Assembly: GCA_028688995.1 (NCBI GenBank)
Contig: JAQTXB010000004.1
Span: 99,636-163,635, forward strand
DNA from: Aliarcobacter sp.
Lineage (GTDB): Bacteria; Campylobacterota; Campylobacteria; Campylobacterales; Arcobacteraceae
Reading direction: 5' to 3'
DNA length: 64,000 nucleotides
This document shows positions 1-64,000 of the stretch, in pieces. Made by a program: the position numbers and the translations under genes. Below the pieces are notes generated by a model. The model was not told the origin of the DNA, ran no database searches, and saw only the letters and a program-made list of their open reading frames with translations. Every line of letters begins with the position of its first letter. Within the stretch, counting starts at the first letter, position 1.

Positions 1-1
1 T

Positions 2-244
2 TTACAAGTAAATACAAGAGGAAGTATGTTTGGTTTTTTCTTTTGTGATAATGAACCTAAAAACTTTAAAGAAGTAGGTCTTTGTGATTTTAAAAGATTT
101 GCAACTTTTCACCACGAAATGTTAAAAAAAGGTTTTTATTTTGCTTGTTCACAATATGAAGCAGGATTTATTTGTACTGAAATTACAAATGAAGATATTG
201 ACGCTTGCATTAATGCAGCTAACGAAGTTATGAAAAATTTATAA
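2..244 (+). CDS. hemL: Glutamate-1-semialdehyde 2,1-aminomutase, C-terminal end (partial)
   Basis: The reading frame is open from the window edge and ends at 244, so only about the last 80 residues are present. The visible part begins VNTRGSMFGFFF and continues through a stretch that matches the C-terminal domain of HemL, the PLP enzyme that converts glutamate-1-semialdehyde to 5-aminolevulinate for haem synthesis in the cytoplasm. The PLP lysine and the start lie outside the window. The first in-frame ATG at 26 is an internal methionine, because the homology runs upstream of it. ppnP follows after 15 bases in the same direction, so they may be co-transcribed. Confidence 0.85.
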   Translation, partial: LQVNTRGSMFGFFFCDNEPKNFKEVGLCDFKRFATFHHEMLKKGFYFACSQYEAGFICTEITNEDIDACINAANEVMKNL

Positions 245-259
245 AAAAAAGGAATTAAT

Positions 260-577
260 ATGCCAACAATTAAAAATGTAGAGTTAACAAAAAAAGCAAA
301 TGTTTATTTTGATGGAAAAGTTACAAGTAGAAGTTTTGTAGATGAAAATGGTGTGAAAAAATCTTTAGGTATTATGATGCCAGGTGAATATACTTTTGGT
401 ACAAATGAAGCAGAACACATGGAAATTATTTCAGGAAAAGTTGAAGTTTTGATTGCTTGTGGTGATAGCAACTGGGAAACTGTAAATGGTGGAGAATATT
501 TTGAAGTTCCTGCTAATTGTAGTTTTGAAATTAAAGTATTAGAATTAACAGATTATTGTTGTACTTTTATAGCATAA
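260..577 (+). CDS. ppnP: Pyrimidine/purine nucleoside phosphorylase (PpnP/YaiE family)
   Basis: A 105-residue single-domain cupin-like protein of the DUF1255/PpnP family. Family members phosphorolyse nucleosides to a free base and ribose-1-phosphate. Features seen are the central block with GEYTFGTNEAEHMEIISGKV and the later GGEYFEVPANCSFEIKV, both typical of this small beta-barrel family, at near the usual length of about 94 residues. The start at 260 has AAGGA upstream. It sits between hemL and an AtpZ-like gene with short gaps. Substrate range cannot be read from the sequence. Confidence 0.8.
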   Translation: MPTIKNVELTKKANVYFDGKVTSRSFVDENGVKKSLGIMMPGEYTFGTNEAEHMEIISGKVEVLIACGDSNWETVNGGEYFEVPANCSFEIKVLELTDYCCTFIA

Positions 578-589
578 TTTTGGCTTAAA

Positions 590-907
590 ATGGAAGATAA
601 TCAAAGTAATATTAAACCAAAACACCAAGATAAAGTTGTCGCTTTAGATAACTTATCTTTAGGGATTTCAATTGTTGCTGCAATTATAATAGGTTTTGGT
701 ATTGGATATGGTTTAAAACAATTAACTGGATATACTTGGACTTTATGGCTTGGAATTGCTTGGGGAATTGCAGCTGCAATTATGAATGTATATAAAGCCT
801 ATAAAAGAGCTCAAAAAGAGTTTGAGGGTATGGAAAATGACCCAAGATATGCTTATAGAGCAAAACATGGAGATAAATCTTTTGATAAAGATGATGATGA
901 AGATTAA
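590..907 (+). CDS. AtpZ/AtpI-like F0F1-ATPase-associated membrane protein
   Basis: A 105-residue protein with two predicted membrane helices, roughly residues 23-42 (LSLGISIVAAIIIGFGIGYG) and 50-70. The first is glycine-rich and the tail is highly acidic and charged. This arrangement matches the AtpZ/AtpI family, small membrane proteins linked to assembly or Mg2+ supply of the F1F0 ATP synthase, usually encoded near atp genes. No atp gene is visible here. It overlaps the next gene by about 11 bases, which suggests translational coupling. The Shine-Dalgarno is weak. Family call is by pattern; exact function is inferred. Confidence 0.65.
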   Translation: MEDNQSNIKPKHQDKVVALDNLSLGISIVAAIIIGFGIGYGLKQLTGYTWTLWLGIAWGIAAAIMNVYKAYKRAQKEFEGMENDPRYAYRAKHGDKSFDKDDDED

Positions 908-1451
908 TCCAGAAATTCTAAAATTTGCAAAGGTTTTTATTATTTTAGACCTTTGTCTTATTTTATATTCATTTGTATTCCAAAATAATTTATGGTTTTT
1001 AAATGCACAAGTTGCATTTTTTTCTTCATTATTTATTACTATTGCTTCTTTTTTATCTTATAAAAATAATATACAAAATAGATTGTCAAATCTTGATTTA
1101 TCAAAAAGTAATAGTCAAATGGTTGATAGGGATAAAATTGATGAGATAGACGATCCATATGATTTATATACTGAATATGAAGAAATCCCTGAATCAGAGC
1201 TAACAAGTGAGAAAATAAAAGAAATTTTAAATAATGAAAAATCAAAAGTAAAAAGAAATTCTTTTAAAAATACTCTTTTTTCTGCAAGTGGATTTTTATC
1301 AATTTATAGGGTTTTAGGTTATGGAATTTTAATATTTGGCTTTTTTGCTTTAAATAACAATACGATTTTTTTACCAATTGCTTTTATGATAGGATTGGGA
1401 ATTGTTCCTCTTGGAGTTTTATTTTCAAAGCTTATTGAAAAAAAGCTTTGA
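897..1451 (+). CDS. Conserved hypothetical integral membrane protein
   Basis: I do not recognise a named family. The protein has about 184 residues. Two hydrophobic helices lie near residues 6-50 (FAKVFIILDLCLILYSFVF, then a second helix). A hydrophilic, acidic middle follows (DEIDDPYDLYTEYEEIPESE), then two more helices near residues 130-175. I chose the ATG at 897, the last of three tandem ATG codons (891, 894, 897), because it follows the AtpZ-like gene with an 11-base overlap; an upstream start at 786 would lie fully inside that gene. A similar hemL-linked membrane protein exists in Campylobacter, as far as I recall. The last codons form one arm of a hairpin shared with the convergent gene. 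Confidence 0.6.
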   Translation: MKINPEILKFAKVFIILDLCLILYSFVFQNNLWFLNAQVAFFSSLFITIASFLSYKNNIQNRLSNLDLSKSNSQMVDRDKIDEIDDPYDLYTEYEEIPESELTSEKIKEILNNEKSKVKRNSFKNTLFSASGFLSIYRVLGYGILIFGFFALNNNTIFLPIAFMIGLGIVPLGVLFSKLIEKKL

Positions 1452-1455
1452 AAAT
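1421..1455. terminator. Hairpin between convergent genes, probable bidirectional terminator
   Basis: A perfect 13-bp inverted repeat (1421-1433 with 1443-1455, sequence ATTTTCAAAGCTT and its complement) spans the stop codon of the membrane protein gene and ends one base before the stop of the opposing gene. The loop is 9 nt. U-tracts are short on both strands, so termination strength is uncertain. Confidence 0.45.
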
Positions 1456-2136
1456 TTAAAGAATCAAAGGTAAATCTATATTTACTTTTGTTTCATCTGC
1501 TGTTAGAATAAATGAGCTATTTTCTTTAGTAATCAAAGAAGAGAAATCGCTTTTTTTGTTTGATGAAATCTCTACGCTAATTAAAGAGTATTTTTTGTTA
1601 TCGATTTTGATATATTCTCCAATTTTTAATAAAATTGAACAAGTTACATTCTCTTTATCTCTAAATGCATCAAAAATATTATTTAAAGTTTTAATAAATG
1701 TACTAGCATCTAATTTAAACTCTGGAATAGATGGGTCATAATTTTTTGTAAAATTAATATCATTTTTTATTTTACTTGTTGAAATTGCTAAATCAACTAA
1801 AGTAAAAATATTTGTTGTATTTATATTTTTAATATTTAGACTAGACTCTTTTTTTACCATTGCACTTTTATAAAGTTTCATATGTATTTCATCTTCATTT
1901 TCATACATTACAGTAATAGCATAAAAAGTATAGTTTTTAATGTTTAAATCAATATAAGATGTTTGTGCTCCAAAAGTCTTTGGAGCATATGTCAAAGCTA
2001 AATCAAAAAGTTCTTTTTGTTTTATTCTATTTAACAAAAATTGAGCTTCAGAATTAGAATAAATTATTTTTGCATTAGATGAAAAAGATAAAACAGGATT
2101 TAAATCTAATTCTACCCACTCTTCAAAAAAACTCAT
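1456..2136 (-). CDS. PAS/degenerate histidine-kinase-like protein next to rpoD
   Basis: A 226-residue soluble protein that I cannot name. The N-terminus (FFEEWVELDLNPVLSFSSNAKIIYSN, split here as FFEEWVELDLNPVL then SFSSNAKIIYSN) reads like the start of a PAS domain. The middle (TLVDLAISTSKIKNDINF) resembles the helical part of a kinase H-box without the histidine. The C-terminal half (FIKTLNNIFDAFRDKENV) resembles the N-box of a HATPase domain, but no G-box is evident. It lies 4 bases downstream of rpoD on the same strand and is probably co-transcribed. A sensory or protein-binding role is inference only. Confidence 0.45.
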   Translation of the reverse strand: MSFFEEWVELDLNPVLSFSSNAKIIYSNSEAQFLLNRIKQKELFDLALTYAPKTFGAQTSYIDLNIKNYTFYAITVMYENEDEIHMKLYKSAMVKKESSLNIKNINTTNIFTLVDLAISTSKIKNDINFTKNYDPSIPEFKLDASTFIKTLNNIFDAFRDKENVTCSILLKIGEYIKIDNKKYSLISVEISSNKKSDFSSLITKENSSFILTADETKVNIDLPLIL

Positions 2137-2140
2137 AATA

Positions 2141-4027
2141 TTAACTTTCTACGTAATTTTTAAGGTTTTTACCTACTTTTGGATGCTTTAATTTTTTAAT
2201 AGCACTTGATTCGATTTGTCTAACTCTTTCTCTTGTTACTGAAAGTTCTTTTCCAATCTCTTCTAATGTTCTATCACTTGCATCTTCCATAAGACCAAAT
2301 CTCATTCTAATAACAGCTTGTTCTCTTTCATTTAGTTGACCTAAAATTTGATCAATTTGTCCTTGTAAATCCTCTTTCATGATATTATCAACTGGTGTTG
2401 GAGCTTTTTCATCAGGAACAAAATCTCCAAATTTACCATCATCATCACTTCCAATAGGAGCTTCAAGAGAAACAGGCTCTTTAGTAATTTTGATTACTTG
2501 TTTTACTTTGTCAACTGGTAATCCAACTTCTTTTGCAATCTCTTCAACATCTGGCTCTTTACCATTTTCTTGAATACCTTTTCTAATGATTTTATTAATT
2601 CTATTAATAGTTTCAATCATATGAATAGGAATTCTAATAGTTCTTGCTTGGTCTGCAATTGCTCTTGAAATTGCTTGTCTAATCCACCATGTCGCATAAG
2701 TAGAGAATTTATAACCTTTTTTATATTCAAACTTATCAACAGCCTTCATAAGACCAATGTTTCCTTCTTGAATTAAGTCTAGGAATGGTAAACCTCTATT
2801 TGTATATCTTTTCGCAATAGATACAACAAGTCTAAGATTTGATTTTGCCATTCTAGTTTTAGAAGTATCAGTAATTTGTTTACCTCTTTTGATTTGTTCA
2901 AGAACATCTTTTAACTCTTCAGGTGCTAAATCAAAACCACCTTTTGAAGCTTCTTTAGTTTGGAAAAGTTTTTTGATTTCCATATAACTTGAAACCATTG
3001 TAGCTTCTGGAACCATAGCTGTAATTTGTGCTTTTGATAAATTAACGATATTATCTAAAATCTTTTTGTGATTTTTTAATAAAGTTTCATTAAATAGAGG
3101 TAATTTATACTCTAATCTTTTTAATTCACCATCAAAACCTGTATCAGATTTTAAAGCTGTTTCCATTGCTTTTACAATTTCAGTAATTAATTTAGAAGTT
3201 GGTCCTAAATCTAATAAAGCTTCTTTTAAAATTCTTTTTTTGAATGCAACAGCAAGATTAAAAGTCATTTGATCTGTTTCATCATCTGATTTTGCAGTCT
3301 CTTTTGCAGCAAATTTAAGCCAATCTTTTTTAGCTTTTTCAAGTATTTTAAATGCTTCAATAATAGTTTGTGCTCTTTTATCAAGTTTTTTTAATTTTTT
3401 TACACTATTTTTTTCACTATCTTCATCATCTTCAATAATTTCAGAATCTTCATCATCAATAATTTCATCTTCGATTTCATCTTCTTCTTCATTTTCAGAA
3501 TCATCATCGTCAAAATTTCTAAATAACTCTTTTACTTTTCTTTCTCTATTTACCAATGGTTCTTTGTATTCTAAAATGAAATCAATTAGGTAAGGCACGT
3601 AACAAATGGCATCAAGAATAATATCTTCACCCATTTCAATTTTTTTAGAGATTTCAATCTCTTCTTCTTTAGTAAGTAATGGAATTTGTCCCATTTCTCT
3701 TAAATACATTCTAACAGGAGAATCTGATCTTGACCATTCAAGTAACTCTTTATTTTTTAATAAATCGTAAACATCGTCTTCATTCTCTATTAACTTTTCT
3801 CTTAATTCTTTTCTTTTTTTAGCTTCTTCAGCATTCATTCTTTTTGCTTGTTCTTGAGAACTAATTACAGTTACATTATATAACTGTATTAAAGCTAGAA
3901 GTTTTTTGATGTTTGGACCTGAAGGTGCTTTTGGAAAGATTTTAATAATTTTTTCGTAAGTAAGTACTGAATCTTTGTACTCTTTTACTAATTGTTCGAT
4001 AGTTTTATTTATATCTTTTACACTCAT
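2141..4027 (-). CDS. rpoD: RNA polymerase primary sigma factor (sigma-70)
   Basis: A 628-residue housekeeping sigma factor that directs RNA polymerase to -10/-35 promoters. Domains in order: region 1.1-like N-terminus; region 1.2 at about 102-135 ([19 protein letters not shown]); a non-conserved insertion with a strongly acidic stretch at 173-205; region 2 at about 392-470, including [30 protein letters not shown] and [13 protein letters not shown]; region 3; and region 4 with the helix-turn-helix [17 protein letters not shown] near the C-terminus. Length fits the family. The ATG at 4027 is preceded by AGGATT. The kinase-like gene follows 4 bases downstream. All key regions look intact. Confidence 0.97.
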
Positions 4028-4062
4028 GGTATTAGGAAATCCTCTTTCTAAGATGGTCGGAT

Positions 4063-4068
4063 ATTATA
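4063..4068 (-). promoter_or_regulatory. Probable rpoD promoter -10 element
   Basis: On the minus strand a perfect TATAAT occurs 35 bases upstream of the rpoD ATG, preceded by TTGGG. No good -35 hexamer is visible at 17 bp, which is common for sigma-70 promoters in this phylum. Assigned by position and consensus only. Confidence 0.5.
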
Positions 4069-4160
4069 CCCAAATTAGTTAAACATTTAATTAAAAATGA
4101 GGGATTTAAACAAATATTACTAAAAAATTAGTTAAAATGCATTCTTTTTGAAAATATTTA

Positions 4161-4186
4161 TTTAATAAATTCTAAAATTTATTAAA
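4161..4186 (+). other. AT-only hairpin in the leuD leader
   Basis: A perfect 11-bp inverted repeat (4161-4171 with 4176-4186, arm TTTAATAAATT, loop CTAA) lies just upstream of the Shine-Dalgarno AAGG (4190-4193) of leuD. It has no G-C pair, so it may be chance in AT-rich DNA; a role in leader folding is possible. Confidence 0.3.
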
Positions 4187-4202
4187 TTCAAGGACATATA
4201 AT

Positions 4203-4703
4203 ATGAATAAAATTACTGGAAAAGTATGGAATTTTGGGGCTAATATAGATACAGATGTTATTATTGCAGCAAGATATTTGAATAGTTCAGATCCTGAACA
4301 TTTAGCAAAATATGTTATGGAAGATGCAGATCCTGAGTTTCCTAAAAAGTTACAAAGAGGTGATATTATCGTTGCTGGTGAAAATTTTGGTTGTGGTTCA
4401 AGTAGAGAACACGCTCCAATTGCATTAAAAGCTGCTGGTGTTGCTGCTGTTGTCGCTCCATCATTTGCAAGAATTTTTTATAGAAATGCTTTTAATATGG
4501 GATTACCAATATTCGAATTACCAGAATCTTTAGAGATAAAAGAGGGTGAAGAAATTTCTATTGATTTAGATAATGGAAAAATTACAAATAATACTACAAA
4601 TAAAACTTATGATTTTATTGCAATACCTCCATTTATGCAAGAATTAATTGCAGCTGGTGGATTAATAAATTATGCAAAAGCTGAAATGGCAAAAGGAAAC
4701 TAA
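4203..4703 (+). CDS. leuD: 3-isopropylmalate dehydratase small subunit
   Basis: A 166-residue LeuD, the small (swivel-domain) subunit of isopropylmalate isomerase, which with LeuC converts 2-isopropylmalate to 3-isopropylmalate in leucine synthesis. The diagnostic motifs NIDTDVIIAARYL near the N-terminus and GENFGCGSSREHAPIALKAA at about residues 60-80 are intact. Length is that of the bacterial two-subunit type. The start has AAGGA upstream. leuB follows after 4 bases, so the two form an operon. leuC and leuA are not in the window. Confidence 0.95.
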   Translation: MNKITGKVWNFGANIDTDVIIAARYLNSSDPEHLAKYVMEDADPEFPKKLQRGDIIVAGENFGCGSSREHAPIALKAAGVAAVVAPSFARIFYRNAFNMGLPIFELPESLEIKEGEEISIDLDNGKITNNTTNKTYDFIAIPPFMQELIAAGGLINYAKAEMAKGN

Positions 4704-4707
4704 ATAA

Positions 4708-5775
4708 ATGAACAACTATAAAATATCAGTAATAAAAGGTGATGGGATAGGACCAGAGATTGTAGATGAAGCAATAAAAGTATTAAATGCTGTTTCTAAA
4801 AAATGTGGTTTTGAATTGTCTTATAAAGAATATTTAATGGGTGGTATTGCTATTGATACTACTGGTGTTCCTTTACCACAAGAAACAGTTAATGGAGTTT
4901 TAGATTCTGATGCTTGTCTGTTTGGTTCTATTGGTGGAGAAAAATGGGATACATTACCAAGAGAATTAAGACCTGAAACTGGACTTTTAAAGTTTAGAGA
5001 AGAAATGGGTGTTTATGCAAATCTTAGACCTGCTATTGTTTATGATGAATTAGTTAATGCATCAACACTAAAACCTGAAGTAATTAAAGGTTGTGATATT
5101 ATGGTTGTAAGAGAATTAATTGGTGGAATTTACTTTGGTCAACCAAGAGCAAATGATGGATTTAAAGCTTATAACACAATGGTTTATACGAAACCAGAAA
5201 TTGTAAGAATTGGTAAACAAGCATTTGAATTAGCAATGAAAAGAGATAAAAGAGTTTGTTCAGTAGATAAAGCAAATGTATTAGAAGTTTCTCAACTTTG
5301 GAGAGATACAATGAATGAATTATCAAAAGATTATCCAGAAGTAACTCTTTCTCATATGTATGTAGATAACGCAGCTATGCAACTTGTAAGAAACCCAAAA
5401 CAATTTGATGTTATTGTAACTGGAAATATCTTTGGTGATATTCTTTCTGATACAGCTTCAATGGTAGTTGGTTCAATTGGATTACTTCCGTCAGCTTCAA
5501 CAGGAGATAAAACAGCGATTTATGAACCAATTCATGGCTCAGCTCCTGATATTGCAGGAATGGGAATAGCAAATCCAATAGCAACAATCTTAAGTGCTTC
5601 AATGATGTTAAGATATTCTTTAAATGAAATAAAAGCAGCAGATATGATAGAAGATGCGATAAAAGCAGCATTAAAAGATGGATATAGAACAAAAGATTTA
5701 GCAGGATTTGATGCTAAGGAAGTCTTAAATACTACTGCTATGGGTGATTTGATTACTAAATATATTAATAATTAA
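4708..5775 (+). CDS. leuB: 3-isopropylmalate dehydrogenase
   Basis: A 355-residue LeuB, the NAD-dependent oxidative decarboxylase that turns 3-isopropylmalate into the precursor of leucine. Motifs seen: the N-terminal nucleotide-enzyme pattern [11 protein letters not shown]; the substrate loop [13 protein letters not shown]; and the metal/substrate region [20 protein letters not shown] with acidic residues. Length is typical. It follows leuD by 4 bases and is probably translated from the same mRNA. No clear terminator follows it. Confidence 0.95.
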
Positions 5776-5860
5776 GCGAAAATAAGAGTTTTATTTTTAT
5801 TAATAATTTTTTATGATAGAATAAATGAGAGACAGTTAAATTATAATTTTGGGATTGCAT

Positions 5861-6790
5861 ATGAGTAAAAAAACATATAGATTAGTTACTAGAAGCGATA
5901 TGGATGGTCTAGTTTGTGGTACTTTATTGAAATATTTAAATATTATTGATGAAATTGCATTCGTTCATCCAAAAGATATGCAAGATGGAAAAATAAAAAT
6001 AACGCAAAATGATATTACAACAAATCTTCCTTATGTAGATGGAGTGTATTTAGCATTTGATCATCATTTTTCAGAAACAATTAGAAATGAAAAAAAAGAT
6101 AACCATATTATAAATCCAGATGCACCAAGTGCAGCAGAAGTTGTTTATCAATATTATGGTGGTGATGAAGTTTTCCCTGGATATTTCACAGGAATGATGA
6201 ACGGGGCTAATAAAGCAGATTCTGCAGATTTTAGTGAAGAAGATATTTTAGAGCCAAGAGGTTGGGCATTATTGAGTTTTTTAATGGATTCAAGAACTGG
6301 ACTTGGAAGATTTAAAGATTTTAGAATCTCTAATTATCAACTTATGATGGATTTAATTGAATACTGCGCTAGACATAATATTGATGAAATATTAGAATTA
6401 GCTGATATAAAAGAGAGAATTGATTTATATTTCAAATATGAAAAAGATTTTAAAGAACAATTAATAAGATGTACGAAAGTTGTTGGAAATCTTTTAATAA
6501 TTGATTATAGAGATGAGGAGATAATTTATCCAGGTAATAGATTTATGGTTTATGCAATGCATCCTGAACAAAATATTTCTATTCATGTTATTTGGGGAAA
6601 AGATAAACAAAATATTGTTTACAGCACTGGAAAATCAATTATTAATAAATCATCTAAAACAAATGTTGGTGAATTAATGCTTAAACATCATGGTGGTGGA
6701 CATAAAGCTGCTGGTGGTTGTCAAATTGATGTTGATAAAGCTGATGCAGTATTAGAAGATTTAATTAAACAAATAAATCAAGATGGTTAA
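5861..6790 (+). CDS. DHH-family phosphoesterase (DHH-DHHA1)
   Basis: A 309-residue cytoplasmic metal-dependent phosphoesterase. The N-terminal DHH domain shows D13-M-D15-G and the signature AFDHHFSE (D67-H68-H69). The C-terminal DHHA1 domain carries HHGGGHKAAGG near residue 280. Relatives include oligoribonucleases, pAp phosphatases and cyclic dinucleotide phosphodiesterases; the substrate cannot be assigned. I chose the ATG at 5861, with GGGA six bases upstream, over the in-frame TTG at 5849, which would add four unsupported residues. It stands alone between leuB and the convergent HIT gene. Confidence 0.85.
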   Translation: MSKKTYRLVTRSDMDGLVCGTLLKYLNIIDEIAFVHPKDMQDGKIKITQNDITTNLPYVDGVYLAFDHHFSETIRNEKKDNHIINPDAPSAAEVVYQYYGGDEVFPGYFTGMMNGANKADSADFSEEDILEPRGWALLSFLMDSRTGLGRFKDFRISNYQLMMDLIEYCARHNIDEILELADIKERIDLYFKYEKDFKEQLIRCTKVVGNLLIIDYRDEEIIYPGNRFMVYAMHPEQNISIHVIWGKDKQNIVYSTGKSIINKSSKTNVGELMLKHHGGGHKAAGGCQIDVDKADAVLEDLIKQINQDG

Positions 6791-6792
6791 AT

Positions 6793-6822
6793 AAAAAAGA
6801 AGTTAATTATAACTTCTTTTTT
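6793..6822. terminator. Bidirectional terminator between DHH and HIT genes
   Basis: A 12-bp perfect stem (6793-6804 with 6811-6822, AAAAAAGAAGTT and complement) with a 6-nt loop and A/T tracts on both sides. It lies between convergent stop codons and overlaps the end of the HIT gene. Serves both strands. Confidence 0.8.
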
Positions 6823-7169
6823 AAATTCTCATAAAAATCTTCAAAAGAAGGCAAATGTAAATTTGCTTCTCTTTGTTTTTTACCCCACATAGGTTCTGGA
6901 AAATACGAATCTTCTTCAAATCTAGCCATTATATGAAAATGAACATGAGGAACATAATTTCCAAAAGATGCAATATTTATTTTTTTAGGATTAAAATAAT
7001 TTATCATTTCTTTTTCAATAATATCTAGATATTTAAATATTTCTTGTTTAGTTTGGCTATTACATTGAGAAAACTCTTTTATATTTTCTATTGTAAATAT
7101 TTTAAGCCAAGGTATTTCAGAGTTTTCTATTTCAATTTTTATTAAATCATTTTTATAAATTACAGACAA
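6807..7169 (-). CDS. HIT-family nucleotide-binding hydrolase/transferase
   Basis: A 120-residue small HIT-fold protein. The histidine triad reads HVHFH at residues 75-79, preceded by NIASFGNYVP, with a tryptophan-containing C-terminal motif (EPMWGKKQREA). HIT proteins hydrolyse phosphoramidate or dinucleoside polyphosphate bonds, with the middle triad histidine as nucleophile. Here the triad is H75/H77/H79, matching the core H-x-H-x-H. Length is normal for a HINT/branch member. It is convergent with the DHH gene. The physiological substrate is unknown. Confidence 0.85.
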   Translation of the reverse strand: MSVIYKNDLIKIEIENSEIPWLKIFTIENIKEFSQCNSQTKQEIFKYLDIIEKEMINYFNPKKINIASFGNYVPHVHFHIMARFEEDSYFPEPMWGKKQREANLHLPSFEDFYENLKKKL

Positions 7170-7268
7170 AGTTAATCCTTTAGTTAATCAATATTTTTGA
7201 AATATTACAACAATAAAAATTAAATTAGATATTTATACTATATTCAACTAGCTTTAAGTAAAAATTAA

Positions 7269-7428
7269 TTATAATCCAACTCCATTTTTTCAACCATCGA
7301 GGAAGTTTTTGTAAAATATTTTCTATTTTATAAAGGGTTGGTAAAAGCTGAAAAATAAAATATATTTATTTTTTAAGGCTTTTTCCTGTTGAAAGTGGAA
7401 ACAACACAAAAAAAAAGGAGACAGACTT
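7269..7428 (+). promoter_or_regulatory. Promoter and leader of the rpmJ-rplQ operon
   Basis: A perfect TATAAT at 7270-7275 is the best candidate -10 for the ribosomal operon, giving an untranslated leader of roughly 145 nt. Within it an A/T-rich hairpin (AAAAATAAA near 7349-7358 with TTTATTTTT near 7365-7374) is flanked by AGC and GGCT and followed by T residues. A strong Shine-Dalgarno (AAGGAG, 7415-7420) precedes rpmJ. Leader-mediated feedback, as known for r-protein operons, is possible but not shown. No infA-like reading frame is present upstream. Confidence 0.4.
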
Positions 7429-7542
7429 ATGAAAGTAAGAGCTTCAGTAAAGAAAATGTGTGATAAATGTAAGGTTATCAAAAGAAGAGGTGTCGTAAGA
7501 GTAATCTGCGAAAACAAAAAACATAAACAGAGACAAGGATAA
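7429..7542 (+). CDS. rpmJ: 50S ribosomal protein L36
   Basis: A 37-codon gene beginning ATG AAA GTA AGA. The product starts [20 protein letters not shown] and ends KKHKQRQG, the classic L36 sequence with the zinc-ribbon ligands C-x2-C, then C and H (CDKC, CENKKH). It is a basic protein of the 50S subunit. It is the first gene of the S13-S11-S4-alpha-L17 operon and is followed by rpsM after 5 bases. Strong Shine-Dalgarno AAGGAG. Confidence 0.95.
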
Positions 7543-7547
7543 GGCAC

Positions 7548-7916
7548 ATGGCAAGAATCGCAGGTGTTGATTTACCAAATAAAAAGAGAATGGAATATGC
7601 GTTAACGTATATCTTCGGAATCGGATTACATAACTCTAGATTAATTTTAGATGCTGTTGGAATTGATTACAATAAAAGAGCTTTCGAATTAACAGAAGAC
7701 GAAGCGGCAATTATCAGAAAAGAAATCCAAGACAACTATATGGTTGAGGGTGATTTAAGAAAAAAAGTTGCTATGGATATTAAAGCTTTAATGGATTTAG
7801 GTTCATATAGAGGGTTAAGACATAGAAAAGGTTTACCTTGTAGAGGGCAAAAGACTAAAACTAATGCTAGAACAAGAAAAGGTAAAAAGAAAACTGTTGG
7901 TGCAGCAACTAAATAA
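7548..7916 (+). CDS. rpsM: 30S ribosomal protein S13
   Basis: A 122-residue S13 located in the head of the 30S subunit, contacting 16S rRNA and the P-site tRNA through its C-terminal tail. It starts [20 protein letters not shown], shows the family core [20 protein letters not shown], and ends in a lysine-rich tail. Length is as expected. rpsK begins 10 bases downstream in the conserved bacterial alpha-operon order. Confidence 0.97.
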
Positions 7917-7926
7917 GGGATTGTAG

Positions 7927-8319
7927 ATGGCAAAAAGAAAAGTTACTAGAAAAAAAATTGTAAGAAAAAATATTGCTGACGGTATCGTACATATTGCTGC
8001 AAGTTTTAATAATACAATGGTTACAGTTACAGATAATGCAGGAAACGCAATCGCATGGTCAAGTGCTGGAAACTTAGGATTTAAAGGTTCTAAAAAATCA
8101 ACTCCATTTGCAGCGCAAGCAGCAGTTGAAGATGCAATGGCGAAAGCAATGGAACACGGAATCAAAAACGTTGGGATTAAAATTCAAGGACCAGGTTCAG
8201 GTAGAGATACAGCTGTTAAAGCAGTTGGAGCTATGGACGGAGTTAGAGTTACTTGGTTAAAAGATGTTACACCATTACCACATAATGGTTGTAGACCTCC
8301 TAAAAGAAGAAGAGTGTAA
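7927..8319 (+). CDS. rpsK: 30S ribosomal protein S11
   Basis: A 130-residue S11 of the 30S platform. Family motifs are visible: [17 protein letters not shown], the [14 protein letters not shown] block, [12 protein letters not shown], and the C-terminal [17 protein letters not shown]. The basic N-terminus ([15 protein letters not shown]) is typical of Campylobacterota. rpsD starts 10 bases later with AAGGAG upstream. Confidence 0.97.
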
Positions 8320-8329
8320 GGAGTAAATA

Positions 8330-8956
8330 ATGGCAAGATATAGAGGACCAGTAGAAAAAATCGAAAGAAGACTTGATGCGGATCTTGGACTTAAAGGTGA
8401 GAGAAGATTATCAGGTAAAAGTGCTTTAGAAAAAAGACCATTTGCTCCAGGACAACACGGACAAAGAAGAGCTAAAATTTCTGAGTATGGTTTACAATTA
8501 AGAGAAAAGCAAAAAGCTAAATTCATGTATGGTGTTTCTGAAAAACAATTCAGAAAATACTTCACAGAAGCGGCAAGAAGAGAAGGTAATACAGGGGCTA
8601 ACCTTATTACATTAATCGAGCAAAGATTAGACAATGTTGTATTTAGAATGGGATTTGCTACAACTAGAGCAAATGCTAGACAATTTACGACTCATGGACA
8701 TGTTTTAGTTGATGGAAAAAAAGTTGATATTCCTTCATTCCTAGTAAAAGCTGGACAAAAAATCGAAATCAAAGAAAAATCTAAATCTAATCCTCAAGTT
8801 GTAAGAGCATTAGAGTTAACAAATCAAACAGGAATGGTTGATTGGGTTAATGTTGATAAAGAAAAAGTATTTGGAATTTTCACAAGAATCCCAGCTAGAG
8901 AAGAAGTTGTTATTCCTGTAGAAGAGAGATTAATCGTAGAGTTATATTCTAAATAA
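8330..8956 (+). CDS. rpsD: 30S ribosomal protein S4
   Basis: A 208-residue S4, a primary 16S rRNA-binding assembly protein. It starts [20 protein letters not shown] and has the S4 RNA-binding domain at about 98-160 ([15 protein letters not shown]-type block, here [20 protein letters not shown]). No zinc-binding cysteines are present, so it is the C-minus form. In other bacteria S4 represses its own operon; whether that holds here is unknown. Co-directional with rpoA 17 bases downstream. Confidence 0.97.
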
Positions 8957-8973
8957 TAAGTAAAAGGTAGTTA

Positions 8974-9972
8974 ATGAAAAAATTTGCAGAAACACCGTTT
9001 TTACCAACTGAAGTTGAAATAGAGGCTATCAGTGATAATGAAGCTAAAATATCAGCATATCCATTTGAAGATGGTTTTGCAATTACTTTAGCACACCCTT
9101 TAAGAAGACTTTTATTAAGTTCTTCAGTTGGTTATGCACCAATTGCAGTAAAAATAGAAGGTGCTTCGCATGAGTTTGACTCATTAAGAGGTATGCTAGA
9201 AGATATAGCTATTTTTGTTATAAATTTAAAGAATATTAAGTTTAAAATAAATGGTGATAAAGAACAAGTTGTAGTTGAGTATTCTTTCAATGGACCAAGA
9301 GAAATTAAAGGTGAAGACCTTATTAACTCTGACGTTGAAATTGTATCAAAAGATGCTCACTTAGCAACAATTAATAGCGATTGTAATCTAACTTTCTCTG
9401 TAATTATTCAAAGAGGTATAGGATATATGCCTTCAGAAGACATTAGAGATATTGTTGGAGCTGATTATATTCCTATTGATGCTTTCTTTACACCAGTTAA
9501 AAAAGTGGTTTATGATATTGAAAAAATGTTAGTTGAAGATAATCCTAACTTTGAAAAAGCTGTATTTACAATACAAACTAATGGACAAATTTCTCCAATT
9601 ACTGCTTTTAAAGAAGCTGTATCAGTTATGTATGCGCAAATGTCAGTTTTTAATAAAGTTTTTGATTTATCAGAAGTAACAGTTAGTGAAAGTGGTGAAG
9701 AGCCATTAGAACTTAAAGAATTAGTTATTAAAATTGATGATTTAAATTTAAGTGCTAGAAGTTTTAACTCTTTAGATAGAGCTGGACTTAAATTCTTAGG
9801 TGAATTAGTACTTATGAGTGAAGTTGAAGTTAAAAATATTAAAAATCTTGGGAAAAAATCTTATGATGAAATCGCAGAGAAATTAGAATCTCTAGGTTAC
9901 CCAGTTGAAAATACACTTCCAGAAAATGTTGCTTCTGCATTAAGAAGAAAATTAGAGCAACTAAAAGCATAA
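8974..9972 (+). CDS. rpoA: DNA-directed RNA polymerase subunit alpha
   Basis: A 332-residue alpha subunit. The N-terminal dimerisation domain (residues 1 to about 230) contains HPLRRLLLSSSVGYAP; after a linker, the C-terminal domain (about 250-320) contains DLNLSARSFNSLDRAG and KNLGKKSYDEIAEKLESLG, which binds UP elements and activators. Length and both domains are complete. It is encoded between rpsD and rplQ as in most bacteria. Confidence 0.97.
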   Translation: MKKFAETPFLPTEVEIEAISDNEAKISAYPFEDGFAITLAHPLRRLLLSSSVGYAPIAVKIEGASHEFDSLRGMLEDIAIFVINLKNIKFKINGDKEQVVVEYSFNGPREIKGEDLINSDVEIVSKDAHLATINSDCNLTFSVIIQRGIGYMPSEDIRDIVGADYIPIDAFFTPVKKVVYDIEKMLVEDNPNFEKAVFTIQTNGQISPITAFKEAVSVMYAQMSVFNKVFDLSEVTVSESGEEPLELKELVIKIDDLNLSARSFNSLDRAGLKFLGELVLMSEVEVKNIKNLGKKSYDEIAEKLESLGYPVENTLPENVASALRRKLEQLKA

Positions 9973-9985
9973 TTAAGGGTTTAAT

Positions 9986-10336
9986 ATGAGACATAAGCAT
10001 GGATATAGAAAGTTAAGTAGAACTTCTTCTCATAGAAAAGCATTGTTAAAAAATATGGCAATTGCTATTATCGAAAGAGAAAAAATCGAAACAACTGTAC
10101 CTAAAGCAAAAGAATTAAAAAGATATATTGAAAAATTAGTAACTGTTGCAAGAGACGCTGATTTAAATACACATAGATATGTATTTGCAGCTTTACAAAG
10201 TAAAGAAGCTACTAAAAAATTAATTAATGAAATTGCACCAAAATACGAAGGTAGAAATGGTGGATATACTTCAATAATTAAAACAAGAATTAGAAGAGGT
10301 GATGCTACACCTATGGCATTCATTTCATTCGTATAA
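9986..10336 (+). CDS. rplQ: 50S ribosomal protein L17
   Basis: A 116-residue L17, starting [20 protein letters not shown] and carrying [18 protein letters not shown], both diagnostic. It sits near the peptide exit tunnel. It is the last gene of the operon and is followed within 25 bases by a strong intrinsic terminator. Confidence 0.97.
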
Positions 10337-10357
10337 TAGATATTCTATTATATTTTT

Positions 10358-10391
10358 AAGGGATAGAAGATTTTCTTCTATCCCTTTTTTT
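10358..10391 (+). terminator. Rho-independent terminator of the ribosomal operon
   Basis: A perfect 11-bp stem (10360-10370 with 10374-10384, GGGATAGAAGA and complement), extended by A-T pairs, with a 3-nt loop and a run of seven T residues. It lies 21 bases after the rplQ stop. Confidence 0.92.
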
Positions 10392-10506
10392 ATTTCAATA
10401 ATATAAAAAATAACTTTCACAAACTCTCTTTTTATAACCTGATTTTAATCATTTATTAGATAAAATCCAGCGTAATACTACAACTGTAGAATCATAGGAG
10501 AACCGA

Positions 10507-11868
10507 TTGATAACACTAAAAGAAGCACTAACTTTAGCTAGTGATGATATAAAAAAACTAAGAGATGATTTAACTTCAAAAATAAAAGAAAACAATATAG
10601 GTGCGTATGTTGAGCAATTAATTTCAACAAATATTTCACAATCTGGAATGGGTATCCCAATTGCAATAAAAGATAATATAAATGTTAAAAATTGGGAAAT
10701 TACTTGTTCTAGTAACATTTTAAAAGGTTATATCTCACCATATAATGCAACTGTAATTAATAATTTAGAAAAAGCTGGTTTATCTCCATTTGGTAGAACA
10801 AATATGGATGAATTTGCAATGGGAAGTTCAACAGAATCTTCTTGTTATGGAAAAACATTAAATCCAATTGATAATGAAAAAGTTCCAGGTGGAAGTAGTG
10901 GAGGTTCAGCAGCTGCAGTTGCAGCAGGAATTGCCATTGCAGCACTAGGAACTGATACAGGTGGAAGTATTAGACAACCTGCTGCTTATTGTGGTTGTGT
11001 TGGAATGAAACCAACTTATGGAAGAGTTTCAAGATATGGAATTACAGCTTATTCTTCGTCACTTGATCAATGTGGACCAATAACACAAAATGTTGAAGAT
11101 GCAGCTATTTTATATGATATTATTTCAGGATATGATCCAATGGATTCTACTTCTGCAAATGTGGATTATGAAGCAGTAACTCCAAAATTAGATTCAAATA
11201 GAAAATTAACAATAGCAGTAATTGATAACTTTGTATCACAAGCTAGTCCTGCTATTCAAAAAGGTTTTGAAAAAGCTGTAAATGCTTTAAAAGAAGCTGG
11301 ACATAAAATAATTCATAAAAATATGTTAGACACAGATAAAATTGTATCAACTTACTATATTGTAGCAACTGCAGAAGCATCTGCAAATCTTGCTAGATTT
11401 GATGGTGTAAGATTTGGAAATAGAAAAGGTGATGCTGGTCTTAAAGATATGTATGTTCAAACAAAATCACAAGGTTTTGGGCATGAAGTGCAAAAAAGAA
11501 TCATGTTAGGTTCTTTTGTATTAAGTTCAGGATATTATGATGCATATTACATTAAGGCACAAAAAGTAAGACACTTAATTAAAGATGAATACGCAGCAAT
11601 TTTTGCAGAAGCTGATTTGATTTTGTCTCCAGTTGCTCCAACAACTGCACCTAAATTTGGTTCATTTAAAACTTCTTTAGAGATGTATTTAAGTGATATT
11701 TATACAATTTCAATAAACCTTGCAGGTTTACCAGCAATTTCGTTGCCAGTTGATAAAGATGAAGATGGGATGCCAGTTGGTCTTCAATTTATCGCAAAAG
11801 CATATGATGAACAAACATTATTTGACGGTGCTTTATCTTTAGAAAAAGCAATAAATTATAATAAATAA
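10507..11868 (+). CDS. gatA: Aspartyl/glutamyl-tRNA amidotransferase subunit A
   Basis: A 453-residue GatA, the glutaminase subunit of GatCAB, which amidates Glu-tRNA(Gln) and Asp-tRNA(Asn). The amidase-signature triad is visible as K55 (AIKDNINV), cis-S130 (PGGSSGGSAAA) and S154 (GTDTGGSIRQPAA), with the family spacing. The start is a TTG at 10507 with AGGAG six bases upstream; no in-frame ATG fits. gatB and gatC are not adjacent. guaB follows after 20 bases and is probably in the same operon, an arrangement also found in Campylobacter as I recall. Confidence 0.95.
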   Translation: MITLKEALTLASDDIKKLRDDLTSKIKENNIGAYVEQLISTNISQSGMGIPIAIKDNINVKNWEITCSSNILKGYISPYNATVINNLEKAGLSPFGRTNMDEFAMGSSTESSCYGKTLNPIDNEKVPGGSSGGSAAAVAAGIAIAALGTDTGGSIRQPAAYCGCVGMKPTYGRVSRYGITAYSSSLDQCGPITQNVEDAAILYDIISGYDPMDSTSANVDYEAVTPKLDSNRKLTIAVIDNFVSQASPAIQKGFEKAVNALKEAGHKIIHKNMLDTDKIVSTYYIVATAEASANLARFDGVRFGNRKGDAGLKDMYVQTKSQGFGHEVQKRIMLGSFVLSSGYYDAYYIKAQKVRHLIKDEYAAIFAEADLILSPVAPTTAPKFGSFKTSLEMYLSDIYTISINLAGLPAISLPVDKDEDGMPVGLQFIAKAYDEQTLFDGALSLEKAINYNK

Positions 11869-11885
11869 ATATTAACTAGGATTAA

Positions 11886-13334
<1,449 letters not shown>

Positions 13335-13337
13335 AAA

Positions 13338-13398
13338 AAGAGGTTTATTACAGCCTCTTCCCTTCCCTAAATTTCTGCGTTGTCGCAGAAATTTTTTT
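13338..13398 (+). terminator. Two hairpins after guaB; the second is an intrinsic terminator
   Basis: The first hairpin is a 6-bp stem (AAGAGG 13338-13343 with CCTCTT 13354-13359) without a U-tract. The second is a perfect 11-bp stem (AAATTTCTGCG 13369-13379 with its complement 13384-13394, loop TTGT) followed by T residues to 13398. The second should end guaB transcription. Confidence 0.75.
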
Positions 13399-13455
13399 AC
13401 TCACATACTTTAGTATGCTTCTACAAAAGATTTTACTTTTGCCTTGAACTTTAAA
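13369..13455. repeat. Nested palindromic intergenic element
   Basis: The terminator hairpin is followed at once by two more inverted repeats: CATACT-TT-AGTATG (about 13404-13417) and CAAAAG-N6-CTTTTG (about 13423-13440), then CCTTGAACTTTAAAAAATAG. The order (GCGTT...CTCACATACT..AGTATGCTTC..GCCTTG) resembles a type of palindromic intergenic sequence I have seen in several proteobacterial genomes. Only one copy is in this window, so repeat status is an inference. The remaining stretch to 13627 has no gene that I can support. Confidence 0.4.
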
Positions 13456-13627
13456 AAATAGTCAATTCTAAACTTTTCTTATTTTAATACTTTTTGATAT
13501 ACTTTAATATTTGAATTAGAAGAAACATCAATGTCAAAATTTTGTATACATCGTAAAATGTAATGATAGAAGTAGTGGATTAAAGCGTGAAAATGAAATT
13601 AAAAAATAAAATATAAAAAGGAATAAA

Positions 13628-13981
13628 ATGAATAATAAGGACATACCATTTCAAACTATTGATTGGAGTAATATACCTAAAACTGAACATAAAGGTGAGA
13701 CAGGTTTAGCTTATTGGCAGACTGTACAGTTTGATGGGTTGAGAATTAGAATTGTTGAGTATTCAAAAAATTATTTAGCTGACCATTGGTGTGAAAAAGG
13801 TCATATAGTTTATTGTTTAGAAGGTGAAGTTATTAATGAATTAAAAGATGGTACAAAATCTATTTTAACTCCTGGTATGTCTTATGTTGTTTCTGATGAG
13901 TTAAGCTCTCATCGTTCAATTACTGAACATGGTGTAAAGCTTATGATTATTGATGGAGATTTTTTAAAACTGAAAAAGTAA
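13628..13981 (+). CDS. Small cupin-fold protein (DHCW-motif type)
   Basis: A 117-residue single cupin domain. The central motif ADHWCEKGHIVYCLEGE (residues 51-67) followed by GMSYVVSDELSSHRS matches a family of small cupins annotated 'DHCW motif cupin fold protein'. D52, H53, C55, H59 and H93 or nearby histidines could form a metal site. Catalytic role is not known. The start at 13628 has AAAGGA upstream. It is followed by a small membrane protein gene after 67 bases. Confidence 0.7.
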   Translation: MNNKDIPFQTIDWSNIPKTEHKGETGLAYWQTVQFDGLRIRIVEYSKNYLADHWCEKGHIVYCLEGEVINELKDGTKSILTPGMSYVVSDELSSHRSITEHGVKLMIIDGDFLKLKK

Positions 13982-14048
13982 TAGTTTAATGACATATATA
14001 AACATCAATTAACTAATTTGATATTATTTTGAGTGAAAGGTAAATTAT

Positions 14049-14303
14049 ATGATAATAGATAAAATAATAGAGTATTATAAATTAATAAAAGAAAAAAAAA
14101 TTGATTATTTATTAATACAAATAGGTATATTTGGCGTGATTATTGGCCTATTATTTAACGTTTCAATAATAAATCAGATATTCGTATGGCCGATTTTATT
14201 TGGTGTTTGTATAAAGCTGTATAATTTTACAGAAAAGATTGAGAGAAATATAATTCCCTATGATTTTAATAAATTATTACCACCACCAAAAAAGGACAAA
14301 TAA
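14049..14303 (+). CDS. Small hypothetical membrane protein
   Basis: An 84-residue protein without a recognisable family. Two adjacent hydrophobic segments are visible at about residues 20-40 (YLLIQIGIFGVIIGLLFNVS) and 44-60 (QIFVWPILFGVCIKLYNF), with charged ends (IIDKIIEYYKLIKEKKID at the N-terminus). GAAAGG precedes the ATG. It ends just before a bidirectional terminator. It may be a real small membrane protein; function cannot be inferred. Confidence 0.5.
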   Translation: MIIDKIIEYYKLIKEKKIDYLLIQIGIFGVIIGLLFNVSIINQIFVWPILFGVCIKLYNFTEKIERNIIPYDFNKLLPPPKKDK

Positions 14304-14310
14304 GAAATTT

Positions 14311-14340
14311 AATAGATAAAAGACATTTCTTTTATCTATT
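14311..14340. terminator. Bidirectional terminator
   Basis: A perfect 13-bp stem (14311-14323 with 14328-14340, AATAGATAAAAGA and complement) with loop CATT between convergent genes. It overlaps the stop codon of the SlyD-like gene on the minus strand. Confidence 0.75.
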
Positions 14341-14755
14341 TTATACTTTTAATAATAACCTTAAAATCTAAGTCACATCCAGCTAAAGGGTGATTATAAT
14401 CAATTGTTACATCTTCTTTTGTTACATCAATTACTGTAGCTCTTACAAGTTCATCATTTTCATCTTCTGCTTCAATTGTCATTCCAATTTCTAAATCAAT
14501 GCCTTCAAAATCTTCTATTGGAACAATTTGTGTTAATCCTTCATCATATTCACCATAAGCTTCACTTGCAGGAACTTTTATATCTAAAGTTTCACCTTCA
14601 TTCATGTCTATAATTCTACTTTCTAAACCTGAAATTATTTGGCCTGTGCCATAACTAAAACTGATTGGTTCTTTATTTAAATTACTATCAATTATTTCAT
14701 TTTGAACTTTTAATTCATAAAACATTTCTACCATTTGGTTATTTTTTATTGCCAT
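14336..14755 (-). CDS. FKBP-type peptidyl-prolyl cis-trans isomerase, SlyD-like
   Basis: A 139-residue FKBP with the insert-in-flap layout of SlyD/FkpB. N-terminal FKBP part: MVEMFYELKVQNEIIDSN, then PISFSYGTGQIISGLESRI (core active-site strand). The chaperone insert holds AYGEYDEGLTQIVPIEDF, and the C-terminal return strand is DYNHPLAGCDLDFKVII. It lacks the metal-binding His/Cys-rich tail of E. coli SlyD. It acts in the cytoplasm in protein folding. It is convergent with the small membrane protein gene and divergent from the protease gene. Confidence 0.88.
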   Translation of the reverse strand: MAIKNNQMVEMFYELKVQNEIIDSNLNKEPISFSYGTGQIISGLESRIIDMNEGETLDIKVPASEAYGEYDEGLTQIVPIEDFEGIDLEIGMTIEAEDENDELVRATVIDVTKEDVTIDYNHPLAGCDLDFKVIIKSIK

Positions 14756-14855
14756 TTTAATCCTTCTTTTGTTAATTCTACTATATCAAAAGAAGATTAT
14801 AAAAAACTAAAATTATATGGCTTTACTTTTTTTTTCTTTTTAATTAAAATACCTA

Positions 14856-15794
14856 ATGATTTACAAAATAATATTTCCTTTATTAACTTTTTTTACTCTC
14901 TCTTTTGCTTCATTTCAAGAAGTAAAAATAGGTAAAATTGATGACTACTATAAAGACAAATTAACTGAGCAGCAATTAAAATCTATTATTGATGAAATAA
15001 AACATACTTTTGAATCTGAACTAAATATGAATATATTTGATTATTCACAAAATGGAAAAACTATCGATATTCTTTTTGAAACTCCTTCAAAATTGGAAGA
15101 AAAGATTCAAAAAAAGATGGAAAATGTTAATTCAAAACTAGAAAAAATAAAAGAATTAAAAACATTATTCCCACAAATAAAAGATGAAATGACTATTTCA
15201 CAAAATAGGTATAATGAACAAACTTCTATTTTAAATATGAAAGTTCAAGAGTTAAATGAGTATATTAGAGATATTAATAAAAAGAGTAGTTTGTCAAAAG
15301 ACGAATATTTAAAAGTACAAAATTATATTAATATAGAAAAAAAAGATATTGATTTAGAATCTAAAAAACAGAAAAAACTTCAGATGGATTTAACTAAATT
15401 ATTTAACCATTATAATCAAAAAGTTTTTTCTTTCAACAATTTAGTAAATGATATAAATAGATTAAATAATGAAATTGAGTCTATGAATAGAAGTTTCAAA
15501 AAAATAAGGGGTAAAACTTTTGGTGAAGAAAATACTATAATAAAAGCCTATTATAAAGATGGAAAATTAGTAAAAGAAAAAAGTACTACTACAACTATGA
15601 ATAAAATTGAAATTTATGGTTTTGATAATTTAAAACAACTAAAAGCTGTTTTAGCTCACGAAATAGCCCATTTAGTTGGAATTCCTCATATTGAAGCAAA
15701 AAATGCCTTGATGAATCCTATTTTAGATAAATCTCAAGAAGAGAATTTAATCTTAACTCCTGAGGATATTCTAAATTTTAAAGAGAATTTTTAA
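14856..15794 (+). CDS. Secreted metzincin-like zinc protease with coiled coil
   Basis: A 312-residue exported protein. A signal peptide covers residues 1-18 (IIFPLLTFFTLSFAS). A long charged helical region, about 70-215, reads as coiled coil. The C-terminal domain carries the extended zinc motif HEIAHLVGIPH (268-278) and a downstream methionine in ALMNP, the HExxHxxGxxH plus Met-turn pattern of metzincins/matrixins. The catalytic Glu is E269. Likely periplasmic or surface. The substrate is unknown and no inhibitor or transporter lies beside it. The Shine-Dalgarno is weak; the ATG at 14856 gives a good signal peptide. Confidence 0.7.
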   Translation: MIYKIIFPLLTFFTLSFASFQEVKIGKIDDYYKDKLTEQQLKSIIDEIKHTFESELNMNIFDYSQNGKTIDILFETPSKLEEKIQKKMENVNSKLEKIKELKTLFPQIKDEMTISQNRYNEQTSILNMKVQELNEYIRDINKKSSLSKDEYLKVQNYINIEKKDIDLESKKQKKLQMDLTKLFNHYNQKVFSFNNLVNDINRLNNEIESMNRSFKKIRGKTFGEENTIIKAYYKDGKLVKEKSTTTTMNKIEIYGFDNLKQLKAVLAHEIAHLVGIPHIEAKNALMNPILDKSQEENLILTPEDILNFKENF

Positions 15795-15805
15795 AATTCT
15801 CTTTT
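15781..15805. terminator. Bidirectional terminator after the protease gene
   Basis: A 12-bp inverted repeat (15781-15792 with 15794-15805, AAAGAGAATTTT and complement) with flanking T residues lies across the protease stop codon and next to the convergent Panacea gene. Confidence 0.7.
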
Positions 15806-16299
15806 TAAATAATAATTTCACCTTTTGGTGTATTTCTTACTTCATCAATTTTAAAACACTCATTTGCAATGTTTCTTGGACTTGTATCTTGATATTGACT
15901 TACAATTTTATGAATTGTTTTAATTTCATCTTTATCAAAAATTGATTCATCAAAATCTTCTTCCATTTTTATGAAGTTTAATTCAATAAATTTCTCTTTT
16001 TCAAGAACTTCAATATCTAAATAATCCAATAACTCTTGCATTAAAAAGATTCTTTCATCATCTTCTTCTAAATCTTCTTCATTTGCAACAATATCAAAAA
16101 GTTCACCAACAACTACAGGTTCTGGATGTCTTGAACCTTTTATATATTCATCATTGAAAATCTTTTTTCCACAATATTTTAGATGATTAAAATCAATTAA
16201 AAAAAGCATAATTGCAACTTTTTTATCATTTAAATGTTTTACTTGTTTATGTAGCATATATAAAATTACATTTGCTACTTTTGTCATATCTATGTTCAA
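15805..16299 (-). CDS. Panacea-domain (SocA/GepA-like, DUF4065) protein
   Basis: A 164-residue protein. The N-terminal half (VANVILYMLHKQVKHLNDKK, then MLFLIDFNHLKYCGKKIFND and EYIKGSRHPEP) matches the pattern of the Panacea/DUF4065 family, which has K-L-x-YL-D-x-x-H and a later 'Y-x-x-x-x-x-G-P' element. Family members often serve as antitoxin parts of toxin-antitoxin pairs or as SocA-like proteolytic adaptors. No toxin-like partner is encoded on the same strand here. The C-terminal half is acidic. Orphan antitoxin or adaptor is the best guess. Confidence 0.55.
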   Translation of the reverse strand: MNIDMTKVANVILYMLHKQVKHLNDKKVAIMLFLIDFNHLKYCGKKIFNDEYIKGSRHPEPVVVGELFDIVANEEDLEEDDERIFLMQELLDYLDIEVLEKEKFIELNFIKMEEDFDESIFDKDEIKTIHKIVSQYQDTSPRNIANECFKIDEVRNTPKGEIII

Positions 16300-16443
16300 A
16301 AACTTTCCTTTTTTTATCTTGTGGAAGTATATAATATAAAAAATAAATTATCTATTTCAATTGCTGATTTTTTGGTAATTAAAAGATAAAAGCAGTTTTT
16401 GTTATGATAAAATAGAAAGAAGTTTAAATAAATATGGAAAGAA

Positions 16444-18192
16444 ATGAATAAAAATTTAAAACAGCCAGTTAAAGAGTATAAAATTGAAATAATTAAAAAT
16501 TATAAAATCAATATTAATTTATTATCAAAATGGTTTGATGAAGTTTTAAATTTACCAAAAGAAGAATTTATTGGAAATGAAATAGAAAATCTTTGTAACT
16601 ATGTTTTAATTTTAAACAAAAAGTTATCTCAAGTCTCTTTAATTCCAGTTTTTTATAAAGGTAAGATAAAAGAAATAAAAGATGAAAATGAAAAATTTAT
16701 AATTATATTGGATTTAAGTTATATTGATTTGATTGCTCAAGAGTTTTATTATAAGATAATTGATTTTTCTTTTCGATATATATTTTGGATGATGCAAAAA
16801 GAGCCAACTTTAGAGAATATTCAACATTTTTCAAATAGTTGTATTAAAGAATTAGTAAATCCTATAAGAAATAATTTACCAGTTGGAAAATCAAGAATTC
16901 CTGTATTGCAAGAGATTTTTAATAAAGATATTCCTTTTATTCATTTAGGACAAGGTATTTATCAATTAGGTTGGGGAAGTAAAAGTAAAAAAATAGATAG
17001 AAGTACAATTGATAGTGATAGTGCAATGGGATTACATTTATCTCAAAATAAAATTAGCACAAATAATCTTCTAAAAATGGCTGGATTTCCAACTTCTACT
17101 CAAATAATTGCAAGAACAAAAGACGAGTTGTTAAATTCAATAAAAGAGTTAAAATTTCCAGTTGTTGTAAAACCAATTGATTTAGATAGGGGAGAGGGAG
17201 TAACTGTTAATATTTATGATGAAAATAGACTTATTTTAGCTTTTGAAGAAGCTTTAGCTTTATCTAAAAATAAAGCTGTAATTGTCGAAAAACAAGTAAA
17301 GGGAGTTTGTTATAGATTATTTATATCAAATAATGAATTATTGTATTGTGTTAAAAGATTGCCTATTAGTTTAAAAACTGATGGGAAAAGTTCAATAGAA
17401 GAGTTGATTGATAATGAAAATATTAAAGAATCTAAAAAGTTTTTTTGGCTAGAAAAAGAGTTTTATCCTAAAGATTCTTTGACTTTAGAGATTCTAAAAA
17501 AAGCTAGATATAGTTTGAGTTCAATTCCTAAAAAAGATATTTGGATTGAATTAAGAGATATTGAATCAACAAAATGGGGTGGAAGAGATGAAGATATGAC
17601 AAATTTTGTTCATCCTGATAATTTGGATATTGCAATCAGAGCCACAAAATTATTTGGACTTAATGTTTGTGGAGTAGATATTATAACTTCAGATATTTCA
17701 AAATCTTGGATAGAGACAGATGCAATTATAAATGAGATAAATTTTGCACCACTTTTAGGTGGAGCACAAATTTCTAAAACTTATATACCAACTTTTATAA
17801 ATAAATTTATAAATGATGATGGAAGAATTCCAATAGAGATATTTTTAGGAAATACAAAAGAGTGTTTAGAAAAGGCCAAAATAAAACAACAAGAGTATAT
17901 AAAATTAGGTTTAAAATCTTATTTGACAACTCATGATAAAACATTTGATGAAAATCTTAAAACGATAAATTTTTTGACAAAAAGTATATCTAGTAGAGTT
18001 AAATCTTTGCTTTTGAATTCTAATGTGGAATCTTTAATTATTGTGGTTCAAAATAGTGAACTTATACATGGTTTTTTTCCCATTGATAAAGTTTCTAAAA
18101 TCAATTTAATTTCAAATGAAATTACTGATATAAAAACAAACAAAAATTTAGATGAAAAAAGTTTTAAATTTTTAATAGATAAATTATTATAA
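16444..18192 (+). CDS. ATP-grasp ligase related to cyanophycin synthetase (no Mur-ligase domain)
   Basis: A 582-residue enzyme. Residues about 170-200 read GQGIYQLGWGSKSKKIDR, then TIDSDSAMGLHLSQNKISTNNLLKMAGFPTS (quoted in two parts), which is the CphA/ATP-grasp lead-in (G-x-G-x-x-Q; SA--L--NK--T--LL--AG-P). The ATP-grasp core follows: FPVVVKPIDLDRGEGVTV, EKQVKGVCYRLFISNNELL, and a C-terminal acidic Mg2+ site with NEINFAPLLGG. The C-terminal Mur-ligase half of true cyanophycin synthetase is missing. It probably forms an amide or peptide bond using ATP; substrates are unknown. It stands alone, convergent with a J-domain gene. Confidence 0.65.
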   Translation: MNKNLKQPVKEYKIEIIKNYKININLLSKWFDEVLNLPKEEFIGNEIENLCNYVLILNKKLSQVSLIPVFYKGKIKEIKDENEKFIIILDLSYIDLIAQEFYYKIIDFSFRYIFWMMQKEPTLENIQHFSNSCIKELVNPIRNNLPVGKSRIPVLQEIFNKDIPFIHLGQGIYQLGWGSKSKKIDRSTIDSDSAMGLHLSQNKISTNNLLKMAGFPTSTQIIARTKDELLNSIKELKFPVVVKPIDLDRGEGVTVNIYDENRLILAFEEALALSKNKAVIVEKQVKGVCYRLFISNNELLYCVKRLPISLKTDGKSSIEELIDNENIKESKKFFWLEKEFYPKDSLTLEILKKARYSLSSIPKKDIWIELRDIESTKWGGRDEDMTNFVHPDNLDIAIRATKLFGLNVCGVDIITSDISKSWIETDAIINEINFAPLLGGAQISKTYIPTFINKFINDDGRIPIEIFLGNTKECLEKAKIKQQEYIKLGLKSYLTTHDKTFDENLKTINFLTKSISSRVKSLLLNSNVESLIIVVQNSELIHGFFPIDKVSKINLISNEITDIKTNKNLDEKSFKFLIDKLL

Positions 18193-18196
18193 ACTT

Positions 18197-18667
18197 TTAT
18201 TCTACAGTTTTCATCAAAACATCACGATAATGGTTTAACTCTTTCATTTTTACATCATCTCCATTATTTATATCTGGATGATATTTTCGTGCTAATTCTT
18301 TATATCTTTTTTTAATCTCTTCTTTTGTTGGAGAGTGGGTAAATCCAAAGAACTCTTTTGCTTTTGCAACTTCATCAAATCTTGGAGCATTTGCAAAACC
18401 TTGGAAATCTGATTGGTTAAAATTTCTAAATTCATTAAAATTAAAATTTTGTCCATTTTGAAAGTGTGAACTATCAAATTTAAAGCTATAACTACTTGTT
18501 CTCATCTTCTTTTTAAAATTATAAACTAAAATACCAATGATTACAAAGATAATTCCTATAATCATCAAAAAAGTTCCAAAGTTAGTAAATATAAGATATA
18601 AAATAAAAAATAAAATTGATAATCTAACTATTCTATTAAAAATATATACGATAGTGTTATTTGGCAT
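18197..18667 (-). CDS. Membrane-anchored J-domain protein
   Basis: A 156-residue protein. Two hydrophobic stretches near the N-terminus (about 10-55, IVRLSILFFILYLIFTNFGT, then MIIGIIFVIIGILVYNF) anchor it. A linker rich in F, N and Q follows. The C-terminal J-domain has the HPD motif in ARKYHPDINNGDD. J-domains stimulate DnaK ATPase, so it may recruit Hsp70 to the inner membrane. It is not DnaJ itself (no zinc or C-terminal substrate domains). Unpaired with other chaperone genes. Confidence 0.75.
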   Translation of the reverse strand: MPNNTIVYIFNRIVRLSILFFILYLIFTNFGTFLMIIGIIFVIIGILVYNFKKKMRTSSYSFKFDSSHFQNGQNFNFNEFRNFNQSDFQGFANAPRFDEVAKAKEFFGFTHSPTKEEIKKRYKELARKYHPDINNGDDVKMKELNHYRDVLMKTVE

Positions 18668-18879
18668 AAAAAAATATCCTTTTTAAATAAAGGCAGTATT
18701 ATATAATTGTTTAGTCAATAAGTAAATTAAAGGCCAATATAAAAGAATAGTTATTATTTACATTAAAAAATTATTTATAATATAAAAATTGAATTATTTA
18801 TTTCTTTTAATAAAAAATATCAATACTTTTTAATATAATATTTTATATATTAGAGTTAAATTTAGAAAAAAGGATTTTC

Positions 18880-19668
18880 TTGTTACACATAAAAATATTA
18901 TTTTATTCAGTTATTTTATTTCAGTTGCAACTCTTTGCTCAAAATAATACATTAGAAAGAATTTTAAAAGAAAAAGAACTAAAAGTATGCGTATGGCCTG
19001 AATATTATGGTATTTCTTATTTTGATACAAGAAATCAACAATTTACTGGGATTGATAGTGATTTAGCAGTTGAATTATCTAAAGATTTAGGAGTAAATTT
19101 AAAATTTGTTAATAGTTCATTTGCTACATTAATAAATGATGTTACAAGTTTTAAATGTGACATTGCAATGTTTGCAATTGGAGATACTCCTCAAAGAAGA
19201 GAAAAAGTTAGATTTACAACTGCCCATTTATCAAGTGATGTTTATGCAATAACGACAAAAGACAATAGAAGAGTTCAAAAATGGGATGATATGGACAAAA
19301 CTGGAAATATTGTAGCTGTTGCAAAAGGTACTTATCATGAAGCTATTATGAAAGATAAATTAAAAAATGCAGAGCTTTTAGTTGTAGATAAAATGCATCA
19401 AAGGGAAGAAGAAGTTCAATCAGGTCGAGCTGATGTTTTTATGACAGACTATCCATTTGCAAAAAAAATGCTTGCAAGTACTTCTTGGGCAATGTTAATT
19501 GAACCAAATACTACTTATCAAAAAACTCCTTATGCTTGGGCTATGAATTATGATGATAATGAATTTTATGATAGAGTTGAACAATTTTTAAAAGATATAA
19601 AAAATGATGGAAGACTTTTGAAATTAGCTAAAAAAAATGGTTTAGAGCCTATTGTAAATTTGAAATAA
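18880..19668 (+). CDS. Periplasmic solute-binding protein (SBP_bac_3, amino-acid type)
   Basis: A 262-residue family-3 solute-binding protein. A signal peptide (LFYSVILFQLQLFAQ) leads the mature domain: LKVCVWPEYYGISYFDTRNQ, FTGIDSDLAVELSKDLGV, DIAMFAIGDTPQRREKVRFT, and the hinge/lobe motif ADVFMTDYPFAKKML. The start is a TTG at 18880 with AGGA six bases upstream; no ATG fits the signal peptide. No permease or ATPase gene adjoins. A PAS histidine kinase begins 9 bases after its stop, so it may act as the ligand receptor for that kinase instead of a transporter component. That link is inference. Confidence 0.8.
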   Translation: MLHIKILFYSVILFQLQLFAQNNTLERILKEKELKVCVWPEYYGISYFDTRNQQFTGIDSDLAVELSKDLGVNLKFVNSSFATLINDVTSFKCDIAMFAIGDTPQRREKVRFTTAHLSSDVYAITTKDNRRVQKWDDMDKTGNIVAVAKGTYHEAIMKDKLKNAELLVVDKMHQREEEVQSGRADVFMTDYPFAKKMLASTSWAMLIEPNTTYQKTPYAWAMNYDDNEFYDRVEQFLKDIKNDGRLLKLAKKNGLEPIVNLK

Positions 19669-19677
19669 ATATAATTA

Positions 19678-22095
19678 ATGAATATTCGATTAGTCTCTAA
19701 ATTATTATCAATTAGTTTTTTTATTATATTTTTAATAATCTCTGGTGTATTTTTTTCTATTAATATGCTCAAAGATGAAGCAGTAAAAACTCAAGTTAAA
19801 CTTGTACAGTTGTATTCAAGTATTTTTGTTGATAATTTCTCAAAAACTATAAAAGGAATGGATTTATTAGTAGATAATATAAATTCATTTTTAACTTTTA
19901 CTGAAGATTCTAGTTCAAAAATTGATGATATGTTAAGTGAATTATTAAGAAATAATCCAGAAATAAGATCAATAAATATTTTGAATGAAAATAATAAGAT
20001 TATTAATAGTTCAAACAGACTAAATAAAGATTTAAACATAAATCTAAACTCTTTTTATCCAAAACTTAAATTTAAAAGTGATATTTTTTTAGTTGGAGAG
20101 ATTCTTGAAGGAAGAGATTTTAATAATGCTAAAAATATTAAATATGATACAAATAGACTTGATATAAATTTCTTCCCAATTTTAAAAGAGATAAGTTTTC
20201 AAGATAAAACTTATAAAGTTTTAATTGCAATAAATGGAGATTATTTAATCCATAGATATAATGAATTTGTAAATATGGATGATTGTTATATTGATTTAAT
20301 AAGATTAGATGGAAGAGTGCTTGTTTCAAATGATTTTACTCAAAAAAGCAAATTTATAATTAGTGATGAAGAAATTTTTAAAACAATAAATGAGAAGAAT
20401 TATTTTTTTGATATTGTAAATTTTAATAATCAAAAAAGCATTTTAGCCTTTAACAAAACTACAAATTCTTCTTTTGGAGTAATTGTTAGATTAAACTATG
20501 ATAAAAGCTTACAATCTTGGGAAAAGAAAACTTATATTTTTCTGCTTATTATTTTTACACTCGTTGTTATTTCTATTTCTTTGGTTATCTTTTTATTATA
20601 TATCTATAATAAAAAGCAAAATAAAGAGATTGCACTTCATAAAAAATTTAAAACCTTCTTTGAACAAAGTAATTTTTTTGCATTAATTATTGATTTTGAT
20701 GGGAAAATTCTAGAAGTTAACCAATCTTTTTCTTCTTTATTACCTAAAGATGAACTTTTTAATACAAATAAAAAAATATGGGATTATTCATGTTGGCCAG
20801 AACATGAAAAAGAGTGGTTAAAAAATATTATAGAAAATGTCACAATAAATCAAAAAATACAAAAAGAGTTAAATATTGTAGATTTAAATAATGAAAAAAA
20901 GGTTTTAGAATTTATTTTTTCATCTTTTGAAGTAGATGATAAAATTGAATATGTTGCAATTGCCTTGGATATAACATCAAAAAAAGAGAAAGAACATAAA
21001 CTAAAACAGGCTTATAAAGTTTTTGAAAATGCCCATGATGGAATTATTATTACAGATGCAAATGCAAATATTATAAATGTAAATAAAGCATTTGAAAGAA
21101 ATACAGGATATACATTATCAGAAGTTATTGGAGAAAATCCAAAACTTCTAAAATCTGATTTACAAGATGTGGATTTTTATAAAAATATGTGGAAAGAATT
21201 AATTTTAAATGACTATTGGGAAGGTGAAATTATAAATAAAAGAAAAGATGGTAATTTTTACGTTGAAACACTAAAAATTAGTACAGTTTACAATGAAAAT
21301 AGAGAACTTGTAAATTATATTGCCTTATTTTCTGATATTACTTTACAAAAAGAACAACAAAAGCTTATAAAAGAGAAAGAAAAAATTCTTTATCAACAAT
21401 CAAAAATGGCAGCAATGGGAGAAATGATAGGAAATATTGCCCATCAATGGCGTCAACCTTTAAATGTTATTAGTGTTTCAGCAAGTGGAATCAAATTATG
21501 GATAGAAGATGATTTATATTCTCAAGAAGATGCAAAAGATTTTATTGATGCTATTTTAAATTCATCAAATTATTTATCAAATACAATTGATGATTTTAGA
21601 AATTTTTATAAAGATGATTTAAAAAGAAAAGATTTTAATGTAAAAAAATCAATAGATAAAACAATAAGTTTGCTAAAAACAGTTTTTATAAAAGAGCAGA
21701 TTAAAATCATTTATTTAAGTGAAAATAGACTTTTTATAAATGGAGTTGAAAATCAGTTTTTACAAGTTATGATGAATATATTAAATAATGCCAAAGATGT
21801 GTTAGTCGAAAATAACATAGAAGATAAATCTATTTTTATTGATATGTATGAAAAAGAAAATCATACATATATCGAAATAACTGATAATGGTGGTGGAGTA
21901 GGTGATAATATAATTGAGCATATTTTTGAACCATATTTTACTACTAAACATAAATCCTTAGGAACAGGAATTGGTTTATATATGAGTGAAGAGATTGTCA
22001 CAAAACAACTTGATGGTAAAATTTATGTTTATAATAGAGCTATTAAGTATGAAAATAAAGATTATTATGGAGCTTGTTTTAGAATAGAAATATAA
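19678..22095 (+). CDS. Membrane sensor histidine kinase with two PAS domains
   Basis: An 805-residue kinase. TM1 is at about 7-29; a large periplasmic dCache-like sensor spans about 35-280; TM2 is at 283-308. Two PAS domains follow (about 320-435, FFALIIDFDGKILEVNQSF; and 440-565, DGIIITDANANIINVNKAF with the PAC motif). The H-box is GNIAHQWRQPLN with H589, then an HATPase domain: N-box NILNNAKDVL, G1 DNGGGVG, G2 GTGIGLYMS. No receiver gene lies next to it. It directly follows the solute-binding protein and precedes the lactate permease, so ligand sensing linked to carbon uptake is possible. Confidence 0.88.
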   Translation: MNIRLVSKLLSISFFIIFLIISGVFFSINMLKDEAVKTQVKLVQLYSSIFVDNFSKTIKGMDLLVDNINSFLTFTEDSSSKIDDMLSELLRNNPEIRSINILNENNKIINSSNRLNKDLNINLNSFYPKLKFKSDIFLVGEILEGRDFNNAKNIKYDTNRLDINFFPILKEISFQDKTYKVLIAINGDYLIHRYNEFVNMDDCYIDLIRLDGRVLVSNDFTQKSKFIISDEEIFKTINEKNYFFDIVNFNNQKSILAFNKTTNSSFGVIVRLNYDKSLQSWEKKTYIFLLIIFTLVVISISLVIFLLYIYNKKQNKEIALHKKFKTFFEQSNFFALIIDFDGKILEVNQSFSSLLPKDELFNTNKKIWDYSCWPEHEKEWLKNIIENVTINQKIQKELNIVDLNNEKKVLEFIFSSFEVDDKIEYVAIALDITSKKEKEHKLKQAYKVFENAHDGIIITDANANIINVNKAFERNTGYTLSEVIGENPKLLKSDLQDVDFYKNMWKELILNDYWEGEIINKRKDGNFYVETLKISTVYNENRELVNYIALFSDITLQKEQQKLIKEKEKILYQQSKMAAMGEMIGNIAHQWRQPLNVISVSASGIKLWIEDDLYSQEDAKDFIDAILNSSNYLSNTIDDFRNFYKDDLKRKDFNVKKSIDKTISLLKTVFIKEQIKIIYLSENRLFINGVENQFLQVMMNILNNAKDVLVENNIEDKSIFIDMYEKENHTYIEITDNGGGVGDNIIEHIFEPYFTTKHKSLGTGIGLYMSEEIVTKQLDGKIYVYNRAIKYENKDYYGACFRIEI

Positions 22096-22101
22096 TATTT
22101 G

Positions 22102-22140
22102 TGTAAATTTGTTACATTTTATCATCAGTATGTATATAAT
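22102..22140 (+). promoter_or_regulatory. Probable lctP promoter with overlapping palindromic operator
   Basis: A -35-like TTACAT (22112-22117), a 17-bp spacer and a perfect TATAAT (22135-22140) form a good sigma-70 promoter. The palindrome TGTAA-ATTTG-TTACA (22102-22116) overlaps the -35 hexamer, which is where a repressor would act. The regulator is unknown. Transcription would start near 22147, leaving a leader of about 85 nt. Confidence 0.5.
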
Positions 22141-22200
22141 TTATTACTATTTCCTTGCTATGTTTTTTTTATCATAAAAATATCATACACGTAAACTATT

Positions 22201-22224
22201 CTTCCTATTATTTTTAATAGGAGG
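22201..22224 (+). promoter_or_regulatory. Hairpin that buries the lctP Shine-Dalgarno
   Basis: Bases 22201-22210 (CTTCCTATTA) pair with 22215-22224 (TAATAGGAGG) around a TTTT loop: 10 consecutive pairs, one of them G-U. The 3' arm contains the whole AGGAGG ribosome binding site, 7 bases before the ATG at 22232. A translational switch is a hypothesis. Confidence 0.5.
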
Positions 22225-22231
22225 AAATTAA

Positions 22232-23923
22232 ATGGGTTTAGGTCTTCAAGCATTTTTTGCTGTATTGCCAATTCTTCTTGCTGGTATTTTATTAGTAGGT
22301 CTTAGAGTTTCAGCAAAAAAAGCAATGCCATTAGTTTATATATCAGCTGTCGCTATTGCATATGTTGTATGGGAAGTTTCTTTTAGTAGAGTTATGGCTT
22401 CAACAGTTGAGGGTGTATTAATTACAGTTTCAGTTTTATGGATTATTTTTGGAGCTATTTTGCTTCTGAATACACTTAAACATTCAGGTGCAATTGTTGT
22501 AATTAGACAAGGTTTTAATAATATTAGTCCAGATAGAAGAATTCAAGCTATTATTGTTGCTTGGTTATTTGGATGTTTTATAGAAGGTGCTTCAGGATTT
22601 GGAACACCAGCTGCAATTGCAGCTCCTTTACTTGTTGCAATTGGTTTCCCTGCAATGGCAGCTGTTATGTTAGGAATGATGGTACAAAGTACGCCTGTTT
22701 CTTTTGGTGCAGTTGGAACTCCAATTTTAATTGGAGTAAATAAAGGTTTAGATTCAGCAGGTATTAGTACAACTTTACAAAATTTAGGTTCATCTTGGGA
22801 TACTTACTTACAAATTATTACTTCTGAAGTTGCCATCACTCATGCAATTACTGGAACATTAATTCCTTTATTTATGTGTATGATGCTTACTAGATTTTTT
22901 GGTGAAAATAAATCTTGGAGTGAAGGTTTAGCAATTATTCCTTTTGCTATTTTTGGAGGAATTGCTTTTACTATTCCTTATGCATTAACAGGTATATTCT
23001 TAGGTGCTGAATTCCCATCTTTAATTGGATCTTTAGTTGGTCTTGTAGTTGTTATATCTGCTGCAAAAAAAGGATTCTTAGTTCCTAAAAAGAGTTGGGA
23101 TTTTGCTCCAAGAGAAAAATGGCCATCTTCTTGGATGTCAAAATTTGAGATGAAATTTGATGCAATGACTTCAAAAGTTCCAATGTCTTTAACAAAAGCT
23201 TGGATTCCATATATTTTAGTTGCAGTTATTTTAGTAATCACAAGAGTTAGTCCAGATGTAAAAAAATTTATATCTTCATTTGCATTCTCTTACAAAAATA
23301 TTTTAGGAGAAGGGTTAAACTTTACTATGGCACCTTTATATTTACCAGGTGGAATTTTAGTATTTGTTGTACTTATTACTTATTTTTTACATAAAATGGA
23401 ATTTAAAGAGTTAAAAGAAGCTGTTGGGGAATCTTCAAAAGTTATGATTGGTGCTGGATTTGTATTAATGTTTACAGTTCCACTTGTTAGAATTTTAATT
23501 AATTCAGGTGTTAATGCTTCTGGATTTGATTCTATGCCAATTGCGATGGCAAACTTTGTTGCAGATTCAGTTGGAGATATTTATCCATTTTTTGCCCCAA
23601 TGGTTGGAGCTTTAGGAGCATTTATTGCTGGAAGTAATACTGTTTCAAATATGATGTTATCACAATTCCAATTTGGTGTTGCAGATGCTCTTGGTATTTC
23701 AACAGCATTTATGGTAGCTCTTCAAGCAGTTGGAGCTGCAGCTGGTAATATGATTGCAATTCATAATGTGGTAGCTGCAAGTGCAACTGTTGGATTACTT
23801 GATCAAGAGGGTGAAACTTTAAGAAAAACTGTAATTCCAACTATTTATTATTGTGTAGTTGCAGGAATCATTGGTCTTATTGGGATGTATGTTTTAGGAC
23901 TTGTAGATCCATTAATGAAATAA
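22232..23923 (+). CDS. lctP: L-lactate permease (LctP family)
   Basis: A 563-residue inner-membrane carrier with 12 or more hydrophobic helices. Family blocks are clear: EGASGFGTPAAIAAPLLVAI, QSTPVSFGAVGTPILIGV, GAFIAGSNTVSNMMLSQFQF, and AAGNMIAIHNVVAASATVGL. It takes up L-lactate (and glycolate in related carriers) with protons. Length is normal. It ends at a strong bidirectional terminator. No lactate dehydrogenase (lldEFG) gene is in the window. The start is supported by AGGAGG. Confidence 0.93.
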   Translation: MGLGLQAFFAVLPILLAGILLVGLRVSAKKAMPLVYISAVAIAYVVWEVSFSRVMASTVEGVLITVSVLWIIFGAILLLNTLKHSGAIVVIRQGFNNISPDRRIQAIIVAWLFGCFIEGASGFGTPAAIAAPLLVAIGFPAMAAVMLGMMVQSTPVSFGAVGTPILIGVNKGLDSAGISTTLQNLGSSWDTYLQIITSEVAITHAITGTLIPLFMCMMLTRFFGENKSWSEGLAIIPFAIFGGIAFTIPYALTGIFLGAEFPSLIGSLVGLVVVISAAKKGFLVPKKSWDFAPREKWPSSWMSKFEMKFDAMTSKVPMSLTKAWIPYILVAVILVITRVSPDVKKFISSFAFSYKNILGEGLNFTMAPLYLPGGILVFVVLITYFLHKMEFKELKEAVGESSKVMIGAGFVLMFTVPLVRILINSGVNASGFDSMPIAMANFVADSVGDIYPFFAPMVGALGAFIAGSNTVSNMMLSQFQFGVADALGISTAFMVALQAVGAAAGNMIAIHNVVAASATVGLLDQEGETLRKTVIPTIYYCVVAGIIGLIGMYVLGLVDPLMK

Positions 23924-23924
23924 A

Positions 23925-23951
23925 AAAAGAGAAGTTTAAAACTTCTCTTTT
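23925..23951. terminator. Bidirectional terminator
   Basis: A 12-bp perfect stem (23925-23936 with 23940-23951, AAAAGAGAAGTT and complement) with a 3-nt loop separates lctP from the convergent DsbA-like gene. Confidence 0.85.
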
Positions 23952-24573
23952 AAAAATAGCTATTTTCAACCATGTCATTTATTTGATTTAACATAGATTC
24001 ATAATCATTATATTTTATATTTATTGGGTATAACTCTTTTTTATATTTTAAAATTAAAGAGGGAAAACTTCTTACATTTAAAGAACGTCTAAAATTTAAC
24101 TCATTTTGTAAATCTTCTTCAATTTTTTGTGATTTTAAATCTTCTTCAAACTTTTTTTCATCCATTCCTATATTTTTTGCCAATTCAATAAGCGTTGAAG
24201 CATCGCTTGGATTTAAGGCTTTTTGATAATAAGCTTCTTGAATAGCTTCTATCATTTCATCTTCTTTATTTTCAACTCTTGCTAAAATTGTAGCTTGACA
24301 AGCAAGATAAGTTGAACGTCGTGGAAGGCAATCTTTCCAAAAATCGTGGTTAAATTTTGTTCCAACAACATCTTCAATTTCATACCAAATAGCTTCAATT
24401 TTTTCTTGCATCTCTTGGGGCATAACTTCGTCACTGTGTTTTGCTAAACCTCCAACCACATGAACTATTTTTATATTATCAGCTAAATGTTTTTTAAGTT
24501 CATCTAAAGTTGGTTTAAAGGCATAACACCATGAACACATTGGGTCATGAACATGATATAAAGTGTAAATCAT
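23950..24573 (-). CDS. DsbA-family thiol-disulfide protein (cytoplasmic, FrnE/SpxH-like)
   Basis: A 207-residue thioredoxin-fold protein with a helical insertion. The N-terminus has the active-site motif C-S-W-C (PMCSWCYAFKP) directly after the first beta strand, and there is no signal peptide, so it should act in the cytoplasm. The cis-proline loop is NVRSFPSLILKY. This pattern fits the DsbA-like subfamily that includes FrnE and 2-hydroxychromene isomerase relatives. Oxidoreductase or adaptor role cannot be decided. It is monocistronic between terminators. Confidence 0.8.
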   Translation of the reverse strand: MIYTLYHVHDPMCSWCYAFKPTLDELKKHLADNIKIVHVVGGLAKHSDEVMPQEMQEKIEAIWYEIEDVVGTKFNHDFWKDCLPRRSTYLACQATILARVENKEDEMIEAIQEAYYQKALNPSDASTLIELAKNIGMDEKKFEEDLKSQKIEEDLQNELNFRRSLNVRSFPSLILKYKKELYPINIKYNDYESMLNQINDMVENSYF

Positions 24574-24686
24574 AAATTTCCTTTTAAAGTATATTGATAT
24601 TTAGACTAACATTATTGAAATAAAATACTTCTAAATTGAAATTAAATATTTTTGTGTACAATATAGAAGATATTAAAAGGATTTTT

Positions 24687-24953
24687 ATGGAATATGAAGA
24701 GTTTGAAAAAGCTGTTGATATGTTTGGAATATTAACAAGGGTTTCAAAAAAAGATTTAAAAAAGAAGTATTTAAAATTATCAAAAATATACCATCCAGAT
24801 ATGGAAACAGGAAGTGAAGAAAAGTTTTTGGAATTGAAAAAAAATTATGATTTATTATGCGCATATATGGATTCATACTACTTTTCATTTGATAAAGATG
24901 AGTTTAAACACCAGTTTCCTTCATTTACAAATTATAAAAATTGGAACAAATAG
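24687..24953 (+). CDS. Small J-domain protein
   Basis: An 88-residue protein consisting almost only of a J-domain: EYEEFEKAVDMFGIL, VSKKDLKKKYLKLSKIYHPD with the HPD motif, and the following helix KFLELKKNYDLLCAYM. The ATG at 24687 has AAAGG upstream; a longer frame to 24636 lacks a ribosome site and homology. It begins an operon of four genes with the ADP-ribosylglycohydrolase gene 9 bases downstream. It may couple DnaK to a specific client; this is inferred from the domain. Confidence 0.75.
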   Translation: MEYEEFEKAVDMFGILTRVSKKDLKKKYLKLSKIYHPDMETGSEEKFLELKKNYDLLCAYMDSYYFSFDKDEFKHQFPSFTNYKNWNK

Positions 24954-24962
24954 GAGATTAAA

Positions 24963-25817
24963 ATGTTTGAAGAAAAAATAGAAGATTTAGTTACAAGTTC
25001 ATTAGTTGTTGATTCATATTGTTTAGGAACACATTGGGTTTATGATGAAGAACAATTAATTAATAATTCAATTGATTGGAATGGTTTAAATGCACCATTA
25101 GCTATGTGGCATAAGGGAAAAACTGCAGGTGATTTTACTCACTATGGTGACCAAACTTTTTGGTTATATGAGTTCTTAAAAGATAAAGATAGTTTTGATG
25201 AAGAAGCTTTTAGAAATTTTTGGTTTAAAAAAATGCAAACTTATACAGGTTATATGGATGGTGCTTCAAGAAATACAATTGAAAATATCAAAAATAAAAT
25301 AGAACCATCAGGTTCAACTTCTACAGATTTATCAATAGTTGGAAGAATCGCTCCACTTTTAAAAGTTTCAAAAACAAAAGAAGAGTTTTTCAAAAATGTA
25401 GAAAAGTTTGTAAGTATCACTCACAATAGCCAATTAGCGAAAGAGTGTGCTGATTTTTTTGCAAAATTATTGATTTTAGTTTTAGAAAAAAATGATATAA
25501 AAGAATCTATTTTAAAATTAAAAGATGCTTGTTCTGAACATTTAAAAGATATGATTGAAAAGGCTTTAAATTCAAAAGATGAAGATAGTTTTAAAGCTAT
25601 TAGAGATTTTGGACCAGCTTGTGGTATCAATGATGGCTTTAGTGGAGTTATTCATCTTTTAGTAAAATATAACGATTTAAAACAGATGTTAATTGCAAAC
25701 TCAAAAGCAGGTGGAGACACGAGTGCACGAGCAATGATTGCAACTATAATATTTATGGCAAACAATGAAATAGGGCAATTGCCAAAAGAGTGGTTGAATA
25801 TAAACGCTAAAATATAA
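24963..25817 (+). CDS. ADP-ribosylglycohydrolase family protein
   Basis: A 284-residue all-helical protein of the DraG/ARH family, which removes ADP-ribose from modified proteins or cleaves related N-glycosidic bonds with two Mg2+. Metal-binding patterns are visible: HYGDQTFWLYEFL near residue 60 in the N-terminal half, and the C-terminal AGGDTSARAMIAT, a variant of the usual GGDTD (the second acidic residue appears replaced by S-A). DGASRNTIENIK is also typical. The altered second metal site is worth checking. It lies in an operon with a J-domain and a PsiE-like gene. Confidence 0.75.
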   Translation: MFEEKIEDLVTSSLVVDSYCLGTHWVYDEEQLINNSIDWNGLNAPLAMWHKGKTAGDFTHYGDQTFWLYEFLKDKDSFDEEAFRNFWFKKMQTYTGYMDGASRNTIENIKNKIEPSGSTSTDLSIVGRIAPLLKVSKTKEEFFKNVEKFVSITHNSQLAKECADFFAKLLILVLEKNDIKESILKLKDACSEHLKDMIEKALNSKDEDSFKAIRDFGPACGINDGFSGVIHLLVKYNDLKQMLIANSKAGGDTSARAMIATIIFMANNEIGQLPKEWLNINAKI

Positions 25818-25828
25818 GGGAGGCATTT

Positions 25829-26257
25829 ATGAAAAAAACAATATTAAACTTTTTTTCTGATAAATTATATATTGAATTAGCAATTACCTCAGTGCTATTT
25901 TTGATTGCACTTCTTCTTGATAAACTTATGGATTTTATTATTTATATGCTTTATTTTGTGATTTTCTTGGAAATTGTAAGGGCTGTTGTAAATTATGTAA
26001 GAGAACAAAGAGTATCTATGACTTTGTTGGTTGATGCTTTTATTATTTTGGCTTTAAGAGAGTTTATTGTAAATGTAGTAAAGGTAAATAAAGAGGATTT
26101 AAGTAGCTTAAGTGCAATTTTTTCAAGTCCTATAAATTTTAATCTTTTGATATTATCAGGAGTTATTTTGTTTTTGATGCTTATTAGATATTTATCTGTA
26201 ATAACATCACAAAGAAATCTTCTAAAAGAAAAAATAGAAGATAAATTTTTAAATTAA
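25829..26257 (+). CDS. PsiE-like membrane protein
   Basis: A 142-residue protein with four predicted helices. The centre, MLYFVIFLEIVRAVVNYV then VDAFIILALREFIV, matches the pattern of the phosphate-starvation-inducible PsiE family. The biochemical role of PsiE is unknown. AGGGAGG lies upstream of the ATG at 25829. It is spaced 11 bases after the glycohydrolase and 10 bases before the NagZ-like gene, so it is co-transcribed. Confidence 0.65.
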   Translation: MKKTILNFFSDKLYIELAITSVLFLIALLLDKLMDFIIYMLYFVIFLEIVRAVVNYVREQRVSMTLLVDAFIILALREFIVNVVKVNKEDLSSLSAIFSSPINFNLLILSGVILFLMLIRYLSVITSQRNLLKEKIEDKFLN

Positions 26258-26267
26258 GAGAGTTTAT

Positions 26268-27368
26268 ATGCAAAAAAGTTTATTAGTTTTGTTTTTTTTA
26301 TTTTGTATTGGTTTTAATAATCTTTTTGCAAATGAAAAATATACAAAAGAACAAATTGAGAAAATGATTTCAAAAATGGTGGTTTTAGGTTTTAATGGTG
26401 AAACAGTAAATTCTAATGATGAAATATACAAAAATATAAAAGCAGGACTTGGTGGAGTTATATTATTTGATAAAGACCCAAATGATAAACAAAAAGTAAA
26501 AAATGTAAGAAATAAAGAGCAGTTAAATAGACTAACTTCCCAATTACAAGCTATTTCTAATCAAAAACTTTTAATCTCGATTGACCAAGAGGGCGGAATT
26601 GTTCAAAGATTAAAAAGTTCTGATGGTTTTGTAAATACACCAAAAGCAATTGAAGTTGCACAAAAAGGTGAAAATTTTGCAAAAGAGACATATGCCTTAT
26701 TAGCAAAAGATTTAAAACAAAGTGGAATAAATACTGATTTTGCTCCTGTTGTTGATTTAGCCATAAACAAAGAAAATAAAGTAATTGTTACAAGAGGTCG
26801 TTCTTTTGGAGAATCTTCAAAGGATGTTATTAAATATTCATCTATTTTTGTGGATGAATTAAAAAAACAAAAAATTATCTCTGTTTTAAAACATTTCCCT
26901 GGACATGGTTCATCTTTAGGTGATTCACATTTAGGATTTGTTGATATTTCAAATACTTGGACTCAAAAAGAGTTAGAACCTTATAAATATTTTATTCAAA
27001 ATAATAGAGTTGATATGATTATGACGGCTCATGTATATAATAAAAATTTAGATAAGAATTATCCAGCAACTTTATCTTACGAAATTAATACAAAGTTGTT
27101 AAGAAACAAATTAGGATATGAAGGTGTTTTAATTAGTGATGATTTACAAATGCAAGCAATTTCAAAACATTACAATTTAAAAGAGACTCTGACTTTAGCA
27201 ATTAATTCAGGGGTAAATATGCTTTTATTTGCAAATCAATTAGCTAAACCAATTTCATTAAAAGAGATTGTAAATACTGTATATGCTCAAGTTCTTAATC
27301 AAGAGATTTCATTGGAGCAAATAATTAAATCAAATGAGAGAATTGATAGGATGATGGCTAAATATTAA
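26268..27368 (+). CDS. Glycoside hydrolase family 3, NagZ-like beta-N-acetylhexosaminidase
   Basis: A 366-residue GH3 enzyme with a signal peptide (SLLVLFFLFCIGFNNLFA), so it is exported. Motifs: ISIDQEGGIVQRL, the general acid/base loop KHFPGHGSSLGDSHL and the nucleophile strand LISDDLQM. This is the NagZ branch, which cleaves N-acetylglucosamine from muropeptides. Classical NagZ is cytoplasmic; this one looks periplasmic or lipid-anchored. It ends the four-gene operon that starts with the J-domain gene. Confidence 0.85.
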   Translation: MQKSLLVLFFLFCIGFNNLFANEKYTKEQIEKMISKMVVLGFNGETVNSNDEIYKNIKAGLGGVILFDKDPNDKQKVKNVRNKEQLNRLTSQLQAISNQKLLISIDQEGGIVQRLKSSDGFVNTPKAIEVAQKGENFAKETYALLAKDLKQSGINTDFAPVVDLAINKENKVIVTRGRSFGESSKDVIKYSSIFVDELKKQKIISVLKHFPGHGSSLGDSHLGFVDISNTWTQKELEPYKYFIQNNRVDMIMTAHVYNKNLDKNYPATLSYEINTKLLRNKLGYEGVLISDDLQMQAISKHYNLKETLTLAINSGVNMLLFANQLAKPISLKEIVNTVYAQVLNQEISLEQIIKSNERIDRMMAKY

Positions 27369-27410
27369 TACTTTTTATGTATTATTTCAAAAAAATAAGG
27401 GAAAATAACT

Positions 27411-28142
27411 GTGAAAAAAAATATTTTATTATCACTAATTGCAAGTTTAGCAATAAATGCAAACGCTGATACTTTAGGTTTAGAAGTTGGAGCTGCATAT
27501 TGGAATGCACAAACTTCAGGAAATGTTGAATACAAAGGAAGTTCTATAGATTTAGAAAAAGATTTAGGATATGAGGATTTAAATACAAATTTCATTTGGG
27601 CTAGTTTTGAACATCCGATTCCATTAATTCCAAATTTAAAAATTCAACATACTCAAATAGATGATTCGTCATCTAAAAGTGCAAATGTTACTTTTGATAA
27701 TAAAGTATATAGTGGAACTGTAAGTTCTAGTATAAAATTAAATCAAACAGATTTTATTTTATATTATGAATTATTGGATAATTGGGTTAATTTGGATTTA
27801 GGTATTAATGGAAAATATTTTGATGGTTCAATTGATATAAGTGATTCATTAAGTACAACATCATCTACAAAAGATTTAACATATGTTGTTCCAATGGCAT
27901 ATGCTAAAGTTAAGTTTGATTTACCATTTAGTGGCTTATCAGTAGAGAGTGATTTAAGTTATATCTCTTATTCTGGAAGTAAATCTTATGACTTTAAAGG
28001 TGGGTTAAATTATTTAACTTCATTTGGTTTAGGTGCAACAGCTGGTTATAGAACAGAAAAAATACAATTAGATGATGTTAGCAATGTTTATTCAGATATT
28101 GAGATTAGCGGAGCTTACGCTGGATTATATTACCATTTCTAA
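27411..28142 (+). CDS. Outer membrane beta-barrel protein (TIGR04219-like)
   Basis: A 243-residue protein with a signal peptide (ILLSLIASLAINANA) followed by alternating hydrophobic/polar strands and a C-terminal aromatic (GLYYHF), the usual outer membrane barrel ending. The mature start, DTLGLEVGAAYWNAQTSGNV, is typical of the TIGR04219 family of small barrels. The start is GTG at 27411 with AAGGGA upstream. Function is unknown. It is followed by a strong bidirectional terminator. Confidence 0.75.
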   Translation: MKKNILLSLIASLAINANADTLGLEVGAAYWNAQTSGNVEYKGSSIDLEKDLGYEDLNTNFIWASFEHPIPLIPNLKIQHTQIDDSSSKSANVTFDNKVYSGTVSSSIKLNQTDFILYYELLDNWVNLDLGINGKYFDGSIDISDSLSTTSSTKDLTYVVPMAYAKVKFDLPFSGLSVESDLSYISYSGSKSYDFKGGLNYLTSFGLGATAGYRTEKIQLDDVSNVYSDIEISGAYAGLYYHF

Positions 28143-28149
28143 AAATCTT

Positions 28150-28179
28150 AAAGAGTCTATTTTAATTAATAGACTCTTT
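28150..28179. terminator. Bidirectional terminator
   Basis: A perfect 12-bp stem (28150-28161 with 28168-28179, AAAGAGTCTATT and complement), loop TTAATT, between the convergent barrel and permease genes. Confidence 0.85.
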
Positions 28180-29214
28180 ATTCCTTTCTCTTTTTCTTGA
28201 TAAATCTGACATTAATATTCCAATCCAATGGGTATTTGTATTTGAATCAAATGCAATTTTTAGAGTCATTGTAATTGGAACAGCTAAAAACATTCCAACT
28301 ATTCCTAAAATATAACCCCAAAAAATAAGAGAAAAGAAAATAATTAAAGGAGATAATCCTAACTCTTTTCCCATAAGTTTTGGTTCTAAAATATTACTTA
28401 TTGAAATATTTATCACAACATATAAAATTGTCACCCAAATAGTTGCACTTAAATCAAGACTCATTAAAGCTAATAAAATAGCAGGAATAGAAGCAATAAT
28501 TGATCCAACAACTGGAATGAAATTAAATAACATTGCTATAACTCCCCATAAAATTGGGTAATCAACCCCAAAAAATGATAAAACTATTGCTATTATAAAA
28601 CCAGTTAAAAAACTTGTAAATGATTTAACAACAAAATATTTTTGAATATTATATGAAAATAAGTTGAATCGTTCTAGTTTTTTTGCATCGTATCTAAAAA
28701 TTATTTTTAATTTTGTTTGAAATGATTTTGATTCTGCTAATATAAAAGCAACTCCAATGATAACAAGTAAAAACTTTGATAAAAAAGCGCTGATTATTCC
28801 TATTATATTTGTTGAAAAACCAAAAAATGAACTAAAATTTAGTGCATTTAATATTTTTTGTTTATCAATTTCAAAACCTGATATTTGTACAAATTGAATA
28901 AAATTTAAAATAATAGTTTTAAATTTCTCTTCATATTCAGGAAGATTTAAAATAAAATCATTTAATGAGATATTTATTACATAGACAAATAAAAAACTTA
29001 TTATAAAAATAATTAGTAAAATAAGAAAATATGAGAATATTCTATTAATTCCTTTTTTCTGTAAAACATTTAATAAAGAAGAGAATATTGAAGATATAAA
29101 TATTGCTAAAAAGAGTATAATTACAACTTCTCCCGCCATTTTTATACCAGCTATTATTACAACAAAAGTTGCAAAATAGAAAAAATAGTTTTTTAAACTG
29201 CTTGAATCTAACAA
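28162..29214 (-). CDS. AI-2E/PerM family membrane transporter
   Basis: A 350-residue integral membrane protein with about eight helices. The C-terminal half holds the family hallmark region: GVIAMLFNFIPVVGSIIASI and ILEPKLMGKELGLSPLIIFF, then GMFLAVPITMTLKIAFD. The family includes AI-2 exporters (TqsA) and ion/proton antiporters, so the substrate is not assignable. It is monocistronic. The leader up to the chemoreceptor gene (about 170 bp) holds no gene. Confidence 0.88.
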   Translation of the reverse strand: MLDSSSLKNYFFYFATFVVIIAGIKMAGEVVIILFLAIFISSIFSSLLNVLQKKGINRIFSYFLILLIIFIISFLFVYVINISLNDFILNLPEYEEKFKTIILNFIQFVQISGFEIDKQKILNALNFSSFFGFSTNIIGIISAFLSKFLLVIIGVAFILAESKSFQTKLKIIFRYDAKKLERFNLFSYNIQKYFVVKSFTSFLTGFIIAIVLSFFGVDYPILWGVIAMLFNFIPVVGSIIASIPAILLALMSLDLSATIWVTILYVVINISISNILEPKLMGKELGLSPLIIFFSLIFWGYILGIVGMFLAVPITMTLKIAFDSNTNTHWIGILMSDLSRKRERNKESIN

Positions 29215-29386
29215 AATAGTCCTTTAATATATTTATTTAATTATAGTTAAAAAAGTTTAAATTAATTAGATTTCTATAAATACTAAGTAAAGTCTTTTTA
29301 TTGTTCAAAATTGTTATTATAGTTTAATATTTTAAGTGGTCTAATAAGTTGAATTTAGAAGTAAAAGCTTTATTTAGTGAAAAAGT

Positions 29387-31411
29387 TTAAAAACTTTCCC
29401 ACTCATTATCATCTAATTTAGTTGAAATATCTTTTGTATTATTTTGTATTATTTTATGGTCATCTTTTTTTTTCTGAGATTTTTTATCTATTGGAATGGA
29501 GTCTACATTATAAGATGAATTAGATTCTAAATTTAAATTTTTTACTTTTGCAGAATCTTTCCCATTGAATTTTTTTGAATTTGCATCTGTTAGTACAATT
29601 TTTGCTATTTCATCTGTTATTAATGCTACATCATGTGCTTGTGATGCTGACATTGCATTTTGTTGTGTTTGCTGGTCTAACTGAGTTACAGCGTCATTTA
29701 TTTGTTCAATTCCTATAAGTTGTTCTTTACTTGACATTTCTATATTAGAAATTAAATTTATAGTTTGAGATATATTTTGATTTAACTCTTTATATCCACT
29801 TATCATATTATTTGCTATATCTTTACCTTGATTTGCTTTTTTTGTTGCATTTTCTACAATACTTTTTATCTCTTTAGCTGCTTCTGCTGAACGAGATGCT
29901 AAGTTTCTTACTTCTGCTGCAACTACTGCAAACCCTTTCCCTGCTTCTCCTGCTGTTGCTGCTTCAACAGCTGCATTTAATGAAAGAATATTTGTTTGGA
30001 ATGCTATTTGGTCTATTATTGAAATTGCATCTGTTATTAGATTAACTTGTACATTTATTTCATCCATTGCAACTGTTGTTTCATTTGCTAGTTTTTCTCC
30101 ATCATGGGCTGATGCAGTTACACTACTTGAATAACTAGCCATTTTTGCTATGTTTTGTGTATTATTTCTAATATTTGATGTTATTTCTTCTAGTGCTGCT
30201 GCTGTTTCTTCAAGACTTGCTGCTGCTTCATTTGAACTTATATTTAATTTATTTACACTTGATAATAATATTTTAGAACTATTATCTAAAGTTAATCCAT
30301 TTGATTTATTATCAATTAACATTTGAGTAATTGAATCACCTAAAATATTAACGCCATTAGAAAGTTTTAGAAGATGTTCTTTTAAATTTTTCATTGGTAT
30401 TTTATTTAAGTAATTATAATTAGCATATTGTTCTAAAATATCTAAAACATTATCAATATTAGATTCTAAATTTGTTGCCATATTATTTAAAACATTTTTT
30501 AGTTCCATTAGTGCTGGATTTGATACACTAATATTTAATCTTTGTGATAAATCACCTTGCTCAAATTCACTTAATACTACAATTGCTTCATCTATTAATT
30601 TTCTATCTTCTTCTATGCCTATTTGAGTTTTTTCTATATTAGAATTTATGATTTTTGCCATCTCTCCAAATTCATCATTTGAATATATTTTTATTGATTC
30701 AACTTTAGTAGATTCTCTATTTAAGTAAGCAAAGAAGCTGAATAATCCTTCTTTAAAATTAACTAATTTATGATTAATATCTGTAATTATTAAATAAGAT
30801 AAAAACGATATAATAATAAAAGAAATAAATATAGTAATGATAATTATAGTTTTACTAGTTTCATAAGTGCTATTTGCTATTTCTGATTCTTGTTTAGCAA
30901 CATCTAATTGTAAAGATATAAGTGCAGAAATTTTATCACCTATTGGGTCAATTTTTGGATACATTTCATCGATTGAAATTTTACTAATCAAATTTAAATC
31001 TTTATTTATACACGCAGTTTTTATTTTTCCAACAACTTCATTACCTGAATCCATTAATTTTTGTGCATCTTTTGCGAGAATTTCCTCTTGAGCTGTTAAT
31101 GAAGTTGCCATATATGCATCCCATTGAGTTTTTATTTTATTTTCTGCACTATTGATATTTGAAATACACTTATCAAAATTAAAATTTCCATTTCTTGATT
31201 TGTGAGTTGTATCAACAATATTTACTGCATATTCATCTGCAATTATTTTTAATTGCTCTAAGGGAATAACCCTATCATTATAAACAGTTTCTAAACCATG
31301 ATTAACTTTTTTTAATACAATAACTGAATAAATTCCCATCAATAACATTGCAATTATTGCCACAAGTGACAGTACAGTTAATTTTGTTTTTGTTTTTAAG
31401 TTTCCTAACAT
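29387..31411 (-). CDS. Methyl-accepting chemotaxis protein with 4HB sensor and CheR-tether tail
   Basis: A 674-residue chemoreceptor. TM1 is at about 12-32, a four-helix-bundle ligand domain spans 33-190, and TM2 is at about 190-210. A HAMP-like region follows, then a long cytoplasmic signalling coiled coil with the hairpin tip [20 protein letters not shown] and [20 protein letters not shown]. The C-terminus ends EWESF, close to the xWxxF pentapeptide that binds CheR and CheB in enterobacterial receptors. Methylation-site glutamates occur in the coiled coil. It is monocistronic, with about 290 bp of gene-free DNA upstream (31412-31700). Confidence 0.92.
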
Positions 31412-31700
31412 TTTTTCCCTTAATTTGCTAAATTTATAGCTTAAGAAATTGTTTATATTTTATGTCTATGAATAAAAAATGAACAATTTTTTTGAATTCT
31501 ACTTGTTGTTTAATTGATATAAACTTAAATAACTTTTTTTGTGAGAATTAAAGATTTGTTAGTTTAAATTAATTTAATTACATTTTGATTCTAATTGCCA
31601 GTAATTGAGATGGTAAGTTATCATAAGAATATTGTTATAAGAAAGTGACTGTTAGTAAATATTTAATAAAAGTAAGAAAATAATGAAGTGTAAAGAAGAT
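31412..31700. other. Gene-free intergenic stretch
   Basis: I see no reading frame, hairpin or repeat that I can support. It must hold the chemoreceptor promoter (minus strand) and the 3' end region of the ABC exporter operon. Confidence 0.5.
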
Positions 31701-33473
31701 TTAAATCAGCTGTTTTTTTACAAACTCTAAATAGTGTCCCTCTTGTTCTTCTAATGTTTTATGATTTCCACTTTGAACAAGCTTTCCATCATCAATTACA
31801 TATATCATATCTGCATTTTTTACAGTACTTAATCTGTGGGCTATAGTTATAACTGTTTTTTCTTTTAGAAACTCTTCAAGATCACTAAAAAGTTTTACTT
31901 CTGTATGTACATCTAAAGCTGATGTTGATTCATCAAATATTACAACTGCTGGATTTGCAATAATCATTCTAGCTATTGATAATCTTTGTCTTTGACCACC
32001 ACTTAGTCTAATTCCATGTTTACCAACAAGTGTTTCAAGACCATTTGGCATATTTTCAACTGTATCGAAAAGTTGTGCAATTTTTAAGGCTTTAATAATC
32101 TTTTCATCACTTATATGTACATTTCCCATCGTAATATTAAATCGTAAACTATTATTAAATAAAATTGGCATTTGCAAAACCAAAAAGATATTTTCCCTTA
32201 AACTTTGTCTATTTAATTCATCAATACTAATATTGTTATATAAAATATTTCCAGAAGATTTAGAATAAAACCCTGAAATAATATTTGCAATTGTAGTTTT
32301 TCCACTTCCACTTGCTCCTATAATCGCCACTTTTTCACCTGATTTTATGTTAAAAGAGATATTTTTTAAAACCTCTTTTTCTTCATTATAATAAAAACAC
32401 AAATTTTGTAAAGAAATATCAACTTTTTTAGAGTTTGAATCTAATGTTAAAGTTCCATTTTTCTCTTTTTTTAAATCTAAGATTTTATTTATTCTAGTAA
32501 TTGCTGCATTTGCACTTGCAAATGAGTATTGAATAGTTAAAATGTCTTGAACAGGTGTCATAATAAACCAAATATATCCAAACATAGCAAACATTAAACC
32601 AATAGATAAATCACTATAAACCACAAGTAAAAGCCCAACAGCTCTAAAAATCTCAAAGGCAATTAAAAAAATTGTAAAAGAAAATCTTTCATAAGCTACA
32701 CTTTTATAGTTAAATTCATTTGAAGTTTTTTGAATATTTATGGCTTTATTAATAGATTCTTTAAAAAAGAAACTCTCTTTATTACTAGCTTTTATCTGTC
32801 CAAATAAATCCAAAGTTTCATTTATATTGTTTTGAAATTCTTCAATAGCTTTGTTTTCTTCTTTTTTTAATTCCCCTGTCTTTTTAGAGATTTTTTTTGA
32901 AAGAACCATAATAATTGGTTGAATAAATAAAATCATAAGACCTAAAATTGGATGAATTGCAATAATTACGATTGCCACTGCAATTAAAGTTAATATTGAA
33001 GAGATAAATTTACTAGCAATTGAAACTATAAAATTATCCAAAGTATTTACATCAGTTACTAAATTTGCACTAATTGAACCTGAGCCTAAACTTTCATATT
33101 CATTCATATTTACAAGTTCAAGATGATTTAAAAGTTTTTCTCTTATTTTAAAGGTTACGTATTTTGAGATTTTTGTAAATAGTTTTGTAATTATTACACC
33201 AAAAGCAAAATATATTACACGAAGAAATAAAACTATAAATGTAACAATAGCTATATAATAAAAAGCATTTCCATTTCCTAGAAATTCATTTATATTATTT
33301 ACAAAAAAATCAGGTTTGTTGAGTAAAACTTCATCCACTAATAATGGTAAAAGTAGGGGAATTGGCACACTTACAATTATTGCAATAATTGTAAGTATTT
33401 GCCCAATAATAAGTGTTCTTTTATTATCAAGTAAAAGTTTAAAAATATATTTTAAAGAGATTTTTTCATTCAT
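31701..33473 (-). CDS. ABC-type exporter, half-transporter with fused TMD and ATPase
   Basis: A 590-residue half-transporter. Residues 1 to about 310 form six membrane helices of the ABC_membrane type. The ATPase follows with Walker A GASGSGKTTI, Q-loop, signature LSGGQRQRLSIARM, Walker B VVIFDEST and the H-loop TIAHRLSTV; all are intact, so it should hydrolyse ATP. It resembles lipid, peptide or drug exporters of the MsbA/HlyB group without a C39 domain. Its start overlaps the stop of the upstream regulator gene by one base, so the two are translationally coupled. Substrate unknown. Confidence 0.88.
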   Translation of the reverse strand: MNEKISLKYIFKLLLDNKRTLIIGQILTIIAIIVSVPIPLLLPLLVDEVLLNKPDFFVNNINEFLGNGNAFYYIAIVTFIVLFLRVIYFAFGVIITKLFTKISKYVTFKIREKLLNHLELVNMNEYESLGSGSISANLVTDVNTLDNFIVSIASKFISSILTLIAVAIVIIAIHPILGLMILFIQPIIMVLSKKISKKTGELKKEENKAIEEFQNNINETLDLFGQIKASNKESFFFKESINKAINIQKTSNEFNYKSVAYERFSFTIFLIAFEIFRAVGLLLVVYSDLSIGLMFAMFGYIWFIMTPVQDILTIQYSFASANAAITRINKILDLKKEKNGTLTLDSNSKKVDISLQNLCFYYNEEKEVLKNISFNIKSGEKVAIIGASGSGKTTIANIISGFYSKSSGNILYNNISIDELNRQSLRENIFLVLQMPILFNNSLRFNITMGNVHISDEKIIKALKIAQLFDTVENMPNGLETLVGKHGIRLSGGQRQRLSIARMIIANPAVVIFDESTSALDVHTEVKLFSDLEEFLKEKTVITIAHRLSTVKNADMIYVIDDGKLVQSGNHKTLEEQEGHYLEFVKKQLI

Positions 33474-34129
33474 TATTGAGGTAGAATATCTACTCTATAT
33501 CCCATTCCAGATACATTTTTTATTAGTTCTTTATAAGTCTTTTTTCTTAACTCTTTTATTAGAGATCTTAAAGAATCATGAGTCATTGAACCATTCCAAA
33601 TATTCATATTAATTTTTTCATAACTTAATGGACAATCATGATTTTTTAATAAAAAGTCTAAAAAAGAGTTCTCTTTTTTTGTTAAAGGAATTACTTTATT
33701 ATTTTTGAATAATGTTTTGTTATATTTATCATAAACAAAGTCATTTCCTAAATTAATAATATTCGATTTATTTGAATCAGCAATTTTTACACACTCTTTT
33801 AAAGTATCAATAAAGGTGTTTACACAATCTAAATTTTGTACAAATTTTATATGTTTAAGTTCTAAGCTTTCTAATAAATGAGTATGATTTAGCTCATCTT
33901 GAAGGGCAATAATTTGTATTTGTTTGTTTAAAACTCGAATTTTTTTCAAAAGTTCAAAGTTATATTGAGTTATTACAAAATGAATATCGTTTGTATTTAT
34001 TAATTCAATTAATTCATCGTGATGTTCATATTCTAAAAAGTTATCAATATGAGAAGAAATATAATCACTAAATTCATTATTGACGCTTTTTGCATCGTAA
34101 CAAATATTTAAAGATTTTAACGCTTTCAT
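33473..34129 (-). CDS. OmpR-type winged-helix regulator with degenerate receiver
   Basis: A 218-residue regulator. The C-terminal winged helix (about 130-215) contains PLTKKENSFLDFLLKNHDCP and HDSLRSLIKELRKKT, ending GMGYRVDIL as in OmpR/PhoB. The N-terminal domain aligns with a receiver, but the phospho-acceptor position is Q (FVITQYNF), the conserved Thr is A (IIALQDE) and the Lys is Q (KFVQNLD). The acidic pair near the N-terminus is absent. It is therefore a pseudo-receiver and unlikely to be phosphorylated in the normal way. It heads the operon with the ABC exporter; no kinase partner is adjacent. Confidence 0.75.
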   Translation of the reverse strand: MKALKSLNICYDAKSVNNEFSDYISSHIDNFLEYEHHDELIELINTNDIHFVITQYNFELLKKIRVLNKQIQIIALQDELNHTHLLESLELKHIKFVQNLDCVNTFIDTLKECVKIADSNKSNIINLGNDFVYDKYNKTLFKNNKVIPLTKKENSFLDFLLKNHDCPLSYEKINMNIWNGSMTHDSLRSLIKELRKKTYKELIKNVSGMGYRVDILPQ

Positions 34130-34329
34130 TTTAATCCTAAGTAACTAATTTTATTATTTATAATAGATTATAATATCTTGGTATATTTATTTCATCGTGA
34201 TATTTTTAATTAAAACACGTTTGAAGGATGATTTTAGTCAAAAATTATTTACTAAAAGCTTAAAGAGTCTTTATCTACAATTATTATACATTTAATATGA
34301 TACAATAAAATAAAAAATAGAGTTAAAAA

Positions 34330-34560
34330 ATGAAAAAAATTGCCCTAATATTTCTTTTATTGTTCACTTTTGTTTTAGCAAAACAAGAAGATTATTCAGA
34401 AATGAGTACACAAGAACTAATAGCAATTATTGGTTATGTAAAAGATGAAAATAAAGCACAATTCATTAAAGAGTTGAATTCTAGAATTCCTACAATGACA
34501 CAAGAAGAAAAAGCTCAATTTGAACAAAATATAGAAGAGTTAAAACAAAATGAAAAATAA
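34330..34560 (+). CDS. Small exported DUF1104-like protein
   Basis: A 76-residue protein with a signal peptide (IALIFLLLFTFVLA). The mature part, STQELIAIIGYVKDENKAQF and IKELNSRIPTMTQEEK, matches the small helical DUF1104 proteins of Helicobacter and Campylobacter. A periplasmic role is likely and the function is unknown. It overlaps the next gene (response regulator) by 11 bases, so it belongs to the two-component operon and may be an accessory or stress-sensing partner, by inference. Confidence 0.7.
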   Translation: MKKIALIFLLLFTFVLAKQEDYSEMSTQELIAIIGYVKDENKAQFIKELNSRIPTMTQEEKAQFEQNIEELKQNEK

Positions 34561-35218
34561 AATATTATTATTAGAAGATGATTTAAATTTAAGTGAAACA
34601 GTTTGTGACTATTTAGAAGAAAAAGGTTTTGAAATAATTTGTGTTTATGATGGGGAAGAAGCATTAACATCTATTTATGAAAACTCTTTTGACTTATTAT
34701 TACTTGATGTAAATGTACCAATAAAAAATGGTTTTGAAGTTTTAAAAGAGATTAGAAAAGAGAACAATAATACTCCAGCAATTTTTATTACATCTCTAAA
34801 TTCAATGGATTCTCTTGAACAAGGATATTCAAGCGGTTGTGATGATTATATTAGAAAACCTTTTGAATTAAAGGAACTATTAATACGAGTTCAAACAATA
34901 TTAAAAAGAGAATTTTCAAATAAAGGTGAAAGTATAAACATAACTGAAACTATAACTTTTAATTCAATTTCAAGTGAGTTAAAAGATGGTGAAGAGATAA
35001 TAAAATTAAATTTAAAAGAGACAAAACTTTTAAAATTCTTTTTACAACACCCAAATGAACTTTTAGTACATGATAGAATTTATGATTATGTTTGGGATTA
35101 TGATGAAGAGTACAGTGATAACTCTTTGAGAACTTATATAAAAAATCTTAGAAAAATATTAGGGAAAGATAAAATTGTCAGTCTTAAAAAACTCGGGTAT
35201 AGATTTAACCAAAAGTGA
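34550..35218 (+). CDS. OmpR-family response regulator
   Basis: A 222-residue regulator. The receiver begins ILLLEDDLNLSE (acidic pair) and has the phospho-acceptor in LLLLDVNVPIKNG and the conserved Lys in DDYIRKPFE, so it is intact. The C-terminal winged helix contains NLKETKLLKFFLQHPNELL and ends LKKLGYRFNQK. It partners the histidine kinase gene downstream, which overlaps its 3' end. The pair resembles DccRS of Campylobacter jejuni in order and type, though that identity is an inference. Confidence 0.9.
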   Translation: MKNKILLLEDDLNLSETVCDYLEEKGFEIICVYDGEEALTSIYENSFDLLLLDVNVPIKNGFEVLKEIRKENNNTPAIFITSLNSMDSLEQGYSSGCDDYIRKPFELKELLIRVQTILKREFSNKGESINITETITFNSISSELKDGEEIIKLNLKETKLLKFFLQHPNELLVHDRIYDYVWDYDEEYSDNSLRTYIKNLRKILGKDKIVSLKKLGYRFNQK

Positions 35219-36362
35219 AACTAGAACTTTATTAAGTTTTAGTTTTTTATACTCTTTTCTTGTTTTAGTAATTTTGGGTGTAGTATCTTTTTTATATTAC
35301 CAATTCCAAAAAGATTTAATGCTTCAAGAAAAAAGACAAATTTTACAAAATTATTCAAATGATTTGGTTTTTAGATTAAAAGATTTACATGTTAATATCG
35401 ATAAAAATAATATTTATCCCAGAGATGAGAGATTTGAATCAGCTATTTTTGATAGTGATAAAAAAAAGATTTTTTCAACTCTTAAATCTAAAAATGTAAG
35501 TTTAGATGAGATTATTTATTTAAGTCATAACCAAATACATTTTATAAAAGAGCCAGAATCGTACTATTTAGGAAGTAAATATATTATAGTTGAAGTTCCA
35601 GATGATGGAGTTTGGTTTGAACAAATTAGATATAAAATTGCTGTAAGTTTTTTATTGGCATTTATTTTTATGATGATTCTGGGATATTTCATTTTAAGAC
35701 TGTTTTTAAAACCAATGAGAGATGCTTTACATCTGTTAGATAGATTTATAAAAGATACAACCCATGAGTTAAATACTCCAGTTACAGCGATTATTACAAA
35801 TATTGAGATGATTGACAAAAGTAGTTTAGATGATAGGTTATTAAAAAAAATAAATAGAATTGAAATAGGTGCAAAAACAATTTCAAATATTTATGAAGAT
35901 TTAACATTTGTTACTTTAAATAATCAAATTATTTCAAACAATGAAGAGATAAGTCTTTCAAATGTTTTAAAACAAAGAATTGAATATTTTAATAGTATTG
36001 CAACAATGAAAAAGATTAGCTTTGATTTAAACATAAAAGATGATGTTTTTTTAGTTTGTGATATGAAAAAGATAACTAAATTAATAGATAATATTTTATC
36101 AAATGCAATTAAATATAATAAAATTGCAGGTTTTATAAAAGTAAATTTGAGTGATAATATTTTAAGTATTGAAGATAGTGGCAAAGGAATTGCAAAAGAG
36201 AATTTAGAAACTCTTTTTGAAAGATATTCAAGATTTGATAAAAGTGTTGGTGGATTTGGTATTGGTTTAAATATTGTCTCTTTAATAGCAAAAGAGTATA
36301 ACTTAAAAATTGATGTAAAATCTCAAATTAACGTAGGAACAATAGTGGAAATAACATGGTAA
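35175..36362 (+). CDS. Sensor histidine kinase, partner of the upstream OmpR-type regulator
   Basis: A 395-residue kinase with two membrane helices (about 19-42 and 155-178) around a short periplasmic sensor. The cytoplasmic H-box is KDTTHELNTPVTAI. The HATPase shows ILSNAIKYN (N-box), IEDSGKGI (G1) and GGFGIGLNIV (G2), all intact. The start is a TTG at 35175 that overlaps the regulator gene by 44 bases; no ATG precedes the first helix. The ending overlaps the cytochrome gene by 7 bases. Signal is unknown; the DUF1104 and cytochrome partners suggest periplasmic redox or envelope sensing. Confidence 0.85.
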   Translation: MSVLKNSGIDLTKSETRTLLSFSFLYSFLVLVILGVVSFLYYQFQKDLMLQEKRQILQNYSNDLVFRLKDLHVNIDKNNIYPRDERFESAIFDSDKKKIFSTLKSKNVSLDEIIYLSHNQIHFIKEPESYYLGSKYIIVEVPDDGVWFEQIRYKIAVSFLLAFIFMMILGYFILRLFLKPMRDALHLLDRFIKDTTHELNTPVTAIITNIEMIDKSSLDDRLLKKINRIEIGAKTISNIYEDLTFVTLNNQIISNNEEISLSNVLKQRIEYFNSIATMKKISFDLNIKDDVFLVCDMKKITKLIDNILSNAIKYNKIAGFIKVNLSDNILSIEDSGKGIAKENLETLFERYSRFDKSVGGFGIGLNIVSLIAKEYNLKIDVKSQINVGTIVEITW

Positions 36363-36700
36363 AAACTTTTTTAATTCTATTTTTGATGGTTGTATCTTTA
36401 TTTGCTGCTGAGAAAGAAGATAATATTTATGAATCAAATTGCGTAAAATGCCATTCAAGACTACCCGTTACAATTGATAAATATTTTTATAGATATTTGT
36501 TAAAATATAGTAGTGAAAAAGATGTTAAAAGAGCTATGTTTGATTATATGAAAAATCCAACTGTTGAGAAGACTATTATGGCTGAATCTTTTATCACTAG
36601 ATTTGGAATAAAAAAGAAAACAAATCTATCTGATGATAAATTAATGGAAGCATTAGATATTTATTGGGATGAATATAAGATATTTAATAAACTAAAATAG
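36356..36700 (+). CDS. Small monohaem c-type cytochrome
   Basis: A 114-residue exported protein. The signal peptide (TFLILFLMVVSLFA) is followed by one haem-binding motif, CVKCH, at about residues 29-33. Methionine residues downstream could act as the second axial ligand. It is encoded in the two-component operon with a 7-base overlap with the kinase stop. It may pass electrons or sense redox state in the periplasm; the role is unknown. Family is not one I can name beyond cytochrome c. Confidence 0.75.
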   Translation: MVKTFLILFLMVVSLFAAEKEDNIYESNCVKCHSRLPVTIDKYFYRYLLKYSSEKDVKRAMFDYMKNPTVEKTIMAESFITRFGIKKKTNLSDDKLMEALDIYWDEYKIFNKLK

Positions 36701-36707
36701 ATAAATA

Positions 36708-36750
36708 TTCACAATACATACACAATCGAGATTTATACTTTCGATATAAA
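36708..36750 (+). promoter_or_regulatory. Direct-repeat promoter resembling a DccR-type site
   Basis: TTCAC at 36708-36712, a 6-bp gap, then TACAC at 36719-36723 (11-bp period; CACAAT recurs at 36710 and 36721). TATAAA at 36745-36750 serves as -10, so the second repeat overlaps the -35 position. I recall a wTTCAC-N6-TTCACw motif from work on DccR in C. jejuni. An imperfect fit (one mismatch) in the second half. Confidence 0.45.
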
Positions 36751-36769
36751 ATATAACAGGAGTTATAAA

Positions 36770-37195
36770 ATGAAAAAAATATTAGCAACACTTATTATTT
36801 CAAGTTCTTTAGTTTTTGCAATGGATAACTCAATAGGTCTTGATACTTTAGTTGGGGCTACTATTGGGGTTGCAATTGGTAATCAAGTTGGAAAAGGAAA
36901 TGGAAGAGACGTTGCAAGGGTTGCTGGTGGACTTTTAGGTGCTGGTATTGCAAATAGTTCTAGAACACCATCTTATTCAAATGGTTATTATGATAATAAC
37001 AATTATTCAAGAACAACATATGTAAGAACAAATTATGATGATGACTATGATAGATACTACGTGTATGAAAGAAGACCTGCTCCACCACCAGTTACAATTA
37101 TCTATCAAAACTATGATAGATACCCAAGTAGATATTATTACAATGACCATCATGGCCACCCTCGTCACCATCACAGAGATTGGCACGGAAGATAA
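36770..37195 (+). CDS. Glycine-zipper surface protein with tyrosine/histidine-rich tail
   Basis: A 141-residue exported protein. Signal peptide residues 1-18 (ILATLIISSSLVFAM). A glycine-zipper motif at 22-60 (LVGATIGVAIGNQVGKGNG, then VARVAGGLLGAGIANS) is like the 2TM domain of 17-kDa surface antigens and SlyB. The tail is low complexity, rich in Y, R, D, P and then H (HHGHPRHHHRDWHGR-like). It may sit in the outer membrane or periplasm; the His tail could bind metals. It follows a promoter with direct repeats and ends at a strong terminator. Confidence 0.65.
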   Translation: MKKILATLIISSSLVFAMDNSIGLDTLVGATIGVAIGNQVGKGNGRDVARVAGGLLGAGIANSSRTPSYSNGYYDNNNYSRTTYVRTNYDDDYDRYYVYERRPAPPPVTIIYQNYDRYPSRYYYNDHHGHPRHHHRDWHGR

Positions 37196-37227
37196 AAAGG
37201 TTCAAGTTTAACTTGAACCTTTTTTTA
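37194..37227. terminator. Strong bidirectional terminator
   Basis: A near-continuous 15-bp inverted repeat (37194-37208 with 37210-37224, AAAAAGGTTCAAGTT and complement) followed by T residues. It separates the glycine-zipper gene from the convergent flagellin gene. Confidence 0.9.
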
Positions 37228-37238
37228 TATAAGTATTT

Positions 37239-38066
37239 TTAGCTTAAAAGTCTTAATACAGATTGTTGGTTTATATTGTTAGCTTGAGCTTGTCCATATG
37301 CACCAATTTGAGAAAGAATATTTTGTTTAGAGAAGTTAGAAGTCTCTTTTGCATAATTTGTTTCAAACAAAGAAGCTGCATTTAAAGTACTTGTTTGTTG
37401 AGAAACTAAATTTCTACTTGTGCTTTCTAGTTGATTTTGAGTTGAACCTAATTGACTTCTAATATCATTTAATCCACTCAATGCATTATCAACACTTGAT
37501 AGAAAATTTTTAGCATCTGTTGAAGAAAATGTTGTTGAATCTTGGTTTACAAGTGCATTTAAACCTAATCCTTGAGTATTTGATTGAACACTTGAAGTTT
37601 CAACTATTTTACTACCATCTAATCCAGTTTGATATTGTTGAACATCTGAAGCTGAGTTATCAGTTGAACTTTTTTGAAGTAGAGTTTGACCATTATAGTT
37701 TGTTCCACTTGCAATTTTATTAAATTGATCTAATTGAGATTGAATATCTTTTAATAATGCAGTTCTTCCTTCTTGACTTGTTGTTGCTGTTGAAGCTTGA
37801 AGAAGTTTTTCTTTTACATTATCTAGTATTTTTGATTGTTCATTAGTTGCGCCTGAAGCTATTTGTGTTGCAGCAATTCCAGAATTAGCATTTTCAATAG
37901 CTTGCGAATAACCATTAGCTTGTGTTGTTAAACTATTTGCGATTGATAAACCAGAAGCATTATCACTAGATTGATTTAATTCAACACCAGTTGCAATCCT
38001 ATTTAGACTTTGATTAAGATTTAGATAAACATTTTGGTTTAAGGCAGAGTTATAATTTACTTGCAT
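37239..38066 (-). CDS. Short flagellin
   Basis: A 275-residue flagellin consisting of the D0/D1 helices only. N-terminal LNQSLNRIATGVELNQSSDN and ASGLSIANSLTTQANGYSQA match the conserved coiled part; the C-terminus NISNQ-like region (FSKQNILSQIGAYGQAQANN) ends QSVLRLLS. The variable central domain is almost absent. The usual MSFRINTN-type N-terminus is replaced by MQVNYNSALNQNVYLNLNQS. Flagellar hook, cap or filament genes are not nearby. AAAGGAG precedes the ATG on the minus strand. It may be the main filament protein or an orphan paralogue. Confidence 0.85.
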   Translation of the reverse strand: MQVNYNSALNQNVYLNLNQSLNRIATGVELNQSSDNASGLSIANSLTTQANGYSQAIENANSGIAATQIASGATNEQSKILDNVKEKLLQASTATTSQEGRTALLKDIQSQLDQFNKIASGTNYNGQTLLQKSSTDNSASDVQQYQTGLDGSKIVETSSVQSNTQGLGLNALVNQDSTTFSSTDAKNFLSSVDNALSGLNDIRSQLGSTQNQLESTSRNLVSQQTSTLNAASLFETNYAKETSNFSKQNILSQIGAYGQAQANNINQQSVLRLLS

Positions 38067-38167
38067 AACATACTCCTTTTATCATTTAACAAATTTTATT
38101 CTTTTAAATATTAAACTATTATTAAGTATTAATATAATATTACTATCTAAACTTAATTAGGCTATAA

Positions 38168-38494
38168 ATGGATATAAACTTATCACTTGAAAAAATTATT
38201 TTAATTCTTGAAAATGATGATTTTATAAAATCACATGATTTATTTGAAGAGCTTTGGCGTAAATATAAAGATAATGAAGATACAAGAAAAGAGTCATTTA
38301 TTTTAAAAGCTTTTGTGAATGGAAGTGTTACAATAGAGCTTCTTAAAATGCAAAGATATGAACACTCTTCAAACGTTTGGAATACTTATAAAAAATATGA
38401 GTGTTTAATAGATGAAATAGAATCAATTAATAGTGAAAATTATAAAAAAATCAAAGAAATAATTTACAAAAAAAGAGAAAAATATATAAAATGA
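38168..38494 (+). CDS. DUF309-family protein
   Basis: A 108-residue all-helical protein. SHDLFEELWRKYKDNEDTRK, followed by ESFILKAFVNGSVTIELLK and a conserved R-Y-E-H pattern, matches DUF309, a small family with a helical bundle whose function is not known. It overlaps the exonuclease gene by 4 bases (ATGA), so they are coupled. It opens the co-directional run up to hemH. Confidence 0.65.
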   Translation: MDINLSLEKIILILENDDFIKSHDLFEELWRKYKDNEDTRKESFILKAFVNGSVTIELLKMQRYEHSSNVWNTYKKYECLIDEIESINSENYKKIKEIIYKKREKYIK

Positions 38495-39006
38495 TAATAA
38501 TAGATTTTGAAACAAATACAAGTAATATTGGTGATGTAATAGAAGTAGCAGCTGTGAGAATTGATAAAGATTTTAATGTTTTAGATAAGTTTCATAGATA
38601 CTATTTATCTAGGTATCCAGTAAATTACTTTTCATTTGCAGTTCATAGATTAACACCTGAGTTAATACTTGATTATAGAAAAGATAAATCATATTGTTCA
38701 TATTTTACAGAAGATGAAGACTTCTTAGAGTTTTGTTCACAATCAGACACTTTAATAGCTCACAATATTACTTTTGAATTAAGACATATTGATAATAAGG
38801 TAAAATTCAAAAAACACATTTGCACAATGGCTGGAAACAAAGATATTGTAAAAGCTTATGGAAAAAATGGAAGATTAAAAAATCCAAAACTAGATGAAAC
38901 TTGTTTATATTATGGAATAGAGTTTGATGGTGATAAATATCATAGCGCAACATATGATGTAACAAAAACCTATGAAATACTCAAAAGAATGAATATAAAA
39001 TTATAA
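38491..39006 (+). CDS. DnaQ-like 3'-5' exonuclease with altered ExoII motif
   Basis: A 171-residue DEDDh-type nuclease fold. ExoI is DFET (D5, E7); ExoIII is HSATYDVTKTYEIL, the H-x4-D pattern. In ExoII the usual D is replaced by E (AHNITFELRHI), which may weaken or alter metal binding. No polymerase or other domain is fused. Likely acts on DNA or RNA 3' ends. It overlaps DUF309 and is followed by a YbgA-like gene after about 65 bases. Confidence 0.7.
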   Translation: MIIIDFETNTSNIGDVIEVAAVRIDKDFNVLDKFHRYYLSRYPVNYFSFAVHRLTPELILDYRKDKSYCSYFTEDEDFLEFCSQSDTLIAHNITFELRHIDNKVKFKKHICTMAGNKDIVKAYGKNGRLKNPKLDETCLYYGIEFDGDKYHSATYDVTKTYEILKRMNIKL

Positions 39007-39070
39007 ACTGAAGAAATTTGCCTACAAGAAGACTTTTTATTGTTATAAAATAAAATAAAAAGGATTTCTT

Positions 39071-40027
39071 ATGAAATTAGGAGTTTCAGCTTGTTTAATC
39101 GGTACTCAATGTAGATATGATGGTGTTGGTGCAAGTGATAAGTTTATAGTTGATGTTTTAGCTAAATATTTTGAAATATCTGCATATTGTCCTGAAACTA
39201 TAATTTGGGGAAGTCCAAGGGAAGCTATTCGACAAACATTAGATGAAGATGGACAATTGCGAATTGTAACTTCTACAAAAAATCCAAAAGATGTAACAAC
39301 TGAGCTTAAAAATGTATCAATAGATTGTGCAAATAAAATTCAAAATGATGATTTATGTGGATTTATTTTAAAATCATCATCACCTACATGTGGAATGGAG
39401 CGAGTAAAAGTTTATAAACCTTTTAATGCACCTAGTGTTAAAAATGGTGTGGGAATTTTTGCACAACAAATCAAAGAGAAATATCCATATTTGCCAGTTG
39501 AAGAAGAGGGCAGATTAATTGACCCTTGGCTTAGGGAAAACTTTTTGATGCAGATTTTTGCATATCAACACTTGCATGAGTTCTTAAAATCAAATCCAAG
39601 TTTTAATGACTTGGTGATTTTTCATACATCTTACAAATATATTATTTATTCAAAAGCTCAAAAATCATATACAACACTTGGAAGAATCGTTGCAAACAAA
39701 GAAAAAAAACAGTTAGATGAAATTTTACTTGAATATAAAGAAGAGTTTTTAAAAGCTATAAATCTAAAAGGAAATGTAAATAAAACTTACAATGTTTTAC
39801 TTCATATGTTTGGATATTTTAAAAAACTAATTACAAAAGAAGAAAAAGAAGAGATTTTACAAGCTCTAAATGAATATAAAGAAAAAATTATTCCTTTAAT
39901 TGCAGTTATGAAAATAATAAATCTTTATGTAAATAGATTTGATGTTCAGTACTTAAAAGTACAAAAATTTCTAAATCCATATCCAAAAGAATTGGCTTTA
40001 AGAAGTGATATTAAGGCTTATAAATAA
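39071..40027 (+). CDS. DUF523-DUF1722 (YbgA-like) protein
   Basis: A 318-residue two-domain protein. The N-terminal DUF523 (residues 1-150) has cysteines in ACLIGTQCRYDG and a later SPTCGMERV. The C-terminal DUF1722 has FHTSYKYIIYSKAQKSYTTL. In E. coli the DUF1722 protein YbgA is encoded beside phrB; the same partnership is seen here, with photolyase starting on the last base of the stop. The function is unknown; DUF523 has been linked to thiouracil desulfurase activity in the literature, as I recall. Confidence 0.85.
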   Translation: MKLGVSACLIGTQCRYDGVGASDKFIVDVLAKYFEISAYCPETIIWGSPREAIRQTLDEDGQLRIVTSTKNPKDVTTELKNVSIDCANKIQNDDLCGFILKSSSPTCGMERVKVYKPFNAPSVKNGVGIFAQQIKEKYPYLPVEEEGRLIDPWLRENFLMQIFAYQHLHEFLKSNPSFNDLVIFHTSYKYIIYSKAQKSYTTLGRIVANKEKKQLDEILLEYKEEFLKAINLKGNVNKTYNVLLHMFGYFKKLITKEEKEEILQALNEYKEKIIPLIAVMKIINLYVNRFDVQYLKVQKFLNPYPKELALRSDIKAYK

Positions 40028-41379
40028 TGAAACAGATTTTATGGTTTAGAAGAGATTTAAGAATCACAGATAGTGCAATTTTACATTTTGCAAAAGATGA
40101 AGTATTGCCTATTTTTATCTTTGATAAGAATATCTTAAATCTACTTTCAAATGACGACAAAAGAGTAACTTTTATTTATAAAAGTGTTCTAAAACTAAAA
40201 CAAGAATTGAAAGAAATAGGGCTAGATTTAGCCATATTTTATTCAACACCAAAAGAGGTATTTTCAAAGTTAAAGGATGAAGGTTTTGAAAATATTTTAT
40301 GTTCAGTTGATTTTGATGAGTATGCAAAAAAAAGAGATGAAGAAATCTCTAAACTTATCCTAATGCAAACTTTTACGGATTCATTTATAACACATCCAAA
40401 TGATTGCCTAAAAGCTGATAAAACACCTTACAAAGTATTTACTCCATATTATAAAAACTTAGAATTTATTTGGAATTCATATAGACTTGAAGAGTTTAAA
40501 ACAAATGAAAATCTAAAATTAATCTCTTTTGATTATGAGTTTATTCCAACTTTAAATGAAATGGGCTTTGAACTTCAAAAATTACCAGAATTCTTAGAAA
40601 AAAGTGCAGAGAAATTATTAGAAGAGTTTGGACAAAAAATAGATAACTACAAAATTGATAGGGATTTTTTTGATAAAAATGCAACTTCAAATCTAGCTGT
40701 TCATTTAAGATTTGGGCTAATTTCTCCAAGGCAAGTTTTTAATAAAATAAAAGAGTTAAAAGCCAGAACTGAAAATAAAGAGTTTTTTATTAGAGAGCTT
40801 TTTTGGCGAGAGTTTTATAACTATATTTTGTTTCATTTTCCAAAAAGTGAGTTTCAAAATCTAAATAAAATAAAAGTAAATTGGAATGAAGATGAAAGCA
40901 TTTTTCAAAAATGGTGTGAAGGAAAAACAGGAGTTCCAATAATTGATGCTGCTATGAGATATTTTAATCAAACAGGAACTATGCACAATCGTTTAAGAAT
41001 GATTGTTTCTTCATATCTAACAAAAAATCTATTAATAGATTGGAAAAAAGGGGAACAATATTTCGCTTCAAAATTGCTTGATTATGAAGCAAGTTCAAAT
41101 GTAGGTTCTTGGCAATGGGCAGCAAGTACGGGAGCTGATAGTGTTCCATATTTTAGGATATTTAATCCATATTTACAATCAGCAAAGTTTGATAAAGATG
41201 CTATTTTTATAAAATCTGTAATACCTGAACTAAAAGATGTGCCAGCAAAACAAATTCATAGTGAAAATGGCGTTCAATCAAATATATTTTTAGATTATCC
41301 AACTCAGATTGTAAGTATTGAATTTTCAAGAAAAAGAGCAATAGAAGAGTTTAAAAGAGCAAATAATGAAAAATATTGA
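40027..41379 (+). CDS. phrB: Deoxyribodipyrimidine photolyase (CPD photolyase, class I)
   Basis: A 450-residue flavoenzyme that repairs UV pyrimidine dimers with light. The N-terminal antenna domain begins ILWFRRDLRITDSAILHFA. The FAD domain has FIRELFWREFYNYILFHFP, GKTGVPIIDAAMRYFNQTG, NRLRMIVSSYLTKN and the cluster WQWAASTGADSVPYFRIFNP near the C-terminus. Length is typical. It overlaps the CrtI-like gene by 14 bases and follows the YbgA-like gene by one shared base, so the three are one unit. Confidence 0.95.
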   Translation: MKQILWFRRDLRITDSAILHFAKDEVLPIFIFDKNILNLLSNDDKRVTFIYKSVLKLKQELKEIGLDLAIFYSTPKEVFSKLKDEGFENILCSVDFDEYAKKRDEEISKLILMQTFTDSFITHPNDCLKADKTPYKVFTPYYKNLEFIWNSYRLEEFKTNENLKLISFDYEFIPTLNEMGFELQKLPEFLEKSAEKLLEEFGQKIDNYKIDRDFFDKNATSNLAVHLRFGLISPRQVFNKIKELKARTENKEFFIRELFWREFYNYILFHFPKSEFQNLNKIKVNWNEDESIFQKWCEGKTGVPIIDAAMRYFNQTGTMHNRLRMIVSSYLTKNLLIDWKKGEQYFASKLLDYEASSNVGSWQWAASTGADSVPYFRIFNPYLQSAKFDKDAIFIKSVIPELKDVPAKQIHSENGVQSNIFLDYPTQIVSIEFSRKRAIEEFKRANNEKY

Positions 41380-42778
41380 TATTGCAATTGTAGGTTCTGG
41401 AATTGGTGGAACTTTGATTGCAGCACTAAATAAAAACAAAGACATAGTAGTTTTTGAAAAAGACCACAATCTTGGAGGTTGTGCTTCAACTTTTAAAAGA
41501 TTTGGACACTTTTTTAATACGGGAGCTACAACTTTTGTAGGATATGAGGATGGTCATATTATTAAAAATATTTTTGATAAAGTTGGTTTAAAGCCTGATA
41601 TTTTACAAAGTAAAATTGCTATTAGAAATATCCAAGGAAATAAAAAAGTAGATAGAGTTCAAAATTTTGAAGAGTTTTTAAGCCAATTAAATAGTGTTTA
41701 TTATCACAAAAACAATAGAGCTTTTTGGACAAAGATAAAAGAGATTGATGAAAAGTTTTGGAAATTAAAACATATCTATTTTGCAAAATATTCTTTAAAA
41801 GCTTTTTTTAAATCTTCAATTTTTGTAGCTGAACTTTTAAAAGAGTTTAAAACAGATTTATTAATTAGTGCCCAAAAATTTATAAATGATACTTTGCCAA
41901 ATATTAGTGATGAATATAAGGCTTTTATAGATTCACAACTTTTAATTACACTTCAAACAACATCAAAAAATGCAACACTATTATCAATGAGTTTAGGATT
42001 AGCATATCCCTTTCATAAGGTTTTTTATGTAAATGGAGGAATGGGAAAACTAATTGAAGATTTATTAAAAGATGTAAAAGTAAATAAAAATGAACAAGTA
42101 ATTTCTATAGTAAAAAAGGGAAAACAATATCTTCTAAAAACCACAAAAGATGAATATTTATGTAATAAAGTAGTTTTAAATTCGACTATTTTTGATAGTT
42201 CAAAACTCTTTATAGATGAAGACATAAAATCATATTTCCAAAATTTTGAATTTGGTGACCAAAGTGCTTTTGTTGTTTATATGAAATTAGATATAAAAGA
42301 AGAGTTTTTACACCACTATCAAATAGTTCTAAAAGAAAATATTCCAAACTGCATCTCAAACTCATTTTTTGTCTCTTTTAGTGATGTAAATGATGAAAAA
42401 ATGTCAAAAAATGGCCTTTCTATCACAATCTCAACTCACTCAAAAGCAATTTTCTGGGAAGGTTTAACAAAAGAGGAATATGAGCTAAAAAAAGAGCAAA
42501 CAAAAGAGTTTATTATTCAAGAATTTTTGAAATATTTTGACACTATAAAAAAAGAAAATATTACCTCAAATTTTGCAGCAACTTCAAAAACTTTTTACTC
42601 TTTTATAAATAGAACAAATTGCGGTGGAAAACCAATAAATATAAAATCAGCTTTTAGTCTTCCAAGTTGCAACACGCCATTTGAAGGATTATACAATGTC
42701 GGAGATACAGTTTTTGCTGGACAAGGCTGGCCAGGCATTGCAGTAGGAGTTGATGTTTTAAATAGGGAATTAAATTAA
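41366..42778 (+). CDS. FAD-dependent oxidoreductase, CrtI/phytoene-desaturase-like
   Basis: A 470-residue flavoprotein. The dinucleotide-binding motif AIVGSGIGGTLIAAL opens the N-terminus, followed by VFEKDHNLGGCASTFKRFG. The C-terminal FAD motif LYNVGDTVFAGQGWPGIAVG is typical of the CrtI, RetSat and amine-oxidase group. No carotenoid genes are visible, so the substrate is unclear. Co-translated with photolyase, which supports a light-related or membrane-lipid role, for example desaturation or isomerisation of an isoprenoid. Confidence 0.75.
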   Translation: MKNIDIAIVGSGIGGTLIAALNKNKDIVVFEKDHNLGGCASTFKRFGHFFNTGATTFVGYEDGHIIKNIFDKVGLKPDILQSKIAIRNIQGNKKVDRVQNFEEFLSQLNSVYYHKNNRAFWTKIKEIDEKFWKLKHIYFAKYSLKAFFKSSIFVAELLKEFKTDLLISAQKFINDTLPNISDEYKAFIDSQLLITLQTTSKNATLLSMSLGLAYPFHKVFYVNGGMGKLIEDLLKDVKVNKNEQVISIVKKGKQYLLKTTKDEYLCNKVVLNSTIFDSSKLFIDEDIKSYFQNFEFGDQSAFVVYMKLDIKEEFLHHYQIVLKENIPNCISNSFFVSFSDVNDEKMSKNGLSITISTHSKAIFWEGLTKEEYELKKEQTKEFIIQEFLKYFDTIKKENITSNFAATSKTFYSFINRTNCGGKPINIKSAFSLPSCNTPFEGLYNVGDTVFAGQGWPGIAVGVDVLNRELN

Positions 42779-42851
42779 AATAATTTCATTAAGTTTCAAA
42801 AAATAATAGTTATTGTAAGATAATAATAATTTAACGTTTATAGAGGATAGA

Positions 42852-44087
42852 ATGAAATACAATTTAAACATTCGTGAAGTTACCTATTCATTGTCAGGAG
42901 CTCTTGATTTAGTTGGAATTGATGATACTTTACATGGCAAAAGAGTTGCCTATATGGCAGCTCAACTTGCAAAGGAGTTGAATTTTGACAAAGATATTGT
43001 TGATGATTTGATATTTATAGGAATGCTTCATGATTGTGGAGTATCTTCAACAGATGTACATACTCATTTAGTGACAGAACTTGATTGGAATAATTCACAA
43101 GTACATTCTATTCGTGGGTTTGAGCTTTTAAAAGCAACAAATATTTATAAAAAATATGCATTATATGTTCAATATCATCATACCCATTGGAAAGATTTAC
43201 CAGATAATTTAACTCCTTTAGAAAAAGATATTTCAAATATAATATATTTAGTTGATAGAGTAGATGCTCTTAATGCCCAAATGAAAGATGGGGGAATTAA
43301 AACTATTTCAGAAATTCAAATGATTTTAAAAAAATACTCAGATGATATGTTTTCTTCAAAACTTGTTGAAGCATTTCTTTCTTTATCTTCAAGGGATTCA
43401 TTTTGGTTTTATTTAGAAAGTGAAGCATTAGAAGGTTATTTTTTAGATTGGATAGAAAAAATTGAAGAAGAGAGTTTTGATTTTTGGGATTTAAAAGAAA
43501 TATCTTTAATGTTTGCAGCTGTAGTTGATGCAAAAAGTGAATTTACATCAGAACATTCAATTGGTGTTAGTTCATTAGCAAGATATTTAGCTGAATTATT
43601 TAATTTAAATGAACAATCTTGTGAAATAATTGAACTTGCAGGATTATTACATGACCTTGGAAAATTAAGAGTTGAAGATAGTATTTTAAATAAAACATCT
43701 GCCTTAAGTGCAGAAGAAAGAATAAAAATGAATCGCCATGGTTTTGACTCTTATGTGATCTTGAGAAGAATAAAAGGGTTTAAAAATATTGCTTATTTAG
43801 CTTCATTACACCATGAAACTTTAGATGCAAAAGGTTATCCTTACAATTTAAAAGAGTCAGAAATACCATTTGAAGCTAGAATCATAGCAATTGCAGATAT
43901 TTTTCAAGCTTTGATTCAAGATAGACCTTATCGAGAAGGACTTACAATAAATGAATCATTTGATGTTTTATACAATATGGCAAAAGAAGGAAAAGTTGAT
44001 TTACAAATTATGGAAATGCTAAAAAACAATTTAGAAGAGTGTTATAAAAAAGCAACTGTAAAATATAGTTTATTTAATACTAAGTGA
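42852..44087 (+). CDS. HD-GYP-type c-di-GMP phosphodiesterase with tandem HD domains
   Basis: A 411-residue soluble protein. The N-terminal HD-like half has HGKRVAYMAAQLAKELNF and FIGMLHDCGVSS, then HHTHWK. The C-terminal HD-GYP half has EHSIGVSSLARYLAE, LLHDLGKLRVED, SLHHETLDAKGYP and RIIAIADIFQALIQDRPYRE. The active-site HD and GYP are both present in the second domain, so c-di-GMP hydrolysis is likely. The first domain may be sensory. It is encoded 13 bases before a LytS-type kinase, which hints at coupled signalling. Confidence 0.85.
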   Translation: MKYNLNIREVTYSLSGALDLVGIDDTLHGKRVAYMAAQLAKELNFDKDIVDDLIFIGMLHDCGVSSTDVHTHLVTELDWNNSQVHSIRGFELLKATNIYKKYALYVQYHHTHWKDLPDNLTPLEKDISNIIYLVDRVDALNAQMKDGGIKTISEIQMILKKYSDDMFSSKLVEAFLSLSSRDSFWFYLESEALEGYFLDWIEKIEEESFDFWDLKEISLMFAAVVDAKSEFTSEHSIGVSSLARYLAELFNLNEQSCEIIELAGLLHDLGKLRVEDSILNKTSALSAEERIKMNRHGFDSYVILRRIKGFKNIAYLASLHHETLDAKGYPYNLKESEIPFEARIIAIADIFQALIQDRPYREGLTINESFDVLYNMAKEGKVDLQIMEMLKNNLEECYKKATVKYSLFNTK

Positions 44088-44100
44088 CTAAAAGATTAAA

Positions 44101-45087
44101 ATGCAAAAAGTTGAACTAAAAATAGCACCAAAAGATTGGCTTTACATCATAATTATTGGAGCATTTTTTGGATTTTTTATTTCACTATTTTTTTATTTTC
44201 TAAATAGTGATTTACAAAATTTTTCAACGATTATTTATAGTACAACAACTGCTATTTTTATCTCATTATTTGCCTCTTTTTTCATAAGTGTTTCAAATAA
44301 TTTTATACTTCCAAAGGTAAATGAAAAGTTTTGGTATTTGATTAGTTTTATTTTTTCATTTTGTTCTGGTTTTTTTGGTTTTTCATTTTCATTTTGGATT
44401 TTTTCAGCAAGTGATTTTAAAATACTTGAACTAATAACTCCATTTTGGTTTTATATTTCTATTACTATTGGATTTTTGACCTTTTTAGTTGGTTTGATTT
44501 TACATCAATTTATCTCAATGAAATACAAAAATGAGTCTATTAAAAATCAGATTTTAGAAACAAAATTAAAAGCTTTAGAAAATGAGTTAAATCCTCATTT
44601 TTTATTTAATGCTTTAAATTCTGTATCAGAACTAATATATCAAGACCAAAAAAAAGCAGAAAGTGCAGTTATAGAAATATCAAAATTCTTGCGAAATGCC
44701 ATAAATAAAGAGAGTTTAATAAGCCTTGAAACTGAACTTTCAATGGTAAAAACCTATGTAAATATAGAAAATGTAAGGTTTGATGGAAAAATTGTTTTAA
44801 ATATTGAAGATTTTAATGAATATAAAAATATAAAAATACCAAAATTTTCAATTCAACTTTTGGTAGAAAATGCCATAAAACATGGATATTTGGGAAAAGT
44901 TTTAAATATAGATATTAAATTTTTAAAAGATAAAATAATTGTGCAAAATGATGGCAAAATAGCAAAGATTGTAAAGTTTGGAACTGGTTTATCAAATCTT
45001 CAAAAAAGGTTGGAGTTACAAAAAGTGGGAAATTTATCATCTTTGATTCTTGATGATAAAATGATTTTTACAATAGAATTAAAATAA
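44101..45087 (+). CDS. LytS-family sensor histidine kinase
   Basis: A 328-residue kinase. The N-terminal half has four or five membrane helices (about 15-35, 48-68, 80-105, 115-140). The kinase domain has the His_kinase H-box ENELNPHFLFNALNSVSELI and a HATPase with VENAIKHGYLGKV (N-box), QNDGKI and GTGLSNLQKRLEL. It is paired with the LytTR-type regulator gene starting 25 bases downstream. It lacks a recognisable sensor domain; the membrane part may be the sensor. Confidence 0.88.
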   Translation: MQKVELKIAPKDWLYIIIIGAFFGFFISLFFYFLNSDLQNFSTIIYSTTTAIFISLFASFFISVSNNFILPKVNEKFWYLISFIFSFCSGFFGFSFSFWIFSASDFKILELITPFWFYISITIGFLTFLVGLILHQFISMKYKNESIKNQILETKLKALENELNPHFLFNALNSVSELIYQDQKKAESAVIEISKFLRNAINKESLISLETELSMVKTYVNIENVRFDGKIVLNIEDFNEYKNIKIPKFSIQLLVENAIKHGYLGKVLNIDIKFLKDKIIVQNDGKIAKIVKFGTGLSNLQKRLELQKVGNLSSLILDDKMIFTIELK

Positions 45088-45112
45088 ATATAAACATTTT
45101 AAAGGATAGATA

Positions 45113-45823
45113 TTGAAAATAATGATTGTTGATGACGAGAGTTTAGCTTTAAGCAGATTAAAAAGATTGTTAAATGAAAATGGAATTGAAGATATTACAG
45201 CTTTTGATAATCCAATTGAAGCTCTAAAAGAGATAACAAAAACGAAATTTGACGCAGTTTTTTTAGATATTTCTATGCCAAATATCACAGGACTTGAACT
45301 TGCTGATTCTATCATGCAAATAGAGCCAAAAACTTTTATCATATTTCAAACAGCTTATGAAGAGTTTGCTCTTGAAGCCTTTAAAAACGGTGGAATAGGA
45401 TATTTAGTAAAACCAATAGAATCAAATGATATAAAAAATGTCTTAGATAAAATCAGAAGTTTTGCAGTTTCATCAAAAGATGAATCAAAAAAAATCCTTG
45501 GAAAAAGAGGTGATAAACTTTATTTAATTGATATAAATGATATTTATTATATAAAAGCTGATTTAGATGAAGTTATCATTAAAATAAAAGAAGCAGATGC
45601 TTATGTTAGACGAAAAATAGGGGATTTGGAAACACTTTTAAGTGCTAGAAACTTCTTTAGAGTTCATAGATCTTACATAGTAAATGTTGATAAAATCAAA
45701 TCTATGAGAAGTGTTGATCAATCAAAACTTGAAATATCTTTTGAGGGAATTGCAGAAATTGTCACAAGTTCAAAAGAGGGCGCTAAAGATTTTAGAGAGT
45801 ATATTGAGCGAAGAAGTTTATAA
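45113..45823 (+). CDS. LytTR-family response regulator
   Basis: A 236-residue regulator. The receiver contains IMIVDDESLALSR, the phospho-acceptor in AVFLDISMPNITG and the Lys in GYLVKPIES, so it is intact. The C-terminal LytTR domain (about 135-236) has LYLIDINDIYYIKADLDEVI, RKIGDLETLL and FRVHRSYIVNVDKIKSM. Start is a TTG at 45113 with AAAGGA upstream. It is the partner of the LytS-like kinase. Targets may include the flanking photolyase or hemH genes, as inference. Confidence 0.9.
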   Translation: MKIMIVDDESLALSRLKRLLNENGIEDITAFDNPIEALKEITKTKFDAVFLDISMPNITGLELADSIMQIEPKTFIIFQTAYEEFALEAFKNGGIGYLVKPIESNDIKNVLDKIRSFAVSSKDESKKILGKRGDKLYLIDINDIYYIKADLDEVIIKIKEADAYVRRKIGDLETLLSARNFFRVHRSYIVNVDKIKSMRSVDQSKLEISFEGIAEIVTSSKEGAKDFREYIERRSL

Positions 45824-45870
45824 ACCTACAAAATTAACCTACTAAAACTATCTATTTTCTTGTAAATTAT

Positions 45871-45897
45871 CCTTGTATAAAAGATTTATACAAGGAG
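45871..45897 (+). promoter_or_regulatory. Hairpin that buries the ribosome binding site of the SRPBCC gene
   Basis: A perfect 11-bp stem (CCTTGTATAAA 45871-45881 with its complement 45885-45895), loop AGA. The right arm and the next bases contain AAGGAG (45892-45897), six bases before the ATG at 45903. As DNA, the palindrome could also be an operator for a dimeric regulator. Confidence 0.5.
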
Positions 45898-45902
45898 AGA
45901 AA

Positions 45903-46355
45903 ATGCAAACATTTATTAAAAGTTCATATATTAACTGCGATGTAAAATCACTTTTTGATTTTCATATAGATACAAATAATCTTCAAAAAATTACTCCAAA
46001 TGATACAAAAGTTGAATTACTTACAAAAGATTTTAAGCCACTTGTCTCTCAAATATTAAAAATTAAAGCAACAAAATATTTTATTCCAATGAATTGGGAA
46101 GTAAAAATAGAAAAAATTGATGAGCCAAATTTATTGGTTGATTTGGCTTTAAAATCTCCATTTTCTTTTTGGGAACATAAACATATCTTCATAAAACATG
46201 GAAATATGAGTGAATTAAAAGATATTGTAACTTTTAAAATGCCATTTGGATTTATTGGAAAATTATTAGAAATTTTTGTAATTAAAGATTTACAAAAGAT
46301 GTTTGATTTTAGACACAAAATCACAAAAGAGATTTTGGAAAAGGAAAAAATTTGA
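45903..46355 (+). CDS. SRPBCC (START-like) family protein
   Basis: A 150-residue protein of the START/Bet v 1-like fold: FIKSSYINCDVKSLFDFHID, NLQKITPNDTKVELL and PFSFWEHKHIFIKHG, with a C-terminal helix DLQKMFDFRHKITKEIL. The family binds hydrophobic ligands such as lipids; members are often encoded next to photolyase genes. Start at 45903 (AAGGAG upstream) rather than the upstream TTG at 45873, which lies inside the hairpin. Its stop overlaps the hemH TTG start, so the two are coupled. Confidence 0.7.
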   Translation: MQTFIKSSYINCDVKSLFDFHIDTNNLQKITPNDTKVELLTKDFKPLVSQILKIKATKYFIPMNWEVKIEKIDEPNLLVDLALKSPFSFWEHKHIFIKHGNMSELKDIVTFKMPFGFIGKLLEIFVIKDLQKMFDFRHKITKEILEKEKI

Positions 46356-47281
46356 AAAGAGCAGTTGTTTTAATGAATATGGGTGGGCCAAATAATTTAG
46401 ATGAAGTAAAACTGTTTTTAAGAAATATGTTCAATGATAAGTATATTATAGGTGCACCACAGCCAATAAGAGCAATGATTGGGCAAATAATTATTTCAAA
46501 AAGATTAAAAGAATCAAAAGAAAATTATGCAAAATTAGGCGGAATGTCACCAATAGTTGGACATACAAAAAGATTGGTGCGAAGATTAAATAAAGAGCTT
46601 GATGCAGATGTTTTTTATGAGATGAGATACACACCACCATTTGCAAATGAGCTTATGCCAAAACTCAAAAACTATGATGAAATATATGCAATTCCAATGT
46701 ATCCACACTATTCAAGTACAACTACAAAATCATCTATCGAGGAGTTTGTAAAAGTTGCTAAAAAATATAATCTTGATAAAAAAATTAAAACTATCGATAG
46801 TTATTATGAGAATAAACTTTATAATAAAGCAATAGTTGAGCGAATAAAAGAGGCTTTAAAAGGCGAAAATTCAGAAAACTTCGAACTTATATTTTCAGCT
46901 CACGGTTTAACTCAAAAAATCATAGATAAAGGTGATTTATACCAAAAACATATTTTGGCAAATGTTGAGTATGCAAAAAAAGAGCTTCAAGAACAAAATA
47001 TATCTTTCAAAAAAATCCATGTTGCTTATCAATCAAGACTTGGACCAATGGAATGGCTTCGACCTTATATGGAAGATAAATTAAAAGAGATAGAATCAAA
47101 GGTAATAATCTATCCAATCTCATTTACAGTTGATAATTCTGAAACCGAGTATGAACTTGATATGGAATATGCAGAAGTTGCCCATAAAATTGGATTAAAA
47201 GATTATAGAGTTGCAAAGGCTCCAAATCATCATAGATATTTTATGGATGCAATTAAAGAAATTTATGAGGGAATGAAGTAG
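46352..47281 (+). CDS. hemH: Ferrochelatase
   Basis: A 309-residue ferrochelatase, which inserts Fe2+ into protoporphyrin IX as the last step of haem synthesis in this pathway. Motifs: VVLMNMGGPNNLDEVKLFL, the Tyr/His active-site region PMYPHYSSTTTKSSIEEF and SAHGLTQKIIDKGD, which includes the catalytic His, then GPMEWLRPYMEDK. The start is TTG at 46352, overlapping the stop of the SRPBCC gene by 3 bases. It closes the run that began at DUF309. Confidence 0.95.
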   Translation: MKRAVVLMNMGGPNNLDEVKLFLRNMFNDKYIIGAPQPIRAMIGQIIISKRLKESKENYAKLGGMSPIVGHTKRLVRRLNKELDADVFYEMRYTPPFANELMPKLKNYDEIYAIPMYPHYSSTTTKSSIEEFVKVAKKYNLDKKIKTIDSYYENKLYNKAIVERIKEALKGENSENFELIFSAHGLTQKIIDKGDLYQKHILANVEYAKKELQEQNISFKKIHVAYQSRLGPMEWLRPYMEDKLKEIESKVIIYPISFTVDNSETEYELDMEYAEVAHKIGLKDYRVAKAPNHHRYFMDAIKEIYEGMK

Positions 47282-47283
47282 AT

Positions 47284-47314
47284 TAAGAGAAGTTAAAAAC
47301 TTCTCTTATTTTTT
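47284..47314. terminator. Bidirectional terminator between hemH and the helicase gene
   Basis: An 11-bp stem (47284-47294 with 47298-47308, TAAGAGAAGTT and complement), loop AAA, followed by TTTTTT on the plus strand. It separates two convergent genes. Confidence 0.85.
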
Positions 47315-48598
47315 CCCAAAACTTCTATTTGTATCTCTTTTAGTAGTTTTTTTCTTTTTAGCTGGTTTTTTTTCAGGGGCATTTGTTTTTGCAAAACCTG
47401 TTTTTTTAGCTATTTTTCCTGCTTCTGCTTTTTTTACACTTAATTGTTTTGGTCTAGCTTTAAATAGTCTTGGTTTTTTCTCAGTTGCTTCAAAACCTTC
47501 AACTTCTGTTCTTGGAATATTGATAATTAACTCTTTTTCAATATCAATCATCATTTTATAATCTTTTACACTTAAAAGCGTCAAAGCAATTCCCGGATTT
47601 CCAGCTCGTCCAGTTCTTCCGATTCTATGTGTATAATCAGTTACAGTTTCAGGTAAGGCATAATTTACAACTATTGGTAAAAGTTCTATATCAATTCCCC
47701 TTGCTGCAATATCAGTTGCCACTAAAACTCTAATTTCACCTGATTTGAATTTTCTCATAACTTTAGCCCGAGCAGTTTGTCTAACATCTCCATGAATACA
47801 ACCAGCTGGAAGGCCGTCTAATTCTAAATGTTCTACTAAAGTATCAGCTTCAATTTTCATATTTACAAAAACTAAAACTTGTGAATAGTTTCTTGAACCA
47901 ATGATATAAGATAATGCAGCTGCTTTATTTGCTTCATCAACTAAAACAATTTGTTGGTCGATGATTTTTACAGCTGATCTTTGTTGAGCAACTTCAATTA
48001 CAACTGGATCTGTTAAAAACTCTTTTGCAAGTTTTTTAACATTTTGATTCATAGTTGCTGAGAACATCATGATTTGTCTTTTTGGTCCAACACTTGGAAG
48101 AATTTTTTCAATATCTTCTAAAAATCCCATATCAAGCATAGTATCAACTTCGTCGATTACAACAGTAGTAACACTTGATAAATCAACAGTTCCATTTTTT
48201 AAATGTTCCATTAATCTTCCAGATGTTGCCACTAAAATATCAAGACCTTTTGCTATTTTTTTCTCTTGATCTTTTGTTGAAACTCCACCAACCATAGCTA
48301 GAGATTCTACTTCCATATATTTTGAGAAGTCGTCAACAGCTTTTGATATTTGAGTTGCTAATTCTCTTGTTGGAACTAAAATTAAAGCTCTAAGAATTGG
48401 TTTATTTGCTTGTTTATTCGCTAATAGTTCTGTTAATATTGGTAATAAAAAAGCAGCAGTTTTACCTGTTCCACTTTGGGCAGCTGCTAGAATATCTCTT
48501 TTTTTTAAAGCAATTGGGATAGCTTTTTTTTGTATTTCCGTAGCTTCTTTGTAATCTAAATCTTTTAGTGCACTTATGATTTTTTCATCTAAGTTCAT
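47306..48598 (-). CDS. DEAD-box ATP-dependent RNA helicase, RhlE-type, with DEVD motif
   Basis: A 430-residue RNA helicase. Motif I is AAQSGTGKTAAFLLP; motif Ia VPTRELATQ; motif II is DEVD (TVVIDEVDTMLDMGF) in place of DEAD; motif III SAT; motif VI HRIGRTGRAG. The C-terminal tail is lysine-rich (KKPAKKKKTTKRD), as in many RhlE-like helicases that bind rRNA or structured mRNA. Alanine to valine in motif II is a conservative change. The gene has its own promoter with a palindrome at the -35 position. Likely roles are ribosome assembly or mRNA decay. Confidence 0.88.
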   Translation of the reverse strand: MNLDEKIISALKDLDYKEATEIQKKAIPIALKKRDILAAAQSGTGKTAAFLLPILTELLANKQANKPILRALILVPTRELATQISKAVDDFSKYMEVESLAMVGGVSTKDQEKKIAKGLDILVATSGRLMEHLKNGTVDLSSVTTVVIDEVDTMLDMGFLEDIEKILPSVGPKRQIMMFSATMNQNVKKLAKEFLTDPVVIEVAQQRSAVKIIDQQIVLVDEANKAAALSYIIGSRNYSQVLVFVNMKIEADTLVEHLELDGLPAGCIHGDVRQTARAKVMRKFKSGEIRVLVATDIAARGIDIELLPIVVNYALPETVTDYTHRIGRTGRAGNPGIALTLLSVKDYKMMIDIEKELIINIPRTEVEGFEATEKKPRLFKARPKQLSVKKAEAGKIAKKTGFAKTNAPEKKPAKKKKTTKRDTNRSFGKK

Positions 48599-48643
48599 TG
48601 ATGTAAAAGTTTTAATAATGTTTCCTTTTAATCTTATTTTTAT

Positions 48644-48691
48644 TGATTATACCTAAAAATAGATTAGTTTAAGTTTTACTTAAACTAATCT
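48644..48691 (-). promoter_or_regulatory. Helicase promoter with a 14-bp palindrome over the -35 region
   Basis: On the minus strand TATAAT lies at 48650-48645. Upstream is a perfect inverted repeat (AGATTAGTTTAAGT 48661-48674 with its complement 48678-48691, 3-bp loop) that covers the -35 position. It sits between divergent genes. It may be an operator or, if transcribed, a hairpin; the downstream T residues on the minus strand also allow a terminator-like reading. Confidence 0.4.
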
Positions 48692-48778
48692 AGCTACAAA
48701 ATTTGAACTTATAAATAATTTATCAATTTTTTTGTAATAATTATGTAAAATGTATAAACCACACTTCTAGGAATAGTT

Positions 48779-49456
48779 TTGATAGATACAAATACATTGA
48801 TGACAGGTTCTTTTATTGCTCTATTTATCTTAATGATTGTAGGGTTGTTTCTTTATAATAAGTTTCCACAAGAAATGTATTTTAAATATTTTATGTTATT
48901 TCCACTTTTTTTCTTAGCAGGAGAGATTCTTAGAACATTTAGAATTGTTATCCCTTATATTTTTTCTATAGTTATTGCAAATACACTAATGGCATCAGGA
49001 ATTATTTTTTCATATATTGGCGTTCGTGCAATGTTGAATTTAGAATCACAATGGCACACTCGTTATTATATTCCAATTGCAATGGTTTTTTTTGGTTTTA
49101 TTTTATTTACATATGTTCATTATAATGCAACTATGAGAATACTTATATTTTCTGCTTTTTCTATTATATATGCTTCTTCTATTTCTTGGATTTTTTTTAA
49201 AAATGCAACAAAAGAATTTAAAATGTTTGATTATTTTTCTTCACTATTATTTTTAATTGGAATTATTATATTTTTTATTCGTACTCTTAAAGCTTCAATG
49301 ATTGAAATTAATGTAAATTATCCTAACTCAACAGATTTGTTGAATACTTTTATCTACGCATATTTGCTTTTTATGTCATATTGGTTAAGTATTATTTTAA
49401 TAATACGAGCAATACGACTTTTTAAGAATAAAAATTACATTAATTTAGAAAAATAA
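48779..49456 (+). CDS. Seven-helix membrane protein, upstream of the two-component genes
   Basis: A 225-residue protein with about seven hydrophobic helices, each about 20 residues (for example FIALFILMIVGLFLYNKF, IVIANTLMASGIIFSYIGV, FSSLLFLIGIIIFFIRTL). It has a few charged loops and no known motif. Start is a TTG at 48779 with AGGA upstream; a second possible start is the ATG at 48797. It lies 10 bases before the large sensor kinase gene. A membrane partner for the kinase or a receptor is possible; unnamed. Confidence 0.6.
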   Translation: MIDTNTLMTGSFIALFILMIVGLFLYNKFPQEMYFKYFMLFPLFFLAGEILRTFRIVIPYIFSIVIANTLMASGIIFSYIGVRAMLNLESQWHTRYYIPIAMVFFGFILFTYVHYNATMRILIFSAFSIIYASSISWIFFKNATKEFKMFDYFSSLLFLIGIIIFFIRTLKASMIEINVNYPNSTDLLNTFIYAYLLFMSYWLSIILIIRAIRLFKNKNYINLEK

Positions 49457-49466
49457 AAGAGATAAT

Positions 49467-52445
49467 TTGAAATATATTTACTTATTGTTCTTTTTTATAT
49501 CTATAAATCTTTATGGAATAAATGAAGATTCTTCAAATACAGAAAAAATTAAATTACAACTTCAATGGGAACATCAATTTGAATTTGCAGGATTTTATGC
49601 CGCAAAAGAGAAAGGTTTTTACAAAGAAGTAGGACTTGATGTTGATTTTTTAGAATTTAATCCTAAATTAAATATTGTGGATGAAGTTCTCAATGGAAAT
49701 GCAAATTATGGACTTACATATTCTTCTTTAATTGCTGATTATATGCAAGGTAAACCTATAATTTTTGTGGCCAATTTTTTTAAACAATCACCTTTGGTTT
49801 TAGTCACACAAAAAGATATTTATACACCGGCTGATTTAAAAGGGAAAAAAGTTATGGGACTTCTTGATAGTAGCCATAAACAAATTATTATGACAATGTT
49901 AGAAAAATTTAATTTAACTGAAAAAGATTTCCAAAATATTCCACGAAAATTTAGTATTGAAAGTTTTATTAATAAAAAAGTTGATGCAGTAAGTGTTTTT
50001 ACTACAAATGAAATTTTTATTTTGGATAAATTAGGTATCAAATATAATATTTTAGATCCAGCTGTTTTTGGAATAAAATTTTATGATTTAAATCTTTTTA
50101 CAACAAAAAGTGAATTAATAAATAATCCTTCTCGCGTTGAAAAATTTAGAAATGCATCAATTAAAGGCTGGGAATATGCATTAAGTCATAAAGAAGAGTT
50201 AGTTGAAATAATTAGTCAAAAATATAATACTCAAAATAAATCTAAAGAGGCATTACTTTTTGAAGCAAAACAAATAGAACATTTAATGCTAAGTAATATT
50301 TATTCTATAGGAAGTGTTGATTTATCAAGAGTAGAAATGATTGCAGATAGTTTTGCTCAATCTTTAGGTATATTCAAAGAAACAAGAGAAAAATTAGAAT
50401 CATTTATTTACAAAGTTGAAGTTAATTTTCTTGAATTAACTTCAAAAGAAAAAGAATATCTTGAAAATAAAAAAGAGATAAAAATGTGTGTTGATCCCAA
50501 TTGGCTACCTTTAGAAAAGATAGAAAATGGAGAACATATAGGGATTTCCGCTGAATTTATAAAAGCAATTTCAAAAAAAATAAAAATTCCAATACATCTT
50601 ATTGAAACAACAAAATGGGCAGAATCTTTAGAAAATATAAAACAGAGGAATTGTGATATTTTAGCATTAGCAGAAGAAACTCCATTAAGAAAACAATATC
50701 TTGATTTTACAACTCCATATATCAAAGTACCATTAGTAATTGCTACTAAAGAAGGATTACCTTTTATTAATAATTTAAATAATATTCAAGGAAAAACTAT
50801 TGGAGTTGTAAAAAACTATTCAATAGAAGAGTTATTAAGAAATAAATATCCAGATATTAATTTAGTTGAAGTTGAATCAATTCAAGAGGGTTTATCTTTT
50901 GTTGAACAAGATAAGATTTTTGGTTTTTTAGATAATTCAATGGTTATTAATAATGAAATACAAAAAAATAGGATGAATGATCTTGGTATTACCGGTCAAT
51001 TTGTAGAATCATTTTCTTTGAGTATAGCTTCACGAAATGATGAACATATTTTAAATGAAATTTTAGAAAAAGCTTTATTATCTATTAATGACAAAGAAAG
51101 AACTTTTTTTATACAAAAATGGAACAATATTAATTATCAAACAAAAATTAATAATCAATTAATTATTCAAATACTTTTTTTTACGATTGTATTTATTAGT
51201 ATTTTTATTTATTGGAATTTAAAATTAAAAGAAGAGATAAAAAATAAAGAATTAGTCCAAAAAAAATTAAAAGAGAGTGAAGAACGATTTAGAACACTTT
51301 TTGATATTGCACCAATTCTTTTGGATTCTTTTGATAAAGATGGAAAAGTTGTCCTTTGGAATAAAGAGTGCGAAAAAGTTTTTGGTTGGAGTTTTGAAGA
51401 GATAACAAAAGTAGAAAAACCTTTGGATTTATTTTATCCTGATCCTTTGGTGCAAAAAAAGATTTTTGAAGCTTTTAATGATAATAGTGAAAATGTATAC
51501 AAAGAATGGTATCCAAAAACAAAAGATGGAAAAGAAATTATTACAAAATGGGCAAATATTAAACTTCCAAATGATGAATTGATACATATTGGTTATGATA
51601 TAACTCAACAAAGAAAAAGTGAAAAAATTGTTCAAGAAAGAACAGAACAACTTCATATTACAAAACAACAATTAGAAGAGTTAAATTGTTCTTTAGAGAA
51701 AAGAATTAAAGATGAAATTAGTAAAAATACTAAACAACAAATAATGCTGATGCATCAAAGTAAATTGGCACAAATGGGTGAAATGATTGAAAATATTGCC
51801 CATCAATGGAGACAGCCTTTAGCTCAAATAAATTCAGCTGTACTATTGGTTGACATGGCATTAAATAAAAATAAGATTAAAGATTTAATGATTGAAAATA
51901 AATTAACTGAAATAGAATCTTTAACTGCATATATGTCAAAAACTATTGATGATTTTAAAAACTTCTTTAGTCCAAATAAACAAAAAAATATCTTTACAAT
52001 TGAAAGTGCTATCACAAAAGCTCTTGATATTGTAAATGGATTAATTCATTTACATTATATAGAAGTAGTAATGAATATTGAAAAAGATTTAAGATGTTAT
52101 AGTTATATAGAAGAACTTCAACAAGTTATTCTAATTATTATAAACAACGCAATAGATGTTTTAATTTTGAAAAAAATATCTACACCAAAAATTATTATTA
52201 CAGCTTGGAAAGAGAAAGGTAATATTATAATAAACATAGAAGATAATGCCTTAGGGATAGATAGTAGCCATTTTGATAAAATCTTTGAACCTTATTTTAC
52301 GACAAAACTTAAATCCCAAGGAACAGGACTAGGACTTTACATGGCAAAAATGATTATTGAAAATGGATTATTAGGTTTATTAAGTGTTGAAAATAAATCA
52401 AATGGTGCATGTTTTACAATTAAAATACCAGAAGGAAAAGAATGA
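49467..52445 (+). CDS. Histidine kinase with two periplasmic binding domains (NMT1/THI5-like and SBP_bac_3)
   Basis: A 992-residue kinase. A signal peptide covers about residues 1-18. An NMT1/THI5-like domain spans about 25-270 (KLQLQWEHQFEFAGFYAAKE, KGFYKEVGLDVDFLEF). An SBP_bac_3 domain spans about 340-560 (IKMCVDPNWLPLEKIENGEH, QRNCDILALAEETPLRK). TM is at about 568-588, then a PAS domain (about 600-720), a coiled coil and the kinase: ENIAHQWRQPLAQ with H779, and HATPase G1 IEDNALGID and G2 GTGLGLYMAK. Start is TTG. The overlap ATGA joins it to the response regulator gene. The two ligand domains suggest sensing of thiamine-precursor-like and amino-acid-like ligands; this is inferred from the families. 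Confidence 0.88.
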   Translation: MKYIYLLFFFISINLYGINEDSSNTEKIKLQLQWEHQFEFAGFYAAKEKGFYKEVGLDVDFLEFNPKLNIVDEVLNGNANYGLTYSSLIADYMQGKPIIFVANFFKQSPLVLVTQKDIYTPADLKGKKVMGLLDSSHKQIIMTMLEKFNLTEKDFQNIPRKFSIESFINKKVDAVSVFTTNEIFILDKLGIKYNILDPAVFGIKFYDLNLFTTKSELINNPSRVEKFRNASIKGWEYALSHKEELVEIISQKYNTQNKSKEALLFEAKQIEHLMLSNIYSIGSVDLSRVEMIADSFAQSLGIFKETREKLESFIYKVEVNFLELTSKEKEYLENKKEIKMCVDPNWLPLEKIENGEHIGISAEFIKAISKKIKIPIHLIETTKWAESLENIKQRNCDILALAEETPLRKQYLDFTTPYIKVPLVIATKEGLPFINNLNNIQGKTIGVVKNYSIEELLRNKYPDINLVEVESIQEGLSFVEQDKIFGFLDNSMVINNEIQKNRMNDLGITGQFVESFSLSIASRNDEHILNEILEKALLSINDKERTFFIQKWNNINYQTKINNQLIIQILFFTIVFISIFIYWNLKLKEEIKNKELVQKKLKESEERFRTLFDIAPILLDSFDKDGKVVLWNKECEKVFGWSFEEITKVEKPLDLFYPDPLVQKKIFEAFNDNSENVYKEWYPKTKDGKEIITKWANIKLPNDELIHIGYDITQQRKSEKIVQERTEQLHITKQQLEELNCSLEKRIKDEISKNTKQQIMLMHQSKLAQMGEMIENIAHQWRQPLAQINSAVLLVDMALNKNKIKDLMIENKLTEIESLTAYMSKTIDDFKNFFSPNKQKNIFTIESAITKALDIVNGLIHLHYIEVVMNIEKDLRCYSYIEELQQVILIIINNAIDVLILKKISTPKIIITAWKEKGNIIINIEDNALGIDSSHFDKIFEPYFTTKLKSQGTGLGLYMAKMIIENGLLGLLSVENKSNGACFTIKIPEGKE

Positions 52446-53131
52446 CGCAAAGTGTTTATCCATATAAAATATTATTTGTTGAAGATGAAAAAGCAATAAG
52501 AGAGAATTATAGCACTTATTTAAAAACGTTTTTTGCTGAAGTATTTGAAGCAGAAGATGGTGTAAAAGCTTATGAACTCTATAAATTAAAAAAACCAGAT
52601 ATTATGATTGTTGATATAAATATACCTAAACTTAATGGTTTAAAACTACTTGAAAAAATAAGAGAAAATGATTATACAACTAAAGCTATTATGTTAACTG
52701 CTCATACAGATAAATCATTTTTATTAAAAGCAACAACATTAAAACTTACAAAATATTTAGTTAAACCTATTAGTAGAAAAGATTTAAATGAAGCTTTAGA
52801 GTCTACTATAAATGAAATATTAAAATATAGTGTGATATCTATACAGAAAATAGAATTATCTGAAAATTATAGTTGGAATGTAGAGTTAAAAGAGTTAAAA
52901 CATCACAATCATATAATTGAACTTACTAATAAAGAAAGAACTCTTTTAGAACTACTTTTCTCCCATAAAAATAGAGTATTCACTTATGAAGAAATTTTTG
53001 AATATGTTTGGGGATATGATGAGTCTATTACATTAAATGGGCTTAAAAATATGATAAAAAGATTGAGAAAGAAATTCCCAGAAAATACAATATTAAATAT
53101 TTTTAATGAAGGATATAAGATTAATTTTTAA
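52442..53131 (+). CDS. OmpR-family response regulator, partner of the dual-sensor kinase
   Basis: A 229-residue regulator. The receiver has ILFVEDEKAIRENY (acidic pair), the phospho-acceptor in IMIVDINIPKLNG and the Lys in KYLVKPISR, and is intact. The winged-helix domain (about 135-229) contains NKERTLLELLFSHKNRVFTY and ends FNEGYKINF. It overlaps the kinase stop by 4 bases. The direct repeats in front of the next operon (53243-53275) are of the type such regulators bind, so it probably controls type I secretion genes. Confidence 0.9.
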   Translation: MTQSVYPYKILFVEDEKAIRENYSTYLKTFFAEVFEAEDGVKAYELYKLKKPDIMIVDINIPKLNGLKLLEKIRENDYTTKAIMLTAHTDKSFLLKATTLKLTKYLVKPISRKDLNEALESTINEILKYSVISIQKIELSENYSWNVELKELKHHNHIIELTNKERTLLELLFSHKNRVFTYEEIFEYVWGYDESITLNGLKNMIKRLRKKFPENTILNIFNEGYKINF

Positions 53132-53242
53132 TTCTATATCTCATTAAATTAAAATATTTAAACTAAAAAAGAATAACTATTTAATTCTAAACTAATCAAG
53201 TAAAAATCAAACAGCAATAATATAATAAAAAAAGTTTTTAAC

Positions 53243-53286
53243 TTATACTTTTTTGATACTTTTGTGATACTTCTCATTTATATAAT
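53243..53286 (+). promoter_or_regulatory. Promoter with three phased OmpR-type direct repeats, upstream of the secretion operon
   Basis: Three 8-bp repeats TTATACTT (53243-53250), TGATACTT (53254-53261) and TGATACTT (53265-53272) stand at exactly 11-bp spacing, one DNA turn, and lead into TATAAT at 53281-53286. This is the layout of OmpR/PhoB-family activator sites placed over the -35 region. A good -35 hexamer is absent, as expected for an activator-dependent promoter. Confidence 0.6.
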
Positions 53287-53357
53287 CCTTTCAAAGTTTT
53301 ATTCATTAGTTATTTTATTATTTCTAATGAGAATATATTTTGTATAAAGGGGTTTAC

Positions 53358-55925
53358 ATGGAATTAAAAGTTAAGAAAAAATTAATAAGTGTTGTTGCAA
53401 GTAGTGTTTGTTTACTTAGCATAAATTTACAAGCATTAACATTAAAAGAGAGTGTTTTAGAGGCTTTAGACACAAATCCTGTTGTTCAAGAAAGACTTAA
53501 AAATTTCAATGAAACACAGCAAGATTTAGAAATTACAAAATCAGAATGGCTTCCATCACTTGATTATAGAGCTACTTTTGGAAGAAATGAAGCTGGAAAT
53601 CTTAAAAATGAAACAGCTGAAAGTAGCTATAACCATAATGTTATAGATGATGGTTACAATCACTATACACAATCACTAAAACTTACACAAAATATTTTTA
53701 ATGGTTTTAGTACTACTCATAAAATAGATTATCAAAGAGCAAGAATTTTAGGTGCTGCTCAGCACTATTTAGAAAATGCAAATGATATTGCATTTCAAAT
53801 GTCAGGAGCTTATTTAGACGTTATTAGAAGTTATAAGTTATATCAAAATGCAAAAGATAATGTAACTATTAATGAAAAAATTTATAAAGATGTACAATCT
53901 TTATATAATCAAGGATTAACTACAAAATCAGAGATGACAAAAATTTACGCTTCATTGTCACTTGCAAAATCAAATTTAGTTGTTCAAAAAAATAATGCTG
54001 TTGATAAAGAGTTTAGATTTAAAAGGTTATTTGGAAGAGAAGTTGATGTTTCAACTTTGACTTTGCCTAATTTAAGTTATGCTTTACCTGAAAGTAAAGA
54101 AAGAGCAACAATGTATGCTATTCAAAATAATCCTTCAATTTTAGTAAGTAATTTTAATATTAAGGGTGCACAAGCTTTATACAAAGAGAAAAAAGGCAAT
54201 TTTTATCCAAAAGTTGATTTAGAAATAGAGCAAGTATATAATGACGTTAATAAAAGAAACAACTTTGATATGCCAGATGATAGATTAAAAGCATATGTTG
54301 TTCTTAGCTGGAATTTATATAAAGGTGGTGCTCATACTGCTGATCTTCAAAAAAGTAGAAGTACAATAAATAAAGAAGTTGAATTACAAAGAGATTTAAA
54401 AAGACAAACTATTGAGGGATTAGAACTATCTTGGTCTGCTTATGAATTATTAGGTCAACAACTTGAAGAGTTATATAAATATTATGAATATTCTCAAGAA
54501 ACACTTGATAGTTATCAAAGTGAATATGAGATGGGAAGAAGAACTTTACTTGACTTATTATCAGCACAAAATGATTTAGTAAATTCAAAAAGTCAAATTA
54601 TAAATGCTCAAATGGATAAACTTTTTGCTCAATATAGAATTTTAGATGCAATGGGATTATTAGTAAATGCTGTTGTAGATGATAAACAAAATTATGACAA
54701 AATAGTTTCTCCTACTATTAAACCATTTGATATTGTAAAAGATGAACTACCAGTTAATCTTGATGTTGATAAAGATGGGGTAGTTGATTCTTTAGATATT
54801 TGTGATAATTCTAAAAATAATGATGATATTGCTCCTTATGGTTGTTCTCAAAAAGAAGAAGATTCTGATCTTGATGGTATTGTAAACTCTAAAGATAAAT
54901 GTCCAGAAAGTGTTTTTGGTGAGATAGTTGATGCAAATGGTTGTTCAGTTGAAAATTCAGTAAATAAATTTGCAGTAAAAAATGAAGATTATGTAAATAG
55001 TGTTATTGCATATACAGAACAAAGTCCAAAAAAATCTGATAAATTAGGTTTATATGATTATGAATTTAATGTTGCAGCAAATAAAAATGTAAAATCTACA
55101 CCTTTAGACAATCACTTAATGTATGACCAATTTGCACTTATAAAAAGATTTGATTTTGTAAATATGGATAAATTTGATTCAAATGATAATAATTTATCAG
55201 AAGTTGCAAAAACTATAAACAAATATAAAGATGAAAAAATAAAAGTTACTGTAATTGGGCATACTCAAGGTATGGAAGATAAAAAAGAGAGCTTTGATAA
55301 AGCAGAAACTTATGCAAAAACTATTAAAGATGAATTGGTTAAAAATGGCGTAAATAAAGATGTAATTGTTCAAGAATCAAGGGTTGATTATGACAAAGCA
55401 TTTTTAGAAACAAATGGAAGTGATAAAAGCTTAAATAATTTAGTTGCTATTGCACTTTATGTTCCTAAAAAAGTTGAAAAAGTTGTTCTTGATGATGATA
55501 AAGATGGTGTAATTAATGAATTAGATAAATGTCCAAATACTCCACTTGGTTATACAGTTGATGAAAATGGTTGTACAAATAAAATAAATTTAGAAGTTTT
55601 ATTTGAAAATAATTCAGCTGTTATAAAAGATGATACAAAAGAAAAAGTTTTAGCTTTTGCAAAATACCTAAAAGATAATAAAGAGTTTAAAAGTGTAATT
55701 ACTGGTCATGCAAGTAAAGATAAAAGTAGTGCTACATATAATCAAAAACTATCAGAAAGTAGAGCTAATGCAATAAAAGATTTACTTGTTGCTAATGGTG
55801 TAGAATCTTCAAGACTTCAAGCTGTTGGTAAAGGTTTTGATGAACCAATAGCAAATAATGACACACCAGAAGGTCAAGCTTTAAATAGAAGAATTGAAGC
55901 GGAACTTATAAAAATTACAAAATAG
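53358..55925 (+). CDS. TolC-type outer membrane protein fused to thrombospondin-3 repeats and two OmpA-like domains
   Basis: An 855-residue fusion. A signal peptide covers about 1-27 (LISVVASSVCLLSINLQA). The TolC/OEP domain spans about 30-440 (LTLKESVLEALDTNPVVQER, NQGLTTKSEMTKIYASLS, GRRTLLDLLSAQNDLVNS). Thrombospondin-3-like calcium repeats are at about 469-525 (DVDKDGVVDSLDICDN and DSDLDGIVNSKDKCP) and 712-740 (DDDKDGVINELDKCP). A degenerate OmpA-like domain lies at about 590-707 (KVTVIGHTQG), and a good one at 740-853 (VITGHASKDKSSATYNQKLS, RANAIKDLL, LNRRIEAELI). The TolC part should form the export duct and the OmpA part may anchor it to peptidoglycan. Start at 53358. Confidence 0.85.
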   Translation: MELKVKKKLISVVASSVCLLSINLQALTLKESVLEALDTNPVVQERLKNFNETQQDLEITKSEWLPSLDYRATFGRNEAGNLKNETAESSYNHNVIDDGYNHYTQSLKLTQNIFNGFSTTHKIDYQRARILGAAQHYLENANDIAFQMSGAYLDVIRSYKLYQNAKDNVTINEKIYKDVQSLYNQGLTTKSEMTKIYASLSLAKSNLVVQKNNAVDKEFRFKRLFGREVDVSTLTLPNLSYALPESKERATMYAIQNNPSILVSNFNIKGAQALYKEKKGNFYPKVDLEIEQVYNDVNKRNNFDMPDDRLKAYVVLSWNLYKGGAHTADLQKSRSTINKEVELQRDLKRQTIEGLELSWSAYELLGQQLEELYKYYEYSQETLDSYQSEYEMGRRTLLDLLSAQNDLVNSKSQIINAQMDKLFAQYRILDAMGLLVNAVVDDKQNYDKIVSPTIKPFDIVKDELPVNLDVDKDGVVDSLDICDNSKNNDDIAPYGCSQKEEDSDLDGIVNSKDKCPESVFGEIVDANGCSVENSVNKFAVKNEDYVNSVIAYTEQSPKKSDKLGLYDYEFNVAANKNVKSTPLDNHLMYDQFALIKRFDFVNMDKFDSNDNNLSEVAKTINKYKDEKIKVTVIGHTQGMEDKKESFDKAETYAKTIKDELVKNGVNKDVIVQESRVDYDKAFLETNGSDKSLNNLVAIALYVPKKVEKVVLDDDKDGVINELDKCPNTPLGYTVDENGCTNKINLEVLFENNSAVIKDDTKEKVLAFAKYLKDNKEFKSVITGHASKDKSSATYNQKLSESRANAIKDLLVANGVESSRLQAVGKGFDEPIANNDTPEGQALNRRIEAELIKITK

Positions 55926-55949
55926 TATAAAAAAATAATAAGGTAAGAA

Positions 55950-58109
55950 GTGAGTACTAAAATTTTAAACACTAAAGATACTTTGTTGGAATCTTTAGTT
56001 TTATATACAAGATTATTTCATAAACCTTTTTCTAGCGAATCATTACTGTCAGGTTTACCTATTAATTCAAACCTGACAGATCAAATGCTTTTTTCTAAAG
56101 TTAATTCAAAATCTCTTTTTTCTAGAGCTGCTTCAAGAGCAGGATTAAAAACTACAATAATTGAAAAACCAATTAAAGAATTCTTAAATTTACAATTACC
56201 AGTAATTCTACTTTTATCAAATGAAAATAGTTGTATTTTAGAGAGTTTTAATGAAGATAAAACAAAAGTAAAAGTGATATTTGCTGGTTCTGCTGAACCT
56301 TTAGAAGAGTGGGTTGAAATAGATAAATTAGAAGATGAATATTTAGGTTTTGCATTTATGTTAAAAAAGGCCTATGAATATGAACATGAAAATGGTAAAA
56401 AAACTCTTGATTTATCAAATCAAAAACATTGGTTTTGGAGTACCTTGGGTTTTTCAAGAAAAATATATTTTGATTGTATTTTAGCTTCAATTTTAATAAA
56501 TTTATTTGTTTTAGCAACTCCATTGTTTACTATGAATGTCTATGATAGAGTAATCCCAAATAATGCCCAAGAGACACTCTTAGTATTTACAATTGGTATA
56601 GTTGTAGTATTTATTTTAGATGCAAGTTTAAAGTTTTTAAGAACATATTTTTTAGAAATGGCTGGTAAAAAAAGCGATATTATAATGTCATCTATAATCT
56701 TTGAAAAAGTTCTAGATTTACAGATGTTTGCTCATCCTAAATCAGTTGGCTCATTTGCAAATAACTTAAAAAGCTTTGATAGTATCCGTGGATTCTTAAC
56801 TAATGCAACATTAGGTGTATTAATTGATTTTCCTTTTGCAATACTTTTTTTATGTGTAATATTTTATATCTCAGGAATTTTGGTTTTTATTCCAATTTTT
56901 ATTATTTTTATAATAATTATTTATGCAATTATGATTAGAAAACCTTTGCAAAAAAGTATTGAAAGTACCTATGAAGCAAGTGCTAAAAAAAATGGAATAT
57001 TAATTGAAGCCTTACACAATATTGAGACTATAAAAGCTCAAGGAATGTCTGGAAATATTCAATTTAATTGGGAAGAATCAACAGGTGAAATAGCAAATAA
57101 AAGTTTAAAATCTAGAATAATATCTTCTTCAATTCCAACAGTAACTGGATTATTGGTTGGATTAAATACTGTTTTAATTATAGTTTTTGGAGTTTATCAA
57201 ATTCAAAACTTTGAATTAACAATGGGTGGATTAATAGCTACTATGATTTTATCAGGTAGAGCAATTGCTCCAATGGGACAAATTGTTGGATTAATTACAA
57301 ATTATGAAGATGCAAAAACTTCATTTAAAATGTTAGATGAAATAGTAAATAAACCACTTGAAAGACCAATTGCAAGAGAGTTTGTTAAAAGACCATCATT
57401 AAAAGGAAATATAGAGTTTAGAAATGTATCTTTTAAATATCCAGATAGTGAAGCATATGCCCTAAAAAATGTTAGTTTTATTATAAAAGAGGGTGAAAAA
57501 GTTGCTTTTATTGGAAGAATTGGTTCTGGAAAATCTACTATTGCAAAATTGATATTGAAACTTTATGAACCACAAGAGGGGTCAATATTAATAGATGGAA
57601 TTGATATATCTCAAATAGATCCAGCAGATTTGAGAAAAAAAATAAGTTATGTACCTCAAGACATTCATTTATTTAGAAATAGCATAAAAAATAATATTTT
57701 AGGAAGTCATAAATTTGTTGATGATGAATGGATGATTGAATGTTCAAAAATAAGTGGAACAGATGAGTTTGTAAGACTTCATCCGATGGGTTATGATATG
57801 CCAATAGGTGAAAGAGGTACTGGACTTTCAGGAGGTCAGAGACAAAGTGTTGGAATTGCTAGGGCTTTAATAAATGATTCGGATATATGGTTATTTGATG
57901 AACCAACAAATGCAATGGACCAAACAAGCGAAAGTAATGTTTTGACTAATCTAAAAGAAAATACTGAAAATAAAACACTACTTTTAGTTACTCAAAAAAT
58001 GAATATGTTAGATTTGGTTTCAAGAGTAATTGTTATGAATAATGGTGAAAAAGTTTTAGATGGCGCAAAACTAGAGGTAATAAAAAAACTAGGAGCAAAT
58101 AATGACTAA
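55950..58109 (+). CDS. Type I secretion ABC transporter (LapB-like), C39-like domain without cysteine
   Basis: A 719-residue inner-membrane transporter. The N-terminal about 130 residues look like a C39-like domain but lack the catalytic cysteine, the state found in HlyB and LapB, where the domain only recognises substrate. Six membrane helices lie at about 155-420. The ATPase has GRIGSGKSTIAKLIL (Walker A), LSGGQRQSVGIARAL (signature) and DIWLFDEPTNAMDQ (Walker B). The start is GTG at 55950 with AAGGTAAG upstream. Overlaps the adaptor gene by 8 bases. It probably exports the large adhesin downstream. Confidence 0.92.
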   Translation: MSTKILNTKDTLLESLVLYTRLFHKPFSSESLLSGLPINSNLTDQMLFSKVNSKSLFSRAASRAGLKTTIIEKPIKEFLNLQLPVILLLSNENSCILESFNEDKTKVKVIFAGSAEPLEEWVEIDKLEDEYLGFAFMLKKAYEYEHENGKKTLDLSNQKHWFWSTLGFSRKIYFDCILASILINLFVLATPLFTMNVYDRVIPNNAQETLLVFTIGIVVVFILDASLKFLRTYFLEMAGKKSDIIMSSIIFEKVLDLQMFAHPKSVGSFANNLKSFDSIRGFLTNATLGVLIDFPFAILFLCVIFYISGILVFIPIFIIFIIIIYAIMIRKPLQKSIESTYEASAKKNGILIEALHNIETIKAQGMSGNIQFNWEESTGEIANKSLKSRIISSSIPTVTGLLVGLNTVLIIVFGVYQIQNFELTMGGLIATMILSGRAIAPMGQIVGLITNYEDAKTSFKMLDEIVNKPLERPIAREFVKRPSLKGNIEFRNVSFKYPDSEAYALKNVSFIIKEGEKVAFIGRIGSGKSTIAKLILKLYEPQEGSILIDGIDISQIDPADLRKKISYVPQDIHLFRNSIKNNILGSHKFVDDEWMIECSKISGTDEFVRLHPMGYDMPIGERGTGLSGGQRQSVGIARALINDSDIWLFDEPTNAMDQTSESNVLTNLKENTENKTLLLVTQKMNMLDLVSRVIVMNNGEKVLDGAKLEVIKKLGANND

Positions 58110-59481
58110 ATATAAAGAAATTTATAATGCATTTTTTGAGAAAACTCCAAAATTGCCTAAAAAACCATTAAACGTAAATGATTATGAATATATGAATAGT
58201 TTAAGTGCTGCTGTTATTCATAGAAGATCTAAAAAATTGCATTGGGTTCTTATTTGTTTTTTATTAACAATTACAATTTTTTTAGTTTGGGCATCAATTG
58301 CAAAAATTGATGAAATCGCAAGGGGAAGTGGAAAAGTAGTTCCTAATGGTCAAAATCAAATAGTTCAAAATTTAGAGGGTGGAATTGTTTCAGAAATTCT
58401 TATAAAAGAGGGAGATCTTGTTGAAAAAGATCAAGTTCTAATTAGAATAAGTAATGAAAAATCAAATTCTACTGCTGCATCTAATGAGTTAAAATCTCTT
58501 TATTTTCAAGCACAGATAAAAAGACTTGAAGCAGAATTAAAAAGAGAGAATTTTACTTATGAAATTAGTGATAATCAACAATTGAATGATTTTTTAAGTA
58601 ATGAAAATGAATTATTTATTACAGATAAAAAACAGCTTGAATCAAAAATAATGATATTAAAAGAGCAAATCAAACAAAAAGAGAATGAATTAACAGATGC
58701 AAGACAAACTATTAATCATTTGAAATTTTCTGTAGAAGCAATTTCGAAAGAAGTAGAAATGACAAGACCTATGGTTGAGCGAGGAATCCGTTCTCAAGTT
58801 GATTTCCTAAAACTTCAAAGGGAACAAAGTGATGCTAAACAAAAACTTCAAAGTGTTATTTTATCTGTTACGAAAATTGAATCAGAAATTTTAGAAATAA
58901 ATAAAAAGATTGATGAAACCAATCAAATAAATGACTCAGAAGTAAGACAAAAATTAAATGAAACTATTACTTCGTTAAAAGATGTAGAAGCAAATTCTGT
59001 TGCATCAACGGATCAAGTTTCAAGAACAATCGTAAAAGCTCCATCAAATGGAATAGTACAAAAACTTCATATAAATACTATTGGAGGAGCAATTAAACCA
59101 GCACAAGATTTAATAGAAATTGTTCCAACTGATTATAAGTTGATTGTTGAAGTAAAAATTTTACCTAAAGATATTGCATTTATTTATCATGGACAAAAAG
59201 CAATAGTTAAATTTTCAGCTTATGATTTCTCTATTTATGGGGGATTAACTGGAAAAGTTATAAATATAAGTCCAGATACTATAACTGAGAAAGATGATAA
59301 AACTTACTATTTAGTAAGAATTGAGACAGAAAAGAATTATATTGGTGAAAAAGATAAATCTATGAAAATTATTCCTGGAATGGTTGCTGATGTAGATATT
59401 ATCACTGGTAAAAAATCAATATTAGATTATATATTAAAACCTATATTAAAAACTAAACAATATACATTTACGGAAAGATAA
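58102..59481 (+). CDS. HlyD/LapC-family periplasmic adaptor of the type I system
   Basis: A 459-residue membrane fusion protein. One N-terminal membrane helix at about 48-68 (WVLICFLLTITIFLVWASIA) is followed by the lipoyl/beta-barrel start ARGSGKVVPNGQNQIVQNLE and GGIVSEILIKEGDLVEKDQV. A long coiled-coil hairpin spans about 130-300, then the barrel (APSNGIVQKLHINTIGGAI, KIIPGMVADVDIITGKKSI). It links the ABC transporter to the TolC-type channel. It shares one base with the LuxR-type gene that follows. Confidence 0.93.
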   Translation: MTKYKEIYNAFFEKTPKLPKKPLNVNDYEYMNSLSAAVIHRRSKKLHWVLICFLLTITIFLVWASIAKIDEIARGSGKVVPNGQNQIVQNLEGGIVSEILIKEGDLVEKDQVLIRISNEKSNSTAASNELKSLYFQAQIKRLEAELKRENFTYEISDNQQLNDFLSNENELFITDKKQLESKIMILKEQIKQKENELTDARQTINHLKFSVEAISKEVEMTRPMVERGIRSQVDFLKLQREQSDAKQKLQSVILSVTKIESEILEINKKIDETNQINDSEVRQKLNETITSLKDVEANSVASTDQVSRTIVKAPSNGIVQKLHINTIGGAIKPAQDLIEIVPTDYKLIVEVKILPKDIAFIYHGQKAIVKFSAYDFSIYGGLTGKVINISPDTITEKDDKTYYLVRIETEKNYIGEKDKSMKIIPGMVADVDIITGKKSILDYILKPILKTKQYTFTER

Positions 59482-60080
59482 TGAAAATAGCACTTTATAG
59501 CAATGATATTGCACTTATTCTTAGATGGGAAAATTCTTTAAATAAATATGAGACTCAAATCATAGAGGATTATGAAGATTTATGTACTTTAAAAGATTCT
59601 GTATTGATTTTAAGTGATTGTGTAAATTTAGAAAATAGTGATTTTGTTATTTCAATTTTGTTAAAAAATTCAAATAAAATATTAGTTCTAAAAAGGGTTC
59701 CCGAGTTTGAAAACGCTAGAAAATGGCTAGAAAAAGGAATTCATGGTTATGGAAATTGTTTGATGACTTCATCATATCTAAACTCAGCAGTAGAAGCTAT
59801 TTTAAATAATCATATTTGGTTAATACCACAAATTACTACACAGTTTTTGAAAAATATGATAGAAAAAAAAGATAATAAGGTTGATGAAAAAGAACTTTTT
59901 AAGAATCTAACAAAAACAGAAAAAAGAATTGCAACTTTACTAAAAAATGGATATACAAATACAAATATTAGTCAAGAACTAAATGTTTCTATAAATACAG
60001 TAAAAACACATATAAAACATATTTATGAAAAACTAAATGTAAAAGATAGGTTATCTTTTGCAGGATTATTTTCCAGATAA
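59481..60080 (+). CDS. LuxR-type transcriptional regulator with atypical receiver
   Basis: A 199-residue regulator. The C-terminal HTH_LuxR domain is clear: LTKTEKRIATLLKNGYTNTN and ISQELNVSINTVKTHIKHI. The N-terminal about 120 residues resemble a receiver fold (IALYSNDIALILRW, SVLILSDCVNLENSD), but the acidic pair, the usual -P position after the acceptor and the conserved Lys are not clear. It may sense a non-phosphate signal. It is encoded between the adaptor gene and the adhesin gene and likely regulates one of them. Confidence 0.75.
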   Translation: MKIALYSNDIALILRWENSLNKYETQIIEDYEDLCTLKDSVLILSDCVNLENSDFVISILLKNSNKILVLKRVPEFENARKWLEKGIHGYGNCLMTSSYLNSAVEAILNNHIWLIPQITTQFLKNMIEKKDNKVDEKELFKNLTKTEKRIATLLKNGYTNTNISQELNVSINTVKTHIKHIYEKLNVKDRLSFAGLFSR

Positions 60081-60098
60081 AAATCTAAAATTTCCCAT

Positions 60099-60122
60099 TA
60101 TATCACCCTTTGGGGTGATATA
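60099..60122 (+). other. Hairpin between the LuxR-type gene and the adhesin gene
   Basis: A perfect 10-bp stem (60099-60108, TATATCACCC, with 60113-60122) and loop TTTG. No U-tract follows, so it is not a standard terminator. It may be an operator, an mRNA processing site or a partial attenuator that sets adhesin levels relative to the secretion genes. Confidence 0.45.
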
Positions 60123-60185
60123 CAAACTTAAAAATATAGACTAGAATTTAAACATAATAGATAATAAACTTAAAAAGGAAGAACT

Positions 60186-63100
60186 ATGGCAACAATTGCA
60201 GGAACAATAAATAGCTTATCAAATGGAGTTTTCCATGTAAAAGATGAAAATGGAAATGATAGAGTTTTAAAAGTAGGTGATACAATTTATGAAAATGATA
60301 CTGTTTATGGAGATAGTGGAAACTCATCTTCATCAAAAGTAGAAATTCTTCTTTCTGGAAGTGATGTTATAGTTTTAAGTGAAGGACAAAAACAGTTAAT
60401 TGATTCTTCATTAATTGAAACTGCTTTTGGAACAGAAGAATTCTTCTTTACAAGAGAGGGCTTAGATTTAAAAGCTGATAATCATAACTCTAGTGCAGAT
60501 GTAGTTAGTGATTTAAGAGATGCTGAATTTACAAATGATCAAAAAGATACTCAAGATAATGGCTCTTTTTCTGATGCTAATAATAGTGATGTTACAAATG
60601 AAGATACAGCTGAAGGAAAAGAAAAGGTTAAGGATGAAGCAGTTGTAAATGCAGAATTTGATGCAAGAACTGGTGATGCTGTAAATGTAATAAGTGATTT
60701 AAGAAATGCTCAATTTAGAGCACGAACACAAGTATTTCAAGATAAATCTTTTTTTGAAAATGAGTCAAAAGATAGATTAACATCTTTTAAAAATGCTGAT
60801 AGACCAGATTATACAAATCCATCTGTTCCTTCATCAACACCACTTCCATCAACGCCAGTACCCGTTATTGTAAAACCAATAATAGAAACCCCAGTAATTA
60901 TTATTGGGAATTTAAGTGTAGATGATGTTAGTGCCTATGAAAGTGATGGTTTTTTAATATTTACAGTATCTTTAGATAGAAGTGTTGCTTCACCTGTAAC
61001 TTTTAATTATTCAACTTCACCAATAACTGCAACATCAAATGGAGTGGATTATCGTGATGTATCAGGAGTAATCACAATTCCAGCAGGAAGTACAAGTGTT
61101 ACAATTAAAGTTCCAGTTACAGATGATTATTTATCTGATAATGGTGAAACTATAAGAATTAATATTTCAAATGTTGTTGGAAATGCAAATATTACTAAAC
61201 CAGAAGGTATAGGAACAATATTAGATAATCCAGTAAATAATCCAGAGAATGGAACACCAAATACACCAACAGAAACAGGTGGATATGGAGAGGAAGATAG
61301 TGTATATGCAATTATAACAGGTGCAGTAAGTGTAAATGAAGGTAATACAACAACATATACAGTAAAACTTGTAGATAAAGATGGAAATCCAGTAGTAGTT
61401 ACTAAAGAAACAGAAGTAACAATAAAATATACAAATGTAACAACACAAAATGGTGATACAGAATTTAATAACAATAATACAATAAGTGTAAAGATACCAG
61501 CGAATGGTTCATCAAATACATTTACAGTAGAAAGTTTAGATGATTATTTAGCAGATAATGGTGAGAAATATAATGTTGCAATTACAAAAGTAGATACAAA
61601 TGAATTTGAGAATGTAGTAATTGGTGATAAGAGTGGAAATAATAAAGATGTTACTACGGAGATATTAGATAATCCAGTAAATAATCCAGAGAATGGAACA
61701 CCAAATACACCAACAGAAACAGGTGGATATGGAGAGGAAGATAGTGTATATGCAATTATAACAGGTGCAGTAAGTGTAAATGAAGGTAATACAACAACAT
61801 ATACAGTAAAACTTGTAGATAAAGATGGAAATCCAGTAGTAGTTACTAAAGAAACAGAAGTAACAATAAAATATACAAATGTAACAACACAAAATGGTGA
61901 TACAGAATTTAATAACAATAATACAATAAGTGTAAAGATACCAGCGAATGGTTCATCAAATACATTTACAGTAGAAAGTTTAGATGATTATTTAGCAGAT
62001 AATGGTGAGAAATATAATGTTGCAATTACAAAAGTAGATACAAATGAATTTGAGAATGTAGTAATTGGTGATAAGAGTGGAAATAATAAAGATGTTACTA
62101 CAGAGATATTAGATGATACAGATAATACTCCAAATAATCCAAATGATGGTGTTGAATCAAACCATGAATCAGTAATTATTAAACTTATAGCTTGTGATGC
62201 AAGTGGTAATCCAATACTTGAAGCAGATGGAAAAACATATAAAATTGTAAACAGTGTAAATGAAGCTGATAGTGCCAAATACATGGCCTTGGCATTTGAA
62301 CCAAATAGTACAACATTTACAACAGAAACAAAATTATCATTACAAGGTGGAACTGTAACTGTGGATACTGCAAATGGTACAGCTATAGGCGTAGTTTCTC
62401 AAACTAAAGAAGATGGAACGCAAGATTTTATTATAGTTGATGATAAAGTTGTAAGTCTTGGAGTTGTATTTGAAGTAGAAACTTTGGATGATTATATTTC
62501 AGATAATAATGAAACTTACACAGTATCAATAAATAGTGGTTCATACACTCACCCAACAACGCCAATATATGAAAATGTAGAAATAAATACACAAGCAGTT
62601 ACAACGACGATAAAAGATAATAGTAATCCAAATGATTCTACTCCTTATAATCCAAATGATCCAACTAACCATACTCAAGAGAGTGATAAAGAGATTGTTC
62701 TTATTAAACTTTTTGCTGCAGATGAAAATGGAAATGTAATAAAAGATGTAAGTGGAAATTATCTTTTAGCAAATGAAGCCCCAGAAGGAACAAATGCAAA
62801 CTATATAGCTTATGCATTTAAAGATGGAACAATAACTTTTAATGATTCAACAAAATTAGATATTCAAACAGGTACAGTTGATATAAGTTTTCACAATAAT
62901 ACAGCATCTGGTGCAACAACTAAAACATTGACAGATGGAACACAAGACTTTAATAATAGTGCTAAAACATCAGTTACTATAGGTCAAAGTTTTAGTACAG
63001 AAATTTTTAAAGATTTAGTGGCTGAGTCAACAGAAAACTACACAGTTACAATAGATAATAACTCTTATAGTGGAAATTATGAAAGTGTTAATATTGATAC

Positions 63101-64000
63101 GAATCCTGTAACTACAACAATTCATGATGAAAAACTGTTTGTTAAAATTGAAGCAATTGATAATGAAGCTTTTGAAGGTGAAGATTTAACGTATAAAATT
63201 TCAATAGTAAATAAAGATGGAGATTTAGTAGAAGTACCAGCTGGGAAAAGTATAGATGTAGAGTTAATTTATAATAAAAATAGTACAGATACAGCTACAC
63301 AAGCAGTTGATTATGATAATACACTTCATCATACAATTACTATTAATGGTGGAACTAGTGGAACAACAATTACTATTCCAACTATTGATGATTATTATGC
63401 TGAGGGTGATGAGGGATTGAGTATAACTATTGGAACTATTACAAATACTGGAAATGCTTTTGAAAATATAGCTTCTCATACAGTAGTAAATGGTGCAACA
63501 AGTGATAAAATTACAACAACTGGAACAATCAAAGATAATCCTGCAAAAATTGATCAACCTGATACAAGTACAACTCCTGATGAACCAACAAATGGAAGTT
63601 ATGGAGAAGAGGATACTGTTTATGCAATAATAACTGGACCAGCTAATGTAAATGAGGGTGATACAACAACAAATTACACAATAAAACTTGTTGATAAAGA
63701 TGGAAATGCAGTTGTAGTTACAAAAGATACAAAAGTAACAATAACATACAATAATTCAACAACACAAGATGGTGATACTGAATATAATAATGGTAATACA
63801 ATTGAAGTAACAATTCCAGCAAATAGTTCATCAAATACATTTACAGTTGATACAATTGATGACCCTTACAAAGATGATGGAGAAAAATACAAATTAACTA
63901 TTACAGATGTTGAAAATACAGGTGAATTTGAAAATGTAAAAATTGGTGATAAAGATGGAAATAATAAAGATGTTACTACAACTATACATGATAATACAAA
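60186..64000 (+). CDS. Giant retention-module adhesin (LapA/BapA-like), N-terminal part
   Basis: The frame is open from the ATG at 60186 (AAGGAAG upstream) to the window end, 1271 codons so far. Residues 1-75 form a retention module: MATIAGTINSLSNGVFHVKD then GNDRVLKVGDTIYENDTVYG. A repeated motif SDLRDAEF / SDLRNAQF follows, then a proline-rich linker at about 216-245 and a chain of at least seven Ig/Calx-beta-like modules (for example GVDYRDVSGVITIPAGSTSV). Two modules are nearly identical at DNA level. No canonical LapG site ([TPA]AAG) is visible. It is probably exported by the adjacent T1SS and held at the surface. The C-terminal secretion signal is off the window. Confidence 0.85.
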   Translation, partial: MATIAGTINSLSNGVFHVKDENGNDRVLKVGDTIYENDTVYGDSGNSSSSKVEILLSGSDVIVLSEGQKQLIDSSLIETAFGTEEFFFTREGLDLKADNHNSSADVVSDLRDAEFTNDQKDTQDNGSFSDANNSDVTNEDTAEGKEKVKDEAVVNAEFDARTGDAVNVISDLRNAQFRARTQVFQDKSFFENESKDRLTSFKNADRPDYTNPSVPSSTPLPSTPVPVIVKPIIETPVIIIGNLSVDDVSAYESDGFLIFTVSLDRSVASPVTFNYSTSPITATSNGVDYRDVSGVITIPAGSTSVTIKVPVTDDYLSDNGETIRINISNVVGNANITKPEGIGTILDNPVNNPENGTPNTPTETGGYGEEDSVYAIITGAVSVNEGNTTTYTVKLVDKDGNPVVVTKETEVTIKYTNVTTQNGDTEFNNNNTISVKIPANGSSNTFTVESLDDYLADNGEKYNVAITKVDTNEFENVVIGDKSGNNKDVTTEILDNPVNNPENGTPNTPTETGGYGEEDSVYAIITGAVSVNEGNTTTYTVKLVDKDGNPVVVTKETEVTIKYTNVTTQNGDTEFNNNNTISVKIPANGSSNTFTVESLDDYLADNGEKYNVAITKVDTNEFENVVIGDKSGNNKDVTTEILDDTDNTPNNPNDGVESNHESVIIKLIACDASGNPILEADGKTYKIVNSVNEADSAKYMALAFEPNSTTFTTETKLSLQGGTVTVDTANGTAIGVVSQTKEDGTQDFIIVDDKVVSLGVVFEVETLDDYISDNNETYTVSINSGSYTHPTTPIYENVEINTQAVTTTIKDNSNPNDSTPYNPNDPTNHTQESDKEIVLIKLFAADENGNVIKDVSGNYLLANEAPEGTNANYIAYAFKDGTITFNDSTKLDIQTGTVDISFHNNTASGATTKTLTDGTQDFNNSAKTSVTIGQSFSTEIFKDLVAESTENYTVTIDNNSYSGNYESVNIDTNPVTTTIHDEKLFVKIEAIDNEAFEGEDLTYKISIVNKDGDLVEVPAGKSIDVELIYNKNSTDTATQAVDYDNTLHHTITINGGTSGTTITIPTIDDYYAEGDEGLSITIGTITNTGNAFENIASHTVVNGATSDKITTTGTIKDNPAKIDQPDTSTTPDEPTNGSYGEEDTVYAIITGPANVNEGDTTTNYTIKLVDKDGNAVVVTKDTKVTITYNNSTTQDGDTEYNNGNTIEVTIPANSSSNTFTVDTIDDPYKDDGEKYKLTITDVENTGEFENVKIGDKDGNNKDVTTTIHDNT
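61218..61661 (+). repeat. Adhesin tandem repeat, copy 1 (444 bp)
   Basis: First of two near-identical head-to-tail units, each 148 codons, encoding an Ig-like module with VYAIITGAVSVNEGNTTTYT. It differs from copy 2 by one base that I could find (G at 61658 against A at 62102). Keeps the reading frame. Confidence 0.85.
61662..62105 (+). repeat. Adhesin tandem repeat, copy 2 (444 bp)
   Basis: Second unit, offset exactly 444 bases from copy 1. The matching DNA continues a few bases past the unit end. It encodes the same 148-residue module. Confidence 0.85.
63594..64000 (+). repeat. Adhesin repeat, diverged copy 3
   Basis: A third version of the module (EEDTVYAIITGPANVNEGDT, GDKDGNNKDVTTTIHDN) with many base changes. 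It shows the repeat family is older than the recent duplication of copies 1 and 2. It runs to the end of the window. Confidence 0.7.

Follow-up and report, generated by a model that had tools for sequence, protein, structure and literature searches.

A TolC-type export channel fused to TSP3 repeats and OmpA-like domains in a Lap-like adhesin operon of Arcobacteraceae, a candidate wall-anchored exit channel

Adhesins of the LapA type keep biofilms together and, as they do so, sit as plugs in a TolC-like pore. It has been shown that their retention module anchors them at the TolC-like channel LapE until LapG cuts (PMC13090378). How such a pore resists extraction from the thin outer membrane is a question to which no answer was found in the literature searched. 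The closest described relatives of the channel reported here are the TolC proteins of the LapE/AggA type (LapEBC; AggABC), whose systems likewise combine an LssB/LapB-type ABC transporter, an HlyD protein and a giant adhesin, with LapG and LapD homologues nearby; the retention-type N-terminus of their adhesins is matched weakly by the present one. No fused wall-binding domain has been reported for LapE or AggA, whereas the present channel is about twice as long and carries TSP3 repeats and two OmpA-like domains.

Proteins with some of these features have been described in other settings. In Shewanella, the bpf operon contains an OmpA-like gene, SO4321, which contributes to biofilm in a way that is not understood (PMC4523816). 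Like its counterparts in Vibrio, Salinivibrio and Marinomonas, it provides an OmpA-family protein from an adhesin export operon. SO4321 is however a separate protein; here its counterpart and the channel form a single chain, which points to the partner with which SO4321 may work. TpgA, a periplasmic protein associated with the wall, binds both peptidoglycan and the outer-membrane anchor of the trimeric autotransporter AtaA, and has been calculated to about double the extraction force (PMC13082670, PMC8151025), but it is a stand-alone protein which serves a type V adhesin and does not form a secretion channel. In the type I system of Salmonella SPI-4, which exports a giant adhesin, the accessory protein SiiA binds peptidoglycan (PMC12607715); in contrast to the present channel, it is an inner-membrane proton-channel subunit of the Mot/Exb/Tol family and no part of the outer-membrane duct. 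Similarly, YbjP is an extra outer-membrane anchoring partner for the TolC trimer, although it is a lipoprotein acting in trans, whose examination revealed no avid binding to peptidoglycan (PMC13082787), whereas the tail described here is fused. Finally, the porins OprF and OmpA share with the present protein a TSP3 linker and an OmpA-like C-terminal module, but they retain the canonical Asp. In the membrane they form an 8-stranded barrel in place of a TolC duct.

Descriptions of TolC-OmpA or TolC-SPOR fusions were not found in open-access PMC full texts, and no experiments on any such fusion were found in the open-access literature. The channel can be regarded as a variant of the LapE-type channel, and the recurrent-fusion pattern reported below is new to the literature searched.

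Domain architecture of the fused channel

The window, a stretch of 64,000 nucleotides of an Aliarcobacter genome, contains at positions 53358-55925 a single intact ORF of 855 residues on the + strand, on which all features of this gene and its operon given below are also located. The ATG is at 53358 and the stop codon ends at 55925; an alternative TTG start called at 53340 would lead to a protein of 861 residues. The ORF contains neither stop nor frameshift. A signal peptide, judged by eye, is predicted at residues 1-25 (53358..53432; MELKVKKKLISVVASSVCLLSINLQA), in which no lipobox was seen, also by eye. It is followed by a TolC/outer membrane factor domain spanning residues 25-443 (53430..54686). 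This region matches TIGR01844 (type_I_sec_TolC) with 229.7 bits for a cut-off of 225.15, and Pfam detects two OEP stretches (PF02321) in this N-terminal half. Consistently, the AlphaFold model of the half (me541b2f18a0a, monomer) has a TolC fold, for which Foldseek returned TolC structures such as 1ek9 on top (E about 4e-13) and CmeC (4mt4) lower.

The C-terminal half alternates TSP3-type repeats and OmpA-like domains. Repeats 1 and 2 occupy residues 469-529 (54762..54944; DVDKDG and DSDLDG, with two Cys pairs) and match PF02412 with 26.9 bits (cut-off 25), while repeat 3, at residues 712-739 (55491..55574; DDDKDG, with one Cys pair), was identified by motif count and homologue alignment. The three D-x-D-x-D-G copies, at residues 469, 502 and 712, are not due to chance, as the shuffled C-terminal half contained a mean of 0.02 copies and none of 5000 shuffles reached three. 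The six Cys of this half form three pairs, one per repeat, and the Asp and Cys residues of repeats 1 and 2 show little or no variation across 26 homologues. The TSP3 repeats are typical in sequence, and their motifs make a calcium dependence of these linkers plausible.

The first OmpA-like domain, which is diverged, covers residues 582-703 (55101..55466). Taken alone it scores 35.3 bits against PF00691 (cut-off 27.2), which rules out the possibility that it is not an OmpA domain, and its assignment is further supported by the model of the C-terminal half and by the domain order of sister OmpA genes. It has neither the NxxLSxxR nor the NRR signature in the motif table. The second domain, at residues 745-852 (55590..55913), scores 75.2 bits against PF00691, and its sequence matches in the PDB are OprF (5u1h) and Acinetobacter OmpA (3td3). 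Both domains were modelled with OmpA-like folds (AlphaFold, m42388a87bbf8); Foldseek retrieved for this half OmpA domains from OprF, from Acinetobacter and from further proteins, and the model of the second domain superposes on 3td5, which contains a bound peptide, with a Z of 17.0. Collectively, the profiles and models of both halves confirm the order TolC, TSP3, diverged OmpA, TSP3 and well-preserved OmpA within one protein, as had been read from the sequence in the original prediction, which placed the TolC domain at residues 30-440.

The binding motif of the second OmpA-like domain is partly altered. It retains N..LS..RA (NQKLSESR) and NRRIE, and R802 and N843-R845 are invariant in 26 aligned homologues of the window type. 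The GHTD motif has become GHAS, the DAP-contacting Asp being replaced by Ser786, which is invariant in 26 of 26 window-type fusions. In Acinetobacter OmpA, we take Asp271 and Arg286 to be the essential contacts. Related operons that encode OmpA as a protein of its own also have the Ser form, which may thus represent a functional variant of the domain.

The Lap-like operon and its adhesin

The fused channel gene is the first of an operon which then encodes an LssB/LapB-type ABC transporter, an HlyD protein, a regulator and a giant adhesin. The LssB/LapB-type T1SS permease/ATPase (55950..58109; TIGR03375, 857.6 bits for a cut-off of 693.1) starts 24 bases past the channel stop and precedes the HlyD-family periplasmic adaptor (58102..59481; TIGR01843, 399.5 bits for a cut-off of 208.65). 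The next gene (59481..60080), assigned by PF00196 and neighbourhood tables, encodes a LuxR/NarL-type regulator and has the same position in most related loci. Promoter and terminator scans gave signals no commoner than in shuffles. The regulator itself, of 199 residues and with no receiver-domain match, is found near HlyD in most of the LssB loci surveyed, including those of Gammaproteobacteria. Upstream of the channel, the window also encodes a sensor kinase (49467-52445) to which NMT1/THI5-like and SBP_bac_3 periplasmic domains are fused and which has a PAS domain as well, partnered by an OmpR-type regulator (52442-53131); this pair is kept upstream of many fused-channel operons.

The adhesin gene (60186..64000) runs beyond the window and was completed in L039, a stretch that reaches past the window end (L039:7821-18341), giving a protein of 3506 residues. 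Its N-terminus weakly resembles the LapA retention module (NF033682, retention_LapA, 19.1 bits for a cut-off of 50), and Ala-Ala, the canonical LapG site, is absent from residues 1-300; the system is therefore called Lap-like rather than a proven Lap system. Two further genes lie 3' of the adhesin and past the window, one for a LapG-like transglutaminase-fold protease (L039:18402; Peptidase_C93, E 4e-13) and one for a LapD-like receptor (L039:19001; LapD_MoxY_N, E 3e-26). As these genes (L039:18402-20000) stand beside an adhesin devoid of an early Ala-Ala, the cleavage site may differ.

It had been asked whether the fusion always adjoins a retention-module adhesin, and in this strict form the association fails: an adhesin with a homologous N-terminus is adjacent to the channel in 10 of the 12 window-type loci for which the flank was covered. 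The two exceptions (L048 and L049) have no adhesin next door, and adhesin homologues are encoded elsewhere in both genomes.

Origin and recurrence of wall-binding-type domains on export channels

A search for the same fusion in other genomes returned full-length, stop-free homologues in about 25 of 104 Arcobacteraceae genomes, and a finished plasmid of Arcobacter cloacae, pACLO, carries it under the sole annotation "TolC family outer membrane protein". The recurrence of the same full-length ORF rules out an assembly join or a frameshift between two genes.

Unfused counterparts of the two parts can be recognised in three loci (L052, L055 and L058), in which a TolC of 514-518 residues is followed by a separate OmpA gene of 324-359 residues. 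The latter contains a diverged OmpA domain, a TSP3 repeat and an OmpA domain, matching the order in the fused protein, and its mature start past the signal peptide (GVYDYPY) aligns to fused residue 564 (GLYDYEF). In a tree of 119 channel domains, from which the gammaproteobacterial fusions were left out, all window-type fusions group together in a single clade (support 99), next to which the unfused pair L052/L055 branches as its sister (97). The simplest reading of these sequences is a single fusion of two adjacent genes. Such a joining might have been neutral, TolC and its OmpA partner acting on one chain as they did before, and the sister loci which retain the two as adjacent genes fit this view. 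It is compatible with an anchoring function and not opposed to it, but the neutral joining of neighbours leaves unexplained the repeated gain of different domains described below, and we regard it as a very improbable account of the tail.

The possibility that the fusion is unique to this operon or genome was rejected. Among 60 further LssB-linked Arcobacteraceae loci, which were picked to span genera and channel lengths and not at random, 41 channels have a fused domain of the peptidoglycan-binding type (SPOR or OmpA), as called with profiles built on these same sequences, Pfam confirming representatives of most classes. A C-terminal SPOR, in one to four copies, is present on 31 of these channels and a C-terminal OmpA on three, which are of a type other than the window's; representatives of both classes were confirmed by Pfam. 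Six have an N-terminal SPOR, which is above the Pfam cut-off in L104, detected by the local profile only in L116 and L117, and assigned by kinship to L104 in L105-L107. The remaining one (L118) has an N-terminal OmpA with a weak match (18.3 bits, cut-off 27.2). An OmpA gene is present in trans in the operon in 6 of the 60 loci, and 13 have the domain neither fused nor in trans, the SPOR-like tails of L076, L097, L098, L100 and L102 being scored as "none" for want of Pfam support. Four LssB systems are encoded in the genome of the window; OmpA is fused to the channel of one and SPOR to those of two, while the last is bare. Well supported branches force a minimum of five changes for the C-terminal OmpA and nine for the C-terminal SPOR, gains and losses being pooled. 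These 13 loci, and the many in other Campylobacterota families with no fused domain, mean that some such systems can do without anchoring.

Several of these loci have features of their own. The TolC proteins of L062 and L063 reach about 1350 residues, with very long charged or coiled spacers ahead of SPOR. OmpA genes end the export operons of L064, L066, L071, L072, L073 and L088; several of their products begin in a lipobox-like manner, and those of L064 and L071 have ankyrin repeats ahead of the OmpA domain. In another group (L068, L077, L080, L082, L085, L091-L093, L095 and L096), downstream giant proteins have a common N-terminus, MKLTIK...V..L..DL. These proteins are mostly found beside SPOR-type channels, and that of L093 is unrecognised by the retention-module model; they perhaps contain another retention domain.

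Beyond the Arcobacteraceae, three families (f7, f4 and f10) were compared, which we take to be Sulfurimonadaceae, Sulfurovaceae and Sulfurospirillaceae, respectively. The first has TolC-OmpA proteins of 604-672 residues; in L130 and L156, the next gene encodes another protein, with a pair of OmpA domains. In the second, one channel (L136) combines a C-terminal OmpA with a weak N-terminal SPOR, and two loci (L135 and L137) have OmpA beside TolC. Most channels of the third are bare. Extensions outside these classes were also seen: L127 and L129 are extended at the C-terminus by Sel1-type sequence, and no Pfam family matches the stretch added at the N-terminus of the channels L120 and L122. Among Gammaproteobacteria, surveyed through G459, four TolC-OmpA fusions (L185, L186, L187 and L195) are located beside LapG and LapD, and two of them (L185 and L186) retain the complete GHTD, NxxLSxxR and NRR signature. 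An OmpA gene also lies near TolC in the adhesin operon of Marinomonas, Vibrio fluvialis, Salinivibrio and Photobacterium; a contig scan with a Marinomonas LapB as query gave four relevant relatives and two unrelated matches.

These comparisons bear on the possibility that the OmpA-like tail is a docking platform which keeps LapG, LapD or the retention module close to the channel exit, its OmpA fold having ceased to bind peptidoglycan. The Asp ligand is missing from both OmpA-like domains of the window and the LapG and LapD genes are linked, as this would predict; moreover, a role of SO4321 in translocating BpfD and BpfG was the guess of the Shewanella authors (PMC4523816). However, SPOR and OmpA are unrelated folds which share peptidoglycan binding and are interchanged on sister channels, and the gammaproteobacterial fusions retain the full binding signature. 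Docking is thus an improbable function for the tail.

OEP proteins of the same genomes with no LssB linkage were used as controls. In seven genomes, a wall-binding-type domain was found on 18 of 20 LssB-linked OEP proteins versus 2 of about 50 others, short OEPs being judged by length unless fetched and one LssB-linked case being assigned by group analogy; with such length-based calls, this analogy and the non-independence of the species, the Fisher value of 1e-12 is only indicative. The exceptions among the controls are L140, with three SPOR domains near an ABC exporter, and L141, with a C-terminal LysM near a giant ORF. The LysM match of the latter TolC (L141:6249-8054) is borderline (20.7 bits for a cut-off of 20.9) and, next to the giant ORF, which starts MKRKNLKKPMISALEQRILFDGAA, the protein is possibly another wall-anchored export channel.

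A more general role of the tail in assembly or stability has also to be weighed, in which it would assist the folding, the trimerisation or the outer-membrane stay of the channel and have no special part in holding the adhesin. Such a module has a possible precedent in YbjP, the lipoprotein partner of E. coli TolC, for which avid peptidoglycan binding was not found (PMC13082787), and the fused channel, in which no lipobox was seen, could use its tail in place of a lipid anchor (cf. OprM-type channels). Yet the RND-linked TolCs of the same genomes likewise have no such tails, the long ones (L139 and L142) being devoid of SPOR and OmpA. In addition, the domains gained belong to wall-binding families and not to lipid anchors, and their enrichment tracks adhesin exporters. 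We consider this role unlikely, if less so than docking.

A proposed wall anchor for the channel

The repeated addition of unrelated wall-binding families, at both ends of the channel, is most economically explained if their function is to tether it to the wall. Anchoring of these channels to the cell wall is, at the level of sequence, well supported by comparison. The original prediction that the tail fixes the window's export channel to the wall is strengthened by the OmpA, SPOR and borderline LysM domains fused at either end of related channels and by the neighbouring OmpA gene of the sister loci; the replacement of the DAP-contacting Asp by Ser, together with the missing signature of the first OmpA-like domain, weakens it as regards the peptidoglycan binding predicted for the window copy. 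The two window-type loci with no adjacent adhesin limit it further, and the retention of the adhesin under load which it proposed is conjectural. The adhesin's sub-threshold retention-module score and its lack of an early Ala-Ala also count against the model.

On balance, we think it likely that the window encodes a dedicated LapE-type exit channel with its own peptidoglycan-anchoring module, by which the force on the adhesin would be passed to the sacculus. For the LssB/LapB-HlyD exporter, the TolC half would provide a trimeric duct in the outer membrane. Export of the giant adhesin through this duct would proceed to the point at which the putative N-terminal retention module becomes stuck, either in the channel or below it, and with the module halted there, the channel itself would be the membrane anchor of the adhesin. 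By analogy with E. coli TolC, the TolC domain presumably ends near the equatorial level. The TSP3/OmpA tail would run from this end into the wall and tie the trimer to peptidoglycan, a trimer having three tails and six OmpA-like domains. For TolC, the equatorial region has been proposed to be located at the level of peptidoglycan (PMC13082787). Pulling on the adhesin would then load the sacculus, and the channel would not be dragged from the outer membrane.

For Lap-like systems at large, the balance tips slightly towards channels being commonly tied to peptidoglycan, a link repeatedly made through an OmpA, SPOR or LysM fusion or through an adjacent OmpA gene. The OmpA proteins of Shewanella, Vibrio and Marinomonas would be the same anchor supplied in trans. 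The fusions thereby suggest what the OmpA-like proteins encoded in adhesin operons may do; for SO4321 of Shewanella, this question had been left without an answer (PMC4523816). To the question of how the pore resists extraction, the repeated wall-binding fusions offer a concrete and testable answer. If this is true, adhesins would be retained by virtue of a plugged channel anchored to the wall, and not by a pore with the outer membrane as its only hold.
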